A DNA stretch of 45,423 nt, taken from positions 1 through 45,423 of the forward strand of contig JAAXPZ010000027.1 of NCBI GenBank assembly GCA_012329065.1, in the 5' to 3' direction. This document shows, piece by piece, positions 1 through 45,423 of the stretch; the stretch's first letter is position 1, and the number at the start of each line of letters is the position of its first letter. The position numbers and the translations under genes are program-made. The notes under the pieces are model-generated. The model was not told the DNA's origin and did not search any database. It was given only the letters and a program-made list of their open reading frames with translations. This stretch comes from Sulfurovum sp. (GTDB lineage Bacteria > Campylobacterota > Campylobacteria > Campylobacterales > Sulfurovaceae).

Positions 1-147
1 ATAATTATTAGGCACTACAATTTAAGGTATCTCTTCTCTTTCCCTTGCTATAGGGCTTTAGTGGTTTTTTTGTGGTGAATAGGTGAAGTCGGGAGGTATT
101 AATGCTATTATACTACGTTGTTCCACATCTCTCTTACTATACCTTCC

Positions 148-415
148 TCACTCCTTCACCTCCCAATACCCACGAGTCCCACCAACCCTCTCTATCAACC
201 CCAACTTCTTCAACTTCACCACATTCTCTTCTATCTTCCTTTTAGAGATACCTACTATCTTAGAGAGTACCACAGCACTTACTTTAGCATCAGCTTTCAT
301 GCTCTTCATAATGTGTTGTTGGTCATCTGTTAGATTAGCGATTTCATTACCGGCCTTTTTTATGACTTCAAAGTATAGAGGTTCAGGTGAATGTAATCGT
401 ATATTACTTATCCAT
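148..415 (-). pseudogene. Remnant of a winged-helix regulator (C-terminal fragment)
   Basis: Reading the minus strand from about 415 down to a TGA at 148-150 gives an open stretch of about 88 codons that no longer has a proper start. It contains SPEPLYFEVIKKAGNEI, then LTDDQQHIMKSMK and a helix-turn-helix segment with VVLSKIVGISKRKIEENV, KKLGLIERVG and GYWEVKE. This is the pattern of the C-terminal winged helix of AlbA_2/RecG-like ATP-binding regulators, where a PEP-x-F motif precedes an LT-x-x-Q winged helix ending in GYWEV. The N-terminal domain is missing and the reading frame opens inside the 3' end of relE. I therefore read it as a decayed fragment, perhaps left when the toxin-antitoxin pair inserted. 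The family call is from motif memory only. A TATAAT-like box (107-112, minus strand) lies beyond it, pointing out of the window. Confidence 0.55.
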
Positions 416-694
416 CCTCTTCACTATCTCGTCATAGACAGCATTATTTTCTCTCTTTCCTACTGACAACACCACCACAATTACCTTCTCATCCACAACC
501 TCATAAGCCAGTCTAAACCCAAAGCTTCTCAATTTTATTTTATATACATTTGTATAGCCACTAAGTTTATCTTGAGGTACATGAGGATTTGTAAGTCGTT
601 TATCAAGTTTCTTTTTAAATTGATCCCTCACAGGAGAATTTAATTTCTCCCATTCTTTTTTAGACTTTTTTAAAAATATAAGCTTATAAGTCAT
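404..694 (-). CDS. relE: RelE family mRNA interferase toxin
   Basis: This 96-residue protein is close to E. coli RelE along its whole length (KEWEKL near 13-18, YKIKLRS at 51-57, SVGKRE at 77-82). The RelE catalytic residues fall at the same numbers as in the E. coli protein: K52, K54, R61, R81 and Y87. RelE family toxins cut mRNA in the ribosomal A site, and the intact catalytic set suggests an active enzyme. The gene overlaps the 3' end of the upstream antitoxin gene by 11 bp, the usual antitoxin-first layout that couples translation. The partner is not a classical RelB but a Phd/YefM-type protein. Family assignment is confident; activity is inferred. Confidence 0.93.
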   Translation of the reverse strand: MTYKLIFLKKSKKEWEKLNSPVRDQFKKKLDKRLTNPHVPQDKLSGYTNVYKIKLRSFGFRLAYEVVDEKVIVVVLSVGKRENNAVYDEIVKRMDK

Positions 695-938
695 CTAAAG
701 ATACTTCTATCAAATCATCTTCATCATAGTCGAGTCTCTCTCTTACTTCTTGTGCAAGATAATAGTCATCTATCACGTCCATCATCTCTTCATACAGTTT
801 ACTAGGTACGATGTACGCACTAGGCTTGTTGTGGTTGAGTATAGCCACTGCTTCACCACCTGCATCTTCTATGACAGAAGAAGGACTTTTTTTCAGTTCA
901 GAAATACTAGCTGTGTAGTTTGCTAAAATCTGTGTCAT
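684..938 (-). CDS. Phd/YefM family antitoxin
   Basis: This 84-residue protein has the Phd/YefM N-terminal fold signature: an early SISELKKSP helix, then IEDAGGEAVAILNHNKP and AYIVPSKLYEEMM. The acidic C-terminal tail (ERLDYDEDDLIEVSLDDL) is the likely toxin-binding region. Antitoxins of this family neutralise RelE-type toxins by wrapping around them, and the N-terminal domain binds the operon promoter. The gene precedes relE and overlaps it by 11 bp. The upstream dyad at 966-978 is a good candidate for its operator. The start ATG at 936-938 is preceded by an AAAAGGA-type ribosome-binding site. Confidence 0.9.
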   Translation of the reverse strand: MTQILANYTASISELKKSPSSVIEDAGGEAVAILNHNKPSAYIVPSKLYEEMMDVIDDYYLAQEVRERLDYDEDDLIEVSLDDL

Positions 939-1429
939 AGCTCATATCCTTTTTAGTATCTTATTTAGTACTATACTAGCTACTTTTAAAAGAATTGTCA
1001 AGAAAGAGTACTTGGGTTAGTTTACTAGAATCAATGTGGCAGGCTAGATTATATGTTGGTGCGGTAATATTATAGCAAATTATTTACTATTTGCATTCAT
1101 CCATGAGACGGCTTGTGCGGTACTTCAATTTCATGCCATTTTACTTATGGTACACCTGCATACATTAAAGAATCTGGCATGGCAAGTGGTATCTCATGAC
1201 AAAACTCTACCCCAACGGTACAAAAGAAACTGTGCAAATCGATGAAAATTTTAATGAAACGGTAGTGAATATCTAAAATCTGGAGCAAGGGGTGAACAAA
1301 ACATTATCCTCAATACACCTCTACCTAGGTAGTCAAAAGAAATTGTTAATGACCTCGTGAACAAGTAAAAAATGCTATACTTCAATCCTAATAAGTGGAA
1401 TTGAATCCAATAAAATCTGGAGATAACAA
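939..1429. other. About 490 bp without a supportable gene
   Basis: Apart from the toxin-antitoxin promoter, I see no intact gene here. Short coding-like pieces exist, for example a 26-codon stretch near 1198-1275 beginning MTKLYPNGTKETV, but they are interrupted by stops and lack ribosome-binding sites. They may be relics of an older gene. Near the right end TGCTATACT (about 1373-1381) is an extended -10 box that could serve the lipoprotein gene starting at 1430; no clear -35 is visible. Confidence 0.4.
966..1001 (-). promoter_or_regulatory. Promoter and candidate operator of the toxin-antitoxin operon
   Basis: On the minus strand a perfect TTGACA (996-1001) is followed after 17 nt by TAGTAT (973-978). 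An alternative TATAGT lies three bases further on. The -10 region is embedded in a dyad, TAGTA-CTA-TACTA (966-978). A symmetric site over the -10 box is what autorepression by the antitoxin or its toxin complex would need. The operator role is inferred. Confidence 0.6.
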
Positions 1430-2737
1430 ATGACAATTAAAAATATAAAATTTTTATGCCCACTCTTTTTTTCTATAATGCTTTTTACAGGATGTGGAGG
1501 AGGCAAGCATGGAGAGACTACTCCTGGTGCTAGTGATCCAAAACTTAGAGATACTCATCCATATGTAGCTAACAGCAGATATAGGAATGTCCTACAAAAA
1601 TGTGCTGGAGCAAAAAGCAGGAGTGAGTCATGCAAAGTCAATGAATTGCCATTTTTGGCTTTGGAGCAAGAGGTGCCGAGCAAAGAGTTAATAATGCAAA
1701 GGGTTCTTGTGTCTCATGACTGGATGGGTAAAAGATTTGAGGAGATGCTTGACCTGCTGGAAGATGATATGAAGGTACTATTGGGAGCAGTGACTGCTAT
1801 AGTGATAGATGATGACATTATCCCATCTTATTATTGGATTAGGACAGGTGCTATGTATATAGACCCTAGATATTTGTGGCTGACTCCTAGTGAAGCAAGA
1901 AGCATAACAGAAAAGGACGACTATAGGTCAGGATTTGGAAAAGAGTTGCGTTTTTCTAACTGGCATAGAGATGTTAAAAATAATCGAAGAGCATATAATT
2001 ACTTTGCTATAGACTCAAACCAGACAAGAACTCTGAATGATATAAAGTATAGATTTGCAGGACTGCTATATCATGAACTAATGCATGCAAATGACTTTTT
2101 CCCTCCATACAAGAGAGATAAAGTTATCAAGCATGAATCAGTCGAAACAAACCTAAGAAGATTAGGTCAAGATGGCATTTCAGTAAACCTGTATGCACGC
2201 TCACCTCTAAAGGCACAGCATCTCAAAGATATAGCTGAAGTACTGTATCGTGGTAAGGCAGCAACAGTTTACCAAAAAGGCGTATATGCTGAAGACATGG
2301 GTAGTTGGTTTTCCAATGATTATGCAAATGCTATGTATTCATATAGTACGATATTTGAGGATACAGCTATGCTTTTTCAGAGAGCCATGATAAAGTATCA
2401 CTATGGAGTAGAGTCCGATCAGGTGTTTATAGATAATCCTATTGACGGAGTAGATTTTAATTGTGCTAATGCAATTATTGGCTGGGGGGAGCGAAATAGT
2501 GTGGCCAAAGATGAAGTAAGAAGCAGAGCAGCCTATGTGACCAAATTGGTTTTTCCTAGCAAGGATTGGGATACGATGTTTAGTCAAAAGCTAGGGACTA
2601 GCAAGGTTATTCCACATAACAAAAGCTGGTGCGAGACGCTAAATTTAAATGCAAAAATGACCAAGGGTATTGACGGAGATATAAATACTACATATAGAGA
2701 CGCTATATACAAAGAAGATATGATTCCTCCTTATTGA
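1430..2737 (+). CDS. Lipoprotein with HELMH putative zinc-metallopeptidase motif
   Basis: I do not recognise a named family for this 435-residue protein. It starts with a lipoprotein signal peptide (hydrophobic 8-19, LFTGC with lipidated C22, then GGG), so it is probably anchored in the outer or inner membrane facing the periplasm. A zinc-protease motif, YHELMH, lies at about 214-219 (H215, E216, H219). About 90 residues later comes YSTIFEDTAMLF, with E310 and D311. An HExxH followed by a downstream E-D-x-A helix is typical of gluzincin-type peptidases, where the Glu is the third zinc ligand. The ribosome-binding site is GGAGA, seven bases before ATG. It stands alone, convergent with the small membrane protein gene. 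Substrate is unknown; peptidase activity is inferred from the motif. Confidence 0.7.
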   Translation: MTIKNIKFLCPLFFSIMLFTGCGGGKHGETTPGASDPKLRDTHPYVANSRYRNVLQKCAGAKSRSESCKVNELPFLALEQEVPSKELIMQRVLVSHDWMGKRFEEMLDLLEDDMKVLLGAVTAIVIDDDIIPSYYWIRTGAMYIDPRYLWLTPSEARSITEKDDYRSGFGKELRFSNWHRDVKNNRRAYNYFAIDSNQTRTLNDIKYRFAGLLYHELMHANDFFPPYKRDKVIKHESVETNLRRLGQDGISVNLYARSPLKAQHLKDIAEVLYRGKAATVYQKGVYAEDMGSWFSNDYANAMYSYSTIFEDTAMLFQRAMIKYHYGVESDQVFIDNPIDGVDFNCANAIIGWGERNSVAKDEVRSRAAYVTKLVFPSKDWDTMFSQKLGTSKVIPHNKSWCETLNLNAKMTKGIDGDINTTYRDAIYKEDMIPPY

Positions 2738-2743
2738 TAAGGA

Positions 2744-2965
2744 TTAGTCCAGAAAGCCATCTTTCTTCATATCTTTCTCTTCTATGTATTCTCTATATAG
2801 AAGAGCCAGCCCAAGCACTGCGACTACAACTACTCCAGCGGTGATGGTGACCTTGACAAATGTTTCCCATGATATCGCAGCTCCCCATAGCCAAAGCAGT
2901 GCGAATATAGCATAGCTTACCAATACAACTCCAGTAATGATACTTGCGATTTTCATAGCATTCAT
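2744..2965 (-). CDS. Small two-helix membrane protein
   Basis: This 73-residue protein has two predicted transmembrane helices (roughly 7-29 and 36-56). It ends in a charged tail, REYIEEKDMKKDGF, likely on the cytoplasmic side. No family is recognised. Its start overlaps the end of the preceding DUF4177-like gene by 4 bp (ATGA), so the two are translationally coupled and probably work together or share regulation. The pair is divergent from the two-component regulator starting at 3248 and might be under its control, but nothing else in the sequence shows a function. Confidence 0.7.
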   Translation of the reverse strand: MNAMKIASIITGVVLVSYAIFALLWLWGAAISWETFVKVTITAGVVVVAVLGLALLYREYIEEKDMKKDGFLD

Positions 2966-3183
2966 GCTTTTTCCCTTTTTAATATTACTACAAACCCCTC
3001 TCTTTTGAAAAAGAGTAGCATTCTTCTAATGTCTTTCTCCATAGTGACTACTTTCCAGCCTTGGACTGCATTGGCATTGAGAAACTCTGAGAACTTAACT
3101 GGATTGATCTTGGATTGTCCTAGCAGTAGAGAGCCAAGCATTCCTTCTTGATAGATTATAGCTTTATACTCTTCCATATTCAC
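2962..3183 (-). CDS. DUF4177-like small protein
   Basis: This 73-residue protein has the layout of the DUF4177 family: an N-terminal EYKAIIY strand, a middle FLNANAVQGWKVVTM motif (the family's LN-x-x-G-x-x-GWE-V-V core) and a C-terminal strand VVILKRE. The family has no known biochemical role. The start ATG (3181-3183) has a GAGGTG ribosome-binding site three bases upstream. The gene ends in a 4-bp overlap with the small membrane protein. On the minus strand a TATAAT box at 3207-3212 lies just upstream, facing away from the two-component system. Confidence 0.7.
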   Translation of the reverse strand: MNMEEYKAIIYQEGMLGSLLLGQSKINPVKFSEFLNANAVQGWKVVTMEKDIRRMLLFFKREGFVVILKREKA

Positions 3184-3247
3184 CTCGTAATTTAATAAAT
3201 TTTGATATTATACCTTAAGTATAAACATAATTATATATGGAGTGTAA
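3184..3247. promoter_or_regulatory. Divergent promoter region with a small dyad
   Basis: This 64-bp gap separates the DUF4177-like gene (minus) from the response regulator (plus). A perfect TATAAT (3207-3212, minus strand) probably drives the minus-strand pair. TATAAA around 3220-3225 could serve the plus strand. Between them lies the dyad ATAC-CTTAA-GTAT (3210-3222). A symmetric site between divergent promoters is a reasonable candidate for binding by the adjacent OmpR-type regulator; this is inference. Confidence 0.45.
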
Positions 3248-3925
3248 ATGAAAATATTAATTATCGAAGATGATCCTGAGTTATCTATGATATTGAGTAG
3301 CTATCTGACCAAGCATGGCATGGAGGTGATCTCAGCAGAGGAACCTTATCTTGGTATGTCTTTGCTTACACAACATGAATTTGATCTGATAATACTGGAT
3401 CTGACTTTGCCTGGCATGGATGGACTAGAGGTAGTAGAGAAGATTCGCGAGACTTCCAATATCCCTATTATCATCTCTTCTGCCAGAGACGATATCACAG
3501 ACAAAGTCATAGGCTTGGAGAGGGGAGCGGATGACTATATGCCAAAGCCATATGACCCTAGAGAGTTGGTCACCCGCATAAAAACCATACTGCGACGCAC
3601 CAATGTATCGACTGAACCACAAGAACCTACAGAGAGCATATTTAAGCTAGACCAAGCAGGCAGAGTAATAGAGTTTATGGGCGTGATGCTAGATTTGACC
3701 GCTGCTGAATTTGATGTTCTTGGAATGCTAATACAGCACAAAAATGGATCAGTTTCCAGAGAGCAATTGATATATGAGAGTGAACATATAGATGATGAAA
3801 GTTCGATAAAAAATATCGATGTGATAATCTCTAGAATCAGAAATAAAATTGTATCTATAGATGCTAAGCATACCTATATCAAGCCAGTGAGAGGTGTAGG
3901 GTATTTACTTACAGATAGGGTTTAG
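3248..3925 (+). CDS. OmpR-family response regulator (ArsR-like of Campylobacterota)
   Basis: A 225-residue DNA-binding response regulator. The receiver domain (1-115) shows the acidic pair E7-D8-D9, the phosphoacceptor D51 in LDLTLPGMDG, S78 and K100 in MPKPYDP. The OmpR/PhoB winged helix occupies about 130-223, ending in the typical YIKPVRGVGYLL. Five bases separate it from the sensor kinase gene, so the two form one operon. Sequence flavour (EDDPELSMILSSYL, LERGADDYMPKPYDP) recalls the ArsR acid-response regulator group of Helicobacter and its relatives, as does the partner kinase. The stimulus is unknown. It is divergent from the small membrane protein pair, which are candidate targets. 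Confidence 0.92.
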   Translation: MKILIIEDDPELSMILSSYLTKHGMEVISAEEPYLGMSLLTQHEFDLIILDLTLPGMDGLEVVEKIRETSNIPIIISSARDDITDKVIGLERGADDYMPKPYDPRELVTRIKTILRRTNVSTEPQEPTESIFKLDQAGRVIEFMGVMLDLTAAEFDVLGMLIQHKNGSVSREQLIYESEHIDDESSIKNIDVIISRIRNKIVSIDAKHTYIKPVRGVGYLLTDRV

Positions 3926-3930
3926 CAGCT

Positions 3931-5163
3931 GTGAAGCATGTCTCAGTAAGTACTTTTATTCATACACTTTTTTTATTGGTATTTTCTGTATTGTTAGCAA
4001 CATTTTATTTCTTTTATACTACAACAGAAGTGAATCGAAAACCAGAAAATGTAGCACGGTACAAGCCTGTATCTGATTCTTTTTTGTTTCGTGAAAATCT
4101 TGAGATGACCGAAAAGCAACTAAAACAGTTTTATGATGATTATAAAATAGAGCCTATAGATACTAAAAAGGCACTCAAAGAAATAGAGAAGAGGGGTGAA
4201 ACTATTTTTGAGAGTCAAACTATGTATGGAAGATTTAGGGTTTTTAAAACAGAAGATCAGCACTATATCTATGTGCAAAGATTGGGATATACACAGATGT
4301 TTGTAGATAATCAATCTAGCTATTACGATCAGACCTACGCACTTATGCTCTCTATAGGTAGTGCAATGTTGGCATTATTTATACTAATGTATATAATGAT
4401 ACTTAAAAAACTATACCCGTTAAAACGATTACACAAGCAGATAGAGCAGTTTGCTGATGGTAATTTGGATATCAAGATTGACAACCAGGGCGGAGATGAG
4501 ATAGGGAAAATCGCTCAGAGTTTTGATAAAGCTATAGCACATATCAGACAATTAATATCTTCAAAAAATCTATTTATGAGAAACATTATGCATGAACTTA
4601 AGACCCCTATCACTAAAGGCAGGATAGTTTCGGAAACCATAGATGATCCTATGGCGAAGAAAGTGCTTGTTCGTGCATTTGAGAGAATGAATGAGCTGAT
4701 ATCTGATCTGGCAGATGTTGAGCGGATAACTATGTACAACTTTGAGCCTACAAAAGAGCATATCATGCTTTCTAATGCTATTACGCGTACTGAGAAAGTG
4801 CTTATGGCTGATAAAGATAAATATACTATCAAGGTAAGTGACAGAGCACTCTATACAGACAAAAAACTTTTGGCTCTTAGCTTAAAAAACCTGATGGACA
4901 ATGGCATAAAGTATGGGATAGATAAGCATGTCAAAGTCATAAGTGTAGGCAATCGGATAGAAGTTAGCTCCAAAGGAGAGCCACTCAAAGAGGAGTTTTC
5001 ATTTTACATAGAACCATTTTCACAGGATGAAAAGAGAAGTCATGGTTTTGGGTTGGGGCTTTATATTGTCAATAATGTACTGGAAAAGCTTGGATATGGG
5101 TTTAGATACCATTATGATAAAAAAGCAGGAGAAAATATTTTTTCTATAACCATGAATGAATAG
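3931..5163 (+). CDS. ArsS-like membrane sensor histidine kinase
   Basis: A 410-residue sensor kinase that starts with GTG five bases after the regulator's stop. Two transmembrane segments (about 10-30 and 137-157) flank a periplasmic sensor region of about 105 residues. A HAMP-like linker follows (about 158-210). The H-box MRNIMHELKTPITKGR has phosphoacceptor H221; this exact wording is typical of ArsS-family kinases of Campylobacterota. The ATPase part is short but has N324 (LMDNGIKYG) and a glycine box GFGLGLYIV (372-380). It is expected to autophosphorylate and pass phosphate to D51 of its neighbour. In H. pylori the ArsS homologue responds to acid, but the periplasmic domain here cannot be matched to a signal by eye. 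Confidence 0.9.
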   Translation: MKHVSVSTFIHTLFLLVFSVLLATFYFFYTTTEVNRKPENVARYKPVSDSFLFRENLEMTEKQLKQFYDDYKIEPIDTKKALKEIEKRGETIFESQTMYGRFRVFKTEDQHYIYVQRLGYTQMFVDNQSSYYDQTYALMLSIGSAMLALFILMYIMILKKLYPLKRLHKQIEQFADGNLDIKIDNQGGDEIGKIAQSFDKAIAHIRQLISSKNLFMRNIMHELKTPITKGRIVSETIDDPMAKKVLVRAFERMNELISDLADVERITMYNFEPTKEHIMLSNAITRTEKVLMADKDKYTIKVSDRALYTDKKLLALSLKNLMDNGIKYGIDKHVKVISVGNRIEVSSKGEPLKEEFSFYIEPFSQDEKRSHGFGLGLYIVNNVLEKLGYGFRYHYDKKAGENIFSITMNE

Positions 5164-5251
5164 CGTAGTTGTTGTTGAGCCATAAACATACATCATAAGA
5201 TAGCCAGAAGAGAGCAGTCTATATCCTTGCTCCCAAATAGCCTTTATCCTA

Positions 5252-6970
5252 TTAGCAGCAATTGCAACTTTGCCTGTATTTGCTCATTTTTCCAATCCCT
5301 GGATTAAATGTATTGGTAGGATCTAATTTAGTATAAAACTTTTGTAAACTGTCCTCAGCTTTGTACAGATGACCGACATTATGTTCAGCAGGGTATTTGG
5401 CACCTTTGCTATCCAAAAAGGCAAGCATTATAGATTTCATCCTAGCATTATCTGTACCTTTTTTGAAAAGGTAATTTTGGTGGAAGACATTGCACATGAA
5501 ATGTCCATAGTGCATTTTGACCAATAAGTTGTCTTTTATCTCTTCTGGCAATTCCTCAACCCAGTCTTTGTCATTACGGCGTAATGCAATATCTAACGGC
5601 AAGATTCCTTCAGTTTTCCCACTATTCATGACAGCATAGCGACCAGCAGCCCCACCTGCAGCAAAACGGTGTAGTAGAGCCTTTTCTCCTTCTTCTTTGG
5701 TGCATGTAATATAGCCACCGTCTGCATCCTCTTTGTCTTCTGACCAGTTTTCTTTCAGGTAGACTTTGGCTTCTTCGATTCCCTCATCGCTCATACTTAG
5801 GATAAGATGATGTTCGTATTTGTCACGCATCTCAAGTATACGCTTTGGGACTTGGTTTGGAAATAGTTTACTAGTGTACTGCATAAATTTATTAGGAATG
5901 TCTGCTGGCAGTAGCGGAATACCCTTTAGAAGATTTTCAGCCTTTGATTTTATCTCATATAGAAGAGGCATTTTTTTTGTACCGAGATATCTGATGGCCA
6001 CAAAAGTATCTTTGCCATACTCTTCAGTAATATTAAAAATCGTGCGATCCATATATTCTCCCATATCGGGAAGGTTTTTAAAGCTACTTAGGATATCAAC
6101 TCGTAGTTGAGCAAGTTTATCAGGATTATTGGTACCAAGATAGAAAACTTGCTCTTTTTTAGGCAAGGCAAATGTATCGGTTCTAACTGCAAATACACCC
6201 AGTTTTCCAGCACAACCACTGCTTTCAAATAAACGGCGTTCATCTGCATTAAAGCGAGATGGTATATCTGATGTTATGTCGCGAACTCGTTCTTCATATT
6301 CATTATCTGATGCCACGCCTACATCATAACGAATATTTGCAGGATCAAAGTTGCCATCTTGTAAGTTGGTTAATATTTCTTCCGCTGTTTCACCAAGTCC
6401 ATCAATACCGAGGTTGTTGACAAGATGCAACTCTCCTTTTTCATCCACCTGAGCATAAATAGCAAGCTCAGTATAGGCAGGTCCCCGTTTGACCAAAGCT
6501 CCACCAGAGTTATTTGCGATACCACCGATGACGGTTGCACCCAGTTGAGAAGCACCAATGACCGAATGAGGCCCACGGTTTATTTTGCTTAACTCTTCTT
6601 CAAGTGCATGTAAACTTGCACCAGGTAAACTAATAGCTTGTTTTCCTTCATTGATTAAGTGAATTTGATTGATGGCAAGGGTATTGATAACAACCACATC
6701 TCTATCGTAGTCATCACCACTAGGGGCAGAGCCCTCTGTGAGTCCTGTTTTTGCAGCTTGCATGATAATAATGCAGTTGGCTTCGACACAAACTTCAATT
6801 AGTTGCCATTGCTCCAGTAGTGTTTTTGGAAAAACTACTGCCAAGGCAGTTCCCATGCCTGAACGGAATCCACATCGGTAGTAGGATGTTTTAGTGTCGC
6901 TAGTCAGCACTTTTTTTTCGCCCACGATAGCTTTAAGTTGTTGAACTAATTCATTCTGTTTTGTCATCAT
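5252..6970 (-). CDS. dld: Quinone-dependent D-lactate dehydrogenase
   Basis: This 572-residue protein matches E. coli Dld (571 residues) in length and sequence. It oxidises D-lactate to pyruvate and passes electrons to the quinone pool at the inner membrane. The N-terminal FAD-binding domain (about 40-240) has QAAKTGLTEGSAPSGDDYDR and GGIANNSGGALVKRG. The C-terminal half carries the membrane-binding Dld domain, ending in HNVGHLYKAEDSLQKFY and NPGIGKMSK. The start is one of two adjacent ATGs after an AGAGGA ribosome-binding site. It lies downstream of hemN on the same strand, with an 80-bp gap holding a TAAAAT-like -10 box, and may have its own promoter. It suggests use of lactate as electron donor. 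Confidence 0.95.
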   Translation of the reverse strand: MMTKQNELVQQLKAIVGEKKVLTSDTKTSYYRCGFRSGMGTALAVVFPKTLLEQWQLIEVCVEANCIIIMQAAKTGLTEGSAPSGDDYDRDVVVINTLAINQIHLINEGKQAISLPGASLHALEEELSKINRGPHSVIGASQLGATVIGGIANNSGGALVKRGPAYTELAIYAQVDEKGELHLVNNLGIDGLGETAEEILTNLQDGNFDPANIRYDVGVASDNEYEERVRDITSDIPSRFNADERRLFESSGCAGKLGVFAVRTDTFALPKKEQVFYLGTNNPDKLAQLRVDILSSFKNLPDMGEYMDRTIFNITEEYGKDTFVAIRYLGTKKMPLLYEIKSKAENLLKGIPLLPADIPNKFMQYTSKLFPNQVPKRILEMRDKYEHHLILSMSDEGIEEAKVYLKENWSEDKEDADGGYITCTKEEGEKALLHRFAAGGAAGRYAVMNSGKTEGILPLDIALRRNDKDWVEELPEEIKDNLLVKMHYGHFMCNVFHQNYLFKKGTDNARMKSIMLAFLDSKGAKYPAEHNVGHLYKAEDSLQKFYTKLDPTNTFNPGIGKMSKYRQSCNCC

Positions 6971-7050
6971 TCTATCCTCTTAATTATTTCTCTCTAAGCA
7001 CTATTATTTTAGCAATAGTATGTTTATAGTTTGATTTGCTATTAGAATTT

Positions 7051-8418
7051 TCATACTGTTTTTGAAAAACTTTTTTCACTTTTACTGTATTTCCCCATAT
7101 ATGCGTCAAATGGCATTGCTATATTTCTGATTAGTAGTGTACCAGTAGGACTTACACTTATTTTTTCGTCTGTCATTGTGATCAGGTCTCCATTTACAAA
7201 TTCTTCAAGTGCTTCAAGTGCATCACCAAAGTACTCTTTGAAATTTATCTTGTGGTCTTGCTCTACTCTTTTGATATCTATAGAAAAATTTGCCATAAGC
7301 TCCATGATAACTGCTTTTCGTAAAAAGTCGTCATCGTTGAGCTCTAGTCCTTTTTCAAATGGAAGCTTAGCACTGTCTATCGCCTCTTCGTAATCTTTCA
7401 TATTTTTAGTATTTTGAGCGTAATATCTGCCCCCTTCTCCAATACTAGTCAATCCGATACCTATGAGATTAGAACCACCTTTAGTGGTGTATCCTTGGAA
7501 GTTTCTATGTAGTTCACCTTTGGCAATGGCAGCGAACAGTTCATCGTCTGGCTTGGCAAAGTGATCCATGCCAACCATTTTATAACCTTTGCTTTCAAAA
7601 AAGTTAATAGTATGTTGAAAAATTTTTAGCTTTACATCAGGTGAGGGTAGTGTTGTTTCATCAAATTTTCTCATTGTCTTTTTGAGCCAAGGTACATGAG
7701 CATAATTGAATACTGCCAAACGATTTGGCTCTATACTAAATGCCTCTTCTAGTGTTTTAGAAAAGCTCTCAAATGTTTGATATGGAAGTCCATATATTAG
7801 ATCCATATTGATACTTTCTATGCCATATTTTCTAGCGAGATCTACAGCCGACTTGGTGATATCATAGGGCTGTATGCGGTGTATCTCTTTTTGTACTTTT
7901 GGGTCAAAGTCCTGCACTCCAAAACTAATACGGGTAAAGTTATGTTTCTTGAAAACCTTCATCTGATCTTCGTTGAAAAATCTTGGGTCAATCTCTACAC
8001 TGACCTCCGCATGAAGACTCCAGCGGGGAAATTTTTCTTTGACATAAGAGATAATCTCATCTAGTTCATAATCTTTATAAAAAGTTGGTGTACCTCCACC
8101 AAAGTGAAACTGTATGACTTCTCGCTCGCTGTCAATGTGTTGGGTTAGGATATCAATCTCTTTTTTAAGATACTTGATGTAATCGCTTAGTTTGCTTTCT
8201 TTGGATGTAAAAACCACATTGCAGCCACAGAAATAGCATGCAGAACGGCAAAACGGCAGGTGAATATAGATTGATATTTTTTCTGCGCCATTTTCTAAGT
8301 ACTGTATATATCTGTCATAATTAAATTTATCATCAAACTCCAGTGCCGTAGGGTAACTTGTGTAGCGGGGTCCTGGTTTGGAGTATTTGCTAAATTTTTC
8401 TAAATCTATTTGGCTCAA
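7051..8418 (-). CDS. hemN: Oxygen-independent coproporphyrinogen III oxidase
   Basis: A 455-residue radical-SAM enzyme that decarboxylates coproporphyrinogen III to protoporphyrinogen IX in haem synthesis without oxygen. The cluster motif C57-x3-C61-x2-C64 followed by G65-C66 (FCRSACYFCGC) is the HemN signature. HFGGGTPTF, INMDLIYGLPYQT and the C-terminal HemN domain are also present. Length fits genuine HemN (about 455) rather than the shorter HemW. The start appears to be TTG (8416-8418), after the strong ribosome-binding site AAGGAAGG; no in-frame ATG fits better. Only 11 bp separate it from argF, so the two are probably cotranscribed. Confidence 0.95.
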   Translation of the reverse strand: MSQIDLEKFSKYSKPGPRYTSYPTALEFDDKFNYDRYIQYLENGAEKISIYIHLPFCRSACYFCGCNVVFTSKESKLSDYIKYLKKEIDILTQHIDSEREVIQFHFGGGTPTFYKDYELDEIISYVKEKFPRWSLHAEVSVEIDPRFFNEDQMKVFKKHNFTRISFGVQDFDPKVQKEIHRIQPYDITKSAVDLARKYGIESINMDLIYGLPYQTFESFSKTLEEAFSIEPNRLAVFNYAHVPWLKKTMRKFDETTLPSPDVKLKIFQHTINFFESKGYKMVGMDHFAKPDDELFAAIAKGELHRNFQGYTTKGGSNLIGIGLTSIGEGGRYYAQNTKNMKDYEEAIDSAKLPFEKGLELNDDDFLRKAVIMELMANFSIDIKRVEQDHKINFKEYFGDALEALEEFVNGDLITMTDEKISVSPTGTLLIRNIAMPFDAYMGKYSKSEKSFSKTV

Positions 8419-8429
8419 ATGCCTTCCTT

Positions 8430-9356
8430 TTATTTGTTTCTATGTTGATCTAGCCAGACCATGATACCTTTTTGCATATGTAATCTGTTTTCTGCTTCTG
8501 TGAATATTGTATCTGCGTTCTTCTCTAGTGTTTCTTCACTAACTTCAAGTCCTCTATAAGCAGGCAGACAGTGTAAGAATATAGCATCTTTTTTTGCGTG
8601 CGACATGAGGGATTCATCAATCATATATCCAGAAAAGTCTTTTAGGCGTTTCTTTTTTTCCTCTTCTTGTCCCATAGATATCCAAGTATCAGTGGTCACA
8701 ACATCACAACCCTTGAGTGCTTCTTCGGGTTCATGCCCAAAGCTCAACTTGGTAGCACTTTGTTTGGCTATGTTTTTTGCTGTATTGATGACTTCTTCGT
8801 CACACTCATAGCCAATAGGAGTAGCAATATGCAATTCAAAACCTAGCTTAGCTGCCAGCATGAGCCATGAATGAGCTATGTTGTTTCCGTCACCTATGTA
8901 TCCTACAACTGGATTGTCACCTTTGCCAAATTCGATCATAGTGAGATAATCTGTCATAAGCTGTACAGGATGATACATGTCTGTGAGTCCATTGATGACT
9001 GGCACTTGTGAGTGCATAGCAAACTCTTCTAGCTTGTGTTGCTCATAAGTCCTGATCATTACCATATCCACCATCCTAGATACAACTCTAGCGGTATCTT
9101 TCATAGGCTCTCCACGACCCAACTGTATATCGTTACCAGAGAGAAAAAGTCCGATACCTCCTAGCTGATAGATACCTGTCTCGAAGCTAACCCTAGTCCT
9201 AGTAGAGCTCTTTTCAAAAATCATAGCAAGTGTTTGATGCTCTAGATATGGCACAAAATGACGCTCTTTGGTCTGCTTCTTGATTTTCTGTGCCAGAGAT
9301 ATCATCTCTAGTAGCTCAGCTTTGCTAAAATCTTTTAGTGTTAAAAAATGTCTCAC
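8430..9356 (-). CDS. argF: Ornithine carbamoyltransferase
   Basis: A 308-residue enzyme of arginine synthesis that makes citrulline from ornithine and carbamoyl phosphate in the cytoplasm. The carbamoyl-phosphate loop STRTR is at 51-55. MRTYEQH and PVINGLTD are characteristic, and the ornithine-binding [10 protein letters not shown] lies near the end. Length is typical. The start codon is GTG, five to six bases after a strong GGAGG site. A TAAAAT -10 box lies upstream at 9398-9403 on the minus strand. It heads a transcript that probably continues into hemN, an unexplained but common kind of housekeeping pairing. Confidence 0.95.
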
Positions 9357-9495
9357 GAAATCCTCCTTTTCCTAAGTATGGGAAAATAAAAGAGGATATT
9401 TTACCATAAAAGGGATAAGTTAATAAGCAAATTGTATAATTTCTTAAGTAAATCTTATTATCAGAAGGATAGAATATGATAGAGATGTTAGATTG
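9357..9495. promoter_or_regulatory. Divergent argF/xth promoter region
   Basis: On the minus strand ATTTTA (9398-9403) reads as a TAAAAT -10 box for argF. On the plus strand TATAAT (9436-9441) is a consensus -10 box for xth. Neither has a clear TTGACA, which is normal for Campylobacterota sigma-70 promoters. The two do not overlap, and I see no convincing operator between them. Confidence 0.55.
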
Positions 9496-10269
9496 ATGGC
9501 AAAGCAGATTTCGTTTGTATCATGGAATGTCAATGGCATCAGAGCTGTAGAGAAAAAAGGGGCATTGAAGTGGGTAGATGAGCAAAATATAGATTTTTTA
9601 GGACTTCAGGAGATCAAAGCTGAAGCAGATCAGATACCACAAACAATATTTGACCGTAATTACAAGTTTCAAAGTATAAACTCTTCCTCCAAAAAAGGAC
9701 AGTCTGGAGTAGCACTATATACAGATATCAAAGGAGAAGCTTTTTATTGCTCACATGTCGATGTACTTGACGAAGGGCGTATTAATGAGTATCATTTTGA
9801 TAATATCGCTTACCTCAATGTTTATTTTCCCAATGGGCAAAGAAGTGATGAGAGATTGGAGTATAAATTGGCATTTTATGATAGATTTTTGGAGCATATC
9901 AATTCATTGAGAAATCAAGGTAAATCCATTGTTATGTGCGGTGATATCAACACAGCTCATAAAGAGATAGACCTAGCTCGCCCAAAAGCCAATGAGAGTA
10001 CATCAGGATTTCTTCCGATAGAGCGAGAATGGATGGACAAGTTGTTCGATAATGGCTATATAGACACTTTTAGGCACGCCAAAGGCAATCTTGCTGATAG
10101 ATACAGCTGGTGGAGCTATAGGGCAGGTGCTAGAGCTAGAAATGTAGGATGGAGGATTGATTATTTTTTTGTCTCAGATGATCTAAAAGATAAGATTGTA
10201 GATGCAGATATCATGGATAACATTGCAGGCAGTGATCATTGTCCAGTAAAGCTAATATTGGAGCTATAG
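9496..10269 (+). CDS. xth: Exodeoxyribonuclease III
   Basis: This AP endonuclease / 3'-5' exonuclease (257 residues from ATG 9496) acts in base-excision repair. Diagnostic motifs are VSWNVNGIRA, the metal ligand E in LGLQEIKAE, MCGDINTAH, RYSWWSYR-x-GAR and the terminal catalytic GSDHCPV. Length is normal for the family. An upstream in-frame TTG directly precedes this ATG but is less likely as a start. The 3' end overlaps dinB, which is on the other strand, by 6 bp. A TATAAT box 55 bp upstream gives it its own promoter. Confidence 0.93.
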   Translation: MAKQISFVSWNVNGIRAVEKKGALKWVDEQNIDFLGLQEIKAEADQIPQTIFDRNYKFQSINSSSKKGQSGVALYTDIKGEAFYCSHVDVLDEGRINEYHFDNIAYLNVYFPNGQRSDERLEYKLAFYDRFLEHINSLRNQGKSIVMCGDINTAHKEIDLARPKANESTSGFLPIEREWMDKLFDNGYIDTFRHAKGNLADRYSWWSYRAGARARNVGWRIDYFFVSDDLKDKIVDADIMDNIAGSDHCPVKLILEL

Positions 10270-11532
10270 CTCGTTTGCTGTTCGTATCACATCTAGTCCA
10301 AATTTTCCTCTAAGTTCATGGATTTTTTCACTAAGCTTATGTGCCTCTAAGTCGTTGTCCAAGTCCAGCAAAGAGAGTGTGCGAGGATGCTGAGTAGTGA
10401 AGTCGGAGACATTGAGAGTAAGCTTGATAGTAGCAAGATCAGTTCTGGCAACAGTAGAAAACATCTCTGCAAGTATCTCCTTGTAAAGCTTTTCACTAAA
10501 AATCCTATCGGTTCTTTGGCTAAGTTTTACTTTGACTCCATATTGGTAATTGATTTTGAGATAATATAAGGTGGGATTTGCTTCTAAGCCTATGACAATA
10601 TAGCAGATGTGTCGTGCCATGACCATGACTCGTCTTCGTATCTCATCAGGGTCATCTATGGGGTCAAAAGTACGACTGATGCCTACAGATTTGCGACTCT
10701 CTTTGGGGTTTATCCCCTCAGTGCTACTGCCAAGTATGCGATGAAACAGCTGTTTTCCTGACTTTCCCCATGATTCAAATAATTGTCTATGTTTTTCTAT
10801 TTCACCAAGTTTTTTGATACCTCTACTGTGCAATTTTTCCTGCAATCTCCTGCCAATACCAGGAAATTTGGATATAGGAATATCATTGATGAAAAGCTTG
10901 GTATCTTCAACTTTGTAAACACCATAAGGCTTGGCAAACTCTGTTGCTAGTTTGGCTATCCATTTTGACGATGCCAAACCTATAGATACTGGTATGTCAA
11001 ATTGGCTATTTATCTCCTCTTGTAGTTTTTTGGAAAACTCGACTGCTTCAGCATCTCCAACCCAACCACTTAAATCCCCAAAAAACTCATCTATGCTAAA
11101 TTGTTCAACAGAGGGTATTTGAGAAGAGATAAATGCATGAATAGTATGAGAAAGCTTATGGTAAAGTAGATAATGAGATGGGACTACAATCATTTGCGGA
11201 CATAGCTGTAGGGCTTGAGCTATAGGCATCGCTGTCTTTACTCCAAAAGCTCTGGCTTCATAACTAGAGGTGGTGACGATACCACGGATCTTCTCTCTGC
11301 CGTCTACGATATCGATAAATTTCTCTTTGAAGCTTTTATCATAATCGCTATAAAATACAGGTGCTACAAAAGCTCCGCTGTTGTCATCCATTAGTCTAAT
11401 ATGATTTCGTTTACGACTAAATATTTCTAGATTACTCCGCCCACCTACTGCTACAGGTTTGCCTTTGAGAGAGGAGTTTGCTGAGCGTTCAGCAGAGACA
11501 AAAAAGCTGTCGATATCTATGTGAATGAACAT
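10264..11532 (-). CDS. dinB: Y-family DNA polymerase IV with an N-terminal insertion
   Basis: A 422-residue translesion polymerase. Catalytic acidic residues are visible in HIDIDSFF (D6) and SIDEFF (D138, E139). A helix-hairpin-helix SKFPGIGRRLQEKL follows, then the little-finger domain after RKSVGISRTF. It is longer than E. coli DinB (351). About 50 residues (roughly 32-82, from NLEIFSRKRNHIR to DIVDGREK) sit between AVGG and IVTTSSYEARAFGV, which are nearly adjacent in most DinB proteins. The ribosome-binding site is AAGGAG. The gene is convergent with xth, overlapping it by 6 bp. Replication past lesions is the expected role; nothing in the sequence shows LexA control. Confidence 0.88.
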   Translation of the reverse strand: MFIHIDIDSFFVSAERSANSSLKGKPVAVGGRSNLEIFSRKRNHIRLMDDNSGAFVAPVFYSDYDKSFKEKFIDIVDGREKIRGIVTTSSYEARAFGVKTAMPIAQALQLCPQMIVVPSHYLLYHKLSHTIHAFISSQIPSVEQFSIDEFFGDLSGWVGDAEAVEFSKKLQEEINSQFDIPVSIGLASSKWIAKLATEFAKPYGVYKVEDTKLFINDIPISKFPGIGRRLQEKLHSRGIKKLGEIEKHRQLFESWGKSGKQLFHRILGSSTEGINPKESRKSVGISRTFDPIDDPDEIRRRVMVMARHICYIVIGLEANPTLYYLKINYQYGVKVKLSQRTDRIFSEKLYKEILAEMFSTVARTDLATIKLTLNVSDFTTQHPRTLSLLDLDNDLEAHKLSEKIHELRGKFGLDVIRTANEL

Positions 11533-11643
11533 TTATCGACTCCTTTTGTTCTCTATCGCTTATCATAGCACATGTAGAGCAGATAAGAGTCAAATTCTTT
11601 CAATTTGTCATACTTTATTCGGCTTTATGTTATTATTTTTTTG

Positions 11644-11673
11644 TATAATAAGAAAAGTATTGTTAATATAATA
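11644..11673 (+). promoter_or_regulatory. Candidate promoters of the clpS operon
   Basis: Two consensus TATAAT boxes, at 11644-11649 and 11668-11673, lie 48 and 24 bp before the clpS start in a very AT-rich stretch. The first leaves the more usual leader length. An AAGAGG ribosome-binding site follows at about 11684-11689. Confidence 0.5.
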
Positions 11674-11691
11674 ATTAGGATGTAAGAGGCG

Positions 11692-11991
11692 ATGCCAAAG
11701 ATAAAAGAAGAACTTGACTACGACTTAGTGTTAGATGAGCCACCGAAGTATAGGGTGTTGTTACATAATGATGACTATACAACTATGGATTTTGTAGTGA
11801 TGGTACTTAAAAATATATTTCACAAGACGCTAGAGCAGTCAGAAGCTATTATGCTTGATGTTCACAAAAAAGGCAAAGGGATCTGCGGCGTGTATACCTA
11901 CGAGATCGCTCAGACCAAAGTAGAACAGGTCAAGACACTTGCCAAGCAAAATAAGTTTCCTCTACTGGCAACTTATGAAGAAGATGTATAA
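11692..11991 (+). CDS. clpS: ATP-dependent Clp protease adaptor ClpS
   Basis: This 99-residue adaptor binds proteins with N-terminal Leu, Phe, Tyr or Trp and delivers them to ClpA(P). The family core is clear: [16 protein letters not shown] (degron-binding pocket with the NDDYT motif) and a later [15 protein letters not shown]. The preceding acidic, flexible N-terminal tail ([14 protein letters not shown]) is the part that engages ClpA. It is first in a tight operon with clpA 11 bp downstream and aat behind that, which strongly supports an N-degron role. Confidence 0.96.
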
Positions 11992-12002
11992 AGGATGCAG
12001 AT

Positions 12003-14192
12003 ATGATAAGTATAGAACTTAATGAAGTATTTTCTCGTGCAGTGGAGTATGCCAAAAAAGAGCATCATGAATATTTGACTGTAGAGCATGTTTTTTTATC
12101 TCTACTTAGAAGTGGTGAAGGTGCACAAATCCTCAGTTCGCTAGGTGCTAACCTAGAAAATCTAGAAGGTAGCATCATAGAGCATGTCAAGAAAAATGTA
12201 CCTGCAATAGAGGGGGAGATAGATCCTATGGAGACACTAGCACTGTCTGGGTCTATCAATGATATGATGAATCATGTGCACGCTTCTGGTGGGAGAGAAG
12301 CATCCATCGGGGATATGCTGGCATCAATCTCTGCCCAGCAAGAGAGTCAAGCCGCACATCTTTTGCAAAAAGCGGGAATCGAGAGAGTGGATATTTTAGA
12401 GGTGATATCACACAGTTTTGCTAAAACAGGTAAAGGTAAAATAGCTAAAGATAAATTTCCAAATCTTAGTAACTTTACTCATGAGTTGGTAGAGATATCA
12501 AAAACAGGGAAAATAGACCCAGTAATCGGCAGAGAGCACGAGATAGATAGGGTGATGCAGACACTTTGCAGACGAAAAAAGAACAATCCACTGCTTGTAG
12601 GTGAACCAGGAGTAGGTAAAACAGCTATTGCAGAGGGTTTAGCACTTAGGATTTCTGAAGATGATGTTCCAGATGTGCTTAAAGGTGCTAAAATCTTTGC
12701 ATTGGATATGGGAGCTTTGGTGGCAGGTACGAAGTTTAGGGGGGATTTTGAAAAACGACTTAAAGGAGTTATTGAGGAGATCAAACAGATTGATGATGCT
12801 ATTGTATTTATCGATGAAATCCACACACTTGTAGGAGCAGGAAGCACCAACGGTGGCAGTATGGACGCAAGTAATATCCTCAAGCCTGCTCTAGCACGAG
12901 GGGACTTGAAGTGCATTGGTGCAACTACATATAGTGAGTATCGCAACTTCTTTGATAAAGACAAGGCATTATCTAGAAGATTTGCCAAAGTTGATGTGGC
13001 TGAGCCAAGTGTGGAGGATACATTTAAGATACTCAAAGGAGTACAGCATAAATATGAAGCATATCATAACATTGCATTTAGTGATAAGGCACTACAGGCT
13101 GCGATAGACTTGAGTGTAAAGTATATTCATGATAGGTTTTTACCAGACAAGGCTATGGATATTATCGATGATGCAGGAGCATCTTTTATGCTTAAGGGAA
13201 AGAAAGACTTTGAAATCACTAGCAAAGATATTACAGATATAGTATCACGAATGCTCAAACTTCCTCCAAGTTCACTAGATACAGATGATACTAAAAAGCT
13301 AAAAAGACTCTCTTTGGATTTGCAAAGTATCATAGTTGGACAAAAGCATGCTATCACCCAGTTGACTCGTGCTATCAAGCGAGCATATGCAGGACTCAAT
13401 GGAGAGGATAGACCTATAGGAAGCTTTTTGTTCGTAGGTCCTACAGGTGTTGGAAAAACAGCTCTTTCAAAAACATTGGCAGATACGCTTGAGGTACATT
13501 TCCAGAAGCTTGATATGAGTGAGTATATGGAGAAGCATACAGTTTCTCGTCTGATTGGTGCACCTCCAGGATATGTGGGCTTTGAGCAAGGAGGGCTACT
13601 AACAGAGATAATCAAGAAGCATCCATATACAGTGCTTCTGCTTGATGAGATAGAGAAGGCACATCCAGATATTATGAATATTCTTTTGCAGGTCATGGAT
13701 GGGGCCAAGCTCACAGACAATAATGGTATCGTGAGTGATTTTAAAAATGTCATTCTCATCATGACTTCGAATATCGGAACCAAAGAAGCTAGTGTTATGG
13801 GTTTTGAGAAGAATAGCTTCTCCAAAACAGATAAAGCCATCAAAGAGTTCTTTTCTCCTGAGTTTAGAAACCGCCTGAGTGCCATTGTAGAGTTCGAAGC
13901 TCTTGACATAGAGTCTCTGGCCAAGATTATAGAGATGGAATTAGATAAGCTCAACAAGCTACTAGGAAATAAAAAAATCAAAATCAAGCTCAGCAAAGCA
14001 GCCAGAAGATATATCGCCAAAGAGAGCTACGATGAGCAATATGGTGCCAGACATATAGCAAGAGTACTGGACGAGAAGATCAAGGAACCACTGACTGATG
14101 AGGTATTATTTGGAAAATTAAAAAAAGGTGGGCTTGTAAAAGTTGGCTATACCAAAGAAGTATTGACATTTGATTTTGCTGATAATAAGTGA
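12003..14192 (+). CDS. clpA: ATP-dependent Clp protease ATP-binding subunit ClpA
   Basis: A 729-residue AAA+ unfoldase that feeds substrates to ClpP. The N-terminal Clp-N double repeat spans about 1-140. The first ATPase has Walker A GEPGVGKT (200-207) and Walker B VFIDEIHT. The second has GPTGVGKT (479-486) and LLLDEIEKAHP. There is no long middle coiled coil, so it is ClpA rather than ClpB. It lies 11 bp after clpS and 8 bp before aat. clpP is not in this window. The long minus-strand open frames opposite this gene are shadows. Confidence 0.97.
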   Translation: MISIELNEVFSRAVEYAKKEHHEYLTVEHVFLSLLRSGEGAQILSSLGANLENLEGSIIEHVKKNVPAIEGEIDPMETLALSGSINDMMNHVHASGGREASIGDMLASISAQQESQAAHLLQKAGIERVDILEVISHSFAKTGKGKIAKDKFPNLSNFTHELVEISKTGKIDPVIGREHEIDRVMQTLCRRKKNNPLLVGEPGVGKTAIAEGLALRISEDDVPDVLKGAKIFALDMGALVAGTKFRGDFEKRLKGVIEEIKQIDDAIVFIDEIHTLVGAGSTNGGSMDASNILKPALARGDLKCIGATTYSEYRNFFDKDKALSRRFAKVDVAEPSVEDTFKILKGVQHKYEAYHNIAFSDKALQAAIDLSVKYIHDRFLPDKAMDIIDDAGASFMLKGKKDFEITSKDITDIVSRMLKLPPSSLDTDDTKKLKRLSLDLQSIIVGQKHAITQLTRAIKRAYAGLNGEDRPIGSFLFVGPTGVGKTALSKTLADTLEVHFQKLDMSEYMEKHTVSRLIGAPPGYVGFEQGGLLTEIIKKHPYTVLLLDEIEKAHPDIMNILLQVMDGAKLTDNNGIVSDFKNVILIMTSNIGTKEASVMGFEKNSFSKTDKAIKEFFSPEFRNRLSAIVEFEALDIESLAKIIEMELDKLNKLLGNKKIKIKLSKAARRYIAKESYDEQYGARHIARVLDEKIKEPLTDEVLFGKLKKGGLVKVGYTKEVLTFDFADNK

Positions 14193-14200
14193 GGTAATAA

Positions 14201-14935
14201 ATGGCTTCCATGTTTGATGAGGATCACTATTTAGTCCCTCCACTTAGTCTTTATGCCTATGTCTTTCCTGATCCAAGGAATGCATCTGACGAGGGGCTAC
14301 TGGCATTTGGCGGAGATTTAAGCATTAGTAGGGTGTTGACAGCTTACCGTAAAGGAATATTTCCATGGTATAGTGATGGTGATCCTATCCTTTGGTGGTC
14401 TCCTGACCCAAGACTTTTACTGTATCCAGGTAGTTTCAAAACAAGTAAGTCATTTGCTAGAGTATTAAAAAGTGCTAAATTTAGTGTTTCATTCGATAAG
14501 GATTTTTCTGCAGTGATTAAGCACTGTGCTGCTGTGCCAAGAGGGGGGCAAAATGGAACTTGGTTAAACCAAGAGATGCAAGAAGTATATCAGCAGATGC
14601 ATGCCCAAGGATTTGCACATAGTGTTGAGGTGTGGGAAGGTGAAGCACTAGTGGGCGGACTATATGGACTCGCCATGGGTAAAGTTTTTTTTGGGGAGTC
14701 AATGTTTTCTTTGACCAGCAATGCTTCCAAAGTTGCATTTCGTGCATTAAGTGATGTTTTAGGAGGCAGAGGATATGATTTTATAGACTGCCAGATGAAA
14801 ACCGATCACTTGATACGACTAGGAGCGGCTGAGGTGAGAAGAGATAGCTATCTTGACCAACTGGAAGTAGCGTTAGCTAAGCCTAGTGATATTGGATTGT
14901 GGCATGCTTTTGAGTGGAAATATAAGGAGTGCTGA
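14201..14935 (+). CDS. aat: Leucyl/phenylalanyl-tRNA-protein transferase
   Basis: This 244-residue enzyme transfers Leu or Phe from aminoacyl-tRNA to the N-terminus of proteins that begin with Lys or Arg, creating ClpS degrons. Family signatures are LLAFGGDLS, AYRKGIFPWYSDGDPILWWSPDPR, EVWEGEALVGGLYGLAMGKVFFGESMFS and DFIDCQMKTDHL. It directly follows clpA (8 bp) and ends one base before the transaldolase start. Together with clpS and clpA it makes an operon that covers tagging, recognition and unfolding. Confidence 0.96.
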   Translation: MASMFDEDHYLVPPLSLYAYVFPDPRNASDEGLLAFGGDLSISRVLTAYRKGIFPWYSDGDPILWWSPDPRLLLYPGSFKTSKSFARVLKSAKFSVSFDKDFSAVIKHCAAVPRGGQNGTWLNQEMQEVYQQMHAQGFAHSVEVWEGEALVGGLYGLAMGKVFFGESMFSLTSNASKVAFRALSDVLGGRGYDFIDCQMKTDHLIRLGAAEVRRDSYLDQLEVALAKPSDIGLWHAFEWKYKEC

Positions 14936-15919
14936 GTGGTTGATAGGAATTTGGGGTTTTCATTATGGTTGGATTTTATAGAGAGAGACTATCTTCAAAA
15001 TGAGTTTTCTACATTGATAGATAACGAGATTGTCAATGGTGCAACCAGCAACCCGTCGATCTTTGCATCTGCAATCACTTCATCACCTGCTTACAAAGAA
15101 CAATTGTCTTCATTGGAAGGCAAGAGTCCCAAAGAGAAATATGAAGCACTGGCTGTAGAAGATATCAAAACTGCTGCCAAAGCACTTCGTCCATTATATG
15201 ATAAGGGTAACGATGGTTATATATCAATAGAGGTGGATCCTTTTCTTTCTAGAGATACAGAAGAAACGGTAGCTGAGGGTAGAAGGCTCTTTGGCTCCAT
15301 AGGTGAACCTAATGTTATGGTCAAAGTGCCAGCGACTGAAGAGGGATACGAAGCAATGACAGCCTTAATAAATGAAGGTATTTCAGTTAATGCAACTTTG
15401 ATTTTTTCTCCAGAGCAGGCAGAAAAATGTTTGTATGCCATGGTAAAAGGTACACAAAAGTGCAACGAGAAAGTAGATGGCGTAATATCTGTTTTTGTTA
15501 GTCGTTTTGATAGGCTTTTGGATGATAAACTTGAGAGATCAGGTATCGAACCTTCAAAAGTAGGCATATATAATGCTGCTAAAATATACAACTTGATAGA
15601 GAGTGCAGGTATACCTAATATTCGTACACTATTTGCCAGTACTGGGGTCAAGGGAGACACGCTTGAAGCAGACTATTATATTCGTGAGCTACTGGCTACG
15701 CACTCAGTCAACACAGCAGCACTTTCGACTATAGAATCATACATTGAGTCGCCATCAAAATACCCCAAATTACCTCTATCACCTGAGACAATAGATGGGT
15801 ACTTTTTGCAAGTAAAGAAGGCAGGCGTAGAGATGAACGAGGTATATGAATCATTAATGAATGATGGATTGATAGCATTTGAAAAAGCATTTAAAGATAT
15901 GCTTGAGTGTATTAAATAA
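14936..15919 (+). CDS. tal: Transaldolase
   Basis: A 327-residue transaldolase that moves a dihydroxyacetone unit between sugar phosphates in the non-oxidative pentose phosphate pathway. The N-terminal LWLDFIERDYL and NGATSNPSIFASAI match the Campylobacterota type. The Schiff-base lysine is K130 in VMVKVPATEEG, and VNATLIFSPEQA follows. The start is GTG (14936-14938), immediately after the aat stop, with TAAGGAG inside the end of aat, so translation is coupled. Its job is unrelated to the N-degron genes ahead of it; it probably just shares their promoter. Confidence 0.93.
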   Translation: MVDRNLGFSLWLDFIERDYLQNEFSTLIDNEIVNGATSNPSIFASAITSSPAYKEQLSSLEGKSPKEKYEALAVEDIKTAAKALRPLYDKGNDGYISIEVDPFLSRDTEETVAEGRRLFGSIGEPNVMVKVPATEEGYEAMTALINEGISVNATLIFSPEQAEKCLYAMVKGTQKCNEKVDGVISVFVSRFDRLLDDKLERSGIEPSKVGIYNAAKIYNLIESAGIPNIRTLFASTGVKGDTLEADYYIRELLATHSVNTAALSTIESYIESPSKYPKLPLSPETIDGYFLQVKKAGVEMNEVYESLMNDGLIAFEKAFKDMLECIK

Positions 15920-15931
15920 GGAGAGGGAAAT

Positions 15932-17083
15932 ATGGAAGAGAAACTGAAGCTTTATCTAAGAAGCCTGATTGCCAACGATGGAAGTGATTTGCACATCAAA
16001 TCTGGATCTCATGTCAGAGCAAGAGTACATGGTGAGTTGAAAATAATGGGCAAAGATATACTTAGTGCTAGTGATGTAGAAAAAATAGTAAAGATCATTA
16101 CAACTGAAGACCATTATGCAAAACTTTGCAATAAAGGCTCTGTTGACTTTAGTTATATTCCAAGCAAAGATAGTCGTTTTAGGGTCAATGCTTTTAACCA
16201 AATGGATGGTTTGAGTATTGTCTTTCGTGTGATCCCTACCAATATTCCAAGCATGGAAGAACTACAGCTACCTGAAATCATAGGAAACTTTGCTGATATT
16301 CCTAGAGGATTGGTTCTGGTTACTGGTGTGACAGGTAGTGGCAAGTCAACGACACTAGCATCTATACTCAACAAGATAAACAGACACTATAATAAGCATA
16401 TCATAACATTGGAAGACCCTATAGAGTTTGTACATACAGATATTAAATGTCTCGTCAACCAGAGGTCTTTAGGTTCTGATTTTCATGATTTTAAAGATGC
16501 ATTGCCTGCGGCATTGAGAGAAGATCCAGATGTGATATTGGTTGGAGAGATGAGAGATACTGCAACTATAGAGCTGGCACTACATGCAGCCAATACAGGT
16601 CACTTGGTTTTTTCAACATTGCATACACTTGATGCCAAAGAGACGATCAATCGTGTTGTAGGAAGTTTCCCCAAAGAAGAGCAGGGCAGAATTCGTCTCT
16701 CTTTGGCTTCGGTACTTTCAGGGATTGTTTCTCAGAGACTTATCCCCAACAAAAATGGAGGGCGTGCAGTTGCTGCAGAAGTGATGATACAGACAAGCAG
16801 AATTCGAGAACTAATTGCAGAAAATAGAGACTTTGAAATACTAGATGCCATAGAAGAAGGGAAAGATATCTACAATTCCCAAAGTTTTGATCAGCATCTT
16901 TTAGACATGGTAGATAAGCGCGTTATTACTGAAGCTATTGCTTTAGAACATGCCAGTAAGCCATCAGACCTGAAGTTGAAATTAGAGGGTGTAGGAAGAG
17001 GTGGTGCCAAAAAAGCTACAGATGATACTGACGAGGAGAGAGTCTTGGAGGCATTTGAGTTTAAAGAAGAAGAGTTATCATAA
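15932..17083 (+). CDS. pilT: PilT-type twitching motility ATPase
   Basis: A 383-residue secretion ATPase of the PilT retraction group. The N-terminal PAS-like half has DGSDLHIKSGS. Walker A is GVTGSGKS (132-139). The Asp box, LREDPDVILVGEMRD, and the His box, TGHLVFSTLHTLDAKETINRV, are both complete. PilT powers retraction of type IV pili at the inner membrane. The tail (about 345-383, charged, GRGGAKKATDDTDEERV) is longer than the core fold needs. It is the last gene of the clpS operon, 12 bp after tal. No pilin genes are in the window. A PilU paralogue role cannot be excluded. Confidence 0.88.
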   Translation: MEEKLKLYLRSLIANDGSDLHIKSGSHVRARVHGELKIMGKDILSASDVEKIVKIITTEDHYAKLCNKGSVDFSYIPSKDSRFRVNAFNQMDGLSIVFRVIPTNIPSMEELQLPEIIGNFADIPRGLVLVTGVTGSGKSTTLASILNKINRHYNKHIITLEDPIEFVHTDIKCLVNQRSLGSDFHDFKDALPAALREDPDVILVGEMRDTATIELALHAANTGHLVFSTLHTLDAKETINRVVGSFPKEEQGRIRLSLASVLSGIVSQRLIPNKNGGRAVAAEVMIQTSRIRELIAENRDFEILDAIEEGKDIYNSQSFDQHLLDMVDKRVITEAIALEHASKPSDLKLKLEGVGRGGAKKATDDTDEERVLEAFEFKEEELS

Positions 17084-17106
17084 TTCTGATTTAAGTACTT
17101 AGCTGG

Positions 17107-17121
17107 TATAATCCCGCCCTA
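17107..17121 (+). promoter_or_regulatory. rplY promoter with GC-rich discriminator
   Basis: TATAAT (17107-17112) is followed directly by CCCGCCCTA (17113-17121), in an otherwise AT-rich gap after pilT. The same discriminator follows the -10 box of the ndk promoter at 26524. A GC-rich discriminator is the known hallmark of promoters inhibited by ppGpp/DksA in proteobacteria, so stringent control is plausible here. Confidence 0.7.
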
Positions 17122-17147
17122 TTTTACACATACATAAAAGGAAAATA

Positions 17148-17684
17148 ATGTTAGAAGGTATTATTAGAGAGAGTATCGGAAAGAGCGACGCAAAGAAGCT
17201 CAAAAGAGATGGTTATCTAATCGCTAACATCTATGCGAAAGGTGTTGAAAATATCAATGCTGCATTTAAGCAAGGTGATTTTATAAAAGCGGCAAGAGCC
17301 AAAGAAGCATTAACGCTTGATATAAAGGTAGGTGACAAAGAGATGAAGGTTGCTATTCAGGAGTATCAACTACACCCTGTAAATGGTGACATTATACATG
17401 CAGATCTTCGTGTAGCAGTTTCTGGTGTTGTTGCTGACTATCTTGTTCCAGTACAAACTACTGGTATCCCAAAAGGTATTAAAAACAAAGGTGTGCTGAT
17501 CATAAGCAAGAGAAGGCTTAAGGTTAGAGGTGCTATCGAGAATATGCCTCAAAACTTTACTCTGGATGTGTCAGACTTAGACAGAGAGGACTCTATTCTT
17601 GTAAGAAATTTAGAGGTACCCAATGATTGCAAAATGATGGATCGTGCAGATGTGTCTGTCTGCGGTGTGATAAAAGCAGGTTAA
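17148..17684 (+). CDS. rplY: 50S ribosomal protein L25/Ctc
   Basis: This 178-residue protein belongs to the long (TL5/Ctc) form of L25, which binds 5S rRNA in the large subunit. The N-terminal L25 domain (about 1-95) includes KRDGYLIANIYAKG and EYQLHPVNGDIIHADL. The C-terminal TL5-type beta domain has VPVQTTGIPKGIKNKGVL and ENMPQNFTLDVSDLD. It begins a new transcript under its own promoter and is followed by pth after 3 bp. The rplY-pth pairing is widely conserved. Confidence 0.95.
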   Translation: MLEGIIRESIGKSDAKKLKRDGYLIANIYAKGVENINAAFKQGDFIKAARAKEALTLDIKVGDKEMKVAIQEYQLHPVNGDIIHADLRVAVSGVVADYLVPVQTTGIPKGIKNKGVLIISKRRLKVRGAIENMPQNFTLDVSDLDREDSILVRNLEVPNDCKMMDRADVSVCGVIKAG

Positions 17685-17687
17685 AAT

Positions 17688-18257
17688 ATGCTATTTGTTG
17701 GTTTAGGAAATCCTGGACCGACATATGAAAAGACTCGTCACAATATTGGCTTTAGGGTCATTGATAAACTGGTTTCCAGTCTAGAAGCTAGAGATATCTC
17801 CAAGGTCTCCTTTCAAGGCAAACTATTTCGCCTTGCGACACTTTTTTTTCTCAAACCCAATACATTTATGAATCTTTCTGGAAAAAGCGTTTCATCCGTC
17901 AAGCAGTTTTTCAAAATAAACATAGAGCAGATTATAGTAATCCATGATGATATAGACCTACCTTTTGGTGCAGTACGGTTTAAAAGAGGTGGAGGGCATG
18001 GTGGTCATAATGGACTTAAGTCTATCGACGAGATGACAGGAAGAGAGTATATTCGTGTTAGAATAGGCATAGGAAAGCCAGAGCACAAATCAGAGGTATC
18101 TGACTTTGTATTGCACCCATTTGCATCCCAAGAAGAGGAGCATATAGAGAAACTGATTGAATATGTTGTGTTAGTATGCCAAAAGATACCTACAACTGAT
18201 CTGGAGCAAATCAAATCTCTCTATTCAATAAAAAACATTTCCATGATTCCATCATGA
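17688..18257 (+). CDS. pth: Peptidyl-tRNA hydrolase
   Basis: This 189-residue enzyme releases peptides from prematurely dropped peptidyl-tRNA, recycling tRNA. Conserved features are VGLGNPGPTYEKTRHNIGF (catalytic H18), KPNTFMNLSGKSV, HDDIDLPFG and the GGGHGGHNGLKSI loop. It follows rplY by 3 bp. Its last four bases overlap the start of the LptG-like permease gene. Confidence 0.97.
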   Translation: MLFVGLGNPGPTYEKTRHNIGFRVIDKLVSSLEARDISKVSFQGKLFRLATLFFLKPNTFMNLSGKSVSSVKQFFKINIEQIIVIHDDIDLPFGAVRFKRGGGHGGHNGLKSIDEMTGREYIRVRIGIGKPEHKSEVSDFVLHPFASQEEEHIEKLIEYVVLVCQKIPTTDLEQIKSLYSIKNISMIPS

Positions 18258-19330
18258 TACCCCAATCTTACTTTTTTTATATAGCAAAAATATACAGCAA
18301 AAACCTCATACTGATGCTACTGGCAATTACGCTGGCAATCACAATGGTCGACTACCTTCAGCATGCCATTGATGAGATTGTGTCGACCAATCAAACTATA
18401 CTTTATCTGTTTTATACTTGGGAGTTTAGACTTTCGCAATTTTATCCATTAGCTATTGTTTTTTCAGCTGTAATTACCTATATGAACTTCATTGGATCAA
18501 ATACACTTGTATCGTTACTATCTTTTGGATATACGAGAAGACAACTTTTTATTCCCTTTGTTCTTCCTGCATTAATATTATATATGATATTGCTTCTCTT
18601 GCAAAGTGGAGAGTTCTCGTATGCAAAAGGGAGAGCACAGTCTATACTGAATCAGACACAAAATACTCGTATTGTAAACGATCTATTTTTTAAATATAAC
18701 GACTCGTTTGTTTATGTCAAAGAGTTGGATCCTATCAAGAAAATTATTCAAAATGTTACTGTTTTTGAGATTGTAGATAAAAAAGTACATAGAGCTATTA
18801 CCTTGGAACATGCAAAATTCAATGGAAGATACTGGATCGCAGGGAGTGCAATAGAGACCAGCAAGAGATATGCTACTGATGGCACTCTGGATGGGTTTCT
18901 TAGTAAAGAGCTAAGTAACTACAGGCTTCTAGAGGGATATAGACCTAAAGTAATAGAGCTCATATATGAGGGAGACTCTTTATCTTTATTGGACGCACTT
19001 CAGACATATCAAATCCTAGAGAAACAGAGTTTAGATTCTAGCAAAATAAGGTCAACTTTTTATTTGCAAGTGATACTTCCTCTTTTTTCATTCGCTATAA
19101 TGACTTTTCTTTTTTTTAAAACTTCATATTATGATAGGTATATGAAAAAAGAGCTGGTCTGGGCTTTGTCCTTGGGAGGTACTTTGGTTGTTTGGGGGCT
19201 ATTATACGCCTTACATAGTCTCGGTAGCGGAGGAGTGGTTTCTCCTGAAATCGCAACGATATTGCCTGTATTTGTTTTACTTGCTTACGCAACTTGTCTC
19301 TATTTGGGCGAAAAAGAGAAGCTGGTTTAA
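18254..19330 (+). CDS. LptF/LptG family permease
   Basis: This 358-residue membrane protein has the YjgP/YjgQ layout: three transmembrane helices in the first 110 residues, a periplasmic beta-jellyroll-like region (about 125-260) and three helices at the C-terminus. Such permeases form the inner-membrane core of the LptB2FG exporter that pulls lipopolysaccharide toward the outer membrane. It overlaps pth by 4 bp. The position between pth and lysA matches an equivalent membrane-protein gene in C. jejuni. LptG is more likely than LptF, but I cannot settle this by eye. A lipoprotein resembling LptE is encoded at 34912. Confidence 0.85.
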   Translation: MIPQSYFFYIAKIYSKNLILMLLAITLAITMVDYLQHAIDEIVSTNQTILYLFYTWEFRLSQFYPLAIVFSAVITYMNFIGSNTLVSLLSFGYTRRQLFIPFVLPALILYMILLLLQSGEFSYAKGRAQSILNQTQNTRIVNDLFFKYNDSFVYVKELDPIKKIIQNVTVFEIVDKKVHRAITLEHAKFNGRYWIAGSAIETSKRYATDGTLDGFLSKELSNYRLLEGYRPKVIELIYEGDSLSLLDALQTYQILEKQSLDSSKIRSTFYLQVILPLFSFAIMTFLFFKTSYYDRYMKKELVWALSLGGTLVVWGLLYALHSLGSGGVVSPEIATILPVFVLLAYATCLYLGEKEKLV

Positions 19331-19407
19331 TGTAATATTTGGATAAAATTATTCAAAACAGATAACTAAATAATTAAAATGAAGTTTGTATAGGATTAGG
19401 ATATAAA

Positions 19408-20616
19408 ATGTCTATAGATTTTTCTGCTCTTTGGGAGCAATATGGTACCCCATTGTATATATATGATTTTGATAAAATAGCTAAAAATTATCATACTTTT
19501 AAGGATGCTTTTGCTGGAGATAAGTCTTTGATTTCATATGCAGTGAAAGCCAATTCAAACTTATCGGTAATCAAACATCTCGGTAAGCAGGGTGCTGGTG
19601 CAGACTGTGTAAGTATCGGAGAGGTACGAAGAGCATTATCTTCTGGCATTGAGCCATATAAAATTATTTTTTCTGGTGTAGGAAAAAAAGACAGTGAAAT
19701 AGCAGAGGCTCTCCAAGAAGAGATACTAATGCTCAACCTTGAGAGTGAAGCAGAGATGAAGAGAGTGGAGCAGGTAGCAGAAAAACTGAACAAAACAGCA
19801 CGAATCTCTATTCGCATCAATCCAAATGTTGATGCCAAGACTCATCCATATATTTCAACAGGTTTACATGAGAATAAATTTGGTGTAGAGATTGATATGG
19901 GCAAAAGAATGTATATTTATGCAAAAAATTCAAAATTTCTAGATCCTGTAGGTATACATTTTCATATAGGTTCGCAGCTTACAGATCTAGCACCTATCGC
20001 AGAAGCAGCCCAGATTGTAGCAGATTTGACAAGATCACTCAAGGCCATAGGCGTAAAGATTAAGTTTTTTGATGTTGGTGGTGGAATTGGGATTCGCTAT
20101 AATGATGAACAGGTTATAGACCCAGATGCATACGCAGAGGCGATTTCTAAGGCAACAAAAGGTTTAGATGTGACTCTTGTCTGCGAACTAGGTAGGTCAT
20201 TGGTAGGAGATGCAGGATATCTACTTAGCTCTGTGTTGTATGAGAAGCAAAATGGAAATAGGAGGTTTGTTATTGTGGATGCAGCCATGAATGATCTCTT
20301 GAGACCAACACTGTATAAAGCATATCATCGTGTGGAGCTTTTAGGCGAAAATTCAGGAGAAGTGAGTGAAGCCGATATTGTTGGACCCATTTGTGAGAGT
20401 GGAGATTGGTTGGCAAAGTCGGTATCGCTACCAGCCACTAAGCATAACGATCTTATGGTAGTGCATAGTGTTGGGGCATATGGATTCACCATGGCGAGTA
20501 ACTACAATACAAGAGGCAGAGCAGCAGAGGTAGCGATTTTAGAAGGAAAATCAAGAGTAATCAGAGATCGAGAGGTTTTTGAAGATCAAGTTCGCCTAGA
20601 AGCAAAACATCTTTAA
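19408..20616 (+). CDS. lysA: Diaminopimelate decarboxylase
   Basis: A 402-residue PLP enzyme that makes lysine from meso-diaminopimelate. The PLP lysine K47 is in SYAVKANSN. The substrate and cofactor loops HFHIGSQL, FDVGGGIGIRY, CELGRSLVG and GPICESGDWLAK are all present. Length is typical. It begins a run lysA-pheA-hisC-small ORF-dxs-metK on one strand with short gaps. A GATAAAATT box lies upstream near 19341. Lysine and peptidoglycan diaminopimelate share this pathway. Confidence 0.96.
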   Translation: MSIDFSALWEQYGTPLYIYDFDKIAKNYHTFKDAFAGDKSLISYAVKANSNLSVIKHLGKQGAGADCVSIGEVRRALSSGIEPYKIIFSGVGKKDSEIAEALQEEILMLNLESEAEMKRVEQVAEKLNKTARISIRINPNVDAKTHPYISTGLHENKFGVEIDMGKRMYIYAKNSKFLDPVGIHFHIGSQLTDLAPIAEAAQIVADLTRSLKAIGVKIKFFDVGGGIGIRYNDEQVIDPDAYAEAISKATKGLDVTLVCELGRSLVGDAGYLLSSVLYEKQNGNRRFVIVDAAMNDLLRPTLYKAYHRVELLGENSGEVSEADIVGPICESGDWLAKSVSLPATKHNDLMVVHSVGAYGFTMASNYNTRGRAAEVAILEGKSRVIRDREVFEDQVRLEAKHL

Positions 20617-20634
20617 GTAGCAAAGGAGTATATC

Positions 20635-21702
20635 GTGACACTAGAAGAAATTAGACAGAAAATAGATGAGATGGACGATGGGCTACTGGATATTTATAAT
20701 AAGAGAATGGAGTTGGTGCATCAAGTAGGTGTGCTAAAGAATAGGACGGGAGCTCCGATTTATCGTCCTGAGAGAGAACAGGAGATATTGGATAGACTCA
20801 AGCAGAGAAATAGAGAGAGCGAGGGCATATTAACAGAAGAGGCAATCAGCGCACTCTATCTGGAGTTGTTTGCGGTAGCTAGAAATTTTGAACTTCCTGA
20901 AAGAATTGCATTTTTGGGTCCCGATGCGAGCTTCACTCATCAAGCAGCAGAAAATAAATTTGGAGCATTGAGTAGCTATATACCTATTGGGTCTATTAAA
21001 GGTGTATTTAGAGAGGTAAGTCACGGTAGAGCAAAATTTGGCGTTGTGCCTATAGAGAATAGTTTTAACGGTATAGTAAGCGATACAATTTCCTGCCTAA
21101 GTGACTATAATACCAAGATTATAGCAGAAGTGATGGTAAATATTCACCATGTTCTAGCAACAAAAGCAGAAGATGTTAAGTATATCAAGCGACTTTATTC
21201 AAAAGATATTGCTTTTGGGCAATGTAAACAATTTCTAGAAGACTACGGCTTAGATGAACTTGAGCAAATCCTGGTAGAGTCTACAGCAAAGGCAGCCAAG
21301 TTGGCAGCAGGAGATCCTCAGGCTGCTGCTATCTGTGCAGAAGTGGCATCCAAGATGTATGCCCTTCCTGTCCTATTTAGCAACATAGAAGATCAAGGAA
21401 ACAACAGAACTAGGTTCTTTATTGTCAGTGATTTTGAGAATGCACCCAGCGGAAAAGACAAGACAACCATACTGGTTAGGCTGCCAAATAAACCAGGTGC
21501 CTTAGTTGACTTTTTGAATGATTTCAAAGAACACGGCATAGACCTAACAAAGATCAAATCACATATTGTGGACGGCATTTCTATCTTCTTTATCGAGTTT
21601 GATGGACATAAAAACGATGAGAAGATACAGAGGATATTTGCAACACACAAAGACTCAATCAAGTTCCTAGGATCATATGTCAAAGAAGCAGAGGATGTTT
21701 AG
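20635..21702 (+). CDS. pheA: Bifunctional chorismate mutase/prephenate dehydratase
   Basis: This 355-residue protein (GTG start, AAAGGAG seven bases upstream) joins three domains. A chorismate mutase helix bundle (about 1-85) has QKIDEMDDGLLDIYNKRMELV. Prephenate dehydratase (about 92-265) has FLGPDASFTHQAA and GVVPIENSFNGIV. A C-terminal ACT domain (about 277-350) has KPGALVDFLNDFKEHGIDLTKI, which binds phenylalanine for feedback inhibition. It converts chorismate to phenylpyruvate. It lies 18 bp after lysA and upstream of hisC, the same order as in C. jejuni. Confidence 0.95.
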   Translation: MTLEEIRQKIDEMDDGLLDIYNKRMELVHQVGVLKNRTGAPIYRPEREQEILDRLKQRNRESEGILTEEAISALYLELFAVARNFELPERIAFLGPDASFTHQAAENKFGALSSYIPIGSIKGVFREVSHGRAKFGVVPIENSFNGIVSDTISCLSDYNTKIIAEVMVNIHHVLATKAEDVKYIKRLYSKDIAFGQCKQFLEDYGLDELEQILVESTAKAAKLAAGDPQAAAICAEVASKMYALPVLFSNIEDQGNNRTRFFIVSDFENAPSGKDKTTILVRLPNKPGALVDFLNDFKEHGIDLTKIKSHIVDGISIFFIEFDGHKNDEKIQRIFATHKDSIKFLGSYVKEAEDV

Positions 21703-21761
21703 GTAAATGAGGAATAAAGAAATTAGAAATTTAGGTATGTTTTTTTGAAAGCAGAGATAAA

Positions 21762-22856
21762 ATGAAGTTCAATAAGTTTTTAGATGACATAAAGGTTTAT
21801 GAGGCAGGCAAGCCAATAGAGTTGGTAGTAAGAGAGTTTGGAGTGAAGCCTGAAGATGTAGTCAAGCTAGCATCAAACGAAAACCCCATAGGCACCAATC
21901 CCGCTGTAGCGAAAGTTATATGCAAAAATGCTGACAAGGCTCATCTATATCCTGATGACAGCATGTATGCGCTTAAAGCATCCCTTGCTTCTAGGTTTGG
22001 AGTTCAAGAGACTGAACTTATCATTGGTGCAGGTTCAGATCAGATACTAGAGTTCCTCTCAAGAGCTAAACTTAGAGAAAACTCTTCTGTATTGATGAGC
22101 AAGGTTACCTTTGCTATGTATGAAATCTATGCCAAACAGGTAGGCGCCAAGGTATTTAGAACTGCAAGCTATGAGCATAGAGTGGATGAGTTTATAAATA
22201 TGATGGAAAAGTATAGCCCAGATATCGTCTACATCTGTACACCGAACAATCCTACAGGTGACGCAATCAGTAAAAAGGATGTTTTTAGTATTATCAATGC
22301 AACAAATGAGGAGACCTTGGTTGTTGTAGATGGTGCGTATATGGAGTATGCCGCGGCCAAAGACGAAAAGTATCACATTGAACCAAAAGATATATTGAAG
22401 TTTGACAATGTTATATATTTAGGAACCTTTTCTAAAGCATATGGCTTAGGAGGCATGCGAGTAGGATACGGCATCGCAGGCAAAACTATTATTGATGCAC
22501 TCTACAAAATGAGACCCCCATTCAATATCTCTTCGCTCTCTTTGGCAGCTGCGATAGAGGCGAATAAGGATGATGCTTTTGTGAAAAAGTCTATCTATTT
22601 GTGCAAGGAACAGATAGTTCGCTATGAAAGCTTTGCGAGAGAGCATGGGCTGGAATATATTGAGAGTTATACCAACTTTATTACCTATTTGTTTGACGAG
22701 AGTAGAGACGCTAATAAGATTTCTGATTATTTACTCAACAAAGGTGTTATAGTCCGTAACCTAGCCTCTTATAAGCTAAATGCTATTCGCATCACAATAG
22801 GGACAGCAAAGCAGAATGATAGATTTTTCGAAATATTTGTGGAGGCACTCAAATGA
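21762..22856 (+). CDS. hisC: Histidinol-phosphate aminotransferase
   Basis: A 364-residue class II PLP aminotransferase. LASNENPIG, the cofactor-site CTPNNPTGD and the PLP lysine K225 in FSKAYGLGGMRVGYG are typical of HisC. It uses glutamate to aminate imidazole-acetol phosphate in histidine synthesis; many HisC enzymes also accept aromatic substrates. Lying beside pheA, it could supply the final phenylalanine or tyrosine transamination too (inference). It overlaps the next small gene by 4 bp. In C. jejuni the flagellar gene fliF follows hisC; here it is missing. Confidence 0.94.
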   Translation: MKFNKFLDDIKVYEAGKPIELVVREFGVKPEDVVKLASNENPIGTNPAVAKVICKNADKAHLYPDDSMYALKASLASRFGVQETELIIGAGSDQILEFLSRAKLRENSSVLMSKVTFAMYEIYAKQVGAKVFRTASYEHRVDEFINMMEKYSPDIVYICTPNNPTGDAISKKDVFSIINATNEETLVVVDGAYMEYAAAKDEKYHIEPKDILKFDNVIYLGTFSKAYGLGGMRVGYGIAGKTIIDALYKMRPPFNISSLSLAAAIEANKDDAFVKKSIYLCKEQIVRYESFAREHGLEYIESYTNFITYLFDESRDANKISDYLLNKGVIVRNLASYKLNAIRITIGTAKQNDRFFEIFVEALK

Positions 22857-23104
22857 AAAAAATAAAGATTACTCATAGAAAACAGATGATTCTAACACCT
22901 ATAAAATTGCAAGACTTTAGCCTTTTTGAAGAAAAAATGACTAAAATAAAATATCTTAAGGCTCTGAAGCGAGATATGGACAAAAGCGATTTACTTACTG
23001 TGATCGATGAATTGGAGCTTAGCGGAAAAAAAATAACTGCCAAGAGAGTAAAAAAAGTGTTTAAAAAAGCATTAATAAATATGATAGAAGAGGTCAATGA
23101 ATGA
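22853..23104 (+). CDS. Small basic protein of unknown function
   Basis: I do not recognise this 83-residue protein. It is very rich in lysine, has no signal peptide or transmembrane segment and looks helical (LKALKRDMDKSDLLTVIDEL, then AKRVKKVFKKALINMIEEV). Its start overlaps the hisC stop by 4 bp and its stop overlaps the dxs start by 4 bp, so it is almost certainly translated. It occupies the slot where fliF-fliG-fliH stand between hisC and dxs in flagellated Campylobacter. Nothing in the sequence shows that it derives from those genes. Confidence 0.75.
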   Translation: MKKIKITHRKQMILTPIKLQDFSLFEEKMTKIKYLKALKRDMDKSDLLTVIDELELSGKKITAKRVKKVFKKALINMIEEVNE

Positions 23105-24924
23105 GTATTGCCGAGAAATCTATAGATGAGTTAAAAGTATTAGCAGAAGAGATTAGAGGGAAGATACTGGATATAGTAAGTAAAAATGGAGGGCACCTGA
23201 GTTCTTCATTGGGAGCGACTGACCTCATAGTGGCTATGCATCATGTCTTTAATGTGCCAGATGATCCGTTTTTATTTGATGTGTCACATCAGGCGTATGC
23301 ACATAAATTGCTTACGGGAAGATGGGATGATTTTGATACACTTCGTCAATTTGAGGGAATATGTGGGTACACCGATCCCAAAGAGTCAGATTTTGATTAT
23401 TATAAAGCAGGACATAGTTCTACTTCTATCTCACTAGCAGTAGGTGCTGCAAAAGCCATAGCCTTAAAGGGAGAAGATCGTATTCCTGTGGCTTTTGTCG
23501 GAGATGGCAGCATGACAGCAGGTATGGTTTATGAGTCACTAAATGAGCTAGGCGACAGAAAATACCCAGCAGTAATTATATTAAATGACAATGAGATGAG
23601 TATAGCAAAGCCAATCGGTGCTATCAGTCGCTATCTCTCCACAAGCATGGCAAGTCCTTTTTATCAGAAATTAAAAGAAAAAACTAAAAACCTCCTAGAG
23701 GGAATGCCTGAAGGTGCGAAGTATATGGCAGAGAAGTTTGAGGAGTCCTTTCGTTTGATTACGCCAGGCATTTTCTTTGAAGAGCTTGGCATAGAATATA
23801 TAGGACCTATCGATGGTCATAATATGGAGTCCATCATCTCCACACTCAATATAGCAAAAGATATGGGTAAACCCGTGATTGTGCATGCTCAGACTACCAA
23901 AGGTAAAGGCTATGAAATAGCTGAGGGAACCCAAGAGAAGTGGCATGGCGTAAGTGCCTTTGATCTCAAGTCTGGAAAACCACTTAAAAAGTCTGGCTCT
24001 GTACCCGCAACAGAAATATTTGGTAATAAGCTTCATAAAATGGCAGAAAAAGACAAGAGTATTGTTGGAGTTACAGCTGCGATGCCAAGTGGCACAGGTC
24101 TAAGCAAACTCATAGAGTCATTCCCAGATAGATTTTGGGATGTAGCAATTGCTGAGCAACATGCAGTGACTTCAATGGGACCTTTGGCAAAAGAAGGGTT
24201 CAAACCATTTTGTACAATTTACTCTACTTTTCTTCAAAGAGGCTATGATCAGGTCATTCACGATATTGCACTGATGGATTTAGGTGTGACATTTGCACTT
24301 GATAGGGCAGGCACAGTAGGTGAAGACGGAGAGACACACCAAGGGGTATTTGATATATCATACCTAAGGGCAATACCCAATATCGCTCTATGTGCCCCAT
24401 ATAACAAAACAAGTATGGAGAAGATCATGGAGTTTGCCGCTGAGTATCCCAAGCCATTGGCGTTTAGATATCCAAGAGGTGTCTTTATGGTGGAAGATAG
24501 TGCCGTACCGAATTATGAACTGGGCAAAGCAGACCTGATTCGAGAGGGCAAAGATATCCTTTTAGTCGGCTATGGCAATGGCGTAGGAAGAGCGATTCAG
24601 ACAGCAAGCCTACTCGATGGTATAGAGCCAGCCATTTTAGACCTTCGTTTTGTAAAGCCTTTAGATGAAGAGATGCTAAGAGCACTATCTGAAAACTACA
24701 AGCAGTGGTTTGTGTTTAGTGATAGTGTGCGCATGGGCGGTGTAGGCTCAGCGATAGGAGAGTTTCTGATGCAAGATGATATTAGGGACATATCGCTTAC
24801 ATCATTTGAGTATGCAGATACATTTATCACACATGGCAATACAGCTTTAGTAGAGCAGTCACTGGGTATTTTACCTGAGCAGTTGGCAGAAAAAATTAAA
24901 ATTAAAACAAACAAGGAAGCGTGA
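23101..24924 (+). CDS. dxs: 1-deoxy-D-xylulose-5-phosphate synthase
   Basis: A 607-residue thiamine-diphosphate enzyme that condenses pyruvate and glyceraldehyde-3-phosphate in the first step of the MEP isoprenoid pathway. It has [20 protein letters not shown], the ThDP motif [12 protein letters not shown]...ILNDNEMSI, the transketolase pyrimidine-domain [15 protein letters not shown] and the C-terminal domain with [11 protein letters not shown]. Length fits (E. coli 620). The start overlaps the small basic ORF by 4 bp, and the stop lies 2 bp before the metK ATG. Confidence 0.96.
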
Positions 24925-24926
24925 GT

Positions 24927-26084
24927 ATGACAAAAGAGTATATTTTTACAAGTGAATCTGTCACAGAAGGGCATCCAGATAAAATGGCTGATCAGATATC
25001 AGATGCTATACTCGATCATATAATAGCTGGTGATAAAAACGCTAGAGTTGCATGTGAAACTATGCTAAGTAACGGGTTTTGTATTATTGCAGGTGAGCTC
25101 AAAACTACTACTTATGCTCCTATGCAAGAGATTGCCAGAGAAGTAGTCAGAGAGATAGGATACACAGATGCTAGTTTTGGTTTTGACTACCGCAGTGCAG
25201 GTGTTCTAAATGGTGTGGGTGAGCAAAGCCCAGACATCAATCAAGGAGTAGATCAGGCTGGAGGAGATATCGGGGCTGGAGATCAGGGTTTGATGTTTGG
25301 ATATGCTTGCAGTGAGACCAAAGAGTTTATGCCGCTACCAATATCTTTGGCACATAAGCTTACAGCAAAGCTTGCCGAGGTACGAAAAGATGGCACACTC
25401 CCGTATCTGCGTCCAGATGGCAAAGCCCAAGTAAGTGTCAAATATGTAGATGGAAAGCCTATAGAAGTGGTAACAATAGTAGTCTCTACTCAGCATAGTC
25501 CAGATGTGGATCAAGAGACCTTGCGAAGAGATGTTCTAGCGGAAGTCATTGAGGCAGTTATTCCGTCTGAGCTTAGAAGCTCTGAAATCGTGTATCATAT
25601 CAACCCTACAGGTAGATTTGTAATCGGAGGTCCTCAGGGTGATGCTGGGCTTACAGGAAGAAAGATTATAGTTGATACATATGGTGGCTCATGTCCTCAC
25701 GGTGGTGGTGCATTTTCTGGTAAAGATCCTACTAAGGTAGATAGGTCAGCAGCATATGCAGCTAGACATGTAGCTAAAAACCTAGTAGCAGCTGGAGTAG
25801 CAAAGATAGTCACGATTCAGATAGCTTATGCCATAGGTGTAGTCAAGCCAGTCTCTATTATGGTGGATACGGCAGGAACAGCTAATATTGAAGAAAGCAA
25901 GATAGAAGAGTGTGTAAAAGAACTATTTGACCTCACACCAGCAGGTATCATCAAGTCCTTAGATTTACTTAGACCAATCTATCGTAAAACAGCCTCATAC
26001 GGTCACTTTGGACGGGAAGATGAAGATTTTACTTGGGAAAAACTAGATAGAGTTGACGACATCAAGACTTATTTGAATATATAA
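24927..26084 (+). CDS. metK: S-adenosylmethionine synthetase
   Basis: A 385-residue enzyme making SAM from methionine and ATP. Motifs include [24 protein letters not shown], the [12 protein letters not shown] loop and the [20 protein letters not shown]-loop-like segment. The ATG at 24927 fits the ribosome-binding site AAGGAAG (24913-24919). A GTG two codons upstream, overlapping the dxs stop, is the less likely alternative. There is no leader between dxs and metK, so no SAM riboswitch is possible at this position. Confidence 0.96.
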
Positions 26085-26120
26085 GGTGTTACTTATAGAG
26101 ATTTTCCTATCAAAAATACA

Positions 26121-26146
26121 GATGATTAAAGTTTTGTTTAATCATC
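26121..26146 (+). terminator. Perfect inverted repeat after metK, likely terminator
   Basis: GATGATTAAA (26121-26130) and TTTAATCATC (26137-26146) form a perfect 10-bp stem with a GTTTTG loop. It follows metK by 36 bp. The stem is AT-rich and the following T-tract is poor (TTGTGTTAT), so it may be a weak terminator. A TATAGT box (26153-26158) follows immediately, so an operator role for the ferredoxin gene is the alternative. Confidence 0.5.
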
Positions 26147-26185
26147 TTGTGTTATAGTTCATAACTTTATATTAAGGAGAAATAA

Positions 26186-26461
26186 ATGGCAGTAATTTTT
26201 ACAGATACCTGTATTAACTGTGCAGCATGCATCGATGAGTGCCCTGTTGAAGCGATAGTTGATGAGGATGATAATCCAACAGGTGAAGATATTTATTATG
26301 TCTATGCTGACAAATGTGTAGAGTGTGTAGATCACCACGATGAGCCAGCATGCGCTGAATCATGTCCTACTGAGGGCTGTATCGTTTGGGGAGATGTCCT
26401 CGAAGGCATGCCCGCACTAGAAAGCAGAGGAGAGAAAGGCACTCCAGTTATAGAGGAGTAA
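26186..26461 (+). CDS. YfhL-type 2[4Fe-4S] ferredoxin
   Basis: A 91-residue bacterial-type ferredoxin. The first cluster motif is C9-x2-C12-x2-C15-x3-C19-P (CINCAACIDECP). The second is the extended form C44-x2-C47-x8-C56-x3-C60-P, with a further C65; the lengthened spacing is typical of YfhL-like ferredoxins. It carries low-potential electrons in the cytoplasm, partner unknown. It has an AAGGAG ribosome-binding site and its own terminator, so it is probably monocistronic. The equivalent C. jejuni gene beside ndk is called fdxA, but the name is used for unrelated ferredoxins elsewhere. Confidence 0.9.
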   Translation: MAVIFTDTCINCAACIDECPVEAIVDEDDNPTGEDIYYVYADKCVECVDHHDEPACAESCPTEGCIVWGDVLEGMPALESRGEKGTPVIEE

Positions 26462-26471
26462 GCTATCCCAG

Positions 26472-26495
26472 CATCAGGAACTCTCCTGATGTGAT
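26472..26495 (+). terminator. Rho-independent terminator of the ferredoxin gene
   Basis: CATCAGGA (26472-26479) and TCCTGATG (26484-26491) make a perfect 8-bp stem with a four-base loop, 10 bp after the stop codon. T-rich DNA (GATTTTAATCAATTTTTAATC) follows. Confidence 0.85.
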
Positions 26496-26523
26496 TTTAA
26501 TCAATTTTTAATCTTTTTTTCGA

Positions 26524-26538
26524 TAAAATCCCGCCCTA
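26524..26538 (+). promoter_or_regulatory. ndk promoter with GC-rich discriminator
   Basis: A TAAAAT -10 box (26524-26529) is preceded by a T-rich tract and followed directly by CCCGCCCTA (26530-26538). This is the same discriminator seen at the rplY promoter. It heads the ndk-DUF177-rpmF-plsX-fabH transcript, which contains a ribosomal protein gene. Confidence 0.68.
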
Positions 26539-26595
26539 ATGCTTTGCTGTTTCTGTATTGTAACACTAAGTAAAATATCAATTTTAGGAATATAT

Positions 26596-27009
26596 ATGGA
26601 GCGAACATTATCGATCATCAAGCCAGACGCGGTAGCGAAAAATGTGATTGGGCAAATTCTTGCTCGATTTGAGAATGCAGGGCTTAGAATAGCCGCAACA
26701 AAAAAGATACAGCTCAGCCGTGCAGACGCAGAAGCTTTTTATGCTGTACACAGTGAGAGACCTTTCTTTGGAGAGCTAGTAAAGTTCATGATTTCAGGAC
26801 CAGTTGTTGTGACGGTTCTGGAGGGAAATAGTGCTATGGCAAAAAATAGAGATCTAATGGGAGCCACTAACCCAAAAGAAGCAGTAGCAGGCACGATAAG
26901 GGCAGATTTTGCAGAGAGTATTGATGCAAATGCAGTGCATGGAAGTGATTCAATTGAAAATGCAGATATAGAGATTAATTTCTTTTTTGCACAGAGAGAA
27001 ATCATATAA
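26596..27009 (+). CDS. ndk: Nucleoside diphosphate kinase
   Basis: This 137-residue enzyme equalises nucleoside triphosphate pools by ping-pong phosphate transfer through H115 (NAVHGSDS). [13 protein letters not shown], the [16 protein letters not shown] segment and [17 protein letters not shown] are classical. I chose the ATG at 26596 because it gives the family N-terminus and has AGGA upstream. An upstream in-frame extension (from 26539) would add 19 unrelated residues and begin within the promoter's transcribed leader. It heads an operon leading into phospholipid and fatty-acid genes. Confidence 0.96.
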
Positions 27010-27020
27010 GCTGAAGCTAA

Positions 27021-27395
27021 ATGAAAATCAAGTTTGATAAAGTTGGCTCCTCAGAGAAGCCTTTTGAAATAGAATCTGAAGGGATTCATTTCGGAGGATC
27101 ATTAAGAAAAGACGGATATCATCGTGTTGCATTAAAAGCAAGAATATATGGTGACATAGCCCTTGATTGTGATAGATGTGGCAATAGCTATAATCACAAG
27201 CTAGATAACAGTATAGCACTCTCTTTGAGAGATGAAGTACTCAAAGATAAAGAGGATTTGGATATAATTGAGTTTTTGGATGGGATGATTGATATCAGCT
27301 ATATCCTAGAGAGCGAAGTTAATGCCCAAAAAAGCACTTATCATCACTGTCCAAAATGTGATAGTAGTGAAGAGAGCATAGAAATAGAATTTTAA
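27021..27395 (+). CDS. DUF177/YceD family protein
   Basis: A 124-residue protein of the YceD (DUF177) family, recognised by CDRCGNSYNHKLDNSIAL in the middle, the acidic DIIEFLDGMIDISYILESEV and a C-terminal HCPKCDSS. Members sit almost always directly upstream of rpmF, and the plant and bacterial proteins are linked to 23S rRNA maturation. The two CxxC motifs (near 51-54 and 110-113) could bind zinc. It lies 11 bp after ndk and 18 bp before rpmF. Confidence 0.85.
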   Translation: MKIKFDKVGSSEKPFEIESEGIHFGGSLRKDGYHRVALKARIYGDIALDCDRCGNSYNHKLDNSIALSLRDEVLKDKEDLDIIEFLDGMIDISYILESEVNAQKSTYHHCPKCDSSEESIEIEF

Positions 27396-27413
27396 TATTT
27401 AGAAGGAATTATT

Positions 27414-27566
27414 ATGGCAGTACCTAAAAGACGAGTAAGTAAGACTAGAGCAGCGAAGAGAAGAACACACTATAAGTTAACACTTCCTAGACCAGTAAAA
27501 GACGCTGATGGAACATGGAGAATGCCTCATCGTATGAATATGACTACAGGTGAATACAAAGACTAA
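27414..27566 (+). CDS. rpmF: 50S ribosomal protein L32
   Basis: This 50-residue protein begins [17 protein letters not shown] and continues HYKLTLP, the standard L32 N-terminus. The zinc cysteines found in some L32 forms are absent, as in zinc-independent versions. The ribosome-binding site is AAGGAA. The stop overlaps the plsX start (TAATG). The DUF177-rpmF-plsX-fabH order is conserved widely and couples ribosome and membrane synthesis. Confidence 0.96.
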
Positions 27567-28594
27567 TGCCAATAGACAAAAAAACTGTACGCATTGCTAT
27601 AGATGCGATGGGTGGAGATTTTGGTCCCGAGCCTATTATTGATGGATGTGTGCAGGCTCTCAATGAGAAAGACTTCTTGCCTATACTTGTAGGTGACAGA
27701 GAAGAGATACTCTCATACCTCCCTCTTTATTATCAAGATAAGGTAGAGATTGTAGATGCTTCTGATGTGATTAATATGAGTGATACTGCAACAGACGCGC
27801 TTAAAAGAAAAGACAGCTCCATATACAAGGCTGTAGAGCTTGTAAGGGATGGTGATGCTGATGGCGTGGTATCTGCTGGACACAGCGGTGCTACAATGAC
27901 CGTTGCTACACTGCGAATTGGCAGACTTCCACACATCTCCAAACCAGCACTTGCTACCTTAATGCCTACAGATGCCAATCAAAAGACTTTAGTTCTTGAT
28001 GTTGGTGCAGTAGTAGAGTGTAAAGCACAAAACCTTTATGAGTTTGGAGCTATGGGTGAAGCTTATGCACAAGAGGTACTCGGCATACCAAATCCTCGTA
28101 TAGGACTACTCTCTAATGGATCAGAAGACAGCAAGGGAAACGAGCTGACCAAAGAAGCGTTTTTGATGTTAAAGGCTATCGATAACTTTCAGGGCAATAT
28201 GGAAGGAAGAGATATTTTTAATGGCAAGGTAGATGTGGTAGTCACGGACGGTTTTACGGGAAATATCCTTCTGAAAACAAGCGAAGGGGTTGTGACGGCT
28301 ATATTTTCACTCATGAAACAGCATATACGAAAATCATTACCCGCTAAAGTTGGTGCACTACTTATGAAACGGAAAGTATTTTCTAATCTTAAAAAAGAGG
28401 TTGACTATGCCGAATATGGGGGAGCACCCTTGCTTGGCATTAATGGATGTGCAATCGTGAGTCATGGAAACTCCAACTCAAAAGCGATTAAAAATGCTAT
28501 TTTTCAGGCAATTAGCTACACAAGATCAGATGTCAACAAGCAGATAGAGACCCTGCTAATTGTTGGACAAAGTAGACTTAAAAACAATTCATAG
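27566..28594 (+). CDS. plsX: Phosphate acyltransferase PlsX
   Basis: A 342-residue enzyme that turns acyl-ACP into acyl-phosphate for phospholipid synthesis by PlsY. The N-terminal [13 protein letters not shown], the [14 protein letters not shown] loop and [17 protein letters not shown] are diagnostic. The start overlaps the rpmF stop by one base, so translation is coupled. fabH follows after 13 bp. Confidence 0.96.
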
Positions 28595-28607
28595 CTAAGG
28601 GAGTAAA

Positions 28608-29633
28608 ATGTCTAGAGATTTACTGCCATTTGCGGCATTTCGTTCTATTGGTGCTTATGCTCCAGAAAAGATTCTAACTAATTTTGACTTAGAAAAGATG
28701 ATTGATACCAGCGATGAGTGGATTGTCAAAAGAACAGGTATAAAAGAGAGACGCATAGCAGCAGACGATGAGTTTACTAGTGACATGGGTGCTAAGGCAG
28801 CCGAGATTGCGATAGAGAGAGCAAATATATCTAGGAAAGATATAGATCTTGTGCTTTGTGCCACTGTTACGCCAGATTATTTCAACATGCCCTCAACTGC
28901 ATGTATTGTATCTCATAAGCTTGGTATACGAGATGTACAGGCATTAGATATCTCTGCAGCATGCAGTGGCTTCGTTTATCTTTTGACTATAGCAAAAGCA
29001 TTCATAGAATCAGGAATGAAGAAAAATGTATTGGTTGTAGGTGCAGAAAAGTTCTCTTCTATTGTTGATTGGACAGACAGGATTACCTGTATCCTCTTTG
29101 GCGATGGTGCAGGAGCAGCTATAATATCTGCAACTCAAAATAAAGAAGAGTCATTTATAGATGTGCATGCGAGTGCAGATGGTTCATATGCAGATTTCCT
29201 GATGACTCCAGCTCCAGGTTCAGTCAATCCAATGAGTCAGAAAACATTAGATGAAGGTCTAAATTTTGTCCAGATGAAGGGAAGTGAGACCTTTAAGTTA
29301 GCAGTAAAGACACTCACAAGAGATGTCAAAGAAATACTTGCCAAAAATAACATCAAGCCCGAAGACATACCTCATTTCATCCCTCATCAGGCAAATTATC
29401 GCATCATCAAAGCTGTAGGTGATGCCCTTAGAATGCGTGATGAACAAGTAGTATTAACCGTCCATAAATATGGCAATACATCAGCAGCCTCAATCCCTAT
29501 GGCAATCAACGACCTGTATGAATCTGGCAACCTAAAGTATGGAGAACTAATGCTACTAGATACCTTTGGTGGCGGACTTACTTGGGCGAGTGCCCTTCTG
29601 CCTTATGTAGGTAATAAATATACTCATGATTAA
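28608..29633 (+). CDS. fabH: 3-oxoacyl-ACP synthase III (KASIII)
   Basis: A 341-residue enzyme that starts fatty-acid chains by condensing an acyl-CoA with malonyl-ACP. The catalytic triad is visible: C119 in DISAACSGF, His in [10 protein letters not shown] and Asn in [10 protein letters not shown]. It has the usual RTGIKERR near 42-49. Ribosome-binding site AAGGGAG. It is the last gene of the ndk operon and is convergent with dnaX, with 11 bp between the stops and no visible terminator. Confidence 0.96.
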
Positions 29634-29644
29634 ATTAGGAATAA

Positions 29645-31360
29645 TTACGATTTTCTTCTAACTCTTACTTTTTTTGGATCAAAAAGTGCAATCATCTCTT
29701 TGACCATGGGCTCCTTGAGTAGTGTTGATGGATCTTTCTCTTTGGCAGCTTCAGTATCTCCTGCTTCAGGTGCTATGCATGAGCTTTTCATCTCTATATC
29801 TTCTATGCTTGGATTAGTCGAAGTATCAATTACTTTTTTTTTAGGTTTTGATGAGGGGATATTGACTATCTTTGTCTCAAATCCAAAAAGATCTTGAACA
29901 AACATTTTGATTATACTCCAGTGCTGGATGAGCATTTTCTTATCTGCATCTTCTGCTGTGGAGTGCCATATAAGAGCGTTATCCTTGAAGCTTTCATAGC
30001 TAATATTTGATTCGAAACATTGCCCCAATTCATAGTCTCTGTCATAGATTTTTTTATTGAGCGATGTAAATTTAAGTGCACCCGCGTCAAGCTCAGAAGT
30101 CTCTTTGCCAGGCTCTATAGTTGTATTTTGTTCAGATAAGTTTGTGTCATTATTGTTTACTTTTGGAATATTTATTTGTGAAGGAGTTAAGCTTGGTGTA
30201 GCTTCTTTATCTGTTTTGATTTCTTTTGTCTTGGTACTGACTTGGGACTCTATTTCTGGTATTTCTATCTCTTTTTCTGGCGCTTTAACCCCCGCACCAG
30301 CAAGTTCTTTTTGTAGTGTTCGTATCATATCGTCTATATCACGAGTAGAGAGTGCTTCTATCATCTTAAAAAGTGTCAAAGAGAGGACAAATTCCCCATC
30401 ACTTCCAAGTGCCAAAAGCTCTTTGGCATCTGCAAGTACTCTAAAAAACCTATCTATGATTAGTGGAGCAAAGCGACCGTCTTTAGCAAAAAGTAGTTCT
30501 TTGAGATATAGAGTAAGTTCATCTATCACCATTTCTGACTCATACTCTGATGCGAGAGTTATGAACTCCAGAACATTTGATTCATCTTTTGCTAAAATAT
30601 GGTTGAGAAGATTATCCAGCAGAGACGGTTCAATGATGCCCAGCATATTGGTAATAGTGACCATATCAACATGGTTTTTCGAGTAGACAATGGCTTGATC
30701 CAGAAGAGTTAGAGAATCCCTAAGACTTCCAGCACCACTTCTTGCGATGACATCGAGGGCATCTTGTTCATAGCCAACATTTTCTTTGTTGAGGATATAC
30801 TCTAGGTGACTAAGCACCAATTTTTGTGGAATTTTCTTGAATCTAAAATGCTGTGTACGGGACAGTATAGTTGCTGGTAGCTTTAGAGGATCAGTAGTGG
30901 CCAAAATAAATTTGACAAAATCAGGTGGTTCCTCTAGTGTCTTGAGAAGTGCGTTGAACGCTTGAGTAGTGAGCATATGGACTTCATCGATGATAAATAT
31001 TTTGTATCTACCGATGCCAGGTTTATATTTGGTATGTTCTATAAGCTCCTTGATGTCATCAATACCACGATTGGAAGCGGCGTCCATCTCGATGATATCC
31101 ATATGCCTGCTTTCATTTGCCATATCGCAGTTACTGCAACTATTGCAGGGATGAGAAGATGCTCCTTCTTCACATAGTAGTGCTTTTGCAAATATTCTAG
31201 CTGTAGAAGTCTTGCCAGAACCTCTAAGACCAGAAAAAAGGTATGCATGAGAGAGTCTATCACCATCAAGTGCTAGAGATAGGGTCTGAGATACAGAGTC
31301 TTGTCCGACAAGGTCATCAAATGTAGATGGGCGGTATTTTCTGGCCAATGCTAGTGACAC
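29645..31360 (-). CDS. dnaX: DNA polymerase III subunits gamma/tau
   Basis: A clamp-loader ATPase of about 571 residues. ALARKYRPSTFDDLVGQ, Walker A GLRGSGKTSTARIFA, the four zinc cysteines (C-x8-C-x2-C-x2-C region with CNSCSNCD), Walker B IIDEVHML and the sensor ATTDPLKLP are clear. The C-terminal third is poorly conserved and charged. I chose GTG at 31358-31360 because AAAGGA lies six bases upstream and the protein then begins at the conserved SLALARKYRP; a TTG at 31415-31417 would add 19 residues without a ribosome-binding site. A run of nine A on the coding strand (29834-29842) lies at about codons 507-509, and both alternative frames stop directly after it. Confidence 0.93.
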   Translation of the reverse strand: MSLALARKYRPSTFDDLVGQDSVSQTLSLALDGDRLSHAYLFSGLRGSGKTSTARIFAKALLCEEGASSHPCNSCSNCDMANESRHMDIIEMDAASNRGIDDIKELIEHTKYKPGIGRYKIFIIDEVHMLTTQAFNALLKTLEEPPDFVKFILATTDPLKLPATILSRTQHFRFKKIPQKLVLSHLEYILNKENVGYEQDALDVIARSGAGSLRDSLTLLDQAIVYSKNHVDMVTITNMLGIIEPSLLDNLLNHILAKDESNVLEFITLASEYESEMVIDELTLYLKELLFAKDGRFAPLIIDRFFRVLADAKELLALGSDGEFVLSLTLFKMIEALSTRDIDDMIRTLQKELAGAGVKAPEKEIEIPEIESQVSTKTKEIKTDKEATPSLTPSQINIPKVNNNDTNLSEQNTTIEPGKETSELDAGALKFTSLNKKIYDRDYELGQCFESNISYESFKDNALIWHSTAEDADKKMLIQHWSIIKMFVQDLFGFETKIVNIPSSKPKKKVIDTSTNPSIEDIEMKSSCIAPEAGDTEAAKEKDPSTLLKEPMVKEMIALFDPKKVRVRRKS

Positions 31361-31421
31361 ATAGTATCCTTTGTTGCTTCTTTTAGGGATATCATTGTAG
31401 TGAATTTTTACTTTCAATTGG

Positions 31422-31427
31422 TATAAT
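31422..31427 (+). promoter_or_regulatory. -10 box upstream of the zinc peptidase gene
   Basis: A consensus TATAAT lies 35 bp before the GTG start of the YpfJ-type peptidase gene. The same bases read on the other strand fall in the dnaX leader, so the two divergent transcripts start close together. Confidence 0.55.
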
Positions 31428-31461
31428 CAGAAAATAATAAAAAAGTACAAAGGCTAGACAA

Positions 31462-32352
31462 GTGAAGATGGATAACAGTAGAGAGAGTCGTAATGTAGAT
31501 GATAGAAGATCCTCTTCAGGAGGAAAAAGACGAGGTATGCCGTCTATGGGCATTTTGATGGTGATATGGCCTCTTGCAAAGCCTTTGCTAAAGACAAAAT
31601 TTGGTTGGGCTATTATAGGACTTGCTGCTCTTTCTTGGTTTTCAGGCTTTAATCCTTTATCATTAGTGGGCATGGGAGGAGGGGCAAGTTCAGTTGTAGT
31701 GGACAAAGCAAAAGATGAAAAAGAAGCTGTATTTATCAAAAAGGTATTAGCAAGTACAGAAGATGTATGGAAGCAGATATTGCCAAAATACGGCATGAAA
31801 TATCAAGAGCCTGAATTAGTACTATATCGAGGCAGTACACAGAGTGGGTGTGGCTACGCTAGTGCACAAATGGGACCATTTTACTGTCCTGCTGATAGTA
31901 AAGTATATATTGATTTGGGTTTTTTCGATGAACTTGCACGCAGGCATGACGCTCCAGGTGATTTTGCACAAGCATATGTTTTGGCACATGAGGTTGGACA
32001 CCATATTCAGAATATGCAAGGAACTCTAGCAAAAGTCCAAAGAGCTAAGCAAGGCTGGGGCGGAGATAGCAGTAAGTCAAATGCACTACAGGTACAAGTA
32101 GAGCTTCAGGCAGATTGTTATGCAGGCGTGTGGGCATATCATGCCCAAAAGATATTTGGCATACTAGAAAAAGGTGACATCGCCGAAGCATTAAACGCTG
32201 CCAGTGCAATAGGTGACGATAAGCTTCAGAGAGAGGCAACAGGACATGTAAGGCCTGATACTTTTACTCATGGAAGCTCAAAGCAGAGAATGGATTGGTT
32301 TAGTCGTGGTTTGGCAATAGGTGATTTGAGGCAGTGCAATACATTTAATTAG
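31462..32352 (+). CDS. YpfJ-family neutral zinc metallopeptidase
   Basis: This 296-residue protein belongs to the Zn_peptidase (YpfJ, KPN_02809) family. A basic, Arg/Ser/Gly-rich cytoplasmic N-terminus (SSSGGKRRGMPSMG) precedes one transmembrane segment (about 48-68), with the catalytic domain outside. H176-E177 and H180 form LAHEVGHHIQNMQG. E214 in VELQADCYAGVWA is the likely third zinc ligand. YKGSTQSGCG-like (YRGSTQSGCG) and FYCPAD are family hallmarks. No substrate is known. The start is taken as GTG 31462 (AAAGG eight bases upstream); ATG 31468 is possible. Confidence 0.9.
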   Translation: MKMDNSRESRNVDDRRSSSGGKRRGMPSMGILMVIWPLAKPLLKTKFGWAIIGLAALSWFSGFNPLSLVGMGGGASSVVVDKAKDEKEAVFIKKVLASTEDVWKQILPKYGMKYQEPELVLYRGSTQSGCGYASAQMGPFYCPADSKVYIDLGFFDELARRHDAPGDFAQAYVLAHEVGHHIQNMQGTLAKVQRAKQGWGGDSSKSNALQVQVELQADCYAGVWAYHAQKIFGILEKGDIAEALNAASAIGDDKLQREATGHVRPDTFTHGSSKQRMDWFSRGLAIGDLRQCNTFN

Positions 32353-32394
32353 AAATTAATACTTAAGGGCAACTCTAATTTCTGATTCATTGGC

Positions 32395-32400
32395 TATAAT
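32395..32400 (+). promoter_or_regulatory. -10 box of leuS
   Basis: A perfect TATAAT preceded by TTGGC lies 34 bp before the leuS ATG. Just upstream, AGAAATTA (32351-32358) and TAATTTCT (32376-32383) could form an AT-rich stem, a possible weak end for the peptidase transcript. Confidence 0.5.
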
Positions 32401-32433
32401 TCTTTTCAATAAATGAGTAATAGGATAATTATA

Positions 32434-34881
32434 ATGAGTTACAATCCACAAGAGATTGAAGCCAAGTGGCAAAAAATTTGGGATGATGAGGAGGCGTTTG
32501 AGCCTTCAGATTCCCTAACACAGAAAAAAAAATATATTCTCTCCATGTTTCCGTATCCAAGTGGACGGATACATATGGGTCATGTGCGTAATTACGCCAT
32601 AGGAGATGCGATCGCTAGATACTATCGCAAACAAGACTATAATGTACTTCACCCAATAGGCTGGGATGCCTTTGGGATGCCAGCAGAAAATGCAGCTATC
32701 AAATACAAACAGCACCCAAAGAAATGGACCTATGAAAACATTGACTACATGAAAAAAGAACTCTCCGCTCTAGGACTTTCGTTTTCTAAAACTCGTGAGT
32801 TTGCAACCTGTGATGAGCTTTATACTCGTTGGGAACAGGAGTTTATCATCAAGATGCACGAAGCTGGACTGCTTTATAGGGAGTCGACTACTGTCAACTG
32901 GTGTGAGGAGTGTCATACAGTGCTTGCCAATGAACAAGTAGAGGAAGGGTGTTGTTGGAGATGTGAGAACGAAGTGCAACTCAAAGAAATGCCTGGATAT
33001 TATCTAGATATCATTAAATATGCTGATGAACTGTTGGATGACTTGCAGACTCTTGAAGAAAAGTGGCCTTCTCAAGTGCTCACTATGCAGGGCAACTGGA
33101 TAGGTAGATCACAAGGATTAGAATTTGATTTTGAGCTTAGTCCCCAAAGTAAGGCAAAACTAGGTGGTAAATTTGACAAATATACTGTCTTTACTACCAG
33201 AGCAGATACAATATATGGGATTAGCTATTCAGCCCTCGCAGCAGAGCATCAAATCGTGAAGTATATCGTAGAAAATAGCCTAGTAGAAGATAAAATAGCT
33301 AAGAAAATTGTGGCTATGGCCAACGCCAGTGAGAGAGACCGTATACAGGCAGACAAAGAAGGATATGCTCTTGGCATCACTGTTATACATCCACTTACAG
33401 GTGAAGAGATACCTGTATGGACGGCAAATTTTGTATTGGCATCTTATGGTGGTGGAGCAGTGATGGCTGTGCCTGCACATGACGAGAGGGACTTTGAGTT
33501 TGCTCATAAGTACGACCTGCCGATAAAAAGAGTTATTTGCGGCGGTGAGCTGCCTTATATAGACGAGGGGCTGCTTGAAAACTCAGCAGAGTTTAATGCT
33601 ATGAAAAATACTAAGGCAAAAGAGAAGATAATAGCCTTTATGGAGCAGGAAAATATTGGCAAAGGTAAGATCAACTTTAAGCTTCGTAATTGGGGAGTAA
33701 GTCGCCAGAGATACTGGGGGGCTCCTATTCCTTTTGTACACTGTGATTCTTGTGGACTTGTGCCTGAAAAGATTGAAAATCTTCCAGTTGCTTTGCCTGA
33801 TGATGTGGAAATCACTGGAGCAGGCAATCCGCTGGATAAGCATGCGACTTGGAAATATTGTACTTGTCCAAAATGTAGCAAAGATGCGATTCGTGAGACA
33901 GATACTTTGGATACTTTTGTGCAGTCAAGTTGGTATCAACTTAGATTTGCAACTCAGCCATCCAAGTGGCATGAAGTAGGTATAGATAAAGCAGATGTAA
34001 ACTACTGGCTTGGAGTTGACCAGTATATAGGTGGCATAGAGCATGCCATTTTGCACTTATTATATGCTAGGTTTTTTACCAAGGTGCTTCGTGACTTAGG
34101 CTATCACGATATTGATGAGCCTTTTGAAAGATTATTGACTCAGGGAATGGTGCTAATGGATGGTGCTAAGATGTCCAAGTCCAAGGGAAACACAGTAGAT
34201 CCAGATGCACTAGTGCAAAAGTATGGTGCAGATACTGCTAGACTCTTTACACTATTTGCTGCACCTCCACAAAAAGAGCTCGAGTGGAATGATTCTGCTG
34301 TGGATGGTGCTTTTAGGTTTATCAGAAAGCTTTATGATCGAAAGTCTAAGGTAGAGCATAGAGCATTGGTAGAAATAGACCAAAGCACTCTAAGTAAAGA
34401 GTCTAAAACTGCCAGAGTCAAGGTATATGAAGCACTACAAAAATCAAGTAATGTTTATGAAAAAAGTTTTGCATTCAATACTCTTATTGCAGCTTGTATG
34501 GAAGCACTTAATGCCTTGGATAAACAAGACGATCTAGGGGTCTGGACTGAGGGCATTTATATTATATTGAATCTACTTGAGCCGATCATTCCTCATGTAG
34601 CAAATGAATTGAGTGAGGAGCTTTTTGATAGAGAGAACTTCAAGGCAGTGCTTGAGGTCAAGGATGAGGTATTTGTCAAAGATAGTATCCTGTATATGGT
34701 GATGATAGGCGGTAAAAAAAGAGCAGAAGTGGAGGTGAGTGCCAACACAAGCCAAGAAGAGATACTCACTGCTGCCAAAGAAGCAGGAGCTAAATGGCTG
34801 AAAAATATGCAGATAGTAAAAGAAATTGTCGTACCAAACAAGCTAGTGAACCTAGCGGTTAAACCCAAAATAGGCAAGTAG
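32434..34881 (+). CDS. leuS: Leucyl-tRNA synthetase
   Basis: An 815-residue class I aminoacyl-tRNA synthetase. The HIGH-type motif is [17 protein letters not shown] (about 38-54). The editing (CP1) domain has TTRADTIYG and AVPAHDERD. The zinc-binding CDSCGLVPE and CTCPKC segments follow. The KMSKS loop is [10 protein letters not shown] near 576-585. I chose ATG 32434 (AGGA eight bases upstream, and [13 protein letters not shown] as the family start) over an upstream in-frame ATG at 32413. It begins a run leuS-lptE-folC-mfd with gaps of 3 to 30 bp. Confidence 0.97.
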
Positions 34882-34911
34882 GGTGGATTTATCCACACAA
34901 AGAAGGACACA

Positions 34912-35430
34912 ATGAGTATCGAAATCAGAAAAATCTTATCCATTACAATCTCGGCATTGCTACTATCAGCTTGTGGTTATAAACCAGTATCCCACTATAC
35001 TAGTGCCATGGTTGTTGAGCCTCTATACCTAGTTGTTAAGCTATCGAGCAAAGAGCCAGATACTGGTTTATTTTTGAAAGATGAATTAAGAAAAGCCATT
35101 GCCCATAGACTGGGCATTAGAACTAGCAAGGACGAAGAGGCTCCTAGTAGGTTAATAGTTTTATACAATAACATTTCATATACTGCCTTGGGATACGATA
35201 CAGATGGTTATGTGGAGAGATATAGAGTAAATATGACAACAGAGTTTCGCTTCAAAAGTGAAAAAGAAGAGTTTGTTAAAAAGATCATAACTTCTCATGA
35301 GGCTGATGTGACTCAGAGTGCACTGGAGTCTTCAAGAGCCAAACAAGAAGCGATTAAGGAATCTACAAAAAAGGCGGTTGATATCTTTGTGGCGTTCATG
35401 GCAGCAAAAGCAGTGAAAAATGAGAAATAA
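34912..35430 (+). CDS. lptE: LPS-assembly lipoprotein LptE-like
   Basis: A 172-residue lipoprotein with signal peptide and lipobox LLLSAC (lipidated C21), followed by GYKPVSHY. The G-Y-x-P after the cysteine, the small alpha/beta size and the position directly after leuS match LptE, which plugs the LptD barrel at the outer membrane; leuS-lptE adjacency is seen in many Gram-negative bacteria. The middle (LIVLYNNISYTALGYDTDGYVERYRVNM) fits the domain. Sequence conservation in LptE is low, so the call rests on lipobox, size and context. Confidence 0.78.
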   Translation: MSIEIRKILSITISALLLSACGYKPVSHYTSAMVVEPLYLVVKLSSKEPDTGLFLKDELRKAIAHRLGIRTSKDEEAPSRLIVLYNNISYTALGYDTDGYVERYRVNMTTEFRFKSEKEEFVKKIITSHEADVTQSALESSRAKQEAIKESTKKAVDIFVAFMAAKAVKNEK

Positions 35431-35433
35431 TAT

Positions 35434-36621
35434 ATGCAGCGACTAAAAAGCTTTTTAGACTCAAAGCCTCTATGTTATAAAGAGATTGACCATGAGCGAG
35501 TGCATATTGCCTACAAAGTACTCAAGCCACACATAAGACGACCCAAAACGATACATATGGTAGGAACCAATGGTAAAGGGACTACGGGGAGGATTATTGC
35601 TCATCTTTCTTGGAGGTCAGGCTTATCAGTAGGACATTTTTCTTCTCCTCATATTCTGAAATTCAACGAACGAATCTGGCTTGATGGTTCAGATGCAAGA
35701 GATCAGACTCTTAACAAGGCTCACCAAAAGCTTTTTGGTATCTTAGGTAGAGAGATAAGCGAGTCATTGAGTTATTTTGAATACAGTACTCTGCTGGCAT
35801 TTATAGTATTTGAGGATTGTGATCTTATGATTCTAGAAGCAGGACTTGGTGGTGAGTTTGATGCAACTAATGTCTGTGACAAAGAGCTGAGCGTTATCAC
35901 GCCAATCGGTATCGATCATCAGGCTTTTTTGGGTGACACGATCGAAGAAATCGCAGCTACCAAGATACGCAGTATTCAGAAGCAAGTTTTGTTAGCTCCT
36001 CAGGTGTATGATGAGGTTGTGGAGGTAGCAAAAGATATTGCCAGTAATGTAGGGGCAGACCTGTGTGTCTGCCCTGCCAGTAATGTAGGGGCAGACCCGT
36101 GTGTCTGCCCACAAGCCAGCACACAGATTGACCCCTACAAATTGCAAAAAATTTCAGAACACAAAGGCTGGGGAGATTACCTTATAGGCAATGCAATAGT
36201 GGCTTTGCAGGCGTTAGCCATTTTACATATAAAATATGATGTCAAAGATTTATTGGACTTAGAACTATTCGGACGCTTTTATGCACTGGTGGATAATATT
36301 CGCATCGATGTGGGTCACAATCCTTTGGCTGCCAAAGCCATTGTTGGATCCATGAGCTCAGAGACAGTATTGATATACAACTCACTAGACGATAAGGACT
36401 ATGAAGAAGTTTTGCGTATTCTCAAACCCAAGGTTAAGCGAGTGGAGATCATACCCATAGAGTCTCAACGAGCCGCAACAATAGATAAAATAGAAAATGC
36501 CCTCAAGATTGTGGGGCTAGAGTATGGTTATTATCAAAACAAGCTGAATGAAAATGAAAACTATCTAGTATTTGGATCATTCTATGTAGTGGAAGAGTTC
36601 CTTCGGAAATCAGGACTATAA
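35434..36621 (+). CDS. folC: Folylpolyglutamate/dihydrofolate synthase with repeat insertion
   Basis: A 395-residue Mur-ligase-like enzyme that adds glutamate to folates. The P-loop is MVGTNGKGTTGRI (about 42-54). HFSSPHILKFNERIW, LEAGLGGEFDATN and ITPIGIDHQAFLG are typical. Between about residues 202 and 226 the protein has two tandem 12-residue units of the form ASNVGADxCVCP. They are encoded by a GC-rich palindromic repeat inserted in frame, where other FolC proteins continue directly. The insert lies in a surface region before the GDYLIGNAIVAL helix, and the rest of the gene is intact, so the enzyme probably still works. It lies 3 bp after lptE and 7 bp before mfd. Confidence 0.93.
   Translation: MQRLKSFLDSKPLCYKEIDHERVHIAYKVLKPHIRRPKTIHMVGTNGKGTTGRIIAHLSWRSGLSVGHFSSPHILKFNERIWLDGSDARDQTLNKAHQKLFGILGREISESLSYFEYSTLLAFIVFEDCDLMILEAGLGGEFDATNVCDKELSVITPIGIDHQAFLGDTIEEIAATKIRSIQKQVLLAPQVYDEVVEVAKDIASNVGADLCVCPASNVGADPCVCPQASTQIDPYKLQKISEHKGWGDYLIGNAIVALQALAILHIKYDVKDLLDLELFGRFYALVDNIRIDVGHNPLAAKAIVGSMSSETVLIYNSLDDKDYEEVLRILKPKVKRVEIIPIESQRAATIDKIENALKIVGLEYGYYQNKLNENENYLVFGSFYVVEEFLRKSGL
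36039..36110 (+). repeat. Two tandem copies of a 36-bp palindromic repeat inside folC
   Basis: Copy 1 (36039-36074) and copy 2 (36075-36110) differ at one base (T36062 against C36098). Each holds a dyad: GGGCAGAC (36053-36060) with GTCTGCCC (36067-36074), and the same arms at 36089-36096 and 36103-36110. The unit is 36 bp, a multiple of three without stops, so folC stays in frame. Its base composition is far richer in GC than the surroundings. This resembles REP/palindromic-element families found in many bacteria, which sometimes sit inside genes. Confidence 0.9.
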
Positions 36622-36628
36622 AACAGAC

Positions 36629-39604
36629 ATGTATCAAAGTAATATTTATGAATACTTAGAAAATTTAAAAGCAGCGAAGCTTCTTATCTGTAAAGACGAT
36701 AAAGAAGCGATAAGCATAAGAGATATAGCAGTGTTCCAAGGCTATGAAGCTTTTGTATTACCAGACATCAGAGTGTTACCAGGGGATGATATGCGTTCTT
36801 ATGGCGATGAACTCAGGGAGATGTTTTATCAGATAGGATGTTATCATGGTTGTCAAAATAAAAAACTCCTGATTTCTCCTCTAAGATCCTTGCTCTTTCC
36901 TTTGCCAAAAGCACAATATTTCCAGACTATGAGGCTTGAGTTTGGAGATACGGTATCGTTGGTTGATCTAAAAGATAGGCTCTACTGCTGGGGATATCAC
37001 TTTGTAGATATTGCCACTGTGCAGGGTGAAGTCTCTTTTCGTGGGGATATTATTGATATCTATCCTATAGGAAGTGACAGACCTTATCGCATATCATTAT
37101 TTGATGAGCTAATAGAGACGATTCAGCACTATGATGAAAGTAGCCAAAAGAGGCTAACTGAGGAGTTAGAAGAGCTGGAGATTACAGCAGCTTTTTTGGC
37201 ACTGAGTAGAGATGAGCATGAAGATTTTAGGCACAGAGTTGAATCTAGTGCCTACGATGCCTTTGTCAAAGATATAGATTCATTGGGGCTTTGGCACCTT
37301 AGGGAGCTAGCAGAGAGTGCATTTATACAGTTTGATGCCATATGTGTGTCTGATCTCAAAGAAGAACTCGATGAGATATACGCACTTAGTACTCCGCTAC
37401 TAGGAAGAGTTGCATTTCCTGCTGAGATAATACCGCTCTCTATAGGGTATAGAGATATAGAGGTGCTAGATCCTAATAAGTTTCTAGAGACACATAGAGA
37501 TAAGAAAGTTACGATTATTGCCAAAAACGAAAGTATTGTGCGAGGATCTGGGCTTGATTGGGGTCAGGCTGGGGAAATAGATTTTGTTTATCAAGAAGGC
37601 ATAATCAATCTCTTGAGTAAAAATGAACTTATTATCTCTCTCAATAAACCTTTTAAACGAAAACGGGTTAAAAAAGTCAGTATTGTTCTTGATGAGCTTA
37701 GCATGGGCGACTTTGTGGTGCATGAAAATCATGGCATAGGGATCTTTAAGGGTGTGCAGAAGAGAGAGGTGCTAGGGGCAACAAGTGAATTTGTAGTGAT
37801 GCAGTATCAAAATGAAGATACCCTACTAATCCCAGTTAGTAGCCTAGAGGTGATAGATCGTTTTGTGGCAGAAGGAGGCTCGCTTCCTGTGTTGGATCGT
37901 TTGGGCAAGGCAAGCTTCAAACGACTCAAGGGGAGAGTGAGAGATAAACTCTTCGCTATAGCAAGCCAGATTATACAGCTTTCTGCCAAAAGACACCTCA
38001 AGAGAGGCATAGTGCTCAAAATACCAGAGGAACATACCATTTTTATGTCTGAAGCTGGTTTTGTGCATACTGAGGATCAAGAGCAGTCTATAGAAGATAT
38101 GCTCCATGATATGGCTTCTGGCAAAATGATGGATAGACTACTCTCAGCCGATGTGGGCTTTGGCAAGACAGAAGTAGCTATGAATGGCATGTTTATAGCA
38201 GCCAAAAATGGATACCAGACGATGATGATAGCTCCGACGACACTTCTTAGTTCACAGCACTTCAAGAGCCTAAAAGAGAGATTTTATGGTCATGGCATAT
38301 GCATAGCCAAACTAGATAGATATATCAGTCCCAAAGAGAAACGGACTGTTTTGGCTGGCTTGAGTGACGGAAGCATAGATATGGTAGTGGGCACTCATGC
38401 ATTATTGGGAGCCAAGTTTAAAAACCTTGCATTTGTAGTTATTGACGAGGAGCACAAATTTGGAGTCAAGCAAAAAGAAGCACTCAAGGAGATTGCAACA
38501 GATGTACATTTGCTCTCTATGTCTGCAACCCCTATACCAAGAAGCCTAAACCTTGCACTTTCGGAGATAAAAAGCTTTTCTGAGATACTTACTCCTCCTA
38601 CTGAGAGGCAAGGGGTGAGAACTTTTGTCAAGAGTTATGACGATAGCGTGATCAAAGAAGCGATACTGCGAGAGAAGCGTCGCGGAGGACAGATTTTTTA
38701 TGTATTCAATTCTATTGCGGGCATTGAAGAGAAACGAAAAGAGCTACTTTATATCTTGCCTGATTTGAGGATCACTGTGTTACACTCCAAGATATCTGCT
38801 ATCAAAACAGAAGATGAGATGATGAAATTTGAAGATGGAGAGTATGACTTGTTGCTTTCTACTTCCATAGTAGAGTCAGGCATTCATATGCCCCATGCCA
38901 ACACTATGATCGTAGATGGGGCTGACAACTTTGGTATAGCAGACATGCATCAGCTCAGAGGTAGAGTCGGTAGAGGCACCAAAGAAGGATATTGTTACTT
39001 TATTGTCACCGACAAGGAGAGGCTTACTGAAAATGCCAAAAGGCGATTACTTGCATTAGAATCTCATTCAGAGCTGGGTTCTGGTGCCGTATTGGCGTTT
39101 AACGACCTTCAGATTAGAGGTGGCGGCAATATTATAGGAGAGGCTCAGAGTGGTCATATCAAACAGATAGGCTATTCTCTTTACCTAAGAATGCTTGAAG
39201 ATGCCATCAGAGAACTCAGTGGTAAAGACAAAGAGGTGACAAAAAATATTGATATGAAACTCGCTGTGGATGCCTATCTCAACGAAGAATTAATAGAAGA
39301 AGATAGGCTTCGTTTAGAGCTGTATCGTCGTCTTTCTCTTTGTGAGAGCACAGGAGAGGTATATGAGATAGAAGAGGAGATAGAAGACAGGTTTGGAAAG
39401 CTAGACAAGGTGACTAGGCAGTTTATTGATGTGATTGTTATGAAAGTATTGGCCAGAGAGCAAGCTATATCCAAGGTTTCATCTTATGGAGATAAAGTTT
39501 TTATAGAGTTTATGGATAGTTCCAAAGATAGAACCGTACTCAAGGCACCAAGTAAAGACGATGACGATATCATCGCTACTGCTATGGGCTATCTCAAGCG
39601 ATAA
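36629..39604 (+). CDS. mfd: Transcription-repair coupling factor
   Basis: A 991-residue helicase-like translocase that removes RNA polymerase stalled at DNA damage and recruits UvrA. It has an N-terminal UvrB-like part (1-340), the RNA-polymerase-binding CarD-like domain (FVVHENHGIGIFKGV near 353-367), Walker A DVGFGKTEVA near 508, DEEH in VVIDEEHKFGV and the motor motifs MSATPIPRSL and RGRVGRGTKEGYCYF. The C-terminal TRCF domain is present. It is shorter than E. coli Mfd (1148), as usual in Campylobacterota, and has DEEH where many Mfd proteins have DEEQ. Confidence 0.95.
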   Translation: MYQSNIYEYLENLKAAKLLICKDDKEAISIRDIAVFQGYEAFVLPDIRVLPGDDMRSYGDELREMFYQIGCYHGCQNKKLLISPLRSLLFPLPKAQYFQTMRLEFGDTVSLVDLKDRLYCWGYHFVDIATVQGEVSFRGDIIDIYPIGSDRPYRISLFDELIETIQHYDESSQKRLTEELEELEITAAFLALSRDEHEDFRHRVESSAYDAFVKDIDSLGLWHLRELAESAFIQFDAICVSDLKEELDEIYALSTPLLGRVAFPAEIIPLSIGYRDIEVLDPNKFLETHRDKKVTIIAKNESIVRGSGLDWGQAGEIDFVYQEGIINLLSKNELIISLNKPFKRKRVKKVSIVLDELSMGDFVVHENHGIGIFKGVQKREVLGATSEFVVMQYQNEDTLLIPVSSLEVIDRFVAEGGSLPVLDRLGKASFKRLKGRVRDKLFAIASQIIQLSAKRHLKRGIVLKIPEEHTIFMSEAGFVHTEDQEQSIEDMLHDMASGKMMDRLLSADVGFGKTEVAMNGMFIAAKNGYQTMMIAPTTLLSSQHFKSLKERFYGHGICIAKLDRYISPKEKRTVLAGLSDGSIDMVVGTHALLGAKFKNLAFVVIDEEHKFGVKQKEALKEIATDVHLLSMSATPIPRSLNLALSEIKSFSEILTPPTERQGVRTFVKSYDDSVIKEAILREKRRGGQIFYVFNSIAGIEEKRKELLYILPDLRITVLHSKISAIKTEDEMMKFEDGEYDLLLSTSIVESGIHMPHANTMIVDGADNFGIADMHQLRGRVGRGTKEGYCYFIVTDKERLTENAKRRLLALESHSELGSGAVLAFNDLQIRGGGNIIGEAQSGHIKQIGYSLYLRMLEDAIRELSGKDKEVTKNIDMKLAVDAYLNEELIEEDRLRLELYRRLSLCESTGEVYEIEEEIEDRFGKLDKVTRQFIDVIVMKVLAREQAISKVSSYGDKVFIEFMDSSKDRTVLKAPSKDDDDIIATAMGYLKR

Positions 39605-39624
39605 TTTTAATCTTAATGTGCTAT

Positions 39625-39630
39625 TATACT
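39625..39630 (+). promoter_or_regulatory. -10 box of the HisKA_2 kinase operon
   Basis: TATACT lies 28 bp before the kinase ATG, 20 bp after the mfd stop. An AGGAG ribosome-binding site follows at 39650-39654. It would give the two-component pair its own transcript start. Confidence 0.5.
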
Positions 39631-39658
39631 TTAATTCAAAGTTTCCATAGGAGCATAA

Positions 39659-40834
39659 ATGGCAGGAGAGATGATAAGGTTTCTTGAGTCAGAGATTCTC
39701 AAGGGCAAACATTTTCCTGTCGGAAGCAGAGACAGACTCAGAGCCACACTAGTCAATCTTTTTATCTTGGTTGGTTCATTTGTCATCTTGCTTTATGCTT
39801 ATGAAAATATGGTTCAGGGCTATTATGGGATATTAGCTGTTGAGATGGTGATGGTACTAGTCTTGGTAATCGGATATCTCGTATTTCCTTATTATACCAA
39901 TATCGAACAGATCTCTTATATGATATTGGGTGCGTTGACTTTTTTGCTAGCGATTTCACTGGTACTTCCCGATAAAGATCCAGAACTTTCCATATTTTGG
40001 CTAGCATCACTTCCGATTTTTGTCTTTTATTTTTTGGGTGTTAGGAAAGGTATTGTTTGGAATGGATATATGTTTGTTATTTTGCTTATTGTGCCTTTAA
40101 TTTCTTTTGTAGCTGATGTTAAGTTCGTCTATACTTGGGAGCTGCTCTCTCAAATCATAGTGGGTTTTTTGATAGTCTCATATATGCTTTATATTATAGA
40201 AAAAGAGCGAAGCTCTTATGAACAGAGGCTCAATGTAGCCCTTAAAGAGAATACAATGCTCTTCAAAGAGGTACATCATCGCACCAAGAATAATATGCAG
40301 GTCATCATGGGGCTTCTAGAGTCACAATCATTCAAGATAGACGAGCCTAAATATAGAAAAATGTTTGAGGCACATATAAACCGCCTCAAAGCGATGAGCT
40401 TAATGCATAAAAATCTTTATTCAGAGCAAAATTTTGAGCAAGTAGATATCAAAAAATATCTCAGAGAGGTTATTAGCAGTTTACAGTTATATACAGAGCA
40501 TAAAATAGAATCAGACATAGATGAGATTATGATTGACATGAAAGATGCCATGAATATAGGATTAATCGTAAATGAAGCAGTAACTAATTCCATAGAGCAT
40601 GCCTTTGGAGGTGACAATGAGGGAAATATAGATATCTCACTCAAACACATAGGACACAGATGCTCATTGGCTATCAAGGACAACGGTAGAGGTTTTGACA
40701 CAGAAAAAACATATAAGTCTCTCGGTGTGACACTTATCAGAGATCTCAGTAGTACTCTTCATAATAGTGCTATTGTGCTGAGTGGCATATCTGGCACCTC
40801 CATAACAATATATTTTGACCTCAAGGAGTATTAA
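39659..40834 (+). CDS. Membrane histidine kinase of the HisKA_2 type
   Basis: A 391-residue sensor kinase. The first 185 residues hold about six transmembrane helices with very short loops, so any signal is probably sensed within the membrane. A short coiled coil (about 180-200) leads to the HisKA_2 phosphoacceptor motif EVHHRTKNNMQVIMGLL with H206. The HATPase_c domain has IVNEAVTNSIEHAF (N-box) and IKDNGRGFD (G-box). HisKA_2 kinases often pair with unusual regulators. Here the regulator gene starts two bases after the stop. The signal is unknown. Confidence 0.9.
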   Translation: MAGEMIRFLESEILKGKHFPVGSRDRLRATLVNLFILVGSFVILLYAYENMVQGYYGILAVEMVMVLVLVIGYLVFPYYTNIEQISYMILGALTFLLAISLVLPDKDPELSIFWLASLPIFVFYFLGVRKGIVWNGYMFVILLIVPLISFVADVKFVYTWELLSQIIVGFLIVSYMLYIIEKERSSYEQRLNVALKENTMLFKEVHHRTKNNMQVIMGLLESQSFKIDEPKYRKMFEAHINRLKAMSLMHKNLYSEQNFEQVDIKKYLREVISSLQLYTEHKIESDIDEIMIDMKDAMNIGLIVNEAVTNSIEHAFGGDNEGNIDISLKHIGHRCSLAIKDNGRGFDTEKTYKSLGVTLIRDLSSTLHNSAIVLSGISGTSITIYFDLKEY

Positions 40835-40835
40835 G

Positions 40836-41543
40836 ATGACTATGCCTAAAAGAATAGTAATAGTAGAAGACGAGGTAATCACTCAACGATTTCTTCAGGA
40901 TATTTTTGGACAATACGACACTACAATAGCAGGTTGCTTCGACAATGCAGGTGATGTGATGGCTAATATCAAAGACATGAAGTGTGATATGATTCTTATG
41001 GATATCAATATCAAGGGACCAGTAGATGGCATACAGCTTGCTAGGAAGATATTGGATAAGTATGAGATTCCTATCGTATTTATCACAGCACACAATGATG
41101 ATGAAACAGTAGAAGAGACGCTGGAGCTGTCTCCATATGGTTTTATCTGTAAACCTTTTACTAGCAAAGATGTCATAGTAACGATACAGATAGCTTATAA
41201 GCGTTATCTTGCCCATAACAAAGTACTTGAGGTAAAAGATGAAATAGCTACAAATCAAGACATAATAGTTAGTGAAAAGTACACTTATGTACAAGACGAT
41301 TCTCAACTCTATGAGGATGGAAAGCCTGTAGATCTGACCAAGAATCAACATATGTTAGTCAGCGTACTTATGCAAAATATCAATCAAACGGTTAGCTATG
41401 ACACTTTAGTTGCTACTATTTGGGGAGATACACCTATAGCAGATTCGGCACTTCGAACACTGGTTTATTCAGTTAGAAAGCTCTTACCAGCATTGCCTAT
41501 AGTCTCCCACAGTAAGATAGGGTACGCACTGGAGACCGAATAA
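40836..41543 (+). CDS. Response regulator with OmpR-like output domain
   Basis: A 235-residue regulator. The receiver (1-125) has acidic E11-D12, phosphoacceptor D56 (LMDINIKGPVDG) and K106 (CKPF). After a linker, the C-terminal part (about 155-235) reads as a winged helix of the OmpR/PhoB type: LTKNQHMLVSVLMQ, YDTLVATIWGD, LRTLVYSVRKLL and KIGYALE. I chose ATG 40836, seven bases after AAGGAG, rather than an upstream TTG inside the kinase gene. It is the last gene before the riboswitch-controlled exported protein, which makes that gene a candidate target (inference). Confidence 0.9.
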   Translation: MTMPKRIVIVEDEVITQRFLQDIFGQYDTTIAGCFDNAGDVMANIKDMKCDMILMDINIKGPVDGIQLARKILDKYEIPIVFITAHNDDETVEETLELSPYGFICKPFTSKDVIVTIQIAYKRYLAHNKVLEVKDEIATNQDIIVSEKYTYVQDDSQLYEDGKPVDLTKNQHMLVSVLMQNINQTVSYDTLVATIWGDTPIADSALRTLVYSVRKLLPALPIVSHSKIGYALETE

Positions 41544-41640
41544 ACCATCACATGAGCAGTGACTTTACAATTATATTAATAAAATAACACTTTTTTGACA
41601 TAATACTAATTTCTTAATATAAAATTTGACATTTTTATAT

Positions 41641-41646
41641 TATAAT
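41641..41646 (+). promoter_or_regulatory. -10 box for the riboswitch transcript
   Basis: A perfect TATAAT sits in a very AT-rich stretch, which would place the transcription start at about 41652-41654, directly before the riboswitch. TTGACA occurs at 41595 and 41626, but neither has the right spacing to this box. TTGACA 41595 with TATAAA 41618 (17-bp spacer) is a second possible promoter. Confidence 0.6.
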
Positions 41647-41654
41647 TATGAATT

Positions 41655-41750
41655 ATTTTGTAAAAGCCAAACCTTCTGAAAAGCTGGGACGGAAAGCCAC
41701 GGGTCGTATAGCTTTAGTTTAAAAGTGTTAGATAGCCGGGTTACTTTATA
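41655..41750 (+). ncRNA. Cyclic-di-GMP-I (GEMM-I) riboswitch
   Basis: The leader carries the conserved GEMM-I core in order: GCCAAACC (41666-41673), a hairpin with GAAA tetraloop (41678-41681), GGGACGGAAAGCC (41686-41698), a second hairpin after ACGGGTC, and ATAGCCGGGTTAC (41732-41744). This matches the Vibrio Vc2 aptamer element by element. The closing P1 stem would be short and AT-rich (around 41659-41665 with 41745-41750). By my alignment the ligand-contacting residue before CCAAACC is G (41666), which favours c-di-GMP over cyclic GMP-AMP, and its partner C is at 41744. There is no terminator before the gene, so control is more likely translational. The first hairpin has two internal mismatches. 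Confidence 0.9.
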
Positions 41751-41773
41751 TTTGAGTAATAAGGATTATAATT

Positions 41774-44700
41774 ATGAAACACATCAAGCAATGGATAAAA
41801 GTTTTTACACTTTTACTACTTTCAACACTTTTTGGAACTACGGCATTACAAGCGGTAGATATTCCCCTAGATAACACTATTGCAAAAATTAATGGTGATG
41901 GTAATCTAGCTACATGTAGTACAGGAGATACCTATAGGCTAGGTACAACTGCAACATATAATGGTCAAGCACTTGACATTTTACTTACTATTACTGCTAC
42001 AGACAATGAGTATCCTCTAATAAATCAAGGTGCGGGAGATTGTATAGGTGTTGATAGTGGGATACTTGAGACTCGACTTCGTGACAGATCTGGTGTTGCT
42101 GGATCTGGAAGTGATGCGGATACCATAGCATTTATGGATTTGCAGGTTTCTATAGTACAGCAAGGAATGACTACGCCCTTGGAGGTTGACAGGATAGTCT
42201 TTTCAGGATTTGACTTAGATACAAACGGTGTAGCCGACACAGCAGCTGTAAACTATACAGGAACAGATGATATTTATATGATAGCACCTAGTAGGGGCTA
42301 TATACAAGCTGGTGTATCCAATGTTGCGTATAGCGAGGGTAATTTTGGTGCAGGCTATAATGTGAAACTCAGGGGTCAAAATACAGGAAACTGTAATGAC
42401 TCGGCAACTAACCCAGATGCAGCTTGTCGTGGTGGTGGGATTGTTGTAGAAGGCACTAATGGTCCAAATAAAGTAACATTGGCAAATATAAGAGTCATAA
42501 ATGACAATGCATATGGAAATTATACTACAGATGCCGCAGCCCATAGATTGATTCAACTTTCATTTAAGGAAGTGGACTTTGAGAATATTCTTCAAAGCAG
42601 TATAGACCATGGAGATATACCTGCGTCATATGGCGATGCTTTTCATGCTGTATCAGTATATACAGTACTTGGTTATGGGTACCCTGCAGATAATGAAAAT
42701 GCACAAAATTCACTCAATGCAGATGCAGATGATAATCCAGATGTAGGAAACATTAATTTTGATGATGAAGATGGTGTACTTATAGGCAGTCAGCCAACAG
42801 TTGGTTCTGAGCTCAATATGACAGTCGGTTTTTCATATGACCTCAATGTAACAAGTATTGGAAATGGATTTTTAAGTGTTTGGATAGACCTCAATGGTGA
42901 TGGTGATTTTGATGATGCAGGAGAACAAATACTAACTGATCATGTTCTCTCAAGTGTTGTTGCCATTAATACGATTGTTCCCGTCACAATCCCTGTAGAT
43001 AATTATGTAGGGCAATCCTATGCACGATTTAGATTTTCAGAAAATGCAGGTGTTGCATCTTCTGGTAATGGAGGAAATGGTGAGGTTGAGGATTACACAG
43101 TATTCTTTAATCCCGCAGGTAATATCACGGGACATATTTATAATGATTTAAATGGGAATGGTACACAAGATGCAGGAGAGCCAGATTTGGCTAATGTAGA
43201 TGTGGTCATAACTGCTGCAAATAATGAAGTGCAAACTATTACTACTGATGTAAATGGTGATTATATTGCAACAGGCGTGGCTGTAGGTGATTCGTCGGTA
43301 GATATCGATGAGACGACACTACCGGTAGGTGCCAGCCAGACAGAAGGGACAGATCCTACCACGGTCTCTGTTAATGCAAATACGGATAATTTCGAAGAGA
43401 ACAATGGATTCAACATCCCTGGCGGGACACTTACTGGACACCTCTATAATGACCTAAACAACAACGGTACACAAGATGGTGCTGATACAAATATGGCCAA
43501 CGTAGATGTCAATGTAACAGATTCGGGTGGCAATACGCAGATTGTCTCAACAGATGCTAATGGTGATTATGTTGCTTATGGACTGCTTGGAGGAGATGTT
43601 ACGGTAACCATTGATGTGTTGGACCCAGATTTCCCTATAGGTGCTACTCAAACAGAAGGGACAAACCCTACTATCGTGAATATCGTTTTTGGGGCAACTA
43701 ATACAGAGGAGAACAATGGGTTTTATCAAGTTCCTCCTCCTGCAGGACAAGGAGAAGTCTGTTATGGGCTTTCAGACGGTTCAGATGAATTGGTTCTTTA
43801 TGATGCAGATAGTGCTACAGATACTATTATAGGTTCCAATAATGCACCAAATAATGATATTGAAACTATGGCATTCAATGTCGACCGTTCTGTACTATAT
43901 GCTTTTGATAAAGTAGACAATGGAGATGTGCAACTGGGTACTGTCAGTCAAACCGATGGGTCATTTACATTCATTGCAGGTGGTGTAGATGTAGATCAAG
44001 ATGGACAAGCTTCCGGTTCTGATGGCAATAAACGAATTAGAGATATCGATGCAATGGGATTTGACCCAGTTACGGGGAATCTATATGCTGCAGTGATTGA
44101 TGAGCGTGTGGGTAATGGAAATGAATTACTTATACAGGTGAATCCTACAACAGGAAAATTGGTTTATGATGCTTTTGGTGCGGGCGTGGACTATGTTGAA
44201 ATTGATACCAATGGGGCAGGTGTTCCGAATGATATTGATGATTTGGCTATAGATGCTGATGGTACAATGTATGCTAGCGCCAACAATAGTGGAGGAAACG
44301 ATAGACTTGTTATTATCAACAAAACTACCGGAGCAGTAACAGATCTGGGAAATTTCCATGATAGCTCCAATAATGCAGTTGAAGATTTAGAAGGAATGAC
44401 CTTTACACATGATGGCAGACTTTTTGTATCTAGTGGTACTACCAATATTATGTGGGAAGTAGATAAAGCAAATGGATTGTCTACACAGTTTGGGACATTT
44501 ACGAATGGTAGCGACTATGAAGGAATTGCATGTACCTACAAGAAAGGTGATATTTCAGGACATCTCTATAATGATTTAAATAGAAATGGAACACAAGACG
44601 CAGGTGAGCCAGACTTAGCCAATGTAGATATCGTTATTACCGATACTTTTGGTACCCCTACAACAGTGCAAACAGATGCAAACGGTAATTATCTGGCACA

Positions 44701-45423
44701 AGGCATATATGTAGGAAACGCATTGGTTAATATAGATGAAAATGACCCTGACTTTCCAACAGGGGCATTCCGAACAGAAGGGGGAGATCCAACCACTGTA
44801 ACAGTAGTGGCAGACACAAATACCTTTGAGGAAAACAATGGATTTAATATTCCAGGAACACTAACAGGGCATATTTATAATGACATCAATGGAAACGGTA
44901 CACAAGATGCAGGTGAACTGAATTTAGAAAATGTGACGGTAACTGTAACTGACTCAAATGGTGTGGACCATGTAGCATTGACAGGTGCAGATGGTAATTA
45001 TACGGTATCAAATCTTGGTGCAGGAAATGCAAGTGTAAACATCGATGAGAGTACTGTACTTGGCGGTACAGCTATACAAACAGAAGGAAGCAATCCGACA
45101 AATGTAACAATTGTTTCTGGTAATAATGTGGAAGAGAATAATGGATTCTTCGTACCAGCAACACTTAACGGTCACCTCTATAATGACTTAAATGGAAATG
45201 GTACACAAGATGTAGGTGAGCCAGATTTAGCTAATGTGGATGTGGTTGTTACTGATGCAAATGGTACAACACAAACTGTTACTACTGATGCAAATGGTGA
45301 CTACACAGCCACAGGATTAAGTGCAGGAGATGCTACAGCAGATATTGATGAAGCAACACTTCCAGCAGGTTCAGTACAAACAGAAGGTACAGACCCAACC
45401 ACAGTCACGATTGCTCCAGGTGC
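41774..45423 (+). CDS. Large exported repeat protein, putative adhesin (3' end outside window)
   Basis: An open frame of at least 1216 codons from ATG 41774 (AAGGAT seven bases upstream) runs to the window edge. A signal peptide (KQWIKVFTLLLLSTLFGTTA, cleavage after LQA near 27) marks it as exported. Residues 28-265 form an unassigned domain. About 270-445 is a GEVED domain, with SYGDAFHAV, DDEDGV, WIDLNGDGDFDDAGE and GEVEDY (436-441). Two SdrD_B/CnaB-like repeats follow (450-655). A segment without repeats (about 655-925, with VLYAFDK, NLYAAVID, TMYASANN and RLFVSSGT) looks like a beta-propeller. Three more repeats run to the edge. Repeats carry EF-hand-like DLNGNGTQDAGE loops, a likely calcium site. 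No anchoring or secretion domain is visible yet. Confidence 0.88.
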   Translation, partial: MKHIKQWIKVFTLLLLSTLFGTTALQAVDIPLDNTIAKINGDGNLATCSTGDTYRLGTTATYNGQALDILLTITATDNEYPLINQGAGDCIGVDSGILETRLRDRSGVAGSGSDADTIAFMDLQVSIVQQGMTTPLEVDRIVFSGFDLDTNGVADTAAVNYTGTDDIYMIAPSRGYIQAGVSNVAYSEGNFGAGYNVKLRGQNTGNCNDSATNPDAACRGGGIVVEGTNGPNKVTLANIRVINDNAYGNYTTDAAAHRLIQLSFKEVDFENILQSSIDHGDIPASYGDAFHAVSVYTVLGYGYPADNENAQNSLNADADDNPDVGNINFDDEDGVLIGSQPTVGSELNMTVGFSYDLNVTSIGNGFLSVWIDLNGDGDFDDAGEQILTDHVLSSVVAINTIVPVTIPVDNYVGQSYARFRFSENAGVASSGNGGNGEVEDYTVFFNPAGNITGHIYNDLNGNGTQDAGEPDLANVDVVITAANNEVQTITTDVNGDYIATGVAVGDSSVDIDETTLPVGASQTEGTDPTTVSVNANTDNFEENNGFNIPGGTLTGHLYNDLNNNGTQDGADTNMANVDVNVTDSGGNTQIVSTDANGDYVAYGLLGGDVTVTIDVLDPDFPIGATQTEGTNPTIVNIVFGATNTEENNGFYQVPPPAGQGEVCYGLSDGSDELVLYDADSATDTIIGSNNAPNNDIETMAFNVDRSVLYAFDKVDNGDVQLGTVSQTDGSFTFIAGGVDVDQDGQASGSDGNKRIRDIDAMGFDPVTGNLYAAVIDERVGNGNELLIQVNPTTGKLVYDAFGAGVDYVEIDTNGAGVPNDIDDLAIDADGTMYASANNSGGNDRLVIINKTTGAVTDLGNFHDSSNNAVEDLEGMTFTHDGRLFVSSGTTNIMWEVDKANGLSTQFGTFTNGSDYEGIACTYKKGDISGHLYNDLNRNGTQDAGEPDLANVDIVITDTFGTPTTVQTDANGNYLAQGIYVGNALVNIDENDPDFPTGAFRTEGGDPTTVTVVADTNTFEENNGFNIPGTLTGHIYNDINGNGTQDAGELNLENVTVTVTDSNGVDHVALTGADGNYTVSNLGAGNASVNIDESTVLGGTAIQTEGSNPTNVTIVSGNNVEENNGFFVPATLNGHLYNDLNGNGTQDVGEPDLANVDVVVTDANGTTQTVTTDANGDYTATGLSAGDATADIDEATLPAGSVQTEGTDPTTVTIAPG
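43121..45423 (+). repeat. Five visible ~300-bp SdrD_B/CnaB-type coding repeats
   Basis: Repeats begin at 43121, 43427, 44549, 44858 and 45161; the last is cut by the window edge. Full units are about 300-310 bp (100-103 residues). Each starts with GH(I/L)YNDLN-x-NGTQD, has a D-x-NG-(D/N)Y motif in the middle and ends with QTEG-x-(D/N)PT and EENNGF. DNA identity between units is high enough for recombination to add or remove copies. A non-repeat segment (about 43740-44548) separates the second and third units. Confidence 0.9.

Follow-up and report, generated by a model that had tools for sequence, protein, structure and literature searches.

We found that a c-di-GMP-I (GEMM-I) riboswitch aptamer forms part of the 5' leader of an adhesin-like gene in Sulfurovum, and on balance we read this leader as a translational ON switch. 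The DNA analyzed here, called the window, is 45,423 nt long and is the whole of contig C49. According to this model, the transcript would begin just 5' of the aptamer. When c-di-GMP is low, the aptamer's 3' strand, with the ligand-contacting base C92, would be able to pair across the ribosome-binding site or beside it. Binding of c-di-GMP would keep this strand within the aptamer and open the ribosome site, and the surface protein would be made. The control point would be translation initiation. We infer the attachment function, the ligand, the translational level, and the ON direction of the switch from the evidence described below.

An earlier note on this DNA claimed a GEMM-I core and proposed a covariance-model search for it. 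We found a significant match to RF01051 (c-di-GMP-I, GEMM-I) at 41656 to 41748 on the forward strand, with a score of 61.4 bits (E, 9.9e-10) against a curated cutoff of 35 bits. The alignment spans all 87 model positions and thus covers a full-length aptamer, and RF01051 was the sole Rfam match in the window. The note had also named G41666 and C41744 as key bases, and rightly so. G41666 (RF01051 model position 11) is the equivalent of G20, a ligand contact and the selectivity position, and C41744 aligns with C92. Together with A41693, the equivalent of the ligand-stacking A47, they form the canonical c-di-GMP triplet G20/A47/C92. G20 and A47 were invariant in all 77 parsed aptamers, and among 32 aligned Campylobacterota aptamers we found compensatory changes at 11 of the 18 consensus pairs.

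A second model of the same clan, RF03167 (c-di-GMP-I-GGC), also matched the aptamer. In a local search of 601 bases it scored 59.0 bits (E, 2.2e-13), exactly at its cutoff of 59 bits, and it ranked ahead of RF01051 by E value both there and for several orthologues. The RF03167 consensus has a G at position 47 (GACGC-G-AA), which in our reading is what "GGC" in its name refers to. This discriminating base, which separates the aptamer from the GGC model, is an A in the window and in 77 of 77 parsed relatives. We therefore dropped the RF03167 assignment and filed the element as plain c-di-GMP-I. Beside the ligand pocket, 76 of the 77 parsed aptamers have a C-G pair in place of G-C. We considered this inverted pair as a marker of Campylobacterota and dropped it, because scans of viral contigs gave nearly equal numbers (14, versus 17 for the G-C form). 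A plasmid search with the aptamer returned two weak partial matches.

The gene that follows the aptamer (41774 to 45421, forward strand) encodes an exported adhesin-like repeat protein. Its translation starts with a signal-peptide-like N terminus, and Pfam models matched one GEVED domain and five stretches of SdrD_B. The open reading frame runs on to the contig end, with 1,216+ amino acids readable. The description of this product as a giant exported repeat protein stood in part: it is large, exported, and made of repeats, whereas "giant" is plausible for a gene that is cut at this length but is not borne out by it. Campylobacterota had been named as the origin of the DNA, and the named relatives of the protein, which come from Sulfurovum and Campylobacteraceae metagenome-assembled genomes, agree with this and with placement in the Sulfurovaceae.

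We then compared homologues with at least 42% identity for which both the N terminus and the upstream DNA were available. There were nine of these (three in the source genome, G000, and the others in G002, G074, G083, G099, G105, and G124), and in all nine an aptamer lies close before the start codon. We found no aptamer before the more distant homologues of another genus (L161 to L168) or before L160. The two paralogues of the window protein in the same genome, on contigs C37 and C67, are under GEMM-I. On C67, a gene for a long repeat protein (L033, 2 to 2206, forward strand; at least 734 amino acids) ends just 5' of a second riboswitch-adhesin unit; adhesin genes may adjoin one another and break the assembly. 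In a complete relative, G063, a different repeat protein, of 2,086 amino acids, follows a riboswitch. Its C terminus has a hydrophobic stretch followed by arginines, which suggests a membrane-anchored protein, and an NCBIfam search found no anchor model in that C terminus.

The aptamer lies on the same strand as the gene, in its leader. It ends 12 nt before the Shine-Dalgarno sequence AAGGA (41761 to 41765, forward strand, by direct reading) and 25 nt before the start codon, ATG at 41774. Direct reading also gave a promoter candidate at 41626 to 41646 on the forward strand, with TTGACA at 41626 to 41631 and the -10 box TATAAT at 41641 to 41646. This places the aptamer 3' of a -10 box and 5' of the start codon, as had been noted before. 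The gap between the two boxes is 9 nt in the window, and the usual gap is 16 to 18 nt. We found -10-like TANNAT boxes just 5' of 41 of 78 aptamers, compared to 25.1 (standard deviation, 4.0) in shuffles, an enrichment that is consistent with transcription starting just 5' of the aptamers. A second promoter match (10 of 12 positions) at 41745 to 41772 overlaps the ribosome-binding site. RNA made from it would begin after the ATG at 41774 and therefore could not use this start codon.

The short promoter spacing recurs elsewhere. TTGAC occurs 9 to 11 nt 5' of TATAAT-like boxes before 9 of 78 GEMM-I leaders, versus 0.29 in shuffles; examples are the window boxes (41626 to 41646) and G000:C43:43088-43108. 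Genome-wide, we counted 18 cases of this spacing versus 5 in a reversed control, and 31 versus 4 for the usual spacing of 16 to 18. On the same strand as the riboswitch, the region directly 5' of it encodes a histidine kinase of the MASE6 type together with a response regulator (39659 to 41543, forward strand).

We found no intrinsic terminator in the 25-nt stretch between the aptamer and the gene. Because of this, and because the stretch is so short, control is most likely exerted at translation. Within the leader, GUUACUU (41740 to 41746) can pair with GAGUAAU (41754 to 41760). In folding, this gives a possible competing hairpin at 41740 to 41760 on the forward strand (-4.3 kcal/mol), which takes in C92 and stops immediately 5' of the Shine-Dalgarno sequence. 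Across seven independent adhesin leaders, the complementarity of the aptamer 3' strand to the region of the ribosome-binding site was greater than that in shuffles (Fisher P = 9e-4), and the window leader alone gave a P value of 0.15. Four control aptamer segments showed no raised complementarity to the same region (0.46 to 0.96). We found no enrichment over 18 mixed short leaders (P = 0.75). We therefore dropped the idea that such pairing of the C92 strand is general in short leaders and kept it as modest support within the adhesin set only. The G099 and G002 leaders are without the competing pairing. In a rough accessibility model, closure of the aptamer raised the accessibility of the window Shine-Dalgarno sequence from 0.64 to 0.92. 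The change on closure was mixed in relatives, and access fell in G105, G099, and G002. Taken together, the relatives give modest support to the ON direction, the window leader alone gives little, and the mixed short leaders give none.

The same c-di-GMP riboswitch might instead turn the gene OFF, with the ligand-bound aptamer so near the Shine-Dalgarno sequence that the ribosome is hindered and with the free RNA being translated. We consider this rather unlikely. The 12-nt distance would suit such hindrance, as would the fall in modeled access in those three relatives, but in the window modeled access rises, in the adhesin leaders the C92 strand is complementary to the ribosome-binding site, and c-di-GMP usually promotes adhesion. 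GEMM-I switches of both signs exist (PMC6366702). Among relatives, the GEMM-I leader before a SpaA-type surface protein in G359 and G443 (L144 and L146), read by eye, resembles an OFF switch: the aptamer's CCGGGUU can base-pair with AACCCGG, and a GUAGGGUAAC/GUUACCCAC terminator and a U run follow. When long leaders were searched automatically for terminators, the outcome was mixed.

It is also conceivable, though quite improbable, that the aptamer in the window has decayed and no longer switches, while its relatives still do. The source is a draft genome, the closing helix of the window aptamer is very weak, and its GAAA-loop helix has two non-pairing positions (U41674/U41685 and U41675/C41684). 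Against decay, all ligand contacts are intact in an aptamer that still scores 61.4 bits, and the linkage of aptamer and gene is conserved across relatives.

For the ON switch that we favor, c-di-GMP is the likely ligand, judging from the aptamer and the cyclase sequences. We expect c-di-GMP because of the G20, A47, and C92 identities, because the parsed GGDEF domains carry Asp, and because cGAMP binding by GEMM-I is studied with the G20A change (PMC6274999). The natural cGAMP aptamer has an A (A14) in place of G20 (PMC6274999), and this GEMM-Ib mark is absent from the window aptamer. The source genome has 13 GGDEF matches. Six of them could be parsed at the base-contact site, and all six have the Asp of the diguanylate cyclase type and not the Ser of cGAMP-making Hypr enzymes (PMC6456294). 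Sensing of a different cyclic dinucleotide, for example cGAMP, is very improbable: the lower RF03167 E values and the C-G pair beside the pocket, given that lower P2 changes can alter selectivity (PMC9262584), would leave room for it, but G20 with the other two identities, the parsed GGDEF domains, and a relative with a GGDEF-EAL gene under the same riboswitch class all disfavor it.

The earlier note had pictured a switch that acts on one structural gene. In contrast, the source genome (1.94 Mb in 82 contigs, estimated to be 100% complete) holds eight GEMM-I copies, all above the cutoff, and the regulon is family-wide. Within the genus, each of the five genomes carries between 4 and 9 copies. 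At least one copy was found in 106 of 175 genomes of the family, with up to 21 per genome, and in 43 of 397 sampled high-quality Campylobacterota genomes, from 14 of 69 genera. None of 14 control genomes had a match.

In the source genome, the targets are the window protein and its two paralogues, a CAP-domain lipoprotein, a lipoprotein with a DUF1501 neighbor, a broken PilJ-domain gene, and a secreted protein encoded two genes before a NIT hybrid histidine kinase; another copy lies 262 nt 5' of pdxJ. In relatives, GEMM-I precedes genes for PilJ and PAS proteins, an NIT-CZB chemoreceptor, and an NIT histidine kinase; for a prepilin peptidase, a GGDEF-EAL enzyme, a subtilase, and an L,D-transpeptidase; and for an ABC transporter, an outer-membrane barrel, and surface proteins of the DUF1800 and SpaA/SdrD_B types. 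These types make up the usual list of GEMM genes.

Several of these loci showed features of their own. The PilJ-domain gene under GEMM-I in the source genome (L034, G000:C43, 7300 to 8065, forward strand) is broken near its start, where it runs out of frame and into stops, and it is open in G002, G004, and G063. The GGDEF-EAL gene (L126, G097:C1, 1056 to 2960, reverse strand) lies 40 nt 3' of a GEMM-I aptamer, and c-di-GMP could possibly feed back there onto its own turnover. Tandem aptamers about 70 nt apart precede a subtilase gene and genes for DUF4382-type lipoproteins (L113 and L114 in G097 and L019 in G003:C465). Between the aptamer and pdxJ (L035, G000:C81, 630 to 1040, reverse strand) lies a conserved noncoding stretch, which also occurs at L025 (G002), L011 (G004), and L187 (G001). 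It contains a long hairpin, CCAGCAUAAUAUU/AAUAUUAUGCUGG, around a run of 7 to 9 C residues, with a compensatory U-A-to-C-G change in relatives. Its fold z-scores were -4.3 and -5.4 in two genomes and -0.5 in a third, where the stretch is cut. An exact-pattern search did not find the hairpin stretch outside the genus. It may be a small RNA under c-di-GMP control or else a second element of the leader.

For the family, we would only tentatively propose a large c-di-GMP RNA regulon of up to 21 GEMM-I copies per genome that switches the attached lifestyle. It would act on adhesins via translation, on other genes via terminators, and, in the window's genus, also via a noncoding RNA that has a poly-C loop, follows a riboswitch, and lies 5' of pdxJ. 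If these switches are functional, they would tie surface attachment in sulfur oxidizers of the Sulfurovum type directly and testably to c-di-GMP, and the family offers many natural GEMM-I leaders to compare. What makes the element interesting is the regulon and the unstudied phylum, more than any novelty of mechanism. We found no study of c-di-GMP riboswitches in Campylobacterota in the open-access literature, subscription papers being mostly outside the scope of that search, and Rfam may already list RF01051 matches from the phylum. In C. jejuni, its best-studied member, a transcriptome study showed only a TPP riboswitch (PMC3847290).

That a GEMM-I switch can control an adhesin directly is already known in principle, from Vc1-gbpA (PMC4744006) and Bc2-cap (PMC6366702). 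What is new here is the phylum, the family-wide scale, and the type of target protein, not the mechanism. The Vc1 riboswitch of Vibrio cholerae activates gbpA (PMC4744006) and does so other than by transcription termination (PMC4744006, PMC6366702). As in Sulfurovum, where the attachment role is putative, a c-di-GMP-I aptamer stands in the leader of an attachment gene; positive control without transcription termination is known for Vc1 and predicted for Sulfurovum. The two differ in phylum and in product, GbpA being a chitin-binding colonization factor and not an SdrD_B/GEVED repeat protein. The Bc2 riboswitch of cap in Bacillus thuringiensis is a c-di-GMP-I ON switch for a collagen adhesion protein (PMC6366702). 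Like the switch proposed for Sulfurovum, it controls an adhesin gene directly, but Bc2 works by transcription read-through, whereas the Sulfurovum leader has no terminator. In Clostridioides difficile, c-di-GMP-II switches turn on the predicted adhesins CD630_28310 and CD630_32460 (PMC6366702). These likewise pair a c-di-GMP riboswitch with a predicted adhesin, but their class II aptamers have an unrelated fold and their proteins are sortase anchored. Finally, the GEMM-Ib riboswitches of Geobacter (PMC8835794, PMC6456294) have a related aptamer in many copies per genome, some of them in tandem. They sense cGAMP made by a Hypr GGDEF enzyme, whereas G20 and the canonical GGDEF domains of Sulfurovum point to c-di-GMP.
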